64,000 nt of DNA from Nymphaea colorata (Eukaryota > Streptophyta > Magnoliopsida > Nymphaeales > Nymphaeaceae): contig NC_045140.1 in assembly GCF_008831285.2 (NCBI RefSeq), positions 19,528,370 through 19,592,369 on the forward strand. The letters run 5' to 3'. This document shows positions 1 through 64,000 of the stretch, one piece after another. Made by a program: the position numbers and the translations under genes. Every line of letters begins with the position of its first letter. Positions within the stretch are counted from its first letter, which is position 1. Under the pieces are notes generated by a model, which did no database searches, was not told the origin of the DNA, and saw only the letters and a program-made list of their open reading frames with translations.

Positions 1-2516
1 TAATGGGATACCAACTCCATCACACTAGCAAGCACCTCAGACTTGTACTCCAAGCTTCCCCTTAGGAAAGGGTCCATGAAAGCAACCCTTCTGAAGCAGA
101 AGCTTTAACTTGATTCAATTGGTTTTTCCTTCCCTTGGATAGGACTTGGATGGATTCCATCCACTACTCCTTCCCTCTGTTGAGCCATTGGAGGGGGGAA
201 ATGGAGTGAAGTCATTGTCCTTCTGCTTTGGAGCAGAGTAACCAAGGAAGCGAGAGTGAGAAGAGATTCAGGAAGCAGAAGCAGAAAGAGAGGCCCTTCA
301 CAATTTTCGTAAGTAGGAAGCAGGAACAAACTAGAAATTAACAAGGAACCAAGCTGGAAATGCATAATAAAGCAAACCACAGGTGAAGAAAAAATCTGAC
401 CAGAAGCAAATTGGAATAAAGAAGGAAATTAATTTAGTAGAAAGAAGAAGCAACCAGGAGGAAAAAAACATGATCTTTCTTACCAATAAGAAATTATAAC
501 TCATGATTAAGAAACTAAAGGGCCTGTAATATGATAGTATAATGCACACAATCAATTAACAAGACATATTTCTTACAAGCATCCATAGGTTGACCGAAGA
601 GTTGTGCTTACCATCAACTAATAAGCAACATCACATATCATAGAATAAGCCACATTTACACATCTTCTTAATTTCCTCCCATCAAATAAAGTTTAGAGAT
701 CTTTAAAGTTGAAGGGCCTTCTTTGCCCTTATTGCCTTGATACCATCGTTTTTTTTCATAGAATTAACTTTTAGGTTTGGGTGAACATGAAATTTCAATT
801 TTTTTTAGAAAAACAGTAGTGGGATATGCAGGAATAGAGATTCCCTATTATAAGAATTTTCATTCCTAGAAATTGGAAGCACATCATACGAGAATTCTAA
901 AAAATAAGCTGGCTTTCATTGGAAAAGAGATCTCACTCTCCCCTGAACGGAACCTTCCATTTAAATGGGAAGAGCTCCTACGAAAAAAATGTGCTTACTT
1001 TTTCCTAATCTTGCTTCCCAGACAGTGCAGAAGCACCTAGATTCCCACTTGTGCTTCCTAGGGCCATAGGCATTTCTAGTAACTTTTGCTTTGGAGTAGA
1101 GTCAACTTCGAGTAGAGTCACCTTCCACAATAAGCAAAGAGTTAGTTCCACCATTTTAATGTTCTAGTAGCTCATTCGATCAGGCAGCTAGATCCATCCA
1201 ACTTACATCATAACAATCTTCTCAATCCCAAAAACACAACCTTCCATCCTGATTTGTCCTCCTTTATCCCCTTCATCTTTCCCTTCTTCCTCTTTGCCTG
1301 TCCAGGACAAGGCTGCGCAACCTACCTACATGAAGAGAAGTAGAAGGCAAATTGCCAACTGTAGCCAGGAAGGCGTTCAAGGAAGAGTTGAATTTGATCA
1401 CAACAAGGACCTTGTCGAAGGCTTTCTCGAAGGAAAGTAAGGAAACTGGTTCTGAATCCAACCACAACAAGAAGGAAAATATAGAGACTGGCTTTGAGAA
1501 TGAAAAATGTTCTGATGCCTTGAATCAGCTGGCTAGGATCAGCAAAAGATGTTGAACCAGCAGATCTTCAAGCAAGAGCCCACTGCCCTGATGATCATAG
1601 CAAAGGAGTAATCCAAAGAGATATCATATTGAAGAACTACACAGACCCTCAAATTTTGGTGGAACAACATTACAGACAAAGTTGCAGCAACAAATTAGTA
1701 GACTATATCGAAGATGAGACAATACTCAATTCAATCATCTTGCTATTACCAGCACAGTGGAAGGCTTTTCACTTTTCAGATGCCGGATAGGGACAAGTAA
1801 GATTACAAACATGGAAGTCTATTAGGCCCACCAGTTAACACATGTTTCCAACTTCCAACGATTCGGTTAAAACAAATGATAGGAGCATAGATCAAGTACT
1901 TATTAATTCCCAATCCAAGAAGCAGTAAGTTTCTCATTCTCAATCGATCTAAAATCTAAATCCTTACTGAAGTTCATCACAATAAAACCATAAACCCATA
2001 TCATGATAAGCTGGAGATATCATTTTAGACACAAATTGTAAACTTGCAATGATACAGCTTTGCTGACAGTGGGTGCCCTCTAATTTTTAAAAATAATGTT
2101 CCCTGTTATATGGCATTAATTGAAAAACCACAACTTTATTTTATTTTTCTTTGTTTGCTTACATCTCCGTTTCACTATTTTTGTACATAGTTGTCTTTCT
2201 GTATATGATTTGTAAAACATACATGAGGGACTAAAAGAATACAATGGAAATAATTCAACATGTGCATCCTTGATAGTCCTATGCTATGATATGTCATTCG
2301 TGAACCCCATTTCTAGTGATGTAGTAATTGTCTCAACTCTCAACTTCAATGTTCAAGATTTTGCTGGAAAACCATCTTCTATCTCTTTTGGGATTTCCTT
2401 AACGTATGCCTTCCTCTTGCACAACATCTAGGCTTTCCAGTCATTCATTTCAAGCCCATTGGCCACTGAATTTTCAAGAACAGGCAAGAGAAGTTTAGCT
2501 AAGGAAGTACGCTAGC
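1..2516. other. Intergenic, transposon-derived debris
   Basis: No gene is supported here. Positions about 290-470 are purine-rich, built around AAGAAGCAA and GAACAAACTAGAA motifs, and resemble about 26160-26290, so both look like copies of one old dispersed repeat. A 67-codon open frame at 1352-1555 (+) is short, has no recognisable motif, and is followed by stops in all frames; it may be a relic of a transposon coding region. Confidence 0.4.
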
Positions 2517-2777
2517 AACCTGCTGAAAAGATATGTAGTTTCTTCTCCACATGAACAAAACGAATGTTGAGTCAGCAAGTAGGAACTATTGGAGTGCTCA
2601 CATAATTTTACAAATTGTGAAAAACTAGAAAAGTAAATTATAAAGTCATACAACCTGCCACAAAAGATACATAGTTTCTTCTCCATATAATTAATATGCT
2701 GAGTCAACGAGCACAAACTATTCAAGTCTTCCCACAAAATGCCGTAAACTGGAAACATAAACAATAAAATCATGTCA
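2517..2777. repeat. Diverged tandem duplication, period about 134 bp
   Basis: Copy 1 starts at 2517 with CAACCTGCTGAAAAGATA and copy 2 at 2651 with CAACCTGCCACAAAAGATA. Both then share ATAGTTTCTTCTCCA, a GAGTCA block, an AACTATT block and a final TAAA-rich stretch before another CAAC. Small indels and many substitutions show that the duplication is old. No coding role is visible. Confidence 0.6.
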
Positions 2778-3038
2778 ACCTAGCACCTTATAGATAGATG
2801 CATGAAACTTTCTCCACTTTATTTTAGAACAAAATTGAATATTTCAACATGCGCTCTCCGAGAAATTACAAATCACACAAGACTTCACAACTTTGCAATA
2901 AAGCAGGCACTTCAGATTTTTTTTCTTGGTTCCCCATTGACTAAGGGCTATGTACATTAAATTTCTCCATGTATTTTCAACTTCATACAATTTGTATGCC
3001 ATAGACAGCAAGAAAAGTTGCACCTAATCCAACTTTGC

Positions 3039-4185
3039 TCATTTTGCCAGCATCACATGAAACACCTTGTTATTTAACCTCTTCTGTTTCTGATCTAGTA
3101 GTTCATTAAGCATCTTTGCTCGACTGAGCTCCCAAGTTATCTCTGATATGCAATCAGCGTTCTATTAGTTCCTGGAGCGTATCAGTAGTTGAACAAGCCC
3201 TTATTGCACAGGCTAGTAGCTAAGAAGCTCTTGAAGTGTCCTTAAAAACTCTTAACGCCTATTACCCCTGCATGCACTTAAACTGAATTCAGAAGACCTG
3301 TTATTAGTGAAAAGATATTGTAGGACCGCCTAGTATTTCAACAACTTCAACAAACGAGAAGAAGTAACCGCCTAAGAACAAAGAAGCGGAAGGGGAAAAG
3401 ACGCCAAGCTATCCTGTTCCAAAGCACACAATGTATTCAATTTCAATCATTGCCAGAAAAAGCAGTCAAATAAAAGTGTAAAAAGGTGCGAATCGACATA
3501 TGTAAGCAATCACACGCCAGCCATTCATGTTTCATTCTAGGGAAATTTCCCAGTTCCCAGGAAAAAAGGTACGTCCTTCAATTTTCCCACAGTTACAGAA
3601 ACCCATACAGAATTCAGTTCAGTTCATACTTGAGGTCGTTCAGATTGCATGAGAATTCCTACCCCATTAGAAATTACCTATTCTCGTTCCTGATTTCCGG
3701 ATACCCACATAAGCAAACAGCGGCAAACGAGAAAAAACAAGGCAAAGTCATTAAAATTACCAAGTCTGGCATAAGACAAACGCATTTTCAGCTAATTTCC
3801 CAGCACCCGCTTGTTTTAGAGAAAATGTTCGTTCCTTTTGTTCAGAATTTTCCTTTTCTTTTTTGTCATTTCCATGGTCATGCATGATTTCTAATGGATA
3901 TTCATTCATGTTCTTCCCTCCATCCTCAAAGAGAGTAGCAACATGATCTACAAATGGAGAGAGAGAGAGAGAGAGAGTACCTCCGCCATTGAAGAAACTA
4001 GTTTTTTTATTGAGTACAACGGAAGAGAGATGAACCCTCTTTCTTCTAGAGAGGACTATCCCATTGGTTACGGTGGGCTGGAGCAGCTTGAGCGAAGAAG
4101 CGTGAACTGACGATGACGATGTTGGTGATGGTGTCGATGGTCTCAAACTCAGACATCGGACGTTAACCAACGATGAGGAACCCAT
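3039..4185 (-). CDS. Candidate small plastid-targeted protein, two exons
   Basis: I do not recognise this protein. Exon 1 (4185-3981) opens with a true ATG (MGSSSLVNVRCLSLRPS). It is rich in Ser, Thr, Arg and Lys with no acidic residue for about 67 codons, as expected of a chloroplast transit peptide. It ends at GGCGGAG|GTACTC in phase 1. The best matching second exon is 3142-3039, after the acceptor CATATCAG. It is in the right phase and reads EITWELSRAKMLNELLDQ and onward to a TGA, giving about 102 aa. A GA microsatellite (3957-3976) lies just inside the intron. In the +1 frame, about 35 bases past the end of the RLNNK stretch, another plausible peptide (SKVGLGATFLAVYGI) runs to its own stop, so either the exon end is misplaced or the gene carries an indel. 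Exon 1 is well supported; the 3' part is tentative. Confidence 0.4.
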
Positions 4186-6592
4186 GAAGATGTCTCCCCC
4201 AACAAAGCAAGAAACTTCAAGGGGGTATTGAAGACCCAAAGCGGACAAGGCTTTTCTCCTTTCTTAATTTCCCTCCAGAAGTCCAAGAGGAGAGGGAATC
4301 GTGCTGTTGCCGCTCTCGGCTCTTTCGTTTGTGGATGAAGGGAAGAGAGGAAGACGGTGCCTTGATTGAGGTGGACGATTTTTCCTTTTCTCTTTTCTAT
4401 TTTTGATTTTCAAGTTTGCTTTTTTTATATTTTCATTGGCCCGAAGGATGCAGACTCAGTTATCAATTTGAGATGGAGACCACCACGGAATCTGATGACC
4501 GCTCAGTGTTGGGGACGTGGCGATTTGATTGGGGTCCGTTTGCTCATATAGCTCGCTGAGCAGCCAGATTCATATGAAGTTCTTTTTTACATCAAGGGTT
4601 CTTACCGAAAGCGCACATTATGATTTGAAGATAATAAAAGAATGTGTCTAACGGTCGATATTATTAATTTATTATCATTGCCTGTCAAATTCAAAATGAT
4701 CTGTAAAATTTTTTCTATCCACATTAAGCCAGTGACAGGTTAACATTGACCCTCCAAAAAGTTACTTGAAAATTATACTTAATTGTTAATATATGTACGT
4801 TGCTCTTCATAATTTTACTTGATGAAAAGAAATATTATTTTAAAAAATTAACTAATTTCCATATAATTAACCTTGTATTAATCTTATTAGGCATAGTCAA
4901 GTCATGGGCATCAAGAAGATTTACAACATTCTTTCCGCCAAATTATTTTTAATAACATTTCACCCTTTGGAATGTTACTGAATTATATTTACCTTTGCTG
5001 ATACACATGGTTTCTCTCCGATACTCTTCTCGCTTTGATGAAGAAAAAAACATTGTTTAAAAAAATCAACTGATGTACATAGAGTTAATCGTGCATTCGT
5101 ATTACCGTGCGTAATTGAATCAGTCAATGCAGATTGATAAGCTTGAAAATTTTCTCTACTGAAGATACTGCAATCTTTTATCGCATTAGCTTCAACTTAA
5201 ATTATAGTAACTTCACGTAACAGTGTCTTAACCATATTAAGCAGTCTACTGTCGTGAATCCATTAAACGTTGTTTTGAAAACTCCCTTTGTCTGAGAAAG
5301 AGAACCGGTTGTTGCCGCAAGACAGGATCCGTCAAAACCTCTTATCAACAAATCTCCTGCACCTCGGGAGAAATTTACTCGGCTGGAACCAATGCCACTT
5401 TAAGCATATGTTGTACTTAAATTTGCAAACTCTAGACATTTTTCGATCGTCATCACATATATAGCTGATACGGGATTAATTGTCTGATCTTACCAACTCA
5501 GGATAGAAAGGAGAGGTGCGAGCCCATGTATTCCGACCGCGAAGAATGGGTTATGCATAAACCTACCCAAAATTATAGATGAGATATCAATAACTAAGGT
5601 GTTGACAAACAAAAGATTTTGAGATTTTGGGTGAACAACGAGAATTTTTCATCATTGAAATTCTAAATGAGCAAAATAAATATTTTATAAAGAGAGCCAA
5701 AGCTCTCCACTTAGTCCCTAAGACATGCTTTTGATACCTCTAAGTGCCTACCATGCTTGAACTTGTGTGTCAATGCATGCCAACCTTACCATGCTTCAAT
5801 TTGTGTGTCAACGCCCTTCTTTTACAACACAAGTGGTTGACGTCCAAAATTCAAATACAAAACTAACCAACCGACGCGCCAGACTCTTCAGAGACAACAG
5901 AGTCTGAGATTCACTTGAGAGATTATTAAAATGGAAGACATCCACTACTCAATCAAATTTAATATGAAGCCCCATGATGTGATTGTACAGAAACAAGGGT
6001 CACAACACTAACCTGGATCATTTTGGTGATCGTGCAACTGACCCACTCATGGGAGAAAAAGGCATTTGGAAAATAGCTGAAACAGTAAACCGTCAAATTA
6101 AAAGATTCAGTAATAGCTGAGAGCCCTCTCATTTAGACATGATTTTGCAATTTTCACAAAACAAAATGCAAATAACATTTATTTATTTCCTTTATGAACA
6201 GAATTAATTGCCAATTTCTAAACAGCACAGTCAACGAGTCATCAATTTTATCAATCGTTTTAGCATCTACTGCGCATAATGCTTTCATAATTTTATATAT
6301 TTCTAAGAAATGGGCTTCCCTTGTGTTAAGGGAAGTGCAGAGTTGCCCTATGGCGGGAACCGAGCTTCCCGCCTTGGTGAAATCTTCGGGCAACTATTCA
6401 ATGCAAAATGGCATCCAAACGAATCGAGACGCCTATCTTACAATACACGGGCAGAGATACATGAAACACGAGACATGCACATGCATGTGAATGGTCCCAG
6501 TGCACAAAAACCACATCAAAGAGGGAGAAAGATATAAATAATAAACAAAATTGATTTAAAACCATTAGAAAATAAACAGGTGAAGAGCCGAT
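4186..6592. other. Intergenic; upstream region of the candidate plastid gene and 3' flank of MRD1
   Basis: AT-rich, without a supported gene. It includes a diverged tandem duplication (listed separately). At 5751-5813 there is also a short imperfect repeat, ACCATGCTTGAACTTGTGTG then ACCATGCTTCAATTTGTGTG. The stretch 5580-5860 begins TGTTGACAAAC and has the look of long-terminal-repeat debris, but no paired end was found. Confidence 0.4.
4761..5105. repeat. Old tandem duplication, period about 210 bp
   Basis: The blocks at about 4761-4880 and 4971-5105 share an order of landmarks: GTTACTT/GTTACT, a TATA-rich run, TTGCT, CTTGATGAA/CTTTGATGAA, an A-rich run with TTTAAAAAAAT, CAACT/AACTA, and AGTTAATC/ATTAACC. 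Divergence is high, so the exact unit ends are uncertain. Confidence 0.4.
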
Positions 6593-8187
6593 TCAAGTTA
6601 AGATTTTCTGGAACTTGACATTAGCTTCATCAACAGATAAATGTTTCCGCTTCTTGGAAGGCTTCTCAACCCCATCTTGACCATCACCAAACTGAGCAGC
6701 GGTACGAGCTCGCAATTCTTCCAGAGTCTCACCTTCCTTTGCTCGTTCTAACACCTGAGAACATAAAGCAAAGTCAGCCTCTTTAAGGTAACACTAAAAT
6801 ACTTGAACGATTTTATAATGCATGTAATAAGAGAAATCATTCTTACAAACTCGTGAAAATCAACCCAGATCGGCCTATCAAATCAAATTGGTGGAAAATG
6901 GATTTGATTTGTTGGCCAAATAACTTATGTGTCGTACACTGCTCATTTTTTGTTTTTCAAAATGTTTAAGCTTTTATTTTTTCCAAATATTATTATTTTG
7001 CCAATTCACAACCAGCTGAATCAGCAGCCTTTCAATTTCTGATTTTTAAAACACTAGTCTTACAATTATACAGTTTTCTCAGGACATACTAGCTTTGGAA
7101 ATAACACGATATAGGCCACATCAGTCACACGGATGGTTCAATCAATACCAAACTATAAACTGTAGAAACACAGGTGGCCAATCACTTCTGATGCATACAC
7201 ATACATGAACTTCATGATTTCGCTGCTAACCAGACAATTTCACGTCATTGGTACGAATCATCTAAGAAAGAGTGACTAGATTGAAACTTTTGACTTTATT
7301 CACATGCATTTTCTAGTTACTTGAAATTGTCATTTTGCTTATCTTTAGTCATAACTATTAGAAAAATAAAATATTTCATAAAAATGAGCTGCAAAATATA
7401 TTTTAACACGCTGTGTTATTTCTGGTCTTAGGTATTGCGTAACATCTACAGTTTGATGCAAACTTAATCAACTGCAACATTCAGAGGGATAGATGACACT
7501 AACACTATCCAAGGCTACTATTTCGAGAAGTTGAAAAGTCTCTGCAAGTACAAGATATCGGCACAAGCACTACATGGAGGAGTAACGAGTCAAGTGCAAG
7601 TGCAAGCAGACATTATTGTGTTTGATAATCCAAATCTTACCAGATGACGACCATACAAATGGGAGCTTGAGAGTGCATCAAACGCAGATTGAGCCTCCTG
7701 TTTTGTCACGTACTCAACAAATGCAAAGCCTCTGTGTTTCCCATCAAACTTCTTTGGCAATCGCAAATGTTTTATCTGACAAAGCTTTAATATTAGTAAA
7801 GCATGCACATTAAAAGTAGCAAACATTTAAAAAGGTGACATTTCCAAGGAAAGGTCAAACCGAGGTTGAAACGGTCCATTCTTGGACTCGGTCAAATTTG
7901 GTCCAGTCCAAGACCGTCCAAAATTTGGTTGTCATTTTTTTTTTTAGTCCACCTTAAATAAGAACGGCAATCCTTCAAACCCTTGACAGAAATTGAACGC
8001 CTGTAGGTCTCCAGCACCTACCTGAAAACCAAGCTACCTCCGGCAACGAGGTCTCCTCTCCGATGAAGCGGCAATAACGCATAAAAATTACAAATTTATA
8101 TAGTGTTATGAATCTACACTGTTTGTTTAAAATCTTAATTTTTGATTTATACTATATGTATATGTATACATATATATATATGTATGG

Positions 8188-8242
<55 letters not shown>

Positions 8243-11200
8243 GTGTCAATGCCTAAGATTTTTTAAAATGCTCTGTACCCATACCTATGTGACATAGGCC
8301 TCAAGCATCAGAGATATTTCTAATGAGAAAGGTCAAGAGATTGGAGGCTTCTGTACAGAGAATCACAGATTAGCCAAGATATCTCCAAGAAGAAAAAAAG
8401 AATTCAGTACCTAAGCAGTCAGATAGAAACTGTGTTTTTTTTTTATTTCCCTAAAAGAGAGGCAAATTTTTGTTGATACGATGATCATATCTTGTAAGGA
8501 TTTATAAATCAACGATATGAACTCTTTGGCTTATAAGATCTTACCTCTAAACACTTCCAAGGGTTTCAAACATGGAGATCACATTCATACGGTCATTTCA
8601 CTAAAAACATACCCAACTAACAGATCTAGCCAAGAATCCTTGGAGCACAAAATAACGCTTACACATGTATATGTGTGCATGCATGCACATGTTCAAGTTG
8701 CGTCCATTGGCAGAGCTAGAAAATTAAAACAGGCAGGGGGACAAATATTATTACAATAAAAATTATAATTAGGGCAACAGATATGTTTGTCATACAATTG
8801 TTGTTAACTAGAAATTGTTTGTTCACGCCCTTTTCTCTTAAATTATCAAGAGAAAGGAGGCAGCAAATTCTTCCTCTTCAACCTTTTGAAGAAAAGAACC
8901 CAGAGATTCCTTTCTCGCTTCTCAACCTTACACGAGTGTCAGTAGAAGGAAAGAACAGGAAGGCACTCCAAAGAAAGGGCAGATTAAAATATCAGTAAAA
9001 CTTGCCAATGTAACAATTGTTTGGGATCACTTTTCTTCTTTGCAATTTGAGTTTTCCCTGTGACTATTTTCATCATTAAGATCTCCAAGATTGACACAAA
9101 GCTAGCTGCAACAGATAGAATCGTAGCTATTGGAACCAGCTCGATATGCAGCCTTCTTCCTCTCTTCACGTAAATGAGGTAGTGGGGTTTATTCCCCTTT
9201 TTTAGCATGCTCTTTTAAATATTTTTTAATGAAAATTGGTGTATGCATATGTGCCTCAACACTGTATTGTAGTGGTCTTTGAGCTTTCTGAATACCATCT
9301 TTTCAGTCTTCTTAATCCTGTATAGTTGTGATCAACCTATTCCTAGAGCATTATGAACTATGAAATTATGTGCATTTAAATAATTATCCAACAAAGGTTT
9401 AACACTGGCAATAGTGAACTCTACAAACTAGGGCCAGACAACAGGCTGGGTGAACCATCAATGAAACCATGGTGGATGAAGATAAGGCTGAGATTTTTGG
9501 CCTATTGGTAGCCCATGCTTCTGCTGTGGCAACACGGCCTGGGCCATGGATTGACAAGGGTTGGCTATGTTTGGCCCATGCATGTGAGAACATAAATAAA
9601 TAGGTCCTCATAATGTGTTGTAGCTAGTATTCTCGGTAAGTCTCTCCCCAGAATAACTTACGATGTTTTTTGTCGATTTATTTAAAATTTTAAACCATTA
9701 CACATGCTTATGAAGTATAATTTATTAGAATATGCAATCAGAACTTGTTGTACATATTCAAGGACCTTGATAGTCTAACCTAACCCAAGTAGGCCCATGG
9801 GCCTAGCAGATGGAACATGGGTAACCCATCTGGTAATATGCCTACCTGAATTAATCTGTTGGCCAGCCTAGCCCAGTCAGAAACCCTTGGCTAGCCAACT
9901 TAAAAGGCCAAGCAAAACAAATGGACCATTTTGTAGAGCTTCCAAAACGGACACTAGATCCTAGCTGGATAAGCAGGCCTTTGAGCGGTTTCCAAGATAT
10001 AACTTCATATACATTTGCAGTTGCACAGATAATATGTTTTGGGAAAATAAAAAACACAGCAATGAATATTACCTGTCCAAATGGACTAAATAATTGCTTC
10101 AAATCCTTTTTTGTTGCCTCAAAGGCAATATTTCTCACAATTAATTTTGTTGAGCTCTTCTCCTTGTCTAATTTTGACGATGAAGTTCCATCACCTGGAC
10201 CTTTTTTGACATGACAAAGTTCCAATTTTAACGCATGCCCTTCTAAAATAGTTCCCTGAAACAGAAGAAACTGAATTTTTCAACAGGAGAAAAAGTATGT
10301 AAGCAAAAATTTAAAAAAAAAAAATTATTAGGGAATCAGATTGGAAAACTTAACAAGTTTCATTCTTTAGCACAATCTGTGGATTTAGGAGAAAAACATG
10401 TTCAAAGCAAGAAAAATTTATATGATATTTTGTGATTCCATAACAAAAATATTCTGTAGAGAAAAAAGTAAAGACTGAACAGGTTGTGTTTTCACATGCT
10501 TTTTGTAAGATTTGGATGTCAAAAATTTCCAACTAGACGTGTGTTTTTCCATCTTCCTGTTCACATGGAACCACAGAAAATCATAGTTGTGTCAATTGTC
10601 AGAAACCGCTTTGATCCAAGTAGAAGAAAGCTTATGCAGACAAAAGTAAGACATTATACAGACTCCAGAGGGAGAAGTAAACTACCTGCAAATCAGTGCA
10701 TGCTGTCTTTGCTGTATCCAACGAGTCAAACTCCAAGAAACCGAATCCCCGTGAGAGGTTCTTTCCATTTTTTATGTGTCGCTTTATCTTTAAAAAGCAG
10801 AACAAAAGTCTATGTTAAGGTTGGAAAGATTAAAAAAAAAAAAGGTTGCTATAAACCATCATCTTTGTTTACCTTAGCACTTAAGATATTACCACTCTTC
10901 AGGTTGTCAGAGAAGTGCTTCCTAAGAGATTCCTCGGCAGTTGAAAAATTGAGGTTCTTCACAAATACTGAACGAGACTGCAGTTATGAGAAAAGATGTC
11001 AATCCCATGGGTATGTACTATAAAAAAAGTGATATCAATGTGTCATTCAGCATGCTAGCACTGTGAAATTTCTTTCGCAGGTATGATCACATAGATCAAC
11101 CTATATTTCAAAAAAATGTAAGATTCAGAAAAATCACAATTTTTCAATGAGTCAGGATCCTTAAGGACTTAAAGTTCAGCGGCCCTAGTTTTTTGGTCTT

Positions 11201-14200
11201 ATCAATCAAATCTACATTAAAAATAATCAGATTTTTTTATTCCATACATCTTTGGACATGTAAAATATGGATGCATGCCTAGATTCATGACCTAAGTAAA
11301 AACAAGAACTCAGATGTAGGTCATTCAAGTCCTTAAGAGGACATTTGTCGCATAGCCAGCAGAAGGACACAAATGTCGGACTCACTCGCATGCATCCTGC
11401 AGAATGAACGCTCCCCAGTTTTGTGCAGCCCTGGAGCTGTGTTCAGAACAGGAAGTCCTCTTCCTGGCATATAGTAGGCTCTCAAGCTTAGCTTATTACC
11501 TAGGTTAGATGTTTTTAGGCAGTCTATTATCTTAAAACACCTAGAACATCGCCTAGGACACCCAGGCACTCAATAGCCTAGGTTTTTTTCATTGACAACA
11601 TAAATTTTTGTTCTTTTTTCCTTTCTTATTCGTTTTATTTTCTGCTTTTCAAACAGATTTTTTTTCTTATTCTGTTTTTGCACAATTTTTTCACTTCTTT
11701 ATAAAAAGTATATCTGTGCAGATGTGCAGTTATAGCAACAACTATAATGCATAGATGATCAAATTTTCAATATTTTATGTTATTATTAATTTTTCAATTA
11801 TCACATATATATTATTTTTTATCCTTTTTCTATCCATTGCCACAAATATGGTTGTTGGGTTCTTAACGGAAAAATTTTTCTTGGGTATTTTTCGGCAAAG
11901 TTATTTTCATGGGAAAAACATGAAAAACTTTTTTAAATGAAAATTTTCAAAAAAATGGTAAAAAAATGAAATAAATCAGAACCTAACAAGAAAACATACA
12001 TATAACTAGATAAAAGTGATAAGAAGAATGTTTAATGATGATAAAAATGATGAAAAATCATTCAGTTTAAGTTTAACTTTGAATTCATGATGATATTAAC
12101 GTTAAAAAAAAGAGAGAGATAAAAGTGAAAAAATCAACAAAATTTTACAAAAAATGTGAAAAAAATATTTTCTCACATTTATTACAAACTATCTCGATTT
12201 TTCACTTTTTTTATTTTCTTATTTTTCTCGTTAATAATATCACAATATCTGTGACACTCTTTACATCAATAAAACTATCATAAAATAACAATTTTATGGT
12301 AAGTAATGTTAACGTGAAGTATGATTATATTGAGGATTATATTAGTGATATTTCAGCTGAAAACTAGTTACAGTGGAGATGCCTGGTGACAGATAAAGTG
12401 TAGACCTTGTGGCTGAAATCTAACATGTGCTACTTTCAGAATCAGGCTTCATATGCATACCATGCGATCAACAATGAATTCCAGAAACCAACCACTAGCT
12501 ATTCTGAAGGCACTTAATTCCCTCTTTGGAATTGTTGTTGATTAGCAAGAAGAAAGCTAAAGATTTTTACCCGTCTTGTCAAAAAGGTCATGAAAATGGA
12601 GAATAGCAAACCTCAAGCCTATCGGGATCAATGTCCTCCGCCAGTTCTATAAAATTCTGTTCTAGCACCAATCTTTTGTCTTTTTCACCAGTTGCATTGT
12701 CATCCTGCCCAGCATCTGCTTCATGGTTTGAGCATAAAATATTGTCGGGTGCCCATTCCAAGTATAATGGAGCATCTCTGCAGTTATGACCCCCCTTAAT
12801 AGCTTCTAAAGAGAACGACACAGTATAGAAATATAGTAATGCCACAAACATCAACAACAAGAATTATGCTAGCTAATCACTATTTTGAATCTGAAAATCC
12901 TAAATGGATGAAATGGAAAACAATTGAAATCAGGAAAAAAGAATAAATACCTATAGCGCCTATATGCTAGGCCCTTGAAAGCAGCCCGAGCTTCAGCTGA
13001 TTCAAGAAAATTCACCTGGGAAAAAACATGAGGAAGGAACTTTTAAATGCTAACAAAAGCTAGCAGTCTCAAGCGAGTCATAAGATGACAAGAACCATAA
13101 AGACATCTCCTCGATGGAATGTCACCAAGAAAGTGACACCCATGCAAGTCAGTAAGATCAACCTTCTATATACATCTCACTTGAAAGTTTTTTCAAAATT
13201 AAAAAAAGACACTTCATTACCCTTGAAGTAAAACGAAGGAAACCAAGGAAATAAATGAACACATTAATGCAAAAAAAAAAAAAACAATTAGAACTTCAAA
13301 TTATATTCTAGTCAAAGCCCCTACATGGCGCATAAGCCCCAAAACTCATTTTCCCTAGTCAGTATTGGGAAAGAAATAGAAAGAGGAAGATGAATCAAAA
13401 CATAATGCTAAAATTAATCAAGACACAGTTGTACACTTGTACTTGTAAAATACAGCCACCATAATTGTTCTTAGGAACCTCTCAACAAGGCTCCTATTGA
13501 AGCTCTTTTAAAAATGAGGCTTTTCATTGGAAAATTTGCTCTTACAATTCTATAAATATCGATAATAATAATAATAATAACAGCAACAACATATGGTAGT
13601 AATAGTAAACAATAAGAAGTAAAAGTTTTTACTATTTTCTTGCAAGAAAATAATAGAAAGCTCTATTAAACAAATACAAAAACTATTATGCTTACAAATA
13701 TTTTTAAAAATTCTTTAAATTTTTTATATCTCCACAATATCATCACATTTCACATTATTTGTTCCAGCACATTGAAATATTATGGGCCAGAGCGTGACAA
13801 GCACACATGTTTTTCCACTTACACTATTCTGTAAGTTTTTTAAGGTTTCCAGTATGCACTATGCTATTAAGCACACTTTTTTTGCAATCTGTTGTGTGTT
13901 TTTGACAATATTAGTCATAATATATATATATATATATATATTGTTGTATGTATGAAATGAGATAGCATGTACATGGAAAAGAGCCTTCTCTAATATATAT
14001 GCACACATACCTATATATGTATAAGAAAAAATAAAGAACATTTCGACTTACAGCAACGTGCAATAAACCTATTGCATAATAGTACCCGAGAAAAGAAAAC
14101 ACCGGCCAGACCCAAATATGTAACATAACAGTTAACACAGAAAAATGCGCTCCTTTGTAAATATATTTTGGTAAAAAGGCAAAAAAAAAAAAACCAACAA

Positions 14201-15522
14201 ATCACAATATATAACGACAAGTGCTTGTTGCCAACTTAGACCATAGCAATTTTAAAAACAAGGCAGTCGCCTAGTCAACTAGCCCATCAACTGATCATGG
14301 TTTGACAACAAAATCAAGTTTCGTTCTCCAATGCAAACCTTTCCCACCCAACCAACTTACTTACCACATCTAGACCAAGTCCAATCTGGCACCCATATAT
14401 GGATAAAACCAGTTGCCTGCAGTTGATTGCAAAGAGAACCACACCTAACACTGCTTACTTTCATTTTGCACAACCCACATAAAAAATCACACTGACTCGG
14501 ATGGGGAAACCCTTTAGGAAATCTACATTACAACAGATTCACAACAAAACAAGCCATATGAATGTAAACCAAGTTCACCATGTTTTCCCCTGTTCATATG
14601 CTCCCATTTGGGAAACAATTGTAAGAGTAAAATTAGCACCGTAAAAGAAAGATAAATTACCAGGGCTAATGTTTTTGTTGGAGGAAGAATAACTTTGTCC
14701 AAACTTCCAAATTTTCCAAACATCTTCACTAGCTCGCTTTCTATAGAACCATAAGGTAGGTTCTTAACAAGGAGCACATGGTTACTTCTTTTAATGTTCT
14801 CTGTCCTTCCAGAAGCTAAATCCTCTAGAGCAGCTACATTAATTCCTGCATTCATTAAGGCCTTTTTTGTTTCAGCAATTACATGTGTTTCACCCAAGGC
14901 AATACGAACTGCAAGATCATCTGCTTCAGGATTCAGTAATTCGCTTTTGCTAATGCCATATTTCCGTGCAATGTTTTCAACAACCTGTTGACATCAGAGA
15001 TGATGCACATAAATAGCTTTTCAATATGACAAGAGAAAAGACTATTCAATATCAACAATTATATCCATGACTTTTGTGACACAAAACCTCATCAAAACAA
15101 GTACCACTTTTCAAGTATGTCAAATATTCCAATGTAATATATCCCAACAAATGGTTCCAAATGAATAGGCACCATTCTCACAAAATCTTTCTTGGAAATT
15201 TATGGAGTCATGGAAAACCAATGACAATTGACATGAGAAACTATTAAGAATAATAGAAAAAGTATAAAATTATGAATTATCTAATAATTTTTCTTAACAA
15301 CATTGATGAACGTTCAAAATAATTTTATTGAGAGAAAAAAAATTGAAAAGATAAATTTGCAGTGCATAACAAAAAGACATAAAGGAAATATGCCAATAAT
15401 ATCATGAATTTTTATAACGCAATATTTTCCATATAAAAAACATATTAATTCTTTTTAGCAATGACATTGCAATAGTTTTAAATTTTCAGCTATATTTGTG
15501 AATTGTGACAATGGTACTCTCC

Positions 15523-15553
<31 letters not shown>

Positions 15554-15574
15554 GCGTGTGTGTTTGTTTTTTTT

Positions 15575-15605
<31 letters not shown>

Positions 15606-18600
15606 GGCGGTGTTGGGGTTAATCCCTTCTATTATTCTATATGTACAACAAAGAAGGGAGAGCTAGCTGTTGGTCCAGATTGAATGTCAAAGGTCATTCT
15701 TGACCTTACAATGAACTGAAAGACAAATAAAATAAAAAAATACAAAAAAACAAGGTCAAGAATGACCTTTGACATTCAATCTGGACCAACAGCAAGCTCT
15801 CCCTTCTTTGTTGTATATATAGAATAATAGAAGGGATTACTACCTATTGTAACTTGTAAGTCTTAATGCTTGATTACTTTCTAAGCATTTCATCAATAAT
15901 GTACTGATTTTTATGAAACTTTGTGCCTTAGTGCATGTTTATCAAATATTCTTGAGTTGCGCACTTGCGCTAATCATAGTCACAGATATTGTTTACAGGT
16001 TTTAAATGGGTACAGCAAAGTTGTTTTTCTCAGGAAAATCTTGGCAAATTTTAAAAATATTAAAAAGAAAAATCCTAAAAATAAAATGCAAAAAACTGAG
16101 AAAATAAAATGCAGTAACGGAAGATGCAAAAAAAGCCAAAAAAACGTGTTTTTTGGAGTTTTTTCGTTTTAGTCATTTTCCTCAAAAAAGTGGGTCCTTT
16201 TGCAGTTTATACGGATGATTTATTTTTGAAGTATAAAACGGGTTTTTTTTAATGTGTTTTCTATGACTATGATGGTGATTGACCTTTCTAGCAGTTTGTT
16301 ATACTTATAACTACTCAGCTAGCTTTTGCCCATCTGTGCCACTGGATCCATATTTAAAAAGGAAAAAATTCACAAGCGCTTGTACAGAGAGAGAGAGAGT
16401 GTGTGCAGAAATAAGGAAACCGAAACAGAGAATAAAAGCTCAATAGTATTTGCTGTACTCGCAATGGAGTATAGCTGTATAGGGAACACAAGACCACAAT
16501 TATGGCCCATAGCCCCATATAGTTTAAAATTACAATTAATGGAGTGTGTAAGGATGGAAATCAAAGATATGAGAAGTCAAGATATTTGGTGCATGGTAAG
16601 TTGGTAACTTAAAGTGTTCAAGTACTGTTCATCTCAAAACTGATTTCATCCCTATGGCAGAACTTGTACTGGTCAACAACCTCCACATGAGTAACTAGTT
16701 CTCTCATCTCTGTCCAACATCTAATAGAAACATGGAATTTCTTTTTTAGGACGAATCAGTAAGTCATTCAGGTGGCTTGAACACATTGACCTGTAGTTTG
16801 CACAAACATGATTTTCAGTAAATTTGTGAAAGTTACTTTGACTGGACAAGCAATAAGACATAGACAAGATGCAGGTCAATAATTATGACAAGTGAAACAA
16901 TATCTGGTAGATTAGACACTATCACAAAGATGAAACTCACAGTATCCTGGCGCATAAACAAAGAATTCCATGACCGTGTGTTGCCACTCGCTTCAGATGC
17001 CTTCCTCTCTTCCTCCTTTTGCTGCTTAAAATTCAGCGAATTTTTCTCAACAGCATTATCAGCCCTGCAACAAAAATCAGTTTGAATCACTTTGAACTTT
17101 GAAGAACTTATCTTTCAAAATCCATGTCAATAGCATGACTGTAGAAATGCAAGTCCCATTAGTTGGTTTTGCATAGACACGTATGTCTTTATTTCATGAA
17201 TACACAAAAAAGTGAGAGAGAAAGAGAAAGAAAACTGTAAAAATTTTATTTTCTGATACCTGACAGATTCAGTTTCATGATTTACCCCATTGAGCCTTCA
17301 AACCTTATGGCACAAGAGAGAGAGAGAGTTTTCACTTTCAAATACACTACAAGACTAGGATTATGATTTACTCAATTGTTAATTTTAAAGTTCCTTTTTT
17401 TCCAAAATTATGCAACTCTCGAGAAATAGCTATCCCTTTTTTACCACTGTATCAATATTTGCATATAGCATGTTAAGACCAAAGCAGTAAAAACGAAAAA
17501 AGGTTAACTCACAAAGTGTTATTTGCACTAGTTAAGACTTTTCCAAGGTCCATTGTCACATTTAGAAGGAAAAAAAGTGTTTTATCTCTGGCAACTTGCT
17601 ATGAAAAAACAAAAGATTTCAGAGTTATGATGACATAGAAAGTAGTAAGAACTACACTTACTCCAACTTCTCAAGATGTTTCTGTTGTTTTGCTGGCATG
17701 ACATGTAACAAGCGTCCTTGAAAAATTGAATTATCTAATTCCTCAAGTGCCCTTCATTAGAGAAAAAAAAACACGTAGGGAATTTAGTTTGCATGTTAGA
17801 GGGTTGATTAACATCTTAACAAATGCCAAACTACAAGAACAAAAAAATTATGGAAAACAAAAAGAAAATGTGTACAATATAGTGCTTAAATACATGAGGC
17901 AACACAAAGGAAAGAACAAGGAATGAGCAAAAACTTCATACGCATGCATATCAAAGATTCAGGAAAGAGACACAAGCACTTGCCAAAGAAGTTGACACAA
18001 TGAGATGAATAACTGATAGGTATGACAAAGAATAATTGAAAAATATTTTTACTCGCACATCTCTACAAAAAAGATACTGTTTTTTCTGTCCCTGGGAGGG
18101 GGAAAACACAATATTGCAACAAATGTAAAGATAACATGCCATAATCAAGATAAGACAGAACCATCCGCCAAGAATAGCCTTGATGTGCACAATTTTTCAA
18201 AAAAAAGACAGTATCAAAGAAATAACTCCTCAGAAGACAGAAGAAGGACCTTAAAGACTATCGGCTTCTATAAGAAGAGTATCGCATGGCTACCAAAAGA
18301 CTCTGATTAAAATTTAAAATAGCACAATGTAGAGATAAAAATCAGCACCTGACTGCAGATTCTGGCAGCTTGTAGAGCACATAGCCAAACCCTTTCGAGT
18401 GTTTTGTCTCTTTATCAACCACAAGGTGCACGTGAGAGATCTCCCCAAACTGGCTAAAGTGCTCCAGAAGGTCATCTTCACTAGTTAGTGCAATACAAAG
18501 ATAAACAATTTAAAAGTCAGAAACAATTAACAAGGAAATAATTACTACTAATAATGTGAGTGAAATTCAATACTAACAAAAGTACACTTACTTTGCTGTG

Positions 18601-20335
18601 TAAGGAAGGTTGCGAACAAATAGGCGCCCTGTGTCAAATGGCTCACCTTTCTCCTGTGGATTTAATTCAAATGGCTGATCCTGATCAGTGCCTCTAATAT
18701 TCTCTCTCTCCAAATCATTTGAATTATAGTCTCCATCCACTTCTTGCTGCAACTGTGACATTGGGACTGCAAGGTCATCCCCTATGTCCCTCTTCGCTTC
18801 ATCACCAGCTTGCCCATTAAAGGAAGCTTCCTCATCTGTATCAGAATCCAACCAATTTTTCTTGACTCTACTTCTAAAGTAATCCATGTCAGAGACAACT
18901 TCATCATGAACAATATCATTTGTCTTCTTCTTTTGAAGGGTCTCGACAGGCTTGCTGTCAGTACCATTGCATACTTTGTCATTAGAATGGAAAGCCTTCT
19001 GTGGCATCTGCTTTTCAACAAGTTGATCTTTGCTGTGTTTTCCAGACTGTCCTTTGCCACTAACTTGTGAAGTACTATTAGCAGTAACAGCCAACAATGT
19101 GTCATTGGACCAAAGCTTGGATTTGGCGCGTGGTTGCATAATCTGGAGAAACTCCTGAAGCTGAGGATCAGTATATTCGCTATTTGCCTTTGAACTCTTC
19201 GAACTCTGTTTGCCTTTTTCTTTATCGTTTAAAACCTTCACAGCTGCATCACCTTGTCTAGTGTCATTAACTTCAAACTCATTTTTCTTAAGGGCATGAC
19301 GACTCCACGGACGAGGGGCATCTGGGTCCCCAACTTTACGAGCAATCTGAAACAACGAGCTTCTGAGATCAGACATTGGAAAATGCAGAACCAATATTAA
19401 CGGGAAGCAGCTCGCTTAAAATAAGTCTGTGTTTTGTATTTTGTAATATTAAGGCTTAAGCAGCTAGTAATCCTTATATCAAATAGCTCCTGCCTAAGTT
19501 CAAATCCAATGCAGAAATAGAGCCAAATAACAGTCAAATGGCATGGGATCATAAATAAGAAAATAATCATTAGCCAAAGAAAATTTCGAGTGCTAACCTT
19601 AGAAAAGAAAATAACTACAAAACAAAACCCACTAATCACGGAGGATACCACAACGACTTGAAACCCTGACGCCATTGAATGGATAAAGGGTTACATATCA
19701 GTCAATGATAATTTGCAATAAAGCAGTGAGCGTAAATACTTATAGAAGCAAAAAAAAAATCTTAAATACCACGTGTCTATGCTAGCGAGAATTTGCAACA
19801 TATCTACTTTTATTGAACCAAGAAACCAGTGGCACAAACGAACAAGGAGGCGGGAACCCAACACAAATAAGAAGGAAAACAAGAAGAAGGAAAGTCAAAT
19901 ACCCACCTCGCATACAAGCTTGCTAGTGTCCATAAACGCATTAGTGAAATACTTCACGGCTTCGGTCGCCTCTTTCTCCGTCCGAAACCCCACGAAACCG
20001 AACTGCCGACTCTTGCCATCTCTGTGTAAGAAAAGATAAGAAATCCAGCCTCAGGAGTGAGTCAATTCTGGGAAACATAGGAAACGGAATAACTTCAAAA
20101 GGAAGACAATGAGAAAGATCAAACTAACGCAGTCCGCATGATCTTCGCGTCGGTAACTTCTCCCTTCTCGGAGAAGAAATCCCTGAGCCGATCCTCCGTC
20201 GCATGTTTGGGCAGGTTCTTGACGCAGATTCTCGACCTGAAGGAGAACAGAAAACGAAAAACCAAATTCGTTGGCAACGGAAAACCAAGTCAAAGGAAAA
20301 CAGCCAACTAAGCTCGAAAGGCAAGAGACTCACAT
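6593..20335 (-). CDS. MRD1: Multiple RNA-binding domain protein 1 (MRD1/RBM19 type), 15 coding exons, 855 aa
   Basis: This is a nucleolar pre-rRNA processing factor; in yeast Mrd1 binds the 35S precursor and U3 snoRNA for 18S release (family knowledge). Exons: 20335-20334, 20236-20129, 20021-19907, 19346-18592, 18480-18349, 17751-17662, 17064-16941, 14984-14661, 13015-12951, 12777-12612, 10977-10873, 10787-10686, 10255-10073, 7775-7641, 6754-6593. All junctions are GT-AG with matching phases, and the sum is 856 codons including the stop. The start codon is split AT|G. Five RRMs are seen: about 2-78 ([14 protein letters not shown]), 315-395 ([14 protein letters not shown]), 511-588 (LLVKNL; its RNP1 site is degenerate and lacks aromatics), 628-711 ([14 protein letters not shown]) and 732-808 ([14 protein letters not shown]). 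A large acidic and polar linker lies between RRM1 and RRM2, with [17 protein letters not shown], a hallmark of the family. A basic nuclear signal (KKRK) is at 836-839. Introns reach 2.3 kb and carry transposon debris. Confidence 0.93.
8151..8243. repeat. Microsatellite (TA)n-(CA)19-(TA)n in MRD1 intron 14... 13
   Basis: An alternating purine-pyrimidine tract. TA-rich steps precede an uninterrupted CA run at 8191-8228, followed by TATATA to 8242. It lies inside the long intron between the MRD1 exons at 10073-10255 and 7641-7775 (intron 13). Confidence 0.9.
13919..13942. repeat. (TA)n microsatellite in MRD1 intron 8
   Basis: About eleven TA units in a row within the intron between the exons ending at 14661 and starting at 13015. 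A short run of AAT/ATA triplets lies nearby at about 13560-13580. Confidence 0.85.
15518..15607. repeat. Composite microsatellite (CT)n-(TA)n-(GT)n-T18-G23
   Basis: Five different simple runs are joined end to end: CT to 15542, TA to 15553, GT to about 15567, a T run to 15584 and an uninterrupted G run 15585-15607. It abuts the foldback element starting at 15620, inside MRD1 intron 7. A run of more than 20 G is rare and may be partly an assembly artefact in length. Confidence 0.85.
15620..15839. mobile_element. Near-perfect foldback (MITE-like or hairpin-RNA locus), 88-bp arms
   Basis: The left arm 15620-15707 (begins TAATCCCTTCTATTATTC, ends GGTCATTCTTGACCTT) is the reverse complement of the right arm 15752-15839, with only two or so mismatches that I can see. 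The loop is 44 nt and A-rich. There are no coding frames of note. Very high arm identity implies recent insertion or selection for pairing. A transcript through MRD1 intron 7 would carry this hairpin. It could be a young MITE, a hairpin-siRNA locus or a proto-microRNA gene. No clear target-site duplication was found because the left edge runs into the poly-G tract. Confidence 0.85.
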
Positions 20336-22505
20336 TCTTCGGAGCAATCTATTCTGGAACAGCAAATGAGATGCAATCCGAAGCTCAGAGACAGAGAGAG
20401 GCTGAGAGGGAAACCCCCTAGAGAATTTCCTGGCGCCTAGGGGTCGAGGGAGAGCGGCGGGTGAGGCATTGTGGCGCCAGCGGCAGAGCGCGTTACAACT
20501 CGTGAAAAGGGGAGCGGGCGCACATGGATCGGATCCAATGGAGCTTTTCGGTTCGGGTTTTGTTCTGACATATAAAGTTCGAATTCCTAAAACGATAAGG
20601 GTTGGCGTTGGATCAAACCCTTATCTGATTTGGCTAAGTCCAGTTCCATGTACTCCATTCAAACTCAAGTCCAAACCCTCGCTCTTAACTCACTTTTAAA
20701 ATTGAATCTGGATTCTTCTTGGATTAAAAGCAACATTCATACGTGATCGTGCAAGATCTTCATAGAGGCAATTGGACTTTGAGTGCAGTTGCCGAAACGA
20801 ATCTAAATTATCGGCAATGGATTTGGTTTTCTTTACCAAATTCAGCTAAACAGATTTGAAATTGGATAGTTGATCAGATATATCCAATCCATTGACTTCT
20901 CTACAAATAGTAGAAGTACCATATGCGTACTCCTAAAGTTGCATAGATGAAGAATGTGCCTCGCTACTTTTGTAGATTTATTGTTTATTTTCTTTTACCT
21001 GGTTATATTTATCTGCCCTGACTTATTTACTATGGTATATTAATTTGATTAATAGAAGTACACTTAAGAGGTACGTTCCCTGCGTTTGGCTTCAACCATC
21101 TCTCTCTCTCTTCAAATAATCCCATGTATCAAAAGTACATGTTTATTTGATATGTACCATTGCATAATTTGCCATTGTAAGAATGCAATGCCTTCGGTTT
21201 CATCCACTTTTCAACGAGTTGATCGTTATGCCCGGGCAGGGGCTAGGTTTTCAATGCCCTTACAGTTGTTTAATTTATCACCCGAACCCCTTATTTTCTA
21301 CGTTAATTACTCATTTGATTCATTTGTTTTGTTTTGATTTTTTAGATTGCATTACAGTTGTAAGGTGTGGAAATAAGAAACGTTATCGGCTGTAAAATAT
21401 ACAAAGAAAATTGTTTATAGAAAGTCTTAATTGCTTTATGCATACAAGGTTTATTCTTAATTGCTGACCTTGTATGGTTTTTTGTTTTCCTAACTACTTT
21501 TTGTTTTAATAACCATCTAGCTACTGCATGTGTTTGAGCCACAAATTGAAATTTTTGATGATTATGGACATCGATCTTTTGTTCTTTTTTAGAATTCTTA
21601 TATGTCTAATTTTCATACTATGTTTTCTTTGTTTTTTTTTTCTCCTTCACAAACCTTTAATTAACGCCACAAGTTTCAGGCGGGGATGTTAAACTGTTAC
21701 AATAGATACATTTGCATGTTGTATATATATTTGTTTATAATTGGGTATACGCTTGGTATATACAGAACATATGCGTAAAAGAGCCATCCTCTGCCATGTA
21801 TATGAGATTGCTTGTCTCTTTTTCATTATAACTTCTTCGAAGCACTTTCACGAGTAATATAGTTTAGTTTTTATATTCCTTACTGTTATTATGCACATTG
21901 AGTGTGAGAAACTTTTAGAGGACATTGTAATACATCAATTGCCGTTACTTGAGATAATATCATCAGTCATATTGATGTAGATTTGTATCTATATCAGCTA
22001 CTTGCAAAACATGTTTCTCCAACATAGTGCAGAGCTAGAGACAGGATTTTTTCACTGAGGGGCACTTGAGTCACTAGCTTAAGTCTGGTGTGGGCACCCC
22101 GTGTACTTTTTGAATTAGTATAATATAATTTCAAGTGTTTTAAAGAAATTTTTGATTGGCTAGAGCCGGCCACTGCCCACACCAGCCCCAATGTAATTTC
22201 CTCTGCTACCAAAGATCATGTTCATTGGCGTAACCTTGTGGTAGTTATTAAATACTCAATCTCCAACTGGAATATGTCAAATTGGTCAAGAAATGTAGGA
22301 TTTACCAATATGTCCCTTTTATCTTTTGTAAGGCAAGTGGGATCTGGCAGAACTATCACCAGTTTATGCAAAAAAAGTGCATCTACTCGGACATGACGAA
22401 CCAAATGGTGGACAAAGTAATATTATTCCAGAATGAAATGGATATGGACAACCGCTGCAAGTTAGTGTGGATTTTACACAAAATGGAAGCTGAAGCCCTT
22501 CACAT
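20336..22505. other. Intergenic between MRD1 (5' side) and FKBP16-3 (3' side)
   Basis: The first 130 bases are GC-richer and form the MRD1 5' leader and promoter side. The stretch 20560-20900 is built of TTGGATT/GGATTTGG-like words related to the dispersed ATCCAAATCC repeats found later in the window. The rest is AT-rich with no supported gene. A repeat at 22027-22205 is listed separately. Confidence 0.45.
22027..22205. repeat. Dispersed repeat of the GCAGAGCTAGA...GGGGCAC type
   Basis: It begins AGTGCAGAGCTAGAGACAGG, continues with ACTGAGGGGCAC, and ends with CCCACACCAGCCCCAATG. Similar openings occur at about 8708 (GGCAGAGCTAGAAAATT, followed by GGGGGACA) and 33182 (GCGGAGCCAAAAAATTC, followed by AAGGGACACC and ending CCCTTCAACCCTGCTCT). 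The three look like decayed copies of one transposable-element family. Class is not determined. Confidence 0.45.
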
Positions 22506-25319
22506 CTACTCTTCTTCAGCTTCAAGACCAGGCACATATTCCAAGCTAACATCAAAAATTACTGGGCTGCTGGGGGCTACTCTAGGCCTACCTGGAGCTG
22601 AACTTAGGCCTTTCGGGAAAGCCAACTGTAAAAAAGGTAAAAATTAATCACATAATTGCAAAAGTTTACATAAGGAAAGAACCGGAATTGAAGGATGAAA
22701 GATCATATTTTACAACAAGGAAACAATAAACCATACAAAAGGGAAAAGTTGAATTTTTGTTATGCGAAAAAATTTTGATATTTGCTGATGAGAAGCTAAA
22801 TGAAGACTGATCGTCCTTTATAGAGGTAACAGGAAGCAAGTTTGCCAGTCAATGTTAACAAGCACCCACAGGAATGAAAAAAATCGAAGTCCCTGTGGAG
22901 AAAGTACACGCAATGATGCAGGACGCATTTTTAGTGCTGTCTATACATGTGCACATCTGTGTCTAGCTCAACTGAGGAAACAGCGTATATGCCAAGCCCA
23001 GTGGTGGTATGAAACTATATCACATTCAGCAGTTTAGGGTTGGATAACTGCTATAAGGAGAGGGGGAAGAGAAAACAAAGTTTTTCTTAATCATCTCAGC
23101 ATGTTCCTCACCAAAATGAATCCATCTGAAAGTGCCAAATACATTGGCATTCTTTTTTCCAAAATATCATTTTAAAAACAGAAACTAAACGAAAAAAATG
23201 AAAAAATCATCATATTTTGCCAAAAGCTAGAAATATGACAATGTTGTGACGTCTTAGCAATTTTCCAAAAAATTATCTAGTATATTTTACGTTGTCTTTT
23301 TGCTTTTTTTTCATCCCAACAACTAGTTTGAATTTTTATTTTTTAGCAGTGTTTTTCCAAGAAAATTAGTAGAGAACTGATAACTTTTTAAAAAGATTTC
23401 TATTATTTTACGTTTGACTTCTTGAATTCAGAGACTTTTTAGAGAAAAACAAACTTTCTGGCTAATAACAAGAATAACTTTGCTGATAAAAACTTGAGAA
23501 CCATATATGTGATGATGGAATCAACTATAATAGTAAAATTATCTAAATACTGTGCTTATCACTATCATTCCATTACTTACAGATCCAGGAATATACAAGC
23601 GGCGCTTCCCTCCAATTTTCATAGTCAAAATGCCTTCATCCAGCCCCTTGATTACCTAATTCACACAAAAATGTATGAGTTCACAAACAGAAAGGTTCTC
23701 AGTGGATTGACAAGAAGCACAGAAAATTTCTCTAGGTATTAAAGTAAAACTGAATTTCAATTTTCTTGCTAGGCTGCCTCCATTCAGTGGTTTCAGAATC
23801 TCAGATGCTTTCCTCTGAAAGCCTGGTTGTTGGAGGAAGCATAATCATTAACAAATAGCAGCATACCAGGTAAGTAATCTCCCTAAACATATATTACATG
23901 CACAGTTTTCATTCTCAGATGTTTTTCTCGGCACGTCTTGTTGCTGAACAGATGATAAAGAATGTAGCAGCACAGAACTAATTTCCTGCATGTACATCAC
24001 ATGGACAGTTACTATATGCAACTTACTCTTGAAGACTTGAGATGTTGCCATATTAAACCAATATGAGGCTCCCCTCCGTTGGGAAGTATTGGTCAAGATA
24101 TCATCTAGCATTATAATGAGAGCTATATGATCCTCTTGCCTGAGTGACACTTTTTCCTATTTCAGCATTTCTACTTTACCAACATTTTTAATCTTAGACT
24201 CATCATGAAGGTGGCAAGAGAAGTGCATCAGGAAACCAACAAAAAGTGGATGCTGAACTGGAGTCAAGCGAGTCAAGGGCACTAAAGCTGCAGGTATATC
24301 CAGAAAACTTGCCTTGAAAATCTTGTTATGAGTTTCCAGCAAGACAATGCCTTTTGGTTTTGCTACCACAAAATTGTTAAACACTGATAAAGTTTCTTCT
24401 TAAATGTCATAGGAATACATAGTAAGTTTTAGTTCATCAATTTCCGTATGGAGGCAATGAAGACGTCTAGCTCATAGAGCAATTCAAGAACAAAAAGGAA
24501 AGAACTAGTTAGGTGTTCTTAAGACAATAATGATTTAGTAAAAAAGTCGAAATAATCTAAATTTGAATGAGGAAACTAATATAAGCAAAACAGCATGAAA
24601 AATTTCTGTTAACTCATTTATGACAACAATATAACTAAAAAAGGAATGATCTTGAAAAAGAAAATAAAAGTACTGTTTTTTCCAATTTGTTAAGAAATTA
24701 AACTATAACATATTTTAATTTTTATAAACATTATCTTAACCCATGTGTTATTCTATGACATATTTTTGCACATTATAGGTGACTCTTGTATCAAGGAGAT
24801 ACAAGGAACAATAGAAAACCTTTCTATTTAGGAGTTGAATATTAGGTTGTGGCTACGTTTCAAAAGAATATTTGAAGAAGATGTTAATCTATCACATGCT
24901 ATATTTGAATTTCAGTTAGAAGATTTCTTCATGCAAGCCATAACAAACTTACAGTGACAACATCATAAGTTTGAGGACAAGTGACAAAACATATTTGTAT
25001 GTCATTACATACGTGTTTATTAACAAATATAACCATATTCTTGCAACCAACATGTTAAAAAACTTACGAATCATTATTATTGTTATAATTTTCTGAGACA
25101 AAGATCAGATCCTACAAGGATCTAATATCTAAAAATAAATTTGTTTATCTTATCAAACTAATTTATATATCAACAAATTATGTATAGTATCTAGTATGCC
25201 AACTCACAGGTTTTTGGACAGGTAAAATCCACCTGTATGATTAGAATAAACAAGAAAAACGAAGGTCCCAAGTCTAGACATCATGGATGGCATATCTCAA
25301 ACAGCAAAGTACAAGAGTC

Positions 25320-25350
<31 letters not shown>

Positions 25351-28300
25351 TCTGTGAACAGCACAATCTTTGGTATATTTGGAACTTGAAATGCCCTAAC
25401 GACCTGCAGATATGTTTACTACTGAAAGCTATAAAGAATTGAATTCAGCATATTTAAGTCCACATAAAAATGCAGAAAATACAAAAGAAGTTCCATTTTT
25501 AGTTTATTTTATTCAAGAACCATATGAAATTACCTGGCCAGAACCAACGCGGAAGAGATAAGGTAGCCCTTTCTCCAATGAACTGTCAAAATTGGAAACA
25601 CAGTAAGGGCCATAATGTTTTCAGGAAGTAATGTAACTTCTGAACTATACTGAGATTTTACCAGTAGCATTTGCATCAAACAAGCATAAGTATTACCATC
25701 CTATGGACAAATCCAGTAATTCAAACTTCAGACTATTTTTGGGTTAATGCCTTTCTCCAATCTGTTTGACTAGTTAAGGGAAATTCATTAGTGAAGCTGC
25801 AAAGTTATTAAAGCTCCATTTAGATGAGCAACTTGAAGATCACCTTGAGTTCATCCTGATTACTGATACTCAAGGGCCTCTCGCTCAAGCTTTATTGATT
25901 GAACAAGCCAAAACTCCAGCTGTCTACATGTCGAACGATGTAATGAACAGATAACAACATCTGACAGACATATATATCTGTATGTATAGTCTGAACCATT
26001 ATAGAACTTATGTATTTAGAGAAAGGTCTGCCCCTGTACAACTCGCGTTAATTGTAATGGGCTTCACACCCAAAAAAAAATTCCCTGAACCAAGTTCAAA
26101 TCTAGAAACCCAAAGTGAAAGCAAGAAATGGTGCAGGTAACAAGCACCAAAAATTTTGGGAAGTAGAAGAGAGGAACAAACTAGAAGCAAATTCAGAGTC
26201 AAATCTGAAGAAAACCAGAAACAAGAAGGGAAGCTAATTAGAAGCAAGGAAAACACATTTTGAAATGAAGAAGCAACTGGGAAGTTTTCTAAAGGGGAAG
26301 AACTGTATTCCTAGTGCAGGTAATAGTTATACTAAAGGTACAAAGTGCTTCATATAAAAGACATGAACTGAAGTCTACTTGAATTGAGATTCTCACAATT
26401 GGAAATCTCGACTCTCTCTTTGGTAAGCATGTTCCCAACAAAAAGGAAGGGAGCTTCTCATTTGAGCTTTGCTTCCTCCATATGAGAAAAACACTTTGAT
26501 TTCACAGGAAGCAAGCTCCCCTATTCCAATTTGATGCCTTGATAGGCACTGAATATGGCCTTTCGCTGCTAGCCTATCAGCTAGATCCAAACTTCAACAT
26601 GTGTGTGCACTGCTTATGGTTTTCTAGTAAAACTCCCTTGTGCTATCTTCTCATTTTGATGACAGATAAACCACTCTAGAGGTTAAGACCTGGCCTTGCT
26701 GACTTGTTGGTTACCTCTCTGGCAGTGTAAAACTCCAAGTTGCCCATCCTCTCTATTGCTTTTAAAGGTATTGCTGATATTTTTTTGTGTGCACATGCGT
26801 GTGTAAAGTGTTCATGTGTGTAAGGTATTCATTCTATGCGTCTTCTTTTTCCTGTCACTCTCCAGAAATACTCTACCATAACGAGGATCCTGTATTACTT
26901 GAGTACATAGGTAACGATTCCATAAGAATTAAAATAGTGTGCAGCAGAGCATATTGATACCTATCAAATATCTGGCCTGATGGTACCATGGCCACATAAT
27001 TTGCTGCAACCTGGAATAGCAACAATCTGTTAGATACCTAAAACTCACTTAAAGTTGGCTTTGCAACATACTAAGTGGAAGGCGTGATAAGCAGCATAGC
27101 ATGCAGAAACGAGGCAATATCTAGTAATTATTGGCCTGCATCATAGAAATGGGGTGTCAATGGATGTAGACGTTTCAGAATTCTGGTGTGCTTCATGTGA
27201 AACTTACAGAATACCTGTTAAAGTTTCAGACACATGTTTTTATTGTTATATATTGTGGACAGCTTTGGTACCTTTTTTGTATTTCTTCTGTATATTTTCC
27301 TTTGTTTTTTCTCTGTTTTCAGCATACACGTTCAACTAGCTGTTGGAGGTCCCAGTGGCTAGTTCAGCAGTCAGCAAATGATCCATTGGGAGCGATTACA
27401 CTCAGCTTGTTATTGTCTTTCACCTCTTCTCTCCCTTCTTAATCTTGTATTGATATCACCCATGACGCATAATACTTTTTGAGCATGTTCTCATGCCTTT
27501 TCAGTTACAATACTATTTGTCATTTCATTTTGACCATCTCAAGTGAGTAAGTCAGTAAATTGTCCTTTACAACAATATTGTTCCTTCTCTTCTATTCCTT
27601 TATGACTATGTATTGAATGTGAACTTAGTGCCTTGAAGACTTTGCTTGAGGAGCATTTCATTACCTAATATGAGTACAAATTTCAAATGAGCTTTACTCT
27701 CCTTTTCTTAGCAAATGTTGAATACCTTGGCTACAAATAGCAGTAAATGTGATGTTGCTGGGTGTCACTGAACTAGACAACATTAAACCCCATAATGGTA
27801 TAAAAATTTAAATCCCAAGCCAAGCTCTTTTTGACAATTTAACCAAGCACGAATTAAAAGGATCTTCCATTATCTAGATACTTGTTTGTCCTCTTCTGCA
27901 AAAGGTTTGCCTTGTGGTTCCTAGTATTTGCTTAGAACCAACAACCAATACCTGAGACTGCATAGGCCATTGTTAATGTTCTTTTGCTCTAGGACTAGTA
28001 CCAACCTGAACCAAAATTCAATTAGAAACAATACGACAGCAATTCATAAGAAGGGAAAATGCATTCAGATAGTAACTGTCCTTGATTTTGATACTTTCCT
28101 TAAAGGCTAAAGAGTAAAGATAATAGAGGAAGATATTATTTCACGTTAAGAACTTGCAGAGTTGCCAGTTTATTCCTATTTAGTCAGAAGGGCTAGTTGA
28201 TGACTATCAATAGAATCCCCCAGAAAACCCAGATGAGCCTAGCTACTCCCAATCAGTTTGCTGCAAGCAAACTAGTAAAAGAAGGGAGAAACAAATTGAC

Positions 28301-31300
28301 AAGTTGCAAAATCAATAAGAATAAAATAGGTATCACAATGTATCAAACAAAACACATTGTAACTTGTAATACATTAAGCTCACCTCCAGTGAATGCAACT
28401 AAACAAAAAAAAATTGATAAAATTTCAATTAGATATTGATGCAGAAAACACACATACAAATACACATACATATATAGACATGCATACTGATAAACATGTA
28501 TATCTGTGTTTATGCATGCACACATACACATAATAAAAGAACCATAAAAACACATAAGAAAATCATGCATGAATGAAATAATCAGTCAATACACACATTA
28601 AGTGCACACACACACATAAAGTTCAATAAAAAATCAATGAAATAATTAATCATATAATCAACTCCTGCACATACCTATACATAAAAGTTAAGTACATAAT
28701 TCCACACACAAAGCTGAAAAGGACACCAAATTCCTTCTGAAACTAGTTTTAGCTAACTAGTCAATCAGATAACTATTTGCCAACTAGGCAGGCTAGTCAG
28801 CAGCTAGTTAGACTTTTAAGGCTACCTCAGCTAGCTGACTTGAACTGGTCGGCTGTCCAGCAAGCTGGCGACTAGTCAACTAGTTAACCAACTAGGCCCA
28901 TTTGTATGAAAGATACATTCTGTTACTTGGACAAAAATAGGATAAGTGGTGCTGGGAAGCTAGGAACAACATTTGGCTTACCAATTGTAGAAATAAAAGG
29001 AGTTGAAGGAATTCAAGTAGATATAATGTCACGTTTCATTTTCACACTTGGAAGATCTCAGCTACACTTGTGGTCAAGCTTTTTGAATTGCCTCAAAAAG
29101 ATCCTTATCCAAAATAACATATTAGGATCATAACATAAAGCCAGGGCTATCACAATACCACACATACACATAGATCTGCTTAATTAATTATAAATAATCA
29201 TTAAAAAAATGTGCTAAGCATCTAGTATAAATTTGTGTATGCACATAAACCAAAAGATAATCACCAAGGCCTAACAATATGCACCTGAAAGCCAACAGGT
29301 GGACTGGGGCCAGAGCCTATCTTAATGTCCTTATATTGTAGACCAGACTCAGTAGTTACCATAGGTACCTGCATGAAAAAGGATAAAGTAACTGGTTCAT
29401 GAGCGGGAAAACAAGATGAGTTATATGTCAGATATATACATAGACAAACTGAAGCTAGAATTAAACAGTTATTCATCCAAACCAATCTTCAAAGCATATG
29501 ACATTTATCCTAGTCTCTGAGAGGACTGAACTAACATAGACAAGTATACAAATAAAAACATGGAACAACCATGTATTATGGACATAATGGGGACTCCACA
29601 ACTTCAGATCCAAATTTAAACTAAAGAGATGGAATACCATTAATCATGTGACTGCTTTTATAGAAACTTTTAACTAGTCATTATATTAGAAAAAAAAAAA
29701 AAATGAACAAGGAGGGTAAAAAATGCATCCTTTTTGCACATTCATATTCTAGCATCATCAGATGCTGGTAAATGAAATGCATGAACAAAGCAGGCTTACC
29801 CATGCTCATTCAAAGGTAAAGCCCTGTTACACTCATCATCAATTACCAAAGCCTCAGCTCTTTATAACCAAAGTTTTAAATGCTGAAGAAGATCTGTCTT
29901 ATTTCCTAAAAGGGCTCAGCTTTTAGAAATTCCCATATTTATTTGAGGATAGGAGGTCAATGACAAGAATACATGCTCCTTAATTCATGTGTTACAAGAT
30001 ATAAATGTGGAAAAAAAGTTATGCAAACACGTGTATTGTGTCACATACATATACTAATTTTGGCATATATTAATCAGGCAATGCAAAGTTGCAAACAACT
30101 TCCTTCATGCTCTGCTCAGCCAGACATGAGAAATGGAGAACAACAGTTAAATGAGTGCTTTTAAGTTGTTATCAAGCTTTCTATGAATCAAAGCATGCGA
30201 AGTTGCTCAGTTCATTTGGCTCCTTTAAGGAAGGCCAAAGAGGTTATTGTTGCATGACAGCATGAAGAAACTTTCCAGGTTCGAGTAGTTAGCCTATGCC
30301 ATGTCATGGTGTCAAATTAAAGAAAGAGGAGATATGTGCTGAAATAAATCAGGTAAAAGCTTCACAAATTAAGTGCTATTTCCAATTTTGCATGGATACT
30401 CCATTCTGGAATACTGTTCCTTGAGTCATAAGAAAATGGTAGTATCCCCACATTCTAAACGGCATTCAAGTGACATGGTATTGAACATGAAGCATAAATG
30501 CTTCAAAAAACATTCTAGTCATACAATAAGTACAAAAAAGAAGTTATCAATGTTGTCTTCCTCATTCAAGTCCAAGTTATTGGTGGATACATGGTTAAAA
30601 ATCACTGTCTTAGTATTGCAGCACAATTGCATTCATTGAGTAAGAAATTATACATTGGGTTATGAAATCTCACCATACATTTTCAAGCTCTTTTTCACAT
30701 GCATCATCACATAGTTTTGGCTTCTCTTCTGGAGGCAATCCAGCACCAACAGCATCCAGAGTTTGGTTACCCAGACCAGCTAATAAGAGAAAAAAACCAA
30801 ATGCATCCCTCCGAGAGACAAGAGCAGACTGTTTTCCGCACTTTACTCGACCCACAGTTCCATTGTCCCTGGTTTTACACTGCACTTTCAGAGGATAACT
30901 TGTATGCCTATCCAATATACAATGGTGGGGAGTAACCTTCTTAGCAAATTTGCATCCTATAAATAATATCGAGCTACGTCATATTCAGTACATTTAGAGA
31001 AACTCAAGGAGAATTAGTATGTTTCTGAGAAGGCAAATACATCCAAATTCTTTTAGTGAGTTGGTAAGCTTCTCAAGCGATAATAATTATTTCACATGGA
31101 ATGTAAGCAATACTAAACTTTCAAAAAGAGTCGTAGCAATTGTAAGCAGTTTTAGAGTGCCGTATGTACCAAGATGCTTTCTATGCATATAGTTCTATTA
31201 TAACATCAAGCGGCGTTGCATGAGCATAAGCTCACGTCTTTTCTAATCAGCTACATGAATAAGTTACACTGGTACCCACATGAAAAGGTGTCTGCATTTG

Positions 31301-31966
31301 ATTGTACGTTCACCTGAAACGAATCTACTCCAAAAGAAGGGGAAGAAAATGGACCAGATAAAAATAAGACGCATAAATTTGAAAGCAAGAAGTACCTCCC
31401 TTTTCTGCAAGGTTTCAATCTACGTTCCCTTACTGCTAAACAATGGGAATACCATGAAATGGAAATCAAATGGGGCAATGATCACAAGAAATCAATTCGA
31501 CATAATAATTCCAACACTTCCTCTTTGCCTAATATCTTACTGCCTCCAACAACGGAGCCAGAATGACGTAGAAACTCTAGAACAAGTACAACTCGACGGC
31601 ACCTTCCTACCATTTCCTGTGCCAACTTATAACGAGACCTAGTGACAGACGGTAAAAGGCAGGAAATCAAACACAGACAATAAAACGTCAAACAAATTAA
31701 TCTGATGAGAAACTTAAGATGACGAGCTAACAAGAATGGTTTCCACTAAAGATTAGTACTGGTAGCCTGTAAATAAACAAAACAGAAGGCAAATATTTGC
31801 CTGCATTTCCAAGTACGACCACTGCAAATGAAAGCATGAGAAAGACTCGACGATAAAGAACGAAAGCAAGAGATTAGGATATCTACCCAAAACTCTATCC
31901 GATCATAAAGAATGAAAGCAAGAGATTAGGATCTCTACCCGAAGAAAGGAGAAGGGAGGTCGACAT
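22506..31966 (-). CDS. FKBP16-3: Thylakoid-lumen FKBP-type immunophilin FKBP16-3, 8 exons, 223 aa
   Basis: Exons: 31966-31939, 31432-31396, 30907-30679, 29368-29285, 27010-26961, 25582-25534, 23655-23581, 22625-22506. Phases agree at every GT-AG junction and the total is 223 aa plus stop, matching the length I recall for the Arabidopsis protein. Residues 1 to about 50 form a basic, Ser-rich chloroplast transit peptide. SRRDAFGFFLLLAGL (53-67) is a twin-arginine lumen signal, with probable cleavage after AVGA (about 77). A CDDAC cysteine pair is at 88-92. The FKBP domain covers about 99-215 (GLQYKDIKIGSGPSPPVGFQ, YVAMVPSGQIFDSS, VIKGLDEGI, VIFDVSLEYVPG). The Trp at the floor of the FKBP pocket is Leu here (GLDEG), and the conserved AYG Tyr is replaced (LAFPKG), so proline isomerase activity is probably weak, as in most lumen FKBPs. 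Exon 2 (37 bp) rests only on phase and splice sites. Confidence 0.92.
25319..25352. repeat. (CT)n(GT)n microsatellite in FKBP16-3 intron 6
   Basis: A CT run followed directly by a GT run, inside the intron between the exons at 25534-25582 and 23581-23655. The same CT-to-GT switch occurs at 34990-35031. Confidence 0.85.
26036..26590. repeat. Transposon debris in FKBP16-3 intron 5
   Basis: A purine-rich block (about 26160-26290) with AGGAACAAACTAGAAGCAAATT and GAAGAAGCAACTGGG-like words resembles about 300-460 of the window, where AGGAACAAACTAGAA and AAGAAGCAACCAGG occur in the same order. Adjacent sequence to 26590 ends in AGCTAGATCC, as does about 1190. No ORF, terminal repeat or target duplication was recognised. 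Confidence 0.45.
28740..28895. repeat. ACTAGT-rich repeat tract in FKBP16-3 intron 4
   Basis: The words CTAGTCAACTAG, CTAACTAGTCAATC, GCTAGTTAGAC and CTAGCTGACTTG recur within 150 bp. A related phrase, CGCCTAGTCAACTAGCCC, lies at about 14270. It appears to be a decayed dispersed repeat with small internal palindromes. Confidence 0.35.
31853..31940. repeat. Tandem duplication, period 52 bp, carrying the FKBP16-3 exon 1 splice donor
   Basis: ATAAAGAACGAAAGCAAGAG...ATCTACCC (31853-31888) is repeated as ATAAAGAATGAAAGCAAGAG...CTCTACCC (31905-31940). On the minus strand the second unit contains the donor TCTTCGG|GTAGAG that ends coding exon 1, so the first unit supplies a second copy, TTTTGG|GTAGAT, 52 bp into the intron. 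Using the distal donor would read into an in-frame TAG. Confidence 0.8.
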
Positions 31967-32073
31967 GGTGCCTCTGTAAACAGCTAATCTGGAGAGCGGC
32001 AAGCACGGCAGCGAAACGGATGCCTTCGGATAACGTTTCCCATGAATGTTCTGTATTGAAATGGTTTTAGCCT

Positions 32074-32156
32074 GTCTGATCGAAGATCTGGATATGCTCG
32101 CGTGGCTTTGGGTTTGGCCCTTCTGATGGAAGATATGGATATGCACTCGTGGCTTT
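32074..32156. repeat. Tandem repeat, period 47 bp, in the FKBP16-3 upstream region
   Basis: TCTGATCGAAGATCTGGATATGC (from 32075) is followed by TCTGATGGAAGATATGGATATGC (from 32122), each ending in CTCGCGTGGCTTT or CTCGTGGCTTTT. It lies 108-190 bp upstream of the FKBP16-3 ATG, in the leader or core promoter. Function unknown. Confidence 0.7.
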
Positions 32157-34139
32157 TCATATTAATTATGTGAAGAATTTCATGCTAGTCGGCGTGTTTC
32201 ACTGGCTCTGTGCCAAAACGGCGGATAATTCTCCAAACTACACTAACCTCAAAGCCCTTTCGTATAAACATGTAGAACACGTTCAGTCTACTGATTGGGT
32301 AAAACATAAAACTGTAATTTAACTGTTAAAAGTTAATAATTAGGCACTCAACTTGAAAAAAGAAAAAACTACTGATTAAAAAAAAACTGTTGATTATTAG
32401 TGTAAGATGATAAAAGCAACTTTCATAAAGCTTGAAAGATGAAAGATGCTTTTATGTTTCAAAACAACATTATGTTATTTTATAATAAAATTTATTTTTA
32501 TCAGTAACCGCTCGTTAATATTTTCTTTTCCAAAGATAAATGTCTATTTTCCAACTTCCAAATATCCGAGATATAATTTATTATTTGTCCAAGCGTCAGA
32601 CTCCTTTTTATAATTTCTTATGTTGTATATTATCTTCTCTACGAAGCCTTTACACGTGAAAATCTCTTTAAAAGTTAATCTTCCATTGCTTGTTGATGGG
32701 CTCGAAAGGGTTTTTTTTCAAAAGAAGGCATTTTTTAGAGTTTTAATTTTGCTCCATCAAGGTCTTAGCATACAGTCTTTTGTTAGCGACCTAACGTATA
32801 AATTGCGCTAAGAGGTTTTTTTTTTTTAACTTAACTTTGGACTAAATTTTAGTAAAATGTACCTTTTGGGATTCTTCTAGAAATGCCCTACTTTTCATGA
32901 AAAAAGTGAAACAAAAATGTAGAGTGAATTTTGGTCACATAGCAGCCACATCCAAGTTGGGGTGTCTGTTAATAATTGATGGTTATTAGACTCTATGATC
33001 TAATTTATTTCTCAGCTTATTATACATGTATTCATGTACTTGCATCTCTCTTTTTTTCTTGAGAGATCAACTGCACCTGCACTCATGTTGATATAGCTCA
33101 TGACGATGATTGGCATATATTTATGATTAGGGATGTAGAAGATTCAGATTCAGTTCAATATACTCTGTTTGGAACAGAAGCGGAGCCAAAAAATTCTGGC
33201 TAAGGGACACCAAATATAAAATTTTAAATTTTAGGGAGCACGAACAAGTAAGTAAAAAAAAAAAAAAAGAAACTCAAAAATATCAAAACAAAAAGTAAGA
33301 AAATTTTTGGGTTCTGTTGCCCACATGTAGCCCACAACTCCCTTCAACCCTGCTCTAGAATTTGGGCCGATCGGATTTGAGATTTTGACTTGGACTCAGA
33401 TTCTACATTTTAAAAAATTCAAGTTTGGATCTGACTACAATATATAAGATCGAACCTTTATAAATGATCTACTCAGATCTCTCTCAGTCATTGAGGAATC
33501 ATTGGGCTTTCATTCATATCTCCGAATCAGATCAGTAATCAAATTCAATTTCTTTTACTCAATCCCACTAAACGGATTCAGATTTCTTTGATCCATTTCC
33601 CGACGCTCGGTGCAATGATAGCCAAAACAAACTGCGTTTGGTATAAAAGTGATTTGGGTATAGCAAGGATATATAGTCACAAGGGTATGAATTTTAACGA
33701 GACTAATTATAATTTTCATATTTTAATTTTTTAGTCGAAAAACCAATTAAAATACTCAGATTTTAAATTTTTAGCTGAAAAAGTGGTATGACATGCACAC
33801 ATATTCCCTTTTCTCCCTACCGCTCAAGAAATTAATGATTTCGATATGTATTTCATAATTAAGAACTCTCGAACATCAGCGCTTGATCCTTTGCTTGATC
33901 TTTTTCTTTCTTTGTTGCAAAAGAAAGGACGCCATTGAGACTGGAAGCACAATAGACCCTTTAGCTGTTGCCGATTTGCTTGTTTTTGGCAAGACCAAGT
34001 TTAATGAGTATAACATTTGGGATGGAGATGTTTGAAATATTCATGATTGAGGCAGGTCAACGGATCAGATTCAAATCAAATATACTTTTATTGGTTCTGT
34101 TTTTTTAAAACATTCATCATATTTTGATTTAAATTGCAA
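32157..34139. other. Intergenic, AT-rich, with transposon fragments
   Basis: No gene is supported. A decayed element copy at 33174-33357 (GCGGAGCC...AAGGGACACC...CCCTTCAACCCTGCTCT) belongs to the repeat family noted at 22027. Sequence 33360-33600 is made of TTCGGATTTG/ATTCAGATT-type words that recur at 34140, 40840, 42240 and 48650. Confidence 0.4.
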
Positions 34140-34930
34140 ATAAAGAAAAGTTGTATCAAAATCCAAAATCTGATTTCACAATCCAAATCTGGTTTTTACA
34201 TTTATATATGAATCTGAACCCTAATCTTGAACTGAATCTGGCCGATTTTCAAAGTGGAAGTACAATTGATATACAATATTTATTTAAAACTATATCCAGT
34301 GCAAATCCAAATCCAATTGGATATTTATGTATCCAAATTTGAATCTGATCAGATGTCACTTCTTAAATCTGAATTCAATCCAGTTTCTTAATCAGATGTA
34401 TATATTTTTCATAACCAATATTTTTTTTAGAACAGTTCAATCAGATATCCGATCCAAATTAGATATATTGACATTCCTAGGGGCAGATCCTCCACAAAAC
34501 CTGAAATTCACAGTTATGATCCCCAAGTTTTGTTTAACCCTGGATCTCCTCCCCTCCAAGCAAACCCAACTTTAAAATTAAGATCCAAGTTTAACAGGAT
34601 CTCCTTCCCCTTGGAAGTCCAACTATAGGGTTTGTATTTAGGCCTAATTGGATTTGATGTATGTTGGGTTATCACCATGAGCCACGCCCAAGTCCTCATA
34701 GCAGATGAGAAAATCCAATATTTAATCAATTTTGCCTACTTGTGGTTCTAAATGCATATTTTCTCTCTCTATAAAGGTAAATCCAAGTGCTTTTTTTTTT
34801 CTCTCCTATAATCAAATATTTTTTTCTAGCAAAGCATGAAAAACACGAGTCTCAGGTTTTTTTACCAACAAATTTTCCTAGTTTTTTTGTTTTCTATTCT
34901 TTTTTCCTCATTCAAAGGCATGCACTTGCT
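34140..34930. repeat. Direct repeat copy A (partner 42240-43035)
   Basis: The same landmarks occur in the same order in both copies: AATCTTGAACTGAATCTGG, CGATTTTCAAAG, TATCCAGTGCAAATCCAAAT, GATGTCACTTCTTAAATC, ATGATCCCCAAGTTTTGTTT, TTGGAAGTCCAACT, TATGTTGGGTTATCACCA, and GTTTTTTTGTTTTCTATT near the end. The right end of copy A is also the far end of the inverted duplication around the receptor gene, so a piece near 34820-34930 exists three times in the window. Confidence 0.8.
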
Positions 34931-34989
34931 TACGACCTTTTTTTAAGAAGTTATCAATCTTTTCTTTTCCTCAAAGTGGGTAAATCCAC

Positions 34990-34992
34990 CCT

Positions 34993-35031
<39 letters not shown>
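34990..35031. repeat. (CT)n(GT)n microsatellite
   Basis: A long CT run ends in a short GT run, in the 3' flank of the receptor-like protein gene. The mirrored copy in the other arm (about 48050-48070) is reduced to GAGAGAGAGAG. Confidence 0.85.
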
Positions 35032-35525
35032 TTCCACCCCTCTTTTTCACCACTTAAGTTATGTTATTGCACACAAAAAGCTGCTTAATTATAAAGAAAT
35101 TTTGCAAATTTAAGTATTTATGATGTTTTCATAAACAAAAAGGCAAGTAAATGTACTAGTTGGCAGTTAAGTTTGTTTAGCTCAAGTAATACAATAATAA
35201 TTACACATATATTATTGCACCCGCAATATGATGAAATAAAAGCAACATAGCAAATTAAGCACACATAAGCATACATTATAAAAACTTCAATCCGAAAAAG
35301 ATACAAGGAAATCAAGCACTAAGAAAAGGCAATACAAGTCCTATTGCAGATGTAAAGATGTGAATCAAACTCATCGGTTGAGAGGCCTTTGCTTATATAT
35401 TCACAAACCATATAATCTTCTAGCCTTCTGATGTCATTATGCTCAATTTGCATTCTGGTGGACAGGAGCATAGGACTGAAGGCTTGCACTTCTAACTCTT
35501 TAACACGTACAAACATGCACACCAT

Positions 35526-38500
35526 TTATGTGTTCCTACGCTTGCCAAATTTAGAAGGACCAATTTGCATCAATAAGAATTCTATCATCTTGTCAGTTTC
35601 ATCCCAAAACCAATTTGCTACACTCTCTACGAACACGAGGGGCAGAGTTATGATCATCAGTCCCACTGCAAAACCTATTCCCAATGATCCATACTTCCAG
35701 CCTTGCATCTCCTCATCTCTCTTGTTCATTGCCTCCTTATCACCATCTCCTCCTGTATAGCATGTTTTTTCAATTTGTGCCCCACAAAGCTTTGGGTTTC
35801 CTTTGAAGGAAGATTCATCGAAAGTGCTAAACTGCTTTCCTTGAGGTATCCTTCCTTGCAAATCATTATAAGATAAATTTAAGATCGAAAGAAATGTGAG
35901 ATCTGCGAGCCCCTCTGGTATGGGTCCTGACAGTTGGTTATGAGAAGTGTCTAACCATTCCAACTGCAACAGATTGTCAAAGGAATTGGGGATGAGACCC
36001 TTTAGATGGTTGTTAGAAACATTCAATCCATGTAAATACTTCAACCTCCCTATCTCTTCAGGAATTTCTCCTGTAAAGTTATTGTTGGACATGTCAACAA
36101 TATTCATGGGCCCCTTGATGCTTGTTATAGGCCGATCATTTCCTTTTATTGTTTGCTCTATTTCACCTTGCAACAAGAAATAAGTAGAAACATTGAATAG
36201 GTGAAAAACATAAACGGCTGAAAATACATCATTGTCAACGTAAATATCCTCTGAACCGTTTTGCATCATAGCCTTGAGTCCTTCGAACAATTCATGTGGG
36301 AGAGTTCCCGAAAAATGATTACTAGATATGTCAAAGATCTTCAAGGCAGGAAATGCTTGCAATGAATTGGCAATGGTAAAAATGGGTCCATAAAGACGAT
36401 TGGACCTCAAAACTAGCACTTTTAACTTGGTCAGTTGGCTCAGCCATCCAGGAAATGCATCTTCTAACTTATTGTTCCCAAGATTTAGAGATTTCAAACT
36501 TGTGATGTTGGAAGCTATAGACTTCGGAATTGTGCCAGTCAAAATGTTGCTATTCAAGTCGATGAGCTGTATATTATTGAATCCATTTGGAATTTGCCCC
36601 TGTAATTGGTTATTACTGAGGTTCAAATGACTCACTTTGCAAAGGCAATCTGGTATGGCACCTGTGAGAGCATTGTTTGACATGTCCAATTTGACAGATT
36701 CAGCAATATAGTTGCAAAGAAAAGTTGGGATCATACCATTGATTCGGTTACTTGAAACACTCAACAAAGACAATCGAGCACCAATGGCTCTAGTGGTATT
36801 TGTTGGTTCTTGAAATCCATCAAACTTGTTATGATCAAGATTTAGAAGTCTGAAGCCAGTAATGCCCCACAAACAAGCTGATATTTTCCCCTCAATATTG
36901 TTACTTGAAAGGTCAAGAAACTGGAGTTTGCCTAGTTCACAAATGAACGTGGGAAAACTTTGGATGTCACAAGACCTTAAATTTAAGTACTCCAACTGCG
37001 AGGGATTCATCATGGAAGTGTTGTTGTGCGAGGGATTCATCATGGAAGTGTTGTTGTTGGAATCAGACATTTCCACCCTTAAATTTCGGTTATTGGAAAG
37101 GTCCAAGTACTTTAGAGTTTTTTGTCTGGAAAGATAAAAAGGACAAATGATACTAGTGATATTATTGGAGGAAAGAGTAGCCACTGCTAGAGATGGTAGA
37201 CCATGCATAAAAAAGGAAATATCTCCACTCAATAAATTGTTGTCAAGCAAAAGTATTGTCAAATTTGAACTTGGATTGTAAAATTTGGGGAGCGAACCAC
37301 TGAACATGTTATAACTAAGGTCGAGAAGTATCAGGGAAGGGAGGGTGAAAAGTGATGATGGAATGCTCCCAGATAAGTGGTTGTAACTGAGATCTAGCCA
37401 CTCAAGGGAGGAAAGACAAGAAAAACACGTTGGAATTGTCCCATTCAAAGAGTTGTGAGCAAGCGTTAGATTAATGAGGTGAGAAAATGAGCATAGACCT
37501 TCAGGAATCAAACCTGGTGGATTGCCGCTTGATAAATTCCTGACAGAAATTCTAGTTGAAGTGCAAGATGACAAGGTACTTCCATTCATTGTATTTGATG
37601 TCACCTCTAATCTTGGTTGTGATGGGGGATTTGATGGCACTAAAGGGCCATCAGACAGCTCTCCGATTGAAGAAAGAAGTAGATGTCGAATATTGACACT
37701 CCTTGTTAGATTTCTTGGTGGCAACAACACTGCCAGCTCTATATTGAATGAAATATAAAGAGTTTCCAGTTTAGGCAACAGAAAAATGTTTGGAGGAAAG
37801 GTTCCTAGTAGGTTGTTGAAACTCAAATCCAAGTGAGATAGTGATTGCATATGGAGAAATGGTTCTTCCAATAATGGGCCGACAATGATGCAATTACTCA
37901 GGGAGAGTGTCTTCAATTTTTGGAGAGATGGTGATGACAATAAGGCTGTGCTCACATCTCTGCCGCTCATGGAGACTTCCACGTCACCGATTTGAAGGTG
38001 CTGCAATTGGTCTAACCGCTTGAGAAGGGTTGTCAAATTGGGACGTTGGAGTTGCAGGCCAACAGAATAATCATTCATAGAGAGGTTTAGGGAGATCAAC
38101 CATGTCATTCCCAATAACTCTTCTGGAATTTGCCCTGTGAAGCGACAGTCAGACAGGTCGAGGTGGGTGAGGTTGGTGAGTTCCAAGAGTCTTTTGGGGA
38201 TGCTACCGTTGAACCCATTCCCGCTGAGATCTAGAAGCTGGAGTTGTTTAAGCTCAAACAAGGATGGGTCGATGCTGCCGACAATATGACCATCTGTAAC
38301 ATAAGGTATCTGCAGTTTAATGACAAAGCCGGTGACGCTGTGGCAAGTGATGCCTTGCCAACGGCAGCAATCAGACCCATTCCCCTGCCATGAACTCAGT
38401 GCTCCTGGGAAGAGAAATTTACTAATGCTGTGCTTGAATCGAAGGAGTGCTGAGCTCTCGTTCAAGTGGCAGAGTACCACCGTTGAAGCTGCTGGTGGTG

Positions 38501-38561
38501 GTTGTGTGAGGAGAATGAGAAGAGTAGTAAATAAGAAAACGGTGGCAAGCCTGCGTAGCAT
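35526..38561 (-). CDS. Leucine-rich-repeat receptor-like protein (Cf/Ve type), intact, intronless, 1011 aa
   Basis: A cell-surface immune-type receptor without a kinase domain; such proteins signal through SOBIR1/BAK1 kinases (family knowledge). The ATG at 38561 is chosen because the longer open frame begins with GTG and because MLRRLATVFLFTTLLILL is a good signal peptide. Next come an N-terminal LRR cap (SSALLRFKHS, then DCCRWQGITC) and a long array of extracellular LRRs (LxxLxLSxNxLxGxIP). A non-LRR island (about GLKAMMQNGSEDIYV to GNDRP) precedes the last LRRs, as in Cf-9. The C-terminal cap is FKGNPKLCG, followed by an acidic spacer, a membrane segment at about 958-979 (GIGFAVGLMIITLPLVFV) and a short tail (KFGKRRNT). 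Many NxS/T sites are present. A perfect 30-bp in-frame duplication lies at 36997-37056. The ligand is unknown. Confidence 0.93.
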   Translation of the reverse strand: MLRRLATVFLFTTLLILLTQPPPAASTVVLCHLNESSALLRFKHSISKFLFPGALSSWQGNGSDCCRWQGITCHSVTGFVIKLQIPYVTDGHIVGSIDPSLFELKQLQLLDLSGNGFNGSIPKRLLELTNLTHLDLSDCRFTGQIPEELLGMTWLISLNLSMNDYSVGLQLQRPNLTTLLKRLDQLQHLQIGDVEVSMSGRDVSTALLSSPSLQKLKTLSLSNCIIVGPLLEEPFLHMQSLSHLDLSFNNLLGTFPPNIFLLPKLETLYISFNIELAVLLPPRNLTRSVNIRHLLLSSIGELSDGPLVPSNPPSQPRLEVTSNTMNGSTLSSCTSTRISVRNLSSGNPPGLIPEGLCSFSHLINLTLAHNSLNGTIPTCFSCLSSLEWLDLSYNHLSGSIPSSLFTLPSLILLDLSYNMFSGSLPKFYNPSSNLTILLLDNNLLSGDISFFMHGLPSLAVATLSSNNITSIICPFYLSRQKTLKYLDLSNNRNLRVEMSDSNNNTSMMNPSHNNTSMMNPSQLEYLNLRSCDIQSFPTFICELGKLQFLDLSSNNIEGKISACLWGITGFRLLNLDHNKFDGFQEPTNTTRAIGARLSLLSVSSNRINGMIPTFLCNYIAESVKLDMSNNALTGAIPDCLCKVSHLNLSNNQLQGQIPNGFNNIQLIDLNSNILTGTIPKSIASNITSLKSLNLGNNKLEDAFPGWLSQLTKLKVLVLRSNRLYGPIFTIANSLQAFPALKIFDISSNHFSGTLPHELFEGLKAMMQNGSEDIYVDNDVFSAVYVFHLFNVSTYFLLQGEIEQTIKGNDRPITSIKGPMNIVDMSNNNFTGEIPEEIGRLKYLHGLNVSNNHLKGLIPNSFDNLLQLEWLDTSHNQLSGPIPEGLADLTFLSILNLSYNDLQGRIPQGKQFSTFDESSFKGNPKLCGAQIEKTCYTGGDGDKEAMNKRDEEMQGWKYGSLGIGFAVGLMIITLPLVFVESVANWFWDETDKMIEFLLMQIGPSKFGKRRNT
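36997..37056 (-). repeat. Perfect 30-bp in-frame tandem duplication in the RLP coding region
   Basis: Units 36997-37026 and 37027-37056 are identical, adding ten residues (HNNTSMMNPS after NNNTSMMNPS) with an extra N-glycosylation motif. The broken paralogue has a single unit near 46205-46235. The insertion sits between an LRR and the next LYLNL-type strand, on the outer face of the solenoid. Confidence 0.95.
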
Positions 38562-38610
38562 TGCTGGTAGAGGGGAGAAGAAAGAAGGGAGAGCTAATCG
38601 CACGCACTCG

Positions 38611-41600
38611 CCTTCTCCCTCACATGCTTCGTTTTATGCTGTAGCTTGGGGGTTCCCGAACAACCTCCCCTCTCCGTTCTCGAGCTTGGAGTTAATGCTG
38701 CTCTTCCAAGATGAAAACAAGCCAAAGGCGGGACCGACTCCCCCCTTTTGTTCTGAAGCGGAAATTTCTTCTTTCTTTCTCTTATGTGTTCTGCATTCGA
38801 GTAATTTCGTCCGTGATCTTCTTTTTTTCTGCGATAGGGAAAGAGGAGTCAATCTTGGCGGCCAAATTCTTCCAATGACTCTTGGGGCCGATTGATGTGC
38901 GAATTCAAAGCCCATTGGGAAAAGCGGTGTCAAGGAGTTGGCCACAACTTTTCTTCCCCGTTTTGGATTCCAGAGGACAGATTTTTCCAGTAGAGCACTT
39001 TCTGATGCATAATACAGGCAGCAAGAATGTTGTAGACGCTGCTGAGCTTTGTTCCTTTTTTTTTCTTTTTAGAACAATTAAACTTCGACATTTCACACAA
39101 TCCAGCCATCCGCACATATTTTTTCAATGGACATCTTGCTATGAAAACCAGACCTATTAATTGTGATAAAATGTTTTTTTTTTTTTTTGCAAGCTAATCT
39201 TATTGGTATGATCTTAAAGAATATGTTGATGAAAAATATATATTAAGCTAGTCATTTGTTAGACGTTAATAGGTTTCTTATAATAAAAAAAATGAATGAC
39301 CTCCATAACATCAACGTTTTAATAATTAAAAAAACTACATTTTTTATAAAAACAAATTGAATCAAAGCATAATTTATATGAAACTAGTTTTCTTAATTTT
39401 TTAAGACGTTTATATTTTATTTAAAATAATTTTTTAGCAAAAAAATTAGAGGGATAGGTAGAAAGTTGTTAATATAATGCTAGTTGAGCTTAGCACTTTC
39501 AATTTAATATATTAACTGTATAAAATCTCCATGTAAACACAAAAACTCTTTCCAATTTTTTTCTTCGCCAAATTCCTGCACATTTTATCTGGATTCCGGC
39601 ATCAAATTTTAACCATGCCCAATTCAACTAGACATATACTTATTTGCAAAATGCTACATTGATTGAGATTCCTTGTCACTTGGATGTGTTTTTTAATGTT
39701 TATGGTCTCAAACCTTTTTTACTTCTCGACCAGTGATTGACCAATTGTTTGAACGATTGAAGACTTATAATTTTCTTGAATTGTAGCGTCATTTAAGAAT
39801 TATAATATGAACTGATTTAGCTTTTTTCCATATGAAACCGCATGGACTTGACTTAGTTGGGGTTAACTTTTCGAATTTGGATAATTTCAAGCACTGTTCA
39901 TGCAATTAAATTAAATTAGTAAAATGACGGTTCTTCTCCCTCACCTCACCTGCTCCGCTTTATGCTCTAACAAAGTAGTTAAAAGACAATGACAATGCCG
40001 TTGTTTAGTCTATGGAGAGAGATTCATTAGTCAAATGTGCGTTTGAAGCCACAAGCGCGTCGCCGTCGACCCACCTGCCACATCTTCTCCATCCTCTCTA
40101 TCTCTTTCCTTTTCCCTCTGCAATTTTCTATGACGCAAGAAGCCCGAAAATAGCTTCCTATGAGAATTAAAGAGCAGACTATCCTTCTACTAATTGCAGG
40201 TCCGACCAGTACGTGAAAGCATTGGCATATTCACTGAACCTATCTCATGGACCAGCGTGTAGGTAGATCTGCCAAAACTGCAGTCCTTTTTGTCAAAGTC
40301 AGAAAAGCTTTTTCTTCTCTCTTCTTCTTTGTGTACATACACACACACATATCACATATTATATTATGGATTAAACACTAAAAAAAAAATCATCAAGGTC
40401 TTAATTTCCGTGGTAAAGGAAGATTGGATGGAATGGTTGGTCTATTTAAAGGGGTTGGAACTGGACGAGTCTAATGGATGCGGCTTGAAAGAAGAAGGCA
40501 GGAACTGTCATCGCCAAGATATTATTTATTTATCCATGGGTAAAATGTTTTCAAAATTGATCCAAAAATTTGTTCTCCATTGCTCAGCATGGTAATACTT
40601 CTACTTCGATTTTTTTTTTGTTTAAAAGAAAAATGTTTCAAAGAAACTTTTAGGATGAAGTTTCATACACAAGACTATGTGGGGAATTTTTTACGTCGAT
40701 TTAATTAATGCTCTTAAACATAATCATCTTCCTTTCCCAGACTATGTTCGGAATTTTTGCTTATTAGTTTAACTGAAAAAGAAAAGGAACAAGCATGATG
40801 ATTCTTGCTCAGTTGTGGTGAGGCATAGAAACATGGATGTCAGATTTGAATTAGACGTACATTTTACTATAAATATGAATATGAATGAAAAAAAATAGAT
40901 ATCATATTTCCGTCAAACTTTTTAAATCCACAACTCAATCTGATTCGGATTTTTATATACACAACTAAATCCAAATCCTGTATTATGGTATATTAATAAT
41001 TGATTTTCAAAATATGTTAATATTGGACGTAGGATATCTATTTAAAATCAAAATCCAAATCAAAGATCAAATCCAATCAAATATTTTTATTTTGAACCAA
41101 ATCAAAAATATGATTAAATGTCATTTCTTAAATCCTAATCTGATGTGATCTTTTACTTGGGCATTAAATTTTTTTTTTTTAAACCATATCTGACATTTTT
41201 ATGCAATTTGGTTGGACACCGGAAAACCGCTGCTGGGTTTGTCTCCTATATATTCAAAGTAGGGGAGAATATTTATGTACTGTTATACCATTTTGATTTC
41301 AAATCCGAAATCTGATTTCGTTGGTAGTTGAGAACCACTATTCCAATAGTGGGCTCCCATATTTCCGTTGAAGATCGAGCTCATCAAAACTCAACGAGTC
41401 GGAGTGCAACAAAGATTGAGTCACGGGATTTTATTTTCGAAATATATGAATTGACGTATATGCTTCTCAATGGAAAATTGGTGTTGAGGTTATAATCTTT
41501 CTAATGGATTTGGCTATCTATGTGTCGCTCATCATTGTCTGGTGCCATTCGGCCGGCTCAACAAAATCATGCGCGTCCAAACCTACCGAGTATAAAAGAA

Positions 41601-43555
41601 AAATTATTGAAACTCATTGCAGCTGGACTGAGCATAGTCCCTTCCTGCGTCGTTCTCTGATTTGCTCTGGACTGAGCCGCTTGACAACACTTGTTTGTTC
41701 CCTACGCCTTTTCTAGGTGCTAGTTGACTGGACCTCACGCAGATCCCGTGTGACTGTGGGGTTTCTGTTTGTCAAATTTCTGTTGGTTCAACTCTCCCTC
41801 CAACCGTTGAGCTGTTTGCTCACTTTTTCCTCTGCAATTCTTGCTTGCTTGAAAGCTTCTAGGAGACTTTTAAGGTATGGCTACTTGCACTTGCACCTCA
41901 ATGTGATACTCCTCCTTCAATCTCCCTCCGAAGGTGCCTACCAAGGCCATGACAACCACCCACTCACCATGTTTGCTTCAGTCAAGATTTCAATAATGGG
42001 AGCACTCCTCCTTCCCGGAAACTAACAAGTTCGAGGTTTCCTGGTTGAGAATAATGACACGCACCTCATGAGCCTAAATTAAAGAGTATGTGGGTCTTGG
42101 AGACAGACAAACTCTCAAGTTTCAAGAGTATATATATATACACACACAAGACGCTTATATACAAGATTGGATGGGAATTGTTTGAGTCTTCAACTTATGA
42201 CCCACTCACCATATTTGCTTACCTAATATAGGAAAAGTTATTCAAATCCGAAATCTGATTTCACAATCTAAATCTGATTTTTGCATCTACATCTGATCTG
42301 AATCCTAATCTTGAACTGAATCTGGACGATTTTCAAAGCACAATTTATTTAAAGCGATATCCAGTGCAAATCCAAATCCAATTGGATATTTTATGTATCC
42401 AAATCTAAATCTGATCGGATGTCACTTCTTAAATCCGAATTCAATCCGCTTTCTTGATCAGATATTATTTTTTATCATAACCATTTTTTTTTTTGGAACA
42501 GCTCTGTCAGATATTCAATCCAAATCAAATATATTGACATTCTTAGGGACAGGTCCTCCACAAACTTGAAATTCATAGTTATGATCCCCAAGTTTTGTTT
42601 AATCTTTGATCTCCTTCCGCCAAGCAAACCCAACTTTTAATTTAAGATCCAAGACTGACAAATGGCCCTTTTGATTTAAGATCCAACTTTATCAGATCTC
42701 CTCCCCCTTGGAAGTCCAACTTTAGCGTGTGTTTGTAGGCCTAATTGGATCTAACTTATGTTGGGTTATCACCAAGAGACATGCCCAAGTGCTCATAGCA
42801 GATGAGAAAACCAATATTTAATCCTTTTCGGCTGCTAGTGGTTTCAAATGCATACTTTCTTTCTCTACAATGGCAGATCCAAGTGCTTCTCTCTCTCTCT
42901 CTCTCTCTTATAATCATCGATTTTTTTTTTTTTAAGTAAAGCATGGCCTAAAACTCAAGCGTTACCTTCTTTATACCAACAAAATTTTCTAGTTTTTTTG
43001 TTTTCTATTTCTTTTTTCCTCGTTAAAAGGCATGCACCTGCATAATCATTCTATCTTTTCGGCCTTTTTTTTAAAAAAAATTATTGATCCTTACGTTCCA
43101 ATTAAGCTGAACTCAAATTTTTTTTTTTTTAAAAAAAAGTAATGATCTCCTTTCATTAGGAGAAAAAATAAAAAATAATCTGCAGTTGGAGAAAAAGTAG
43201 TGATTAATATGATCGAACAGTCAAGTAGCTGAACTGGATCAAGTTCAGTCCGTCCATGGCTGAAACAAACTCATCCATTAACTTTGTGGTTCGTTGATAA
43301 ATCGTTCTTCTGACACCAGCTCATTGTTTGATTCCGATCGACTCTCAAGATTTTTAAATTTTAAATTCATAATTGGTTCAGCAAATTCCATATTCAATTT
43401 TCTACACACTTTGAACGTTACCGTGTGAAGCAACACGGGGACCGATTATTTATATGAAACTGTGAAAAGCACACAACCTTCGGGTGAAGCATTCAGTCTC
43501 TTTCAGCTTCAGCTCTAACATGTTTTCAACGACACTAGATAATTAGGGCTACGCC
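38611..43555. other. Spacer between the RLP copies, no supported gene
   Basis: AT-rich. Fragments of duplicated material are embedded here. 39827-39898 is the inverse of 48632-48704. GGTTCTTCTCCCTCACCTCA at about 39930-39975 matches the inverse of 44614-44655, which is the upstream flank of the broken RLP, and a weaker form lies at 38610-38645 upstream of the intact gene. 40840-41160 and 42240-42660 are ATCCAAATCC-type repeat. The frame at 41717-42025 (+) has no recognisable motif and I do not call it. Confidence 0.5.
42240..43035. repeat. Direct repeat copy B (partner 34140-34930)
   Basis: Same order of landmarks as copy A and the same orientation. It lies between the two RLP copies, 1.75 kb before the broken gene. 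Its right end (TACCAACAAAATTTTCTAG, GGCATGCACCTGC) also pairs with the inverted flank at 48135-48260. It is probably the remains of a third duplicated unit whose coding part has been lost. Confidence 0.8.
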
Positions 43556-43884
43556 CTGGGGTGGGCCCCGGGCCGGGCTGCGGTTAGGGGCCTGGGATCC
43601 GGCCCGGTTTGGGCTCGGGTTCGGGTCCGAGTCCTGGCTTGGGCGGGCTCGTTAAGGATTAAAAAATATTTTTTTATTTTTTTGTTTTTAATTATATATA
43701 TTTATTACTAACAAATATATTTTATATTTTAAAAAATATTTTATTATTTAAAAAATTATTATTTTGTTATAACCAGGCCGGACTAGGTCAGGCCCAGGTT
43801 TCAGATATCGGGCTAGGCCCAAGCCCGTCGGACCGTTTCCGTACCGGTTTTACCTGGCCTAACTGGCCCGCTGCCCACCTCTAG
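43556..43884. mobile_element. hAT-like MITE, 329 bp
   Basis: The ends are imperfect terminal inverted repeats: left CTGGGGTGGGCCCCGGGCC, right (inverted) CTAGAGGTGGGCAGCGGGCC. Both match the CAGGGGTGGGCA-type ends common in non-autonomous hAT elements. GC-rich ends of GGGCC/GGCCC words flank an AT-rich core of about 130 bp. No open frame. An 8-bp target duplication is not evident, so the element is old or its ends have drifted. Confidence 0.65.
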
Positions 43885-44791
43885 TCTCCCTACCCTTTAA
43901 AAACTTTTCTTTTAATGTGACATTTCTTTTAATGTTTAGCATAATTTACCTTTCAACTGAGTCAGTACTTTAGTGTCAACAAAGGATGAGAATGCAAGGT
44001 TGTTTCATCAAATATCAACTAGATCACAACTAAATTCCATGAGTAAGGCTAATATGTTTCCACTTCTAATTTGCGAAGAAAAGTCGTGGGACTTGCGTTT
44101 TAGATAATTATTTTTATCCAAAACAGGAAAAAGCGGAAGATTATGAGAAAGAAAAATGGATACGAATTGGATATGCATTTTCAACCCCCTTTTTTATTAA
44201 AAAAAGATTAAAGTAGAAGAAATTATGATGGATTGTTAAAATTCTTACCATTTTGCCAATCCAAATACTATCGCCAAATGGACATAGGCAAATGGATCAA
44301 ACAAATTTGAGTCCGTTCAAATGGAATCAGTTAAGGAAGTTGGATTTGAATTTTTTTTTCCCATGTAGTTTACAAGTAATTGGATATTATGCATGTGAGG
44401 TTCAAACTTGATTTTCGAAAGTAGAGCATACATGAATCCATGTCGAAATCCTTTTGCATGTGAATTTCAAACCTGAATTTTAAAAGTGCAGTCTGAATCC
44501 AAGTCTAAATTATCTGTGTCCGATCAACCTCGATTCCCTAAAGTCGGATGGATAATAAACTGCATGGATCCAATTAACCGAAACTCGATTAATAAAAAAA
44601 AAAAGGACTTGTCATAGGAGCATAAAGCGGAGCAAGTGAGGGAGAAGAACCGTTTAAAAGAAAAATTATATAAATGCTGCTCTCCCTTCGTTTCTTTTTA
44701 ACTAATTGTGGTTCCTCCTTCTGTTCTGATGTACGATTAGAGGGCCACTGAACTAATTTCAGTTTGCTCACTGGGAGTTGCCCTACCAGCA

Positions 44792-47607
44792 ATGCCACGT
44801 GGGCACACCACCATTTTCTTAATCACTACTCTTCTCATCCTCCTCACCCAATTACCAGCAGCTTCAGCGCTACTTTGCCACTCGAACCAGAGTTCAGCAC
44901 TCCTTCGATTCAAACACAGCATTAGTAAATTTCTCTTGCCAGGAGAACTGAGTTCATGGCAGGGGAATGGGTCTGACTGCTGCCGTTGGCAAGGCATCAC
45001 TTGCCACAGCATCACCGGCTTTGTCATTAAACTGCAGATACCTTATGTTACACTATTTGGTGATACTGTCGGCAGCATCGACCCATCCTTGTTTGAGCTT
45101 AAACAACTCCAGCTTCTAGATCGCACCCACAATGGGTTCAATGGTAGCATCCCCAAGAGACTCGTGGAACTCACCCACCTCGACCTGTCTGATTGTCGCT
45201 TCTCAGGTCAAATTCCAGAAGAGTTATCACAAATGACATGGGTGATCTCCCTGAACCTCTCTACGAATTATAATTATTATGTTGGTCGCCTACAACTCCA
45301 ACGTCCTAATTTGACAACCCTTGTGAGGTGGTTAGACCCATTGCAGCACCTTCGACTCAACGACGTGGAAGTCTCCATGAGCGGCAGAGATGTGAGCACA
45401 TTCTTATTGTCATCACTATCTCTCTAGAAATTGAAGACACCCTCCCTGAGGGATTGCAACATTTTCGGCCCATTATTGGACGAACCATTTCTCCATATGC
45501 AATCATTATCTCACTTGGATTTGAGTCTCAACAACCTGCAAGGAAACTTTCCTCCAAGCATTTTTCTACTGCCTAAACTGGAGACTCTTTATATTTCATT
45601 CAATAGAGACTCTTGATATTTCATACAATAGGGAGCTGGCAGTATCGTTGCCACCAAAAAATCTTACAAGGAGTGTCAGTATTCGACGTCTATATCTTTT
45701 ATCGATCAAAGAGAGCTGTCTGATGGCCCTTTAGTGCTCTCCAATCCCCCTTCAGGTTTGATCCCTGAAGGCCTATGCTCATTTGCTCACCTCATTGATT
45801 TAAGTCTTTCTGACAACTCTTTGAATGGGACAATTGTAACATGTTTGTCTTGTCTTTCCTCCCTCCAGTGGCTAAATCTCAGTGACAATGGCTTAAATGA
45901 GAGCATTCTGTCGTCACTTTTCACCCTCCCTTCCTTGAGTCTCTCTACCTTCAATCTAATAGGCTCAGTGAATCGCTCCCCAAATTCTACAACCCAAGTT
46001 CAAAACAATACTTTTCCTTGACAACAATTTAATCAGTGGAGATGCTTCCTTTTTTATGCATAGTCTACCTTCACTTAAATTTGCTAGCCTTTCCTCCAAT
46101 GATTTTACTAGTATGGTCCGTCATATTTTTCGGGTAGGAAAACTAGTCTATATCGTTTGGGCCTCTCCAATAACAGAAATTTAAGGGTGGAGTTTTCTGA
46201 TTCCAATAACAACACTTCCATGAAGAATTCCTCGCATTTGTGTACTTAAATTTAAGGTCATGTGATATCTAAGGTTTTCCCACATTCATCTATGAACTAG
46301 GCAAACTTCAGCATCTTGACCTTTCAAGTAACAATATAGAAGGGGAAATATCAGCTTGTTTATGGGGCTTACAGACTTAAAACGTTTAATTCTTAATCAT
46401 AACAAGTTCTACGGATTTCATGAGCTAACAAATACCAATAGAGCCATTGGTGGTCGATTGTCTCTTTTGAGTGTTTCAAGTAACTGAATAAATGGTCCGA
46501 TCACAACTTTTCTATGCAACTATATTGCCGAATCTATCACATTGGACAAGTCAAGCAATGCTCTCATAGGTGTCATACCATATTGTCTTTGCAAACTGAG
46601 TCAGTCAGTAGCAACCAATTACAGAGACAAATTCCAAATGGATTCAATAATATACAGCTCCTTAACTTGAATAGCAACATGTTGACTAGCACAATTCCAA
46701 AGTCCATAGCTTCTAATAGCACAAATTTGAAAGCTCTAAATCTTGGTAACAACAAGTTAGAATATGTATTTTCGGGATGGTTAGGCTGACTAACCAAGTT
46801 AAAAGTGCTAGTTTTGAGGTCCAATCATCTTTATGGACCCATTTTGATCTTTGCTAATTCACTGCAAGCATTTCCTGCCTTAAAGATCTTTGACATATCT
46901 AATAATCATTTTCAGGGACTCTCCTACATGAATTGTTTGAGGGGTTCAAGGCTATGATGCATAATGGCTCAGGGGATGGTTACTTTTATGATGATGTATT
47001 TTTAATAGTATTTGATGTTTTTAACATGTCCATTGTAGTCCATTCTCAATACTTGCACGGTGAAATAGAGCAAACAATTAAAGGAAATGATCAGCTTGGG
47101 CTGAATGTTTCCAACAATCATCTAGAAGGTCCCATCCTCTTTTTTTTTTTTTTTGACAATTTGCTGTAGTTGGAATGGTTAGACTTTTCTCAGAACCAAC
47201 TGTCAAGACCCATACCAGAGAGGCTTGCAGATCTCACATTTCATTCAGTTTTAAACTTATCTTATAATGATCTGCAATGAATGATACCTCAAGAAAAGCA
47301 ATTTAGCACTTTTGATCCTTCTTCTTTTAAAGGAAACCCAAAGCTTTGTGGGCCACAGATTGAAAAAACATGCTTTGTAGGTGGATATAGTGATAAAGCG
47401 GCAATCAGCAAGCGACAGGAGGATATACAAGACTGGAAGTATGGATCATTTGGAATAGGATTTGCAATGGGATTGATGATCATAACTCTACCCCTCGTGT
47501 TCGTAGAGAGTGTAGCAAATGGGTTCTGGGATCAAACTGAGAAGATGATAAAATTCATATGGATGCAAATTGGTCCTTCTAAATTTAGCAATCATAGGAT
47601 CCCATAA
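44792..47607 (+). pseudogene. Broken paralogue of the LRR receptor-like protein
   Basis: It is homologous over its full length to the gene at 35526-38561. The start ATG at 44792 and signal peptide (IFLITTLLILLTQLPAAS) survive, as do the LRR cap and first repeats. The first break is an in-frame TAG at 45425-45427, where the intact copy has Gln. A 25-bp tandem duplication (45581-45605, 45606-45630) then shifts the frame. More stops and indels follow, including a deletion of roughly 100 bp near 47090 that removes an LRR and a T-tract near 47140-47154. The last 108 codons (47281-47607) are again open and keep FKGNPKLCG, the membrane segment (GIGFAMGLMIITLPLVFV) and the tail. It cannot encode a full receptor; a 211-residue secreted LRR fragment could be made from the 5' part if transcribed. 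Confidence 0.93.
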
Positions 47608-48290
47608 AAGGTGTGCATGTTTGTAGGTGTTAAAGAGTCAGATTTGCATGCGTTTAGTTGCCGGTCATGAGCTCGTGTTCATCAGAATGCAGGACCTGCC
47701 AGCCGATGAGTTTGATTCACATATTTACATCCGCACTATGCCTTGTTTTGCCTTTTTTCAGTGCTTGATTTTCTTTTATCTTCTTCAGATTGAAATTTTT
47801 GTAATGTAAGTTTGTGTGTGCTTAATTTGATATTTTTCTTTTATTTCATCATATTGTGGGTGCAATAATAGATGTTTAGTGTTTATTGTGCCACTTGAGT
47901 TAAACAAACTTAACTGCCAACTAGTACATTTACTTGCATTTTTGTTTATGAAAATGTCGTAAATGTATAAATTATACTTAAATTTGCAAAATTCCTTTAT
48001 AATTAAGCAGTTTTTTGTGTGTAATAACATAAATTAAATAGCGAAAAGGAGGGGTGGAGAGAGAGAGGGAGAAGGGATTTACCCACTTTGAGGAAAAGTA
48101 AAGATTGGTAATTTTTTTTTTATAAAAAAAAGGTCATAAGATAGAATTATTGTGCAAGTGTTTGCCTTTTAACAAGGAAAAAAGAAATAAAAAACAAAAA
48201 AAACTTGAAAAATTTGTCGGTATAAAGAACGTGAGACTTGCGTTTTAGGTCATGCTTTACTAGACAAATTTCAGTTGTTACATCTCCTGT
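47608..48290. repeat. Right end of the inverted duplication (3' flank of the broken RLP)
   Basis: Inverse of about 34820-35520, with indels. Shared landmarks include GATGAGTTTGATTCACATAT, TTAACTGCCAACTAGTACAT and TTTGTTTATGAAAATG. No gene. Confidence 0.8.
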
Positions 48291-48640
48291 TTTTTGATAT
48301 TTTTGTTTTGGAAACTGCACCCAGCAGGTTGAGAGACCAGCTGATCAATATATATGTTATTTCAGCGAGAGCATATTTTTGGGATTGTTTTAATTACTGC
48401 GATATTGTGGAGTGAGACAGAGAGAGATAGATGGAGTTGCACTATTTTCAAGATAATTTTGGTACTCAAAGGGATGTGGTTAACTTTGTTTACCTTTTAA
48501 CTGAGTCAGTACTCTAGTATTAGTGTCAACAAAGGATTAGAGAGTGCATGGGTGTTTCATGAAATATCAACTAGATCACAACTAAATTCGATTAGTATGG
48601 CTAATAAGCAAGGAGCATATTAAATTGAAAGAACAATGCT
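48291..48640. other. Intergenic with a direct-repeat segment
   Basis: About 48488-48600 (AACTGAGTCAGTACT, GTGTCAACAAAGGAT, AAATATCAACTAGATCACAA) repeats 43948-44045 in the same orientation. This marks another duplicated block on either side of the broken RLP. No gene is seen. Confidence 0.6.
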
Positions 48641-49740
48641 TGAAATTATCCAAATCCAAGAGTTTAATCCTAACTCCAAGTCAAGTCCACGCGGTTTCAT
48701 ATGGAGCTGAATTCAACCAATACCAGACTTAATCAATTGAGATGACCTGGCTCGACCTAGGTCAAGTAAAAGTGCACGCCAACCCCTTGGTTCCACCCCA
48801 TATATCCCTAACTCAAACCTAGTCCGCCAACTCTAGATCTCCCAAACCCACTCGAACCTATTTCAGTCAAATTGAGTCAACTAGATTCGAGTCCAGTCAA
48901 CCATGGTCAAACCCCAGAGTCAGTCTACTCTCAATCAAGTCTCCACTGCAACCAATTTTAGTCAACTTGGCTTCAACTTACTTGAGCCCAAAGACACCAG
49001 ATTGGGCACACCTAGGGCACTTTAAATCCAGATTTCACAATCTACATCGTCCTAGAAGCACATTATCCAAATCGCTATTATTTGACTCAAATCCATATTT
49101 CAAATCCCGATGCATGACATATTCTCTAGTTCAGATTTGAATGTTAAAATATCATATTTATCTCAGTCCAATCTTATATCCAAACTTCCAATTGGGTTTC
49201 ATATGTAGGATGTGATCCAGAATTTTCTTTGGATCTGGGATTGTGATCCAAGTCTACAAATTAAATTCAATATTCACGACCCGTTTTCTATTTCAGATCT
49301 GAACCATGATTCTGGATCCCAATATGCATCCTTGTTCGGATCTCAATTTGTTGCCAATTTTATCCAAATTTCAATCAATTATAAACTATTGATTTAGATC
49401 CAAGTCCACAATCCGGTTCCATGTTCACAAATTATAAGTCCATCTTGGATCTAAATGTCAATTTCAAACATTTATGCAAAGCTTCTATCCAGATTGCAAT
49501 CTATTGTTCAAAATCCAAATCAACATTCCAACTGAATTTGTAATTTTAGTACAAGTCCAAGATCCAATCATCAAATTCAATTTCTAATCTTTCCTGATTA
49601 AAATCTACAATTTTACTAAAGATCCTTGCTTGGACCAGGGATTCGATCTCAACTTTGCTATATTTTTGCTTTCGAATAGAAATTCCAATTCAAATCCGAT
49701 TCACAGAACTGAGTTTAAGTTCATACAAATGAACTGATCG
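48640..49740. repeat. 1.1-kb strand-asymmetric ATCCAAATCC-type repeat
   Basis: The plus strand is rich in A, C and T and poor in G. It is built of recurring short words such as TCCAAATC, AATCCAA, TCAAGTC, ATTCAAT and GATCC. The same word family makes up 20560-20900, 33360-33600, 34140-34560, 40840-41160, 42240-42660 and 44270-44590. The left end (48632-48704) has an inverted partner at 39827-39898. No coding frame was recognised; it could be a degenerate satellite-like or retroelement-derived repeat. Confidence 0.5.
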
Positions 49741-51020
49741 TCCATTTGTAAAGCCAACTTTGGATTTCAGAACCTTATTTCCATTCAAGCTATATATTAA
49801 ATCCAAATCGGTGAGCATATCACGCTCACAATAAATCTGAACCGTCTATCCAAAGGTCAAGCTCCATTTCTTTTTTATCTCTTTAAAATTATTAGAGTTT
49901 ATGATTTACATTTAGCTTGGTGAAATTCCCAAGAGTAATATCAATTTCATTGGTAGCAGATTCACCATACAATTTCATAAGCTTAATTTCTTAACTCCCG
50001 GTTGCTAGATTCCACATCTTGGACAAAGATTGGATAAGCTTCTCAATGGAGTGCAACTGTCGTGAAAGTGAGGGACACGTACGTGGTATTGCTCACACTA
50101 ATCTTCTGTCTCTCGCCCAAATGAGGACTCCTCTTCTTGGTAAATTTTTAGTAAAAAAAATTTGATGATCTAATAACATCGTGTGTGGTTGGCACAAGAG
50201 GAGATTAAGCACTATTTCCTTTCTCTTCTTGAGCTCTTTCTATCTTATTTACAGTTTGACGACAGTTCCTATTGCCCATGTTTGTTCTTTGTCTTCGCGA
50301 TCGATGGTACGAGTTGATGTGATAGACAGAAAAAAAGACGCTAGCTTTTATCCAACTTGAAAGGATCTATGCACCAGGCTCCGATCCATAAAGCATGATT
50401 AAGATCTACTAACCCATTATTATGTTCAGAAGAAGTTTTTGAAGTTGAAACATGTTAGTTTTGTTTTTGTTCTTCTTCCTTTTCTTGCTTTCCAATTTGT
50501 TTATTCTTTTAACTTCGTTCAATTAAAGCTATTTTCAACTGCATTTCATTTCAATTAGTATCGTGTTGCGAGGGTTAAGATCTTATACTAAACTTTATCA
50601 GATCTAATGTTAAGGCTTCCCAATGCAATTGTCATTAGATCAAAATAGTGTGGATTTTCCCTAATTCTTGGTGATGATGCAATAAAAGAAAAAAAGAAAG
50701 AAAGAGCCAATTGGAGAAAAAGGGAAGAAGAATAAGAAGAAGAAGAAGATTATTTTGGTGTTCTTCTGTAATGGATCGATTGACCTGATTACATGAAAAT
50801 GGAAGATAATATTTAAGAAAATCACTTTTTATTATTTTTTAAAATGCATTTTATAAAAATAAAGAATAACTTAGCGATGGAACTTAATAATACAAAAATA
50901 CAGTTCATATTTTTCGTTTGACAAGCCTATTCTATTGTAGCCTGGTGAAGAAGCTTAGAATTATAAGAAATGATAGGTCCGGCTGTGAAAATTTCTCTTT
51001 CGTCCTTCTTCCGCTCGTTT
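49741..51020. other. Intergenic; promoter side of eL38
   Basis: AT-rich with a GAA/AAG-rich tract at about 50690-50750. No gene is supported until the eL38 leader. Confidence 0.4.
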
Positions 51021-51029
51021 AAACCCTAG
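51021..51029 (+). promoter_or_regulatory. telo-box AAACCCTAG upstream of eL38
   Basis: AAACCCTAG lies 92 bases before the eL38 start codon, in a pyrimidine-rich leader (CGTCCTTCTTCCGCTCG just before it). Telo-boxes near the transcription start are typical of plant ribosomal-protein genes and co-ordinate expression in dividing cells (established knowledge). Confidence 0.75.
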
Positions 51030-51112
51030 CTCATACATTCTCTCTTTGAGCGAAAGGAATTGCTAGTTGCTACGGCCTTTGAAGAAGGGGTGCCGCAAGG
51101 CGACGACATAAG

Positions 51113-54079
<2,967 letters not shown>

Positions 54080-54198
54080 TGGGCCATCATTCACATTGCC
54101 TTGGGTAATTTTGAAGTCAGGACTCCGTTTCTTCCGTTTCCAACGATGTTTTCACCTTTTTGTTTTGTGGAGATTGTATCCCTTTAGGAATGTTTGGT

Positions 54199-54445
54199 GA
54201 TCACTGCTCTTAGTCTACGTTGATATTTGTCTGTCTTGACGTTTCATCCAAGTGAGAAAGGAAATGTTTTTTCATCTTGCTTCGCCTAAGAACAAGATTG
54301 TCTATTGATAAAGACGGCTTCCTTGACTATCATTGTTCTTACTCCAAGTTGAGCTATTTGTCTGACAATCAATCCAAGAGAGAAAAGCATCCCGTCTTGC
54401 TTCGTATAAGAACAGTGATGATTTTGTTGATAAAGATAGCTTCCT
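54199..54445. repeat. Diverged tandem duplication, period about 130 bp, just after eL38
   Basis: ATCACTGCTCTTAGTC (54200) and ATCATTGTTCTTACTC (54329) begin two units. They share ATTTGTCTG, CAATCCAAG/CATCCAAG, GAGAAA, TCTTGCTTCG, TAAGAACA, TTGATAAAGA and GCTTCCT in order. The tract lies 120-366 bp after the stop codon, in or just beyond the 3' untranslated region. Confidence 0.75.
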
Positions 54446-55457
54446 CTATTGAATCCCGCCTGCCATGGCTGCCACATGGTTAAGGGGTTAAGGTTAATGG
54501 TAAAAAGAATTCAATGTCTAAGCCTCTAAGGTGCGTTTTGTTTGGCCTGATCTGATGGGAGTTTCCGTCTTGCCTCGCCAACAACACGCAAGCATACCGA
54601 CGTACCTTGTCCATGCAAACATGCACATACACACAATCTGCTGCAATTGAGCGATTGACCCATATCAGAGTGGATAACCTATTATTACAAATTTCAACAT
54701 TTGGTTGGGATTTTAGCGATGGAAGATGTTTCTTGAGAAAGGCCTTGGAAGATTATTGGGGAATGGTTGTGAGAACTGCACCCAAATTAGCTGTTATTGT
54801 GGGAAGCTGGTATTTGATTTGAACAGCTGCAAAAGGAAGAGTGAGTTCCAATTTGCACTCAAACGCAACCCTTCTACTTAGCAGACCTTTTCTGCCATTC
54901 ATATTGGATCCAATCTTGTTATATGCCATGAATCTTTATCCTCTGACCCCTCATTAAGATGATGAGAAAACAACTCAAAAGGTCCGCTAAATTGCATGCT
55001 ATCAAAGTTTTATCCAGATGGCCTCCGTACCGAACTCTGAAGTCTAAACGAAGGAGACTTATGTGGAACAAGCGAGCAAAACGCGAAGGATTGCGTTCAG
55101 GCTTTAGAGGAGTAGAGATCAGTTCTCCAGATTCCTATTACCACTCAGAAGAGAACAGAAAATACCTGAGGCTCAAAAAAAAAATTAAAAAAAAAAATAG
55201 AGAGAAAAACCAGTGACAGTGAAGAACAGAGAAGAATAAAGTTCAACATGACTGTCAACATTGCAACACTGTCGTTAGTATGTACACACACTACCAGATC
55301 ACACAATAACTCTTGATCTTGAAAAAAGTGAATGACACGGATAACTACCCATGATTTTCCCCATTACCCGCCTCAGACTTTCACATTTTATTGTTCGCTG
55401 CCCTCACATATTACTCGCAAGAGTAACCAAGATGCTACACTAAAAACACAATAGTAA
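54446..55457. other. Intergenic, no supported gene
   Basis: A Lys/Arg-rich frame at 54959-55216 ends in an A-rich tract and shows no family motif. A GTTTTGTTTGGCCTGATCTG phrase at about 54536 looks like the end of a MITE, but no partner end was found. Confidence 0.35.
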
Positions 55458-55652
55458 CTAGATATTTGATCGACTTGGTTGGCAATACCTCTGGATTCCG
55501 TCTCCCATGAATGCAGCAAATTTTGCAGAACGAAAACTGTAAGATCCTTGCTCCTCCATCACATTTATGCATGCTTGGCCTGAAAGTCCTTCAAAAACAA
55601 AGCCTACCACGTCCTTACTGTATGAGGTGTGTGCGAAAGCATCTCCTTCAGG
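55458..55652 (-). pseudogene. Orphan exon-like segment, 64 codons plus stop, unknown protein
   Basis: On the minus strand, after a good acceptor (TTTTGCAG at 55660-55653), an open frame reads PEGDAFAHTSYSKDVVGFVF, then EGLSGQACINVMEEQGSYSF, and ends RYCQPSRSNI with a TAG. It has the composition of real protein and looks like the last exon of a gene. I do not recognise the family. No upstream exon is apparent. The sequence immediately upstream is a minisatellite and MITE cluster, and the next minus-strand gene (56383-56907) already ends with its own stop. It is either a gene fragment left by rearrangement or the terminal exon of a gene whose earlier exons I failed to find. Confidence 0.4.
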
Positions 55653-55670
55653 CTGCAAAATTACTCCCAT

Positions 55671-55772
55671 CAGCAATACCTTCGGCATCAGGAAGCAACA
55701 ACTATCCATCAGCAACAACCTTCGGCTGCCCATCACGCCTATCGGCAATACCTTCAGCTGCCCATCACGTTC
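55671..55772. repeat. Minisatellite, about 30-bp units
   Basis: Repeated phrases ATCAGCAATACCTTCGGC, ATCAGCAACAACCTTCGGC and ATCGGCAATACCTTCAGC alternate with TGCCCATCACG. This gives three to four imperfect units next to the orphan exon's splice acceptor. Confidence 0.7.
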
Positions 55773-55819
55773 AAAAGCAGTTTTGGGTGAAAAAAGGCCC
55801 CCCTCCCAGCTTCTTCAAA

Positions 55820-56145
55820 ACTTGGCTGAAAACCAGGTTTTCACGAAACCCACTTGACAAACATCCTCCTAAAGATGTTATCAACATTTTGCCTCTGAAA
55901 CCCATTTTTCAATGGGTTGCCAAGCGCGTCCTAAAGTTTTTTCAGGGGTGCTTGGTTACTTCAGTTTTGAAATTCATGAATTTGAAGTAGATCTGATGTG
56001 GCATGTTTTTGCTGGTAAAAGATTTGTAGTAATATTCATGATTCATCAAACTACGGATCTTAAGGGGAAGGGTTTTATCTAAATACACTGTTTTCAAATC
56101 CTATCCTAAAGATCTCAAATCTGATGTTATCAAACGCTTCCTTAG
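55820..56145. mobile_element. Cluster of MITE-like sequence
   Basis: AGGGGTGCTTGGTTAC at 55944 and its inverted counterpart (CTAAGGAAGCGTTTGATAAC read from 56145) could be the two ends of a 200-bp MITE of the GGGGTGTTTGGTT type. The preceding 55850-55935 contains two similar right-end phrases, ACAAACATCCTCCTAAAG and CCAAGCGCGTCCTAAAG, suggesting nested copies. There is no coding content. Confidence 0.4.
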
Positions 56146-56382
56146 TCTCGCCATGTTCTAAATAAGTCAGAGAAGACGTCAAGTCCAGAAGGTTTGCTTC
56201 TTATCAGTACCATCTACGCAGTCCGCTGCACTCGCAATTTGAGAAAAGAAATGCAAGTCAACGAACAAATGTAAAACCATAAAAGGCGTTTTAGGAGATC
56301 AGCTATGACAAATATACAAGACAATTACGTCAATACGTCCGTCCCCTTCCGGGTAGAACAGGAGGGAGACGCAGCTACTTGC

Positions 56383-56907
56383 TTAGACAGAAAGGCTAAG
56401 ATAAACCGCGCCGGCGACGCCTAGCGCGTAGATACCAGCTGCCTTTCCGAAAAGTCCCCGGCCGGAACGAACCGCCGCTCCAACGCCGCCCGGGATCCTC
56501 TCCGCCAGGAGGAAAGTCGCTCCAATCGCTGCCAGCCCGGCTGGTATCCTCCTCGTGAGGGCCGCACCGGCGTTGGAGACGGCGGCGTCCGTAAATAGCT
56601 CTACCGCGAAGTCCTTGAAGTCCGGCAGGCCGAGGGGCTCCTCGATGGAGTTCGGTCGGGTTCGTCGAAGCGCGCGGTCGACCTGGAGCTGGGACGGCGG
56701 GGAGGGGATCCAATTGCGGACGAGGGGGAAGGAGGAGAGAGAGAAGTGGAGGCGAGAGGCAGCGCCGTGCAGCTGATAAGGGAGGACGCCAGGGAAGGCG
56801 TGCTGCCCTAAGGAAACGGCCTCCCTGTAGGCGGAATCGCAGGCTGACCCGAACTCCGGCGAGCTCTCCATCGCCCGCCGGACCTTCTTCGACGCCGACG
56901 CCCCCAT
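56383..56907 (-). CDS. Intronless plant protein of unknown function, N-myristoylation signal, 174 aa
   Basis: The ATG at 56907 is real and is preceded by a CT microsatellite leader. The N-terminus MGASASKK fits the N-myristoylation consensus (Gly2, Ser6). Residues 18-60 are polar to mildly hydrophobic (SACDSAYREAVSLGQHAFPG). A motif NWIPSPPSQLQVDRALRRTR follows, then a possible amphipathic segment (DFKDFAVELFTDAAV). Two Gly/Ala-rich hydrophobic stretches (GLAAIGATFLL; GIYALGVAGAVYLSLSV at the C-terminus) could touch or span a membrane. I do not recognise a domain. The coding region is far more GC-rich than its surroundings and has many CpGs, like other intronless plant genes. All three properties support a real gene; membrane attachment by myristate plus C-terminal helices is inference. 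Confidence 0.72.
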   Translation of the reverse strand: MGASASKKVRRAMESSPEFGSACDSAYREAVSLGQHAFPGVLPYQLHGAASRLHFSLSSFPLVRNWIPSPPSQLQVDRALRRTRPNSIEEPLGLPDFKDFAVELFTDAAVSNAGAALTRRIPAGLAAIGATFLLAERIPGGVGAAVRSGRGLFGKAAGIYALGVAGAVYLSLSV

Positions 56908-56910
56908 TCT

Positions 56911-56930
56911 CTCTCTCTCTCTCTCTCTCC
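56911..56930. repeat. (CT)n microsatellite in the leader of the 174-aa gene
   Basis: A CT run begins three bases upstream of the ATG on the gene's antisense strand, so the mRNA would have a GA run directly before the start codon (GAGAGAGAATGGGGG). Confidence 0.85.
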
Positions 56931-57954
56931 CTTTACTTGATGTTTGGTGACGCTCCCTCTCACTGGAGACGAGATGTATTTTGTCATGTTTTGGAAAAGA
57001 AAAAGTTTACAGCTACCGTTTACGAATAATTTATAGAACACTGCCTCATGTCTAGAAATTTACGTTTGAATGCCTGATTACTGATTAGCAAGTTTTTTTC
57101 AAACAACTACCTACAGAAATCGTTCAACCCTATCTTTTGGAGTTGTACAAAATATTTTCACCCACTTTTTCCTACAATGATTTCGTTTTCAGCATAAGAG
57201 GTCATCGAACTCCTTTCGCGAGCTCCGATCATCTTCTCAAGCTATTCAATTGAGGAAGGATGTCACTACACTTTCAGAACCAAGTCCTTTTCCAAAGCTT
57301 GCAATTGCTTTCTTGCCAAATAGTTCTGCTTTCTTGTCTCTTGAACCAAGTCCTGCGTTTTCATTTCACCCTTGCCGGATTTTTATCAGAACATCCTGTT
57401 AGATTTTGATTATTATGCTTGCAGAAAAACCGTTTAAGGCACATGCCAAGTCCAAAAACAGGCCACTAATTTCATTTCAGCCCATCATATTCACTTGGCC
57501 GCTTTGGTTAGAGTTTTGTGCCACGTATCTATTTTCCAATTTCTTTTTTAAATACTTCATTTTTTATTTGCTAATTATTGTTTATATATGTTTCTCTTTA
57601 TTTATTTAAAACAAATTCTTCTTGAAATATTTTATATCAATTACAACTCATTCAATTGAATAGCATGTTAAGTCAGTCAATTTGGTTCTTAAATTGATGT
57701 TTAATTTCAATGATAGTATGATCCACTTGATTGAATATTCACAATATATCACATGTAAAGTTATTTTTGAAAACCCAAAATGCAAGTACCATCATTTACA
57801 AATCCAAAAAACGAATTAACGTGTACAAATCCAAAAGACCAAAAAGACAGGAAACGTCTACCAATAAATCCTACATTGCATGGAAGGGCCTTCCTGCTAA
57901 CTGAGGAGCAATACTAGTTTTGAGGAGTTTGATGTGGTTATAGACATTAAGGAT
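56931..57954. other. Intergenic, no supported gene
   Basis: Promoter side of the 174-aa gene at left. The rest is AT-rich. The part just left of the Copia gag (before 58017) may contain a degraded LTR, but its start was not found. Confidence 0.35.
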
Positions 57955-58445
57955 GCTTGAAGGAAGCAGTAAAGGTTCATCTTCCTTCTTTCCTCTTGTT
58001 CGATCCATTGTCTTATATGGTACCAAAGCTTTGAAGGGATCTTCCGTTGAAGCACTATGGCATCATCGAGCTCTCCATCAAAGACATTTTTTCAATCTAG
58101 TATGCATGCTTCTCACTCTATTCTTCAGTCACCCAACAACTTGCAAAATTTCCTCTCTATTAAGTTCAACTCATAGAACTACTTCTTGTGGGCTTCTCAA
58201 TTTATGCTCATCCTGATCTCTTAGGATCTGATGGGATCATGGGACTCATTGACGGAAGTTGTCTTGCTCCTCTTATGTTCAAAGGCATCAAATCCAAGGA
58301 GGTGGATCCTGAGTACAAGTTAGCTCAAGAGAGATGTTTCAACTTCTTATAAATAAGATCCTCTCTTCTCTTAGCAAGAGAATACACAGCCAGATTGTTG
58401 GCCACACCGCGGCTTAATATAGTGGTCTTTCTCCGTATGAAAAAA
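57955..58445 (+). mobile_element. Copia-type LTR retrotransposon remnant: primer-binding site and broken gag
   Basis: TGGTACCAAAGC at 58018-58029 matches 10 of 12 bases of the plant initiator-tRNA-Met primer-binding site. A gag frame then opens at ATG 58057 (MASSSSPSKTFFQSSMHASH). A TAG at 58174-58176 interrupts the conserved KFNS.NYFLWASQF motif. After a +1 shift, HPDLLGSDGIMGLIDGS matches the Copia gag consensus DLLGxIDG. A later piece resembles the LSxxxxxQIVGxTTA motif. No protease, integrase or RT is present. The element is dead. Confidence 0.7.
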
Positions 58446-58586
58446 AATTTCTAACTTTGCCCTGATCCCAATCCGTGCTGTTTTTCCTCAATCAAAAGAT
58501 ATCGTAAACTCACCTTCTTTAAACTTCTGAGAACCAACTTTGTGCTTGTTCCAGAAGTCGGCTTTTGCATGAAACAGACTAGGTAA

Positions 58587-58778
58587 TATGCTTTTAGCCC
58601 AAACCATTGGCATGGACTGACTCTGCAGATTTTGCTGATACAGATCTTAAGCAATGGGATCTACAAAGCAGTTCTGCACAGAACCACAGTCAACAAGGAG
58701 AAGGCGAGGATGCCATGGGATGACCTTGAGAGTTTTGTGCACCAAGCGAGCGAAGAAGCCTTTGGTTTACCCAAGTAA
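58587..58778 (+). pseudogene. Fragment of a flavonoid-type 2-oxoglutarate-dependent dioxygenase
   Basis: The frame ending at TAA 58776-58778 reads [14 protein letters not shown] and then [18 protein letters not shown]. [25 protein letters not shown] is the signature near the C-terminus of anthocyanidin synthase and flavonol synthase enzymes and contains the HRxxxN..R segment that binds 2-oxoglutarate. The upstream iron-binding HxD and jelly-roll core are absent. The phrase TTTGTGCTTGTTCCAGAAGT (58537-58556) may be a relic of the preceding LVPxEVxG motif. After MPW the sequence no longer follows the family, and the normal C-terminal tail is missing. It is an isolated last-exon piece next to a dead Copia element. 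Confidence 0.65.
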
Positions 58779-60995
58779 TTTTCTTTTTTATAAAAAGATT
58801 CATGTGCAAACACAAAAACACTCGCAGCTTTTATAGACAAAAAGACTCGTTACAATAAGACCAAGTAATGAAAAAAAGAGCAAGCAGTGCTCTTATTCCC
58901 TTGACAAATTATCTTCAGACGAACTCCTCCATGATCGATCCCTTCCTCATCAAGTTTGCTGCTCTACTGTGGGAGCTTGTTGAGTTTACAGTATTCGTAA
59001 TCCTTGTAACTTTTGCAAGTTGGCATCTCGTTATATCCTTCACAGCAATGGGAGAATGATTCGTTATTGCTGTTTTCTCTTCTGTTCTCTTCGGTTAATA
59101 ATCAATCTGCGTTCTTTCTAGTGAGAAAGGTAACTTTTTAGTTGGTGCTTCTTGCTGTAGGCGCTTTGATGAAAATGGCCTTTATCAATGGTAGACGATG
59201 ACAATGATGAAAGAAAGGGGAGGGAAAATTCACCAAATGCGTTGTCTAAATCTTGAAGTTTTTCTTGCTGATTTGCTTTTTAAGCCTTATTCGCCAATAG
59301 GGCTAACTTTGTAATGTTTCACGTGAAGAGAGTCGCATCCTTTTTACTATAACAAGGTATAATGTAGTGAAATTTTCAGATGATTCTAGTTCTTCGTTTT
59401 AGAAAGGCATGTTCCTGTTGGCTGGCAGAACCTATGCTTTATTTTGTGGTGTAACAGAATCAATTGGATCATATGCCCTTATCAGTCTTAGTCCGTCTGC
59501 ATAATAGGAATAACATAATTCGACTTGAGAAACATGATTTGAAGGTGGAAAAAAAAATTATCACCTCTAAATTCAAACAAGGTGAAATATTTCAGGCTAA
59601 AAATAAACAGAAGTGCAAATATGGTGGAATTTTCTGTCACTGGAGAAAACCTTTTCCACCTAATGTCAACGCCAAAGACAGTCATGTTTTCTTTTAAGCC
59701 ATAGTCAAGGACAGCCTTGGAACAATCAGTACTTTCTTGTCACAAAATGTTCCTTGCATAAAAAGTTTTCTTGCACACCTCGTACAATTGTTTCTTGATC
59801 TTTATCACAGATCATTTGGTTTTACATTAAAGCAAGTCTATTGTACCATTTGGATGCCTCTTTCGCATCTGAAATGAAGAGGCCAATCAAGCTTTGGAAA
59901 TAACTAACTGTAAGCAATTTTTGCGAGAGTTTTTTTCGCTGATGCTGTATGTGCCATTGATACCACCTGAACATCTTTGGCTTCAGTTCGATTACCGGAT
60001 GTTAACTGCTCATCAAAAACCTATAATCTTGTTTAGCATTAAACTTAGAAAACTCATTCTCTTTGTTGACTTCCAAAATTGCATCAAGAACTTAACACTG
60101 CCATTAAGTTTGTTCAACAAATGATTAAAGTTCAACAAAATTAGTGACAATAAGGCAACTATCCCTTCCAATATTCTCAAGGTGGTGCAGGATAACCAAT
60201 CTACGAGATCATTAATATGCACGTCTTCGCTAACTAGTTACAACTTACAATAACTTCCAATTTTCTTACTCGGACGTCTACAGGTTTGCTGCAAGTGCCC
60301 CGATTCATATCCACATTTTCCTTAAACAACCAAGAAAACCTAAAAGTTTATCTGCCCCTTTTATCCCACGTATATCTGTCCCATCGTCAGAATATAAAGG
60401 GGCATTGCACAGATACTATAGTGCGAGGGCAACAAATGCGTAATAAAAAAAACGCCACTATAGTGCGCCAGGGAGCTGGAGTTGGTGACCCTCACTCAAA
60501 GATATTTGAAAAGAAAGCCTTTGGTCAGGCATTGATGGAGATCTAAGGGACAAACACTACGACAGGTATCCCCAAATCGTATGATAGAAGAAGAGATTAG
60601 GGTTGTTTGACAGTTGAAATTTTATGTGAGTGGTCTATGAATTTATCCTGTAAATTAATGAAACACTACAACTATGTATTTATAAATCTACCTTAATCTT
60701 TAAAACATACAAAATATCCACAAAGTATTTCATTTGCAAACCAAAAAAAAAGATGATGACGAAGAGAGCTGTAAACATCACCAGTGAATCGGTTAAATGA
60801 TGAGCGGACTTTTGTATTTCATTTTTCCTTTAGAATATGGTCTCAAAGGTTCCTGTAGACCCTAATCCCAAAACCATCCCTAATCGCCAGTGACTAGTGG
60901 CGATGGTGGACAGCTCGCTGCGAAGGGGAACCGAGTCTTGACGGTTGGCGACGGTTCTTCTCCTTCTCGTCCGTTGGGCACCTCCAAATTTAAGA
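58779..60995. other. Intergenic, no supported gene
   Basis: AT-rich with scattered short frames only. ACTATAGTGCG occurs at about 60413 and again at about 60462, the second in a near-palindrome CGCCACTATAGTGCGCC. This may be the edge of a small transposon. The last 150 bases are GC-rich and form the leader and promoter side of the PPR gene. Confidence 0.4.
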
Positions 60996-62629
60996 ATGGC
61001 CGGTCTCCTGCAAGTTGGTCCCTCTGCCCCGGTGGCATCACGCAGGAATGAGATGAAGATGCCATCGGCCCTTGAAAGAATTTCGCATACCTGCCACCGC
61101 GCACCACTGGCATCTCCAGGAAAAACGGGAATGGTGGTTTGGTGCAGCCTGAGGGGTGGGCCGAGGAGGCCGCTGTGGAGGGGCAGGGTTATGAGCACTG
61201 AGACCATTCAAGCGGTGCAGTCCCTGAAGCTAGCCAAGCACTCCCCAGACAAGTTGGCGTCGGTGTTTGGCAGCAGCATCGGCAGGCTCATAAAGTCAGA
61301 CCTCCTTGCTACCTTGGCTGAGCTGCAAAGGCAGAACGAGTTTGAATTAGCCATCATGGTATCATCTCTTGCCTAAACTAGACTCTGAATTCATGATTGT
61401 GATTTTATTGGAAATCATTTTGTGCTAATCTCTTGCCTAAACTAGACTCTGAGTTCATGCTATACACTTCTATATAGCATGATCATTGCACATCATGAGA
61501 TACAGGAAGTTTGATCTTTTAGGACTAGAACAGAAGTATCTGTGGCTTATGGTTAACTGTGGTTCTCAGTCTTGTTTAACTTCTGCATTTCATGCCTACT
61601 GAAAAGGGTATGCTTTTTCCTGTATCAGAATTCTATTTTGTTGGAGGAATTATTGTAACTTTTTTGTTGCCCTCTTGTAGGATTTGCTTTTCAGAAAAAA
61701 GTTGCATGTCACTCATGGCCTCACTTATTTCATTTAACCCATGGCGAAATGGCTAAAGCCTTTTCTTTTTCCTCTTTTGTACCATAGTTTGCTATCTCAG
61801 TAACCTAAAAACATTCTTCTAGGATTTTCTCTCTCTAATTTTCAGAGGCAGAATGTCAAGGTTTTAGATTTTTGGCAATTTCTTGTTTGTCTAAGCTGTA
61901 GTTGTGGCTTGGGGATTTTAACCAGTCGTTACGTGAGACAATCTTATACACATCCATGCATTGGAAGCAAGTAACAACAATGTCCTTCTACTTTGCTGTG
62001 ACAACTTTTTTCCATTATTGATTCCGTCAATGATCTACATGTTTTAGGTATTTGATTTTCTGCGAAAGGAATCATGGTACAGACCAGATCTTTCACTGTA
62101 CTCCGATATGCTGTTTATGCTGGGAAAAAACAAATTGGTTGAGATGGCCGAGGAACTTTTTGCTGAACTAAAAAGTGAAGGCCTAGGACCTGATACCAGG
62201 GCTTATACTGAGATGATTGGAGCCTTCCTACAGGCAGGTATGGTAGACAAGGCAATGGAGGCATACAGACTAATGAAGGAGGGAGGCTGCGAGCCAGATA
62301 AGCTTACATTAACCATTCTTATAAGAAACCTTGAGAAGATGGGAGACAAGCAGCTTGCTTTGGATGTTAAAAAGGAGTGTGCTGAATACATGGATTTTCC
62401 ACAGAGGTTTCTCAAGAAAGTTGGAAGAGACTATGTAAGAATACCAAGCCTTTGCATGTTTTCACTAAATTTTCTCATAAATGATAAGTAAGAATGGTAT
62501 AAATTTCTCCAACTGTTGTTTAAGTTCCAGAAAGGAAATCATGCCTTGACATGGAGCTGAATAATAATGCCTTACTGTTAACCTCGTGAATTGATCTCTC
62601 TTCAGAGGATAAGTTTGTGGAGCTGCTGA
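60996..62629 (+). CDS. Short PPR protein of the THA8/THA8-like family, probably organelle-targeted
   Basis: A probable organellar RNA-binding protein; THA8 relatives aid intron splicing in chloroplasts (family knowledge). Exons: 60996-61358, 62048-62434, 62606-62629 (257 aa). The start ATG (AAGAATGGCC) heads an Arg/Ser-rich transit-like region with almost no acidic residues to about residue 55. Then come MSTETIQAVQSLKLAKHS, LLATLAELQRQNEFELAI and DFLRKESWYRPD, all typical of the family. Three 35-residue PPR motifs occupy 136-170 (LSLYSDMLFMLG), 171-205 (TRAYTEMIGAFLQAG) and 206-240 (KLTLTILIRNLEK). Specificity positions 5 and 35 are S/D, T/D and T/Q; T/D favours G by the PPR code. The closest relatives I recall are Arabidopsis At1g62350 and At3g46870. 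The last exon (RISLWSC) is supported only by a good acceptor and phase; read-through of the donor would end at VRIPSLCMF and about ten more residues. Confidence 0.83.
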
Positions 62630-63776
62630 GGCTTTTGGGCATAGGTAGGCGAGGCATCTAATTGAATGAAGCTATGTCACATAGGTGTGAGCTGCAGGTG
62701 CAGCATTTTATATACAGGTGTGTGTGTGTGATACAGATTCCTAATGAACAATAACATTAACAATTGACAAGCTATCATTTTAACAATGATTGATAGGTTA
62801 CATATCAACCAGATCATACATGAGAGCTAAAACAATTGGCATAAACAATCACACAGATATACTGAGGCAGAGTGCAGGGACAAGAAGAAAACAGAAAAAG
62901 TAGTCACATTGCAAACAGAAGAAAACAGACACAGATTCAACTGAAATACGTGCACACCCATTTTTGGACGAAAATAATCTGGTGCAGTCGGCTGCACTTA
63001 TGCATGAGAATGAGGTCATTCAAGAATCCCATCTCAATCACATTCACAGGCTATAGAAGGAAAATCATGTATGGTGGCATTGAAGAGGCTTATTTCTTCA
63101 TGAAAGGAAATAATGAGTCCACTGAATAAATCCATAAATACTTTGTGCAAGCAAGGGTAAAAACAGAGGTTCCAACTAAAGAGAATAAAAACATGTAACT
63201 TCTTGGGTACTGAAGGAACCCTAGCTTACTAGGAAGGGTCCCCCATAGAATCAAACTATGGCTTGCTAGGTGAGTGTTCTTTGCAAGCTGGGGAAGTCAC
63301 CTACAGCTTACTATGTAGAAAAGTGTCTAAAGGAAGCTATCTGCTAGTCTTCTTTGTAGGAGAATGTGGAATGGCATTAAGAGACAATGTTTTCTGTGCA
63401 AGTTATTTGACATAAATACAAAATTGGAGTTGTTCTCATGAATGAGGAATTCCCTACCCTCATTCCCTAGTCACCCTTCATGAGTGTTTCTAAAATGATG
63501 GAAATAACAAAAATGGAGAGTCTTATGTGTTTGTGTCAGGAAAAATGAGCGAAAACCCCTAACAAAGAAAAATCCAATGAATAATATTAGAAAGATGGTT
63601 TGTAGCCAAACTGTAAAGTTGTTTTTTCATTCTTGTATTGGTTGCTTGCTGTGGATTAAAGCACCGGTTTGTTAAGTCAACTATGAACTATCAGCACATG
63701 CTTTGCAGACACAATCTTAAATTTAGTGTTGACAAATTTAGGTTATTCTAATAATTTGTTGTGGGGGAGTTAAATG
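62630..63776. other. Intergenic, no supported gene; likely internal end of a retroelement at right
   Basis: A short GT run at about 62718. A cluster of related phrases GGAACCCTAGCTTACTAGGA, ACTATGGCTTGCTAGG and CTACAGCTTACTATG at 63210-63330 suggests a local repeat. A polypurine tract GTGGGGGAG (63761-63769) precedes the LTR listed next. Confidence 0.4.
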
Positions 63777-64000
63777 TGTAACATCCTAGAAGTTTAGTCT
63801 CATACTTAAGATTGTGAGGAATCTTAGGGAACTTATAAAAGGTGTTGTAAAGTGATTACTTGTCTTGGTTCATAGATTTTTTAGGTCGGAACTAAAACTG
63901 CTAAGGAGTGGGTTGGGATCCGTCTGACTAGGTGTCCAAGTCAGTGTGGAAGGGAGTCAGGTCATTACAAAATCACTCAAGTTCCTGATCGCTTCAAGTT
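63777..64000 (+). mobile_element. Left edge of a long terminal repeat (Gypsy-like), cut by the window end
   Basis: TGTAACATCCTAGAAGTTTA with AGTCTCATACTTAAGATTGT is the typical start of plant Ty3/Gypsy LTRs (TGTAAC..CC..GAAGTTTAGTCCCA). A TATA-like CTTATAAAAGG follows at 63832-63842, 55 bases in, as in an LTR promoter. The GTGGGGGAG polypurine tract immediately upstream suggests that this is a 3' LTR on the + strand. The other LTR and coding region were not found in the window. Confidence 0.5.

Follow-up and report, generated by a model that had tools for sequence, protein, structure and literature searches.

The DcSto Stowaways of carrot are among the known counterparts closest to the element considered here. 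In the structural description given for them, these elements are short, contain 60-72% AT, duplicate a TA target site and carry a terminal CTCCCT that is always distinguishable; DcSto3, 6 and 9 fold wholly into almost perfect hairpins, and some DcSto copies are intronic (PMC3695323). A MITE hairpin within a gene intron has also been described for AddIn-MITE, which lies in a WD40 gene at a position common to sugarcane, sorghum and maize and was proposed as a proto-miRNA locus; in the mapping presented there, its small RNAs were mostly 21 nt long in sugarcane, very few in sorghum and none in maize (PMC6331000). The rice Osa-MIR812w is a Stowaway-derived 24-nt miRNA, for which expression, mutant data and targets are presented (PMC10004981). 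According to the model outlined in that review, DCL3 produces 24-nt rasiRNAs from long near-perfect MITE stems without RDR2, and nucleotide changes in the arms precede the handling of the stem by DCL1 as a microRNA precursor (PMC10004981). The pineapple Ac-mMITEs, as characterized in PMC8449440, are Mutator-related; most of them have (TA)n as their direct flank, and a smaller number have GA or CT repeats there. Moreover, 76.19% of the maize genic hairpins found by one method are located in introns, and a correlation of hairpins of this sort with methylation and small RNAs was seen (data summarized in PMC10760457). MITE-derived miRNAs are also common in plants, the survey figures given being 985 miRNAs in 392 families from 56 species (PMC12550479).

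The foldback at 15620-15839 of the window (the whole 64-kb stretch of DNA that was analysed) is, with a probability of about 0.8, a Stowaway-like (Tc1/mariner-type) MITE in an intron of an MRD1-like gene, as judged by its anatomy. It resembles the carrot DcSto elements, as described, in being short and AT-rich, in its TA duplication, near-perfect hairpin and intron location, and differs from them in ending with ATCCCT instead of CTCCCT; for DcSto1 a copy-number estimate is also available (PMC3695323). With AddIn-MITE it shares the placement of a MITE hairpin within a gene intron (PMC6331000), and with Osa-MIR812w a hairpin of Stowaway type as a possible source for DCL3 (PMC10004981); those two systems are documented in addition by small RNAs, expression or conserved position. 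The pineapple elements are likewise MITEs beside simple repeats, and Ac-mMITE-2 is of similar length (210-270 bp), but the simple-repeat tract here is 12 bp away and on one side only (PMC8449440).

Anatomy of the foldback and of its ends

The foldback and the putative element within it comprise the following features.

15620..15707, plus strand: left foldback arm, TA included
15708..15751, plus strand: single-copy loop, 44 nt, 18% GC
15752..15839, minus strand: right foldback arm, TA included, 86/88 complementary to the left arm
15622..15837, strand unassigned: putative MITE, 216 bp, 66% AT, with 86-bp terminal inverted repeats matching at 84/86 positions
15620..15621, strand unassigned: TA, left copy of the putative target-site duplication
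15838..15839, strand unassigned: TA, right copy of the putative target-site duplication

The foldback far exceeds chance expectation. Its inverted-repeat arms (15620-15707 and 15752-15839), each 88 nt long and separated by a 44-nt spacer, pair at 86 of 88 positions when compared with each other, and the two differences are located at 15643 and 15665 in left-arm numbering. This confirms the arm and loop lengths and the few base differences reported in the initial annotation. In the repeat search of the whole window, the foldback was the only inverted repeat of at least 40 nt within 1 kb. A looser script scan of the window, from which low-complexity arms were removed, returned three inverted repeats, i.e., the foldback and two short ones (21 nt with two mismatches and a 17-nt T/A run with none), and ten first-order Markov sequences serving as the control contained 0 or 1 apiece. 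The score of the foldback, calculated as length minus three times the mismatches, was 82 vs. at most 16 for any of the random sequences.

The suggested in-silico folding gave a strong hairpin on both strands, with -157.1 kcal/mol (z -27.4) for the plus-strand RNA and -152.1 kcal/mol (z -23.2) for the minus-strand RNA, values equalled by none of the 200 shuffles in either case. The hairpin had been called perfect; its strength is borne out, but the minus-strand RNA, which has the sense of the pre-mRNA, carries both arm differences as mismatches (C-A and U-U), and in the plus-strand RNA one of the two is a G-U wobble. Near the inner end of each arm, at 15692-15705 and at the mirror position of the right arm, lies GGTCATTCTTGACC (or its complement), which consists of a 5-bp stem and a 4-nt loop, and a small secondary hairpin can therefore arise within each arm. 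A DNA cruciform was also considered and rejected: the single DNA strand of the foldback folds strongly (-97.9 kcal/mol), yet a 44-nt spacer disfavours cruciform extrusion in duplex DNA, which makes it unlikely here.

The putative element (15622-15837; AT content 66.2%) has symmetric ends, ATCCCTTCTA, and its own ends read ATCCCTTCTATT, flanked by TA. Both termini are ATCCCT, the first TIR base being A and not C. A scan for target duplications of 2-10 bp at symmetric end offsets from -3 to +7 yielded only TA, bounding 15622-15837, and a trivial AT internal to the repeat. The 2-bp TA duplication characteristic of Stowaways is thus present, although about 7% of cases would show it by chance: TA accounts for 6.9% of the window dinucleotides, and any perfect inverted repeat with TA at one end automatically has it at the other, so that with a chance of about 0.07 of such an ending the duplication is weak evidence. 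The element is also, in the manner of Stowaways, short (216 bp, under 500 bp), AT-rich (66%) and able to form secondary structure (z -27). The terminal CTCCCT of carrot DcSto is matched at five of six bases, and the element is therefore filed as Stowaway-like and not as a proven Stowaway member.

The lack of any 3- to 10-bp duplication at the symmetric ends tried argues against the Tourist, hAT and Mutator types. A Tourist (PIF/Harbinger) MITE was rejected because no 3-bp TAA/TTA match occurred at symmetric offsets from -3 to +7; TTA does stand in direct orientation at both 15619-15621 and 15837-15839, but ends defined by it would be one base off. For a Mutator or hAT MITE, no duplication of 8, 9 or 10 bp was present at the same offsets. 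A plant Tc1-like element (PpTc1/2) requires terminal CAGT...ACTG, whereas the ends here are ATCC...GGAT. Capture of a gene fragment was likewise dismissed, since all six arm translations contain a stop and nothing in them is recognisable by eye.

Copy number is the core of the definition of a MITE, and several genomic copies with the same ends are expected. Within the 64-kb window no second copy of the element was found, the best other match being 16 nt, and the arm, compared at E up to 1, matched no other part of the window over more than 16 nt. Exact matches numbered zero in the viral collection (three patterns) and in the bacterial and archaeal collection (two patterns), and the plasmid collection gave no match; because these collections cover viruses, prokaryotes and plasmids, such misses say little about a plant nuclear repeat.

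Host intron and the neighbouring simple-repeat tract

The foldback is located in the following intron of a minus-strand gene.

14985..16940, minus strand: host intron, GT..AG, 1956 nt; the upstream exon ends ...MRQDT

The donor GT lies at 16940 and the acceptor AG ends at 14985, and the flanking coding blocks join in frame across the 1956 nt. The foldback is clear of the splice sites, as 635 nt separate it from the acceptor end of the intron and 1101 nt from the donor end. An RRM domain was matched by Pfam above the cut-off in the coding block 9851-10279 and slightly under it in the block 14523-14993. When the joined peptide was compared with solved structures, the two matches were the RRM of 1whx and Nucleolar protein 4. 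The title of 1whx names a hypothetical protein, RIKEN cDNA 1200009A02, which we take to be Rbm19 of mouse; in animals, Rbm19 is the relative of MRD1. The label MRD1 is consistent with these matches; the label, a role in rRNA processing and the plant origin of the window follow in part from what is known of these protein families. Six coding blocks lie upstream of the intron, and the first of them, which lacks an ATG, starts directly behind an acceptor-like AG, so that one further upstream exon is implied; the intron number 7 is consistent with six blocks and this additional exon. The initial placement of the foldback inside MRD1 intron 7 therefore holds as an intron of an RRM-protein gene, with both the label and the number being consistent.

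Beside the left arm, a composite microsatellite extends over 15523-15607, its parts being counted by script as follows.

15523-15542: (CT)10
15543-15552: (AT)5
15556-15563: (GT)4
15567-15584: T18
15585-15607: G23

All five parts that had been proposed for this tract are present, but it ends 12 bp before the left arm and does not abut it; the combination of insertion and slippage at one place stands as a description of position and nothing beyond. Tandem Repeats Finder reported nothing in 14000-18000, though simple repeats are plainly present there. The G23 run is an odd item, as every other G or C run in the 64 kb is at most 6 long, and it is directly preceded by T18 (15567-15607 together), the longest T run of the window. 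Both may result from slippage at an unstable site or may be a sequencing or assembly artefact; in two-colour Illumina chemistry, lost signal is called as G.

Elsewhere in the window, a 1035-codon open frame on the minus strand (35526-38633) encodes an LRR receptor-like protein. By eye, a diverged inverted copy of this frame lies about 6 kb away on the plus strand (44741-47607) and seems to be split into several open frames.

Small-RNA potential and competing origins

No Rfam family reached its gathering score in the whole window. At a relaxed threshold, the region 15500-15950 gave 20 matches, 15 of them to microRNA families and five to other RNAs (four sRNA-type families and one snoRNA outside the hairpin). 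Several of the E values were small; the best match, MIR8562, had an E value of 2.2e-12 and 69 bits vs. a gathering score of 211. As all 20 matches were under their own gathering scores and spread over many unrelated families at once, they were rejected as signs of kinship; they probably reflect a response to the long stem, such as any long hairpin might give. Plant microRNA precursors are recognised by a foldback of less than 300 nt with near-complete pairing, and by precise miRNA/miRNA* reads with 2-nt 3' overhangs; the foldback here measures 220 nt and pairs at 86/88 positions. With respect to curated precursor families, its matches were the sub-threshold Rfam ones, and a lineage-specific microRNA gene would be absent from Rfam. 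The suggestion that the locus is a candidate young microRNA gene thus found nothing specific in its favour, no Rfam family having been reached at the gathering score. The ordinary MITE, named initially as the alternative, fits better, with its TA flanks, symmetric ends, 66% AT and 216 bp.

The hairpin might nevertheless feed the plant small-RNA machinery. Taken with the outlined model of stem processing, the 86/88 stem points to the siRNA end and not to DCL1 microRNA processing (PMC10004981), and this model together with the maize hairpin data makes small RNAs from the element plausible without specifically indicating a microRNA gene. A young microRNA or miRNA-like gene, possibly descended from a MITE and processed at fixed sites into one small RNA that would regulate other transcripts, could draw on the stable intronic hairpin, on the sub-threshold matches to many microRNA families, on the frequency of MITE-derived miRNAs reported for plants (PMC12550479) and on the sugarcane intronic MITE referred to as a proto-miRNA locus (PMC6331000). 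However, the gathering scores were not reached, two mismatches in 88 resemble an siRNA source more than a DCL1 substrate under the published model (PMC10004981), and 12 short pieces of the element were absent from the running text of the papers searched, so that we regard such a gene as highly improbable. Also improbable is a very young MITE insertion, specific to the lineage, whose intronic hairpin, carried in the pre-mRNA of an rRNA-processing factor, already gives rise to siRNAs or a proto-miRNA, the adjoining G23/T18 tract being then a product of the insertion or of the same unstable site.

A Stowaway-like MITE has to be reconciled with A instead of C as the first TIR base at both ends, which leaves the six-base motif at 5/6, with TA flanks that are weak evidence, and with one copy in the 64-kb window. 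The same single copy would be left by a local inverted duplication: a template switch, in the course of replication or of break repair, would have made a reversed copy of 88 bp of the intron, and the structure would never have transposed and would be unique in the genome. The site suits this origin, as the tract 12 bp away, with its G23 and T18, is the kind of sequence where replication stalls; symmetric TA ends, AT-richness and Stowaway-like termini would, however, all have to be coincidences, and this origin is unlikely. The extreme length of the adjoining G23 relative to the next longest G or C run (6) could also speak for an assembly or sequencing artefact, i.e., a snap-back chimera beside a doubtful homopolymer. 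A copying artefact should yield identical arms, whereas these differ at two positions; moreover, the loop sequence occurs once and both ends fall symmetrically on TA, and the probability of an artefact is close to negligible.

Proposed history and meaning of the element

As a Stowaway-like MITE, the foldback would be a short non-autonomous Tc1/mariner-type DNA transposon, consisting mostly of inverted repeat and inserted at a TA site of the intron, with a presumed Tc1/mariner-type transposase supplied from elsewhere in its presumed movement. The element is likely to be young, because its arms differ at two positions. The arm divergence of 2/88 (2.3%, corrected 0.023), at substitution rates usually cited for plants (6.5e-9 to 1.5e-8 per site per year), suggests an age of about 1-2 million years or less, a rough value that comes from two changes in arms that may have been unlike before the insertion. 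The element would be transcribed with the pre-mRNA, its arms pairing at 86/88 positions, and the hairpin would normally be spliced out and then degraded. At most, DCL3, DCL2 or DCL4 might cut it to mixed 21-24-nt siRNAs, which could in turn methylate the element. Most likely, the element does little.

Summing up, the element is ordinary and of a known kind, and since intronic MITE hairpins and their small RNAs are already documented, the general picture would be unchanged. If it is a recent MITE, it would add one more possible starting point for the path from MITE to microRNA and would provide a usable insertion marker.
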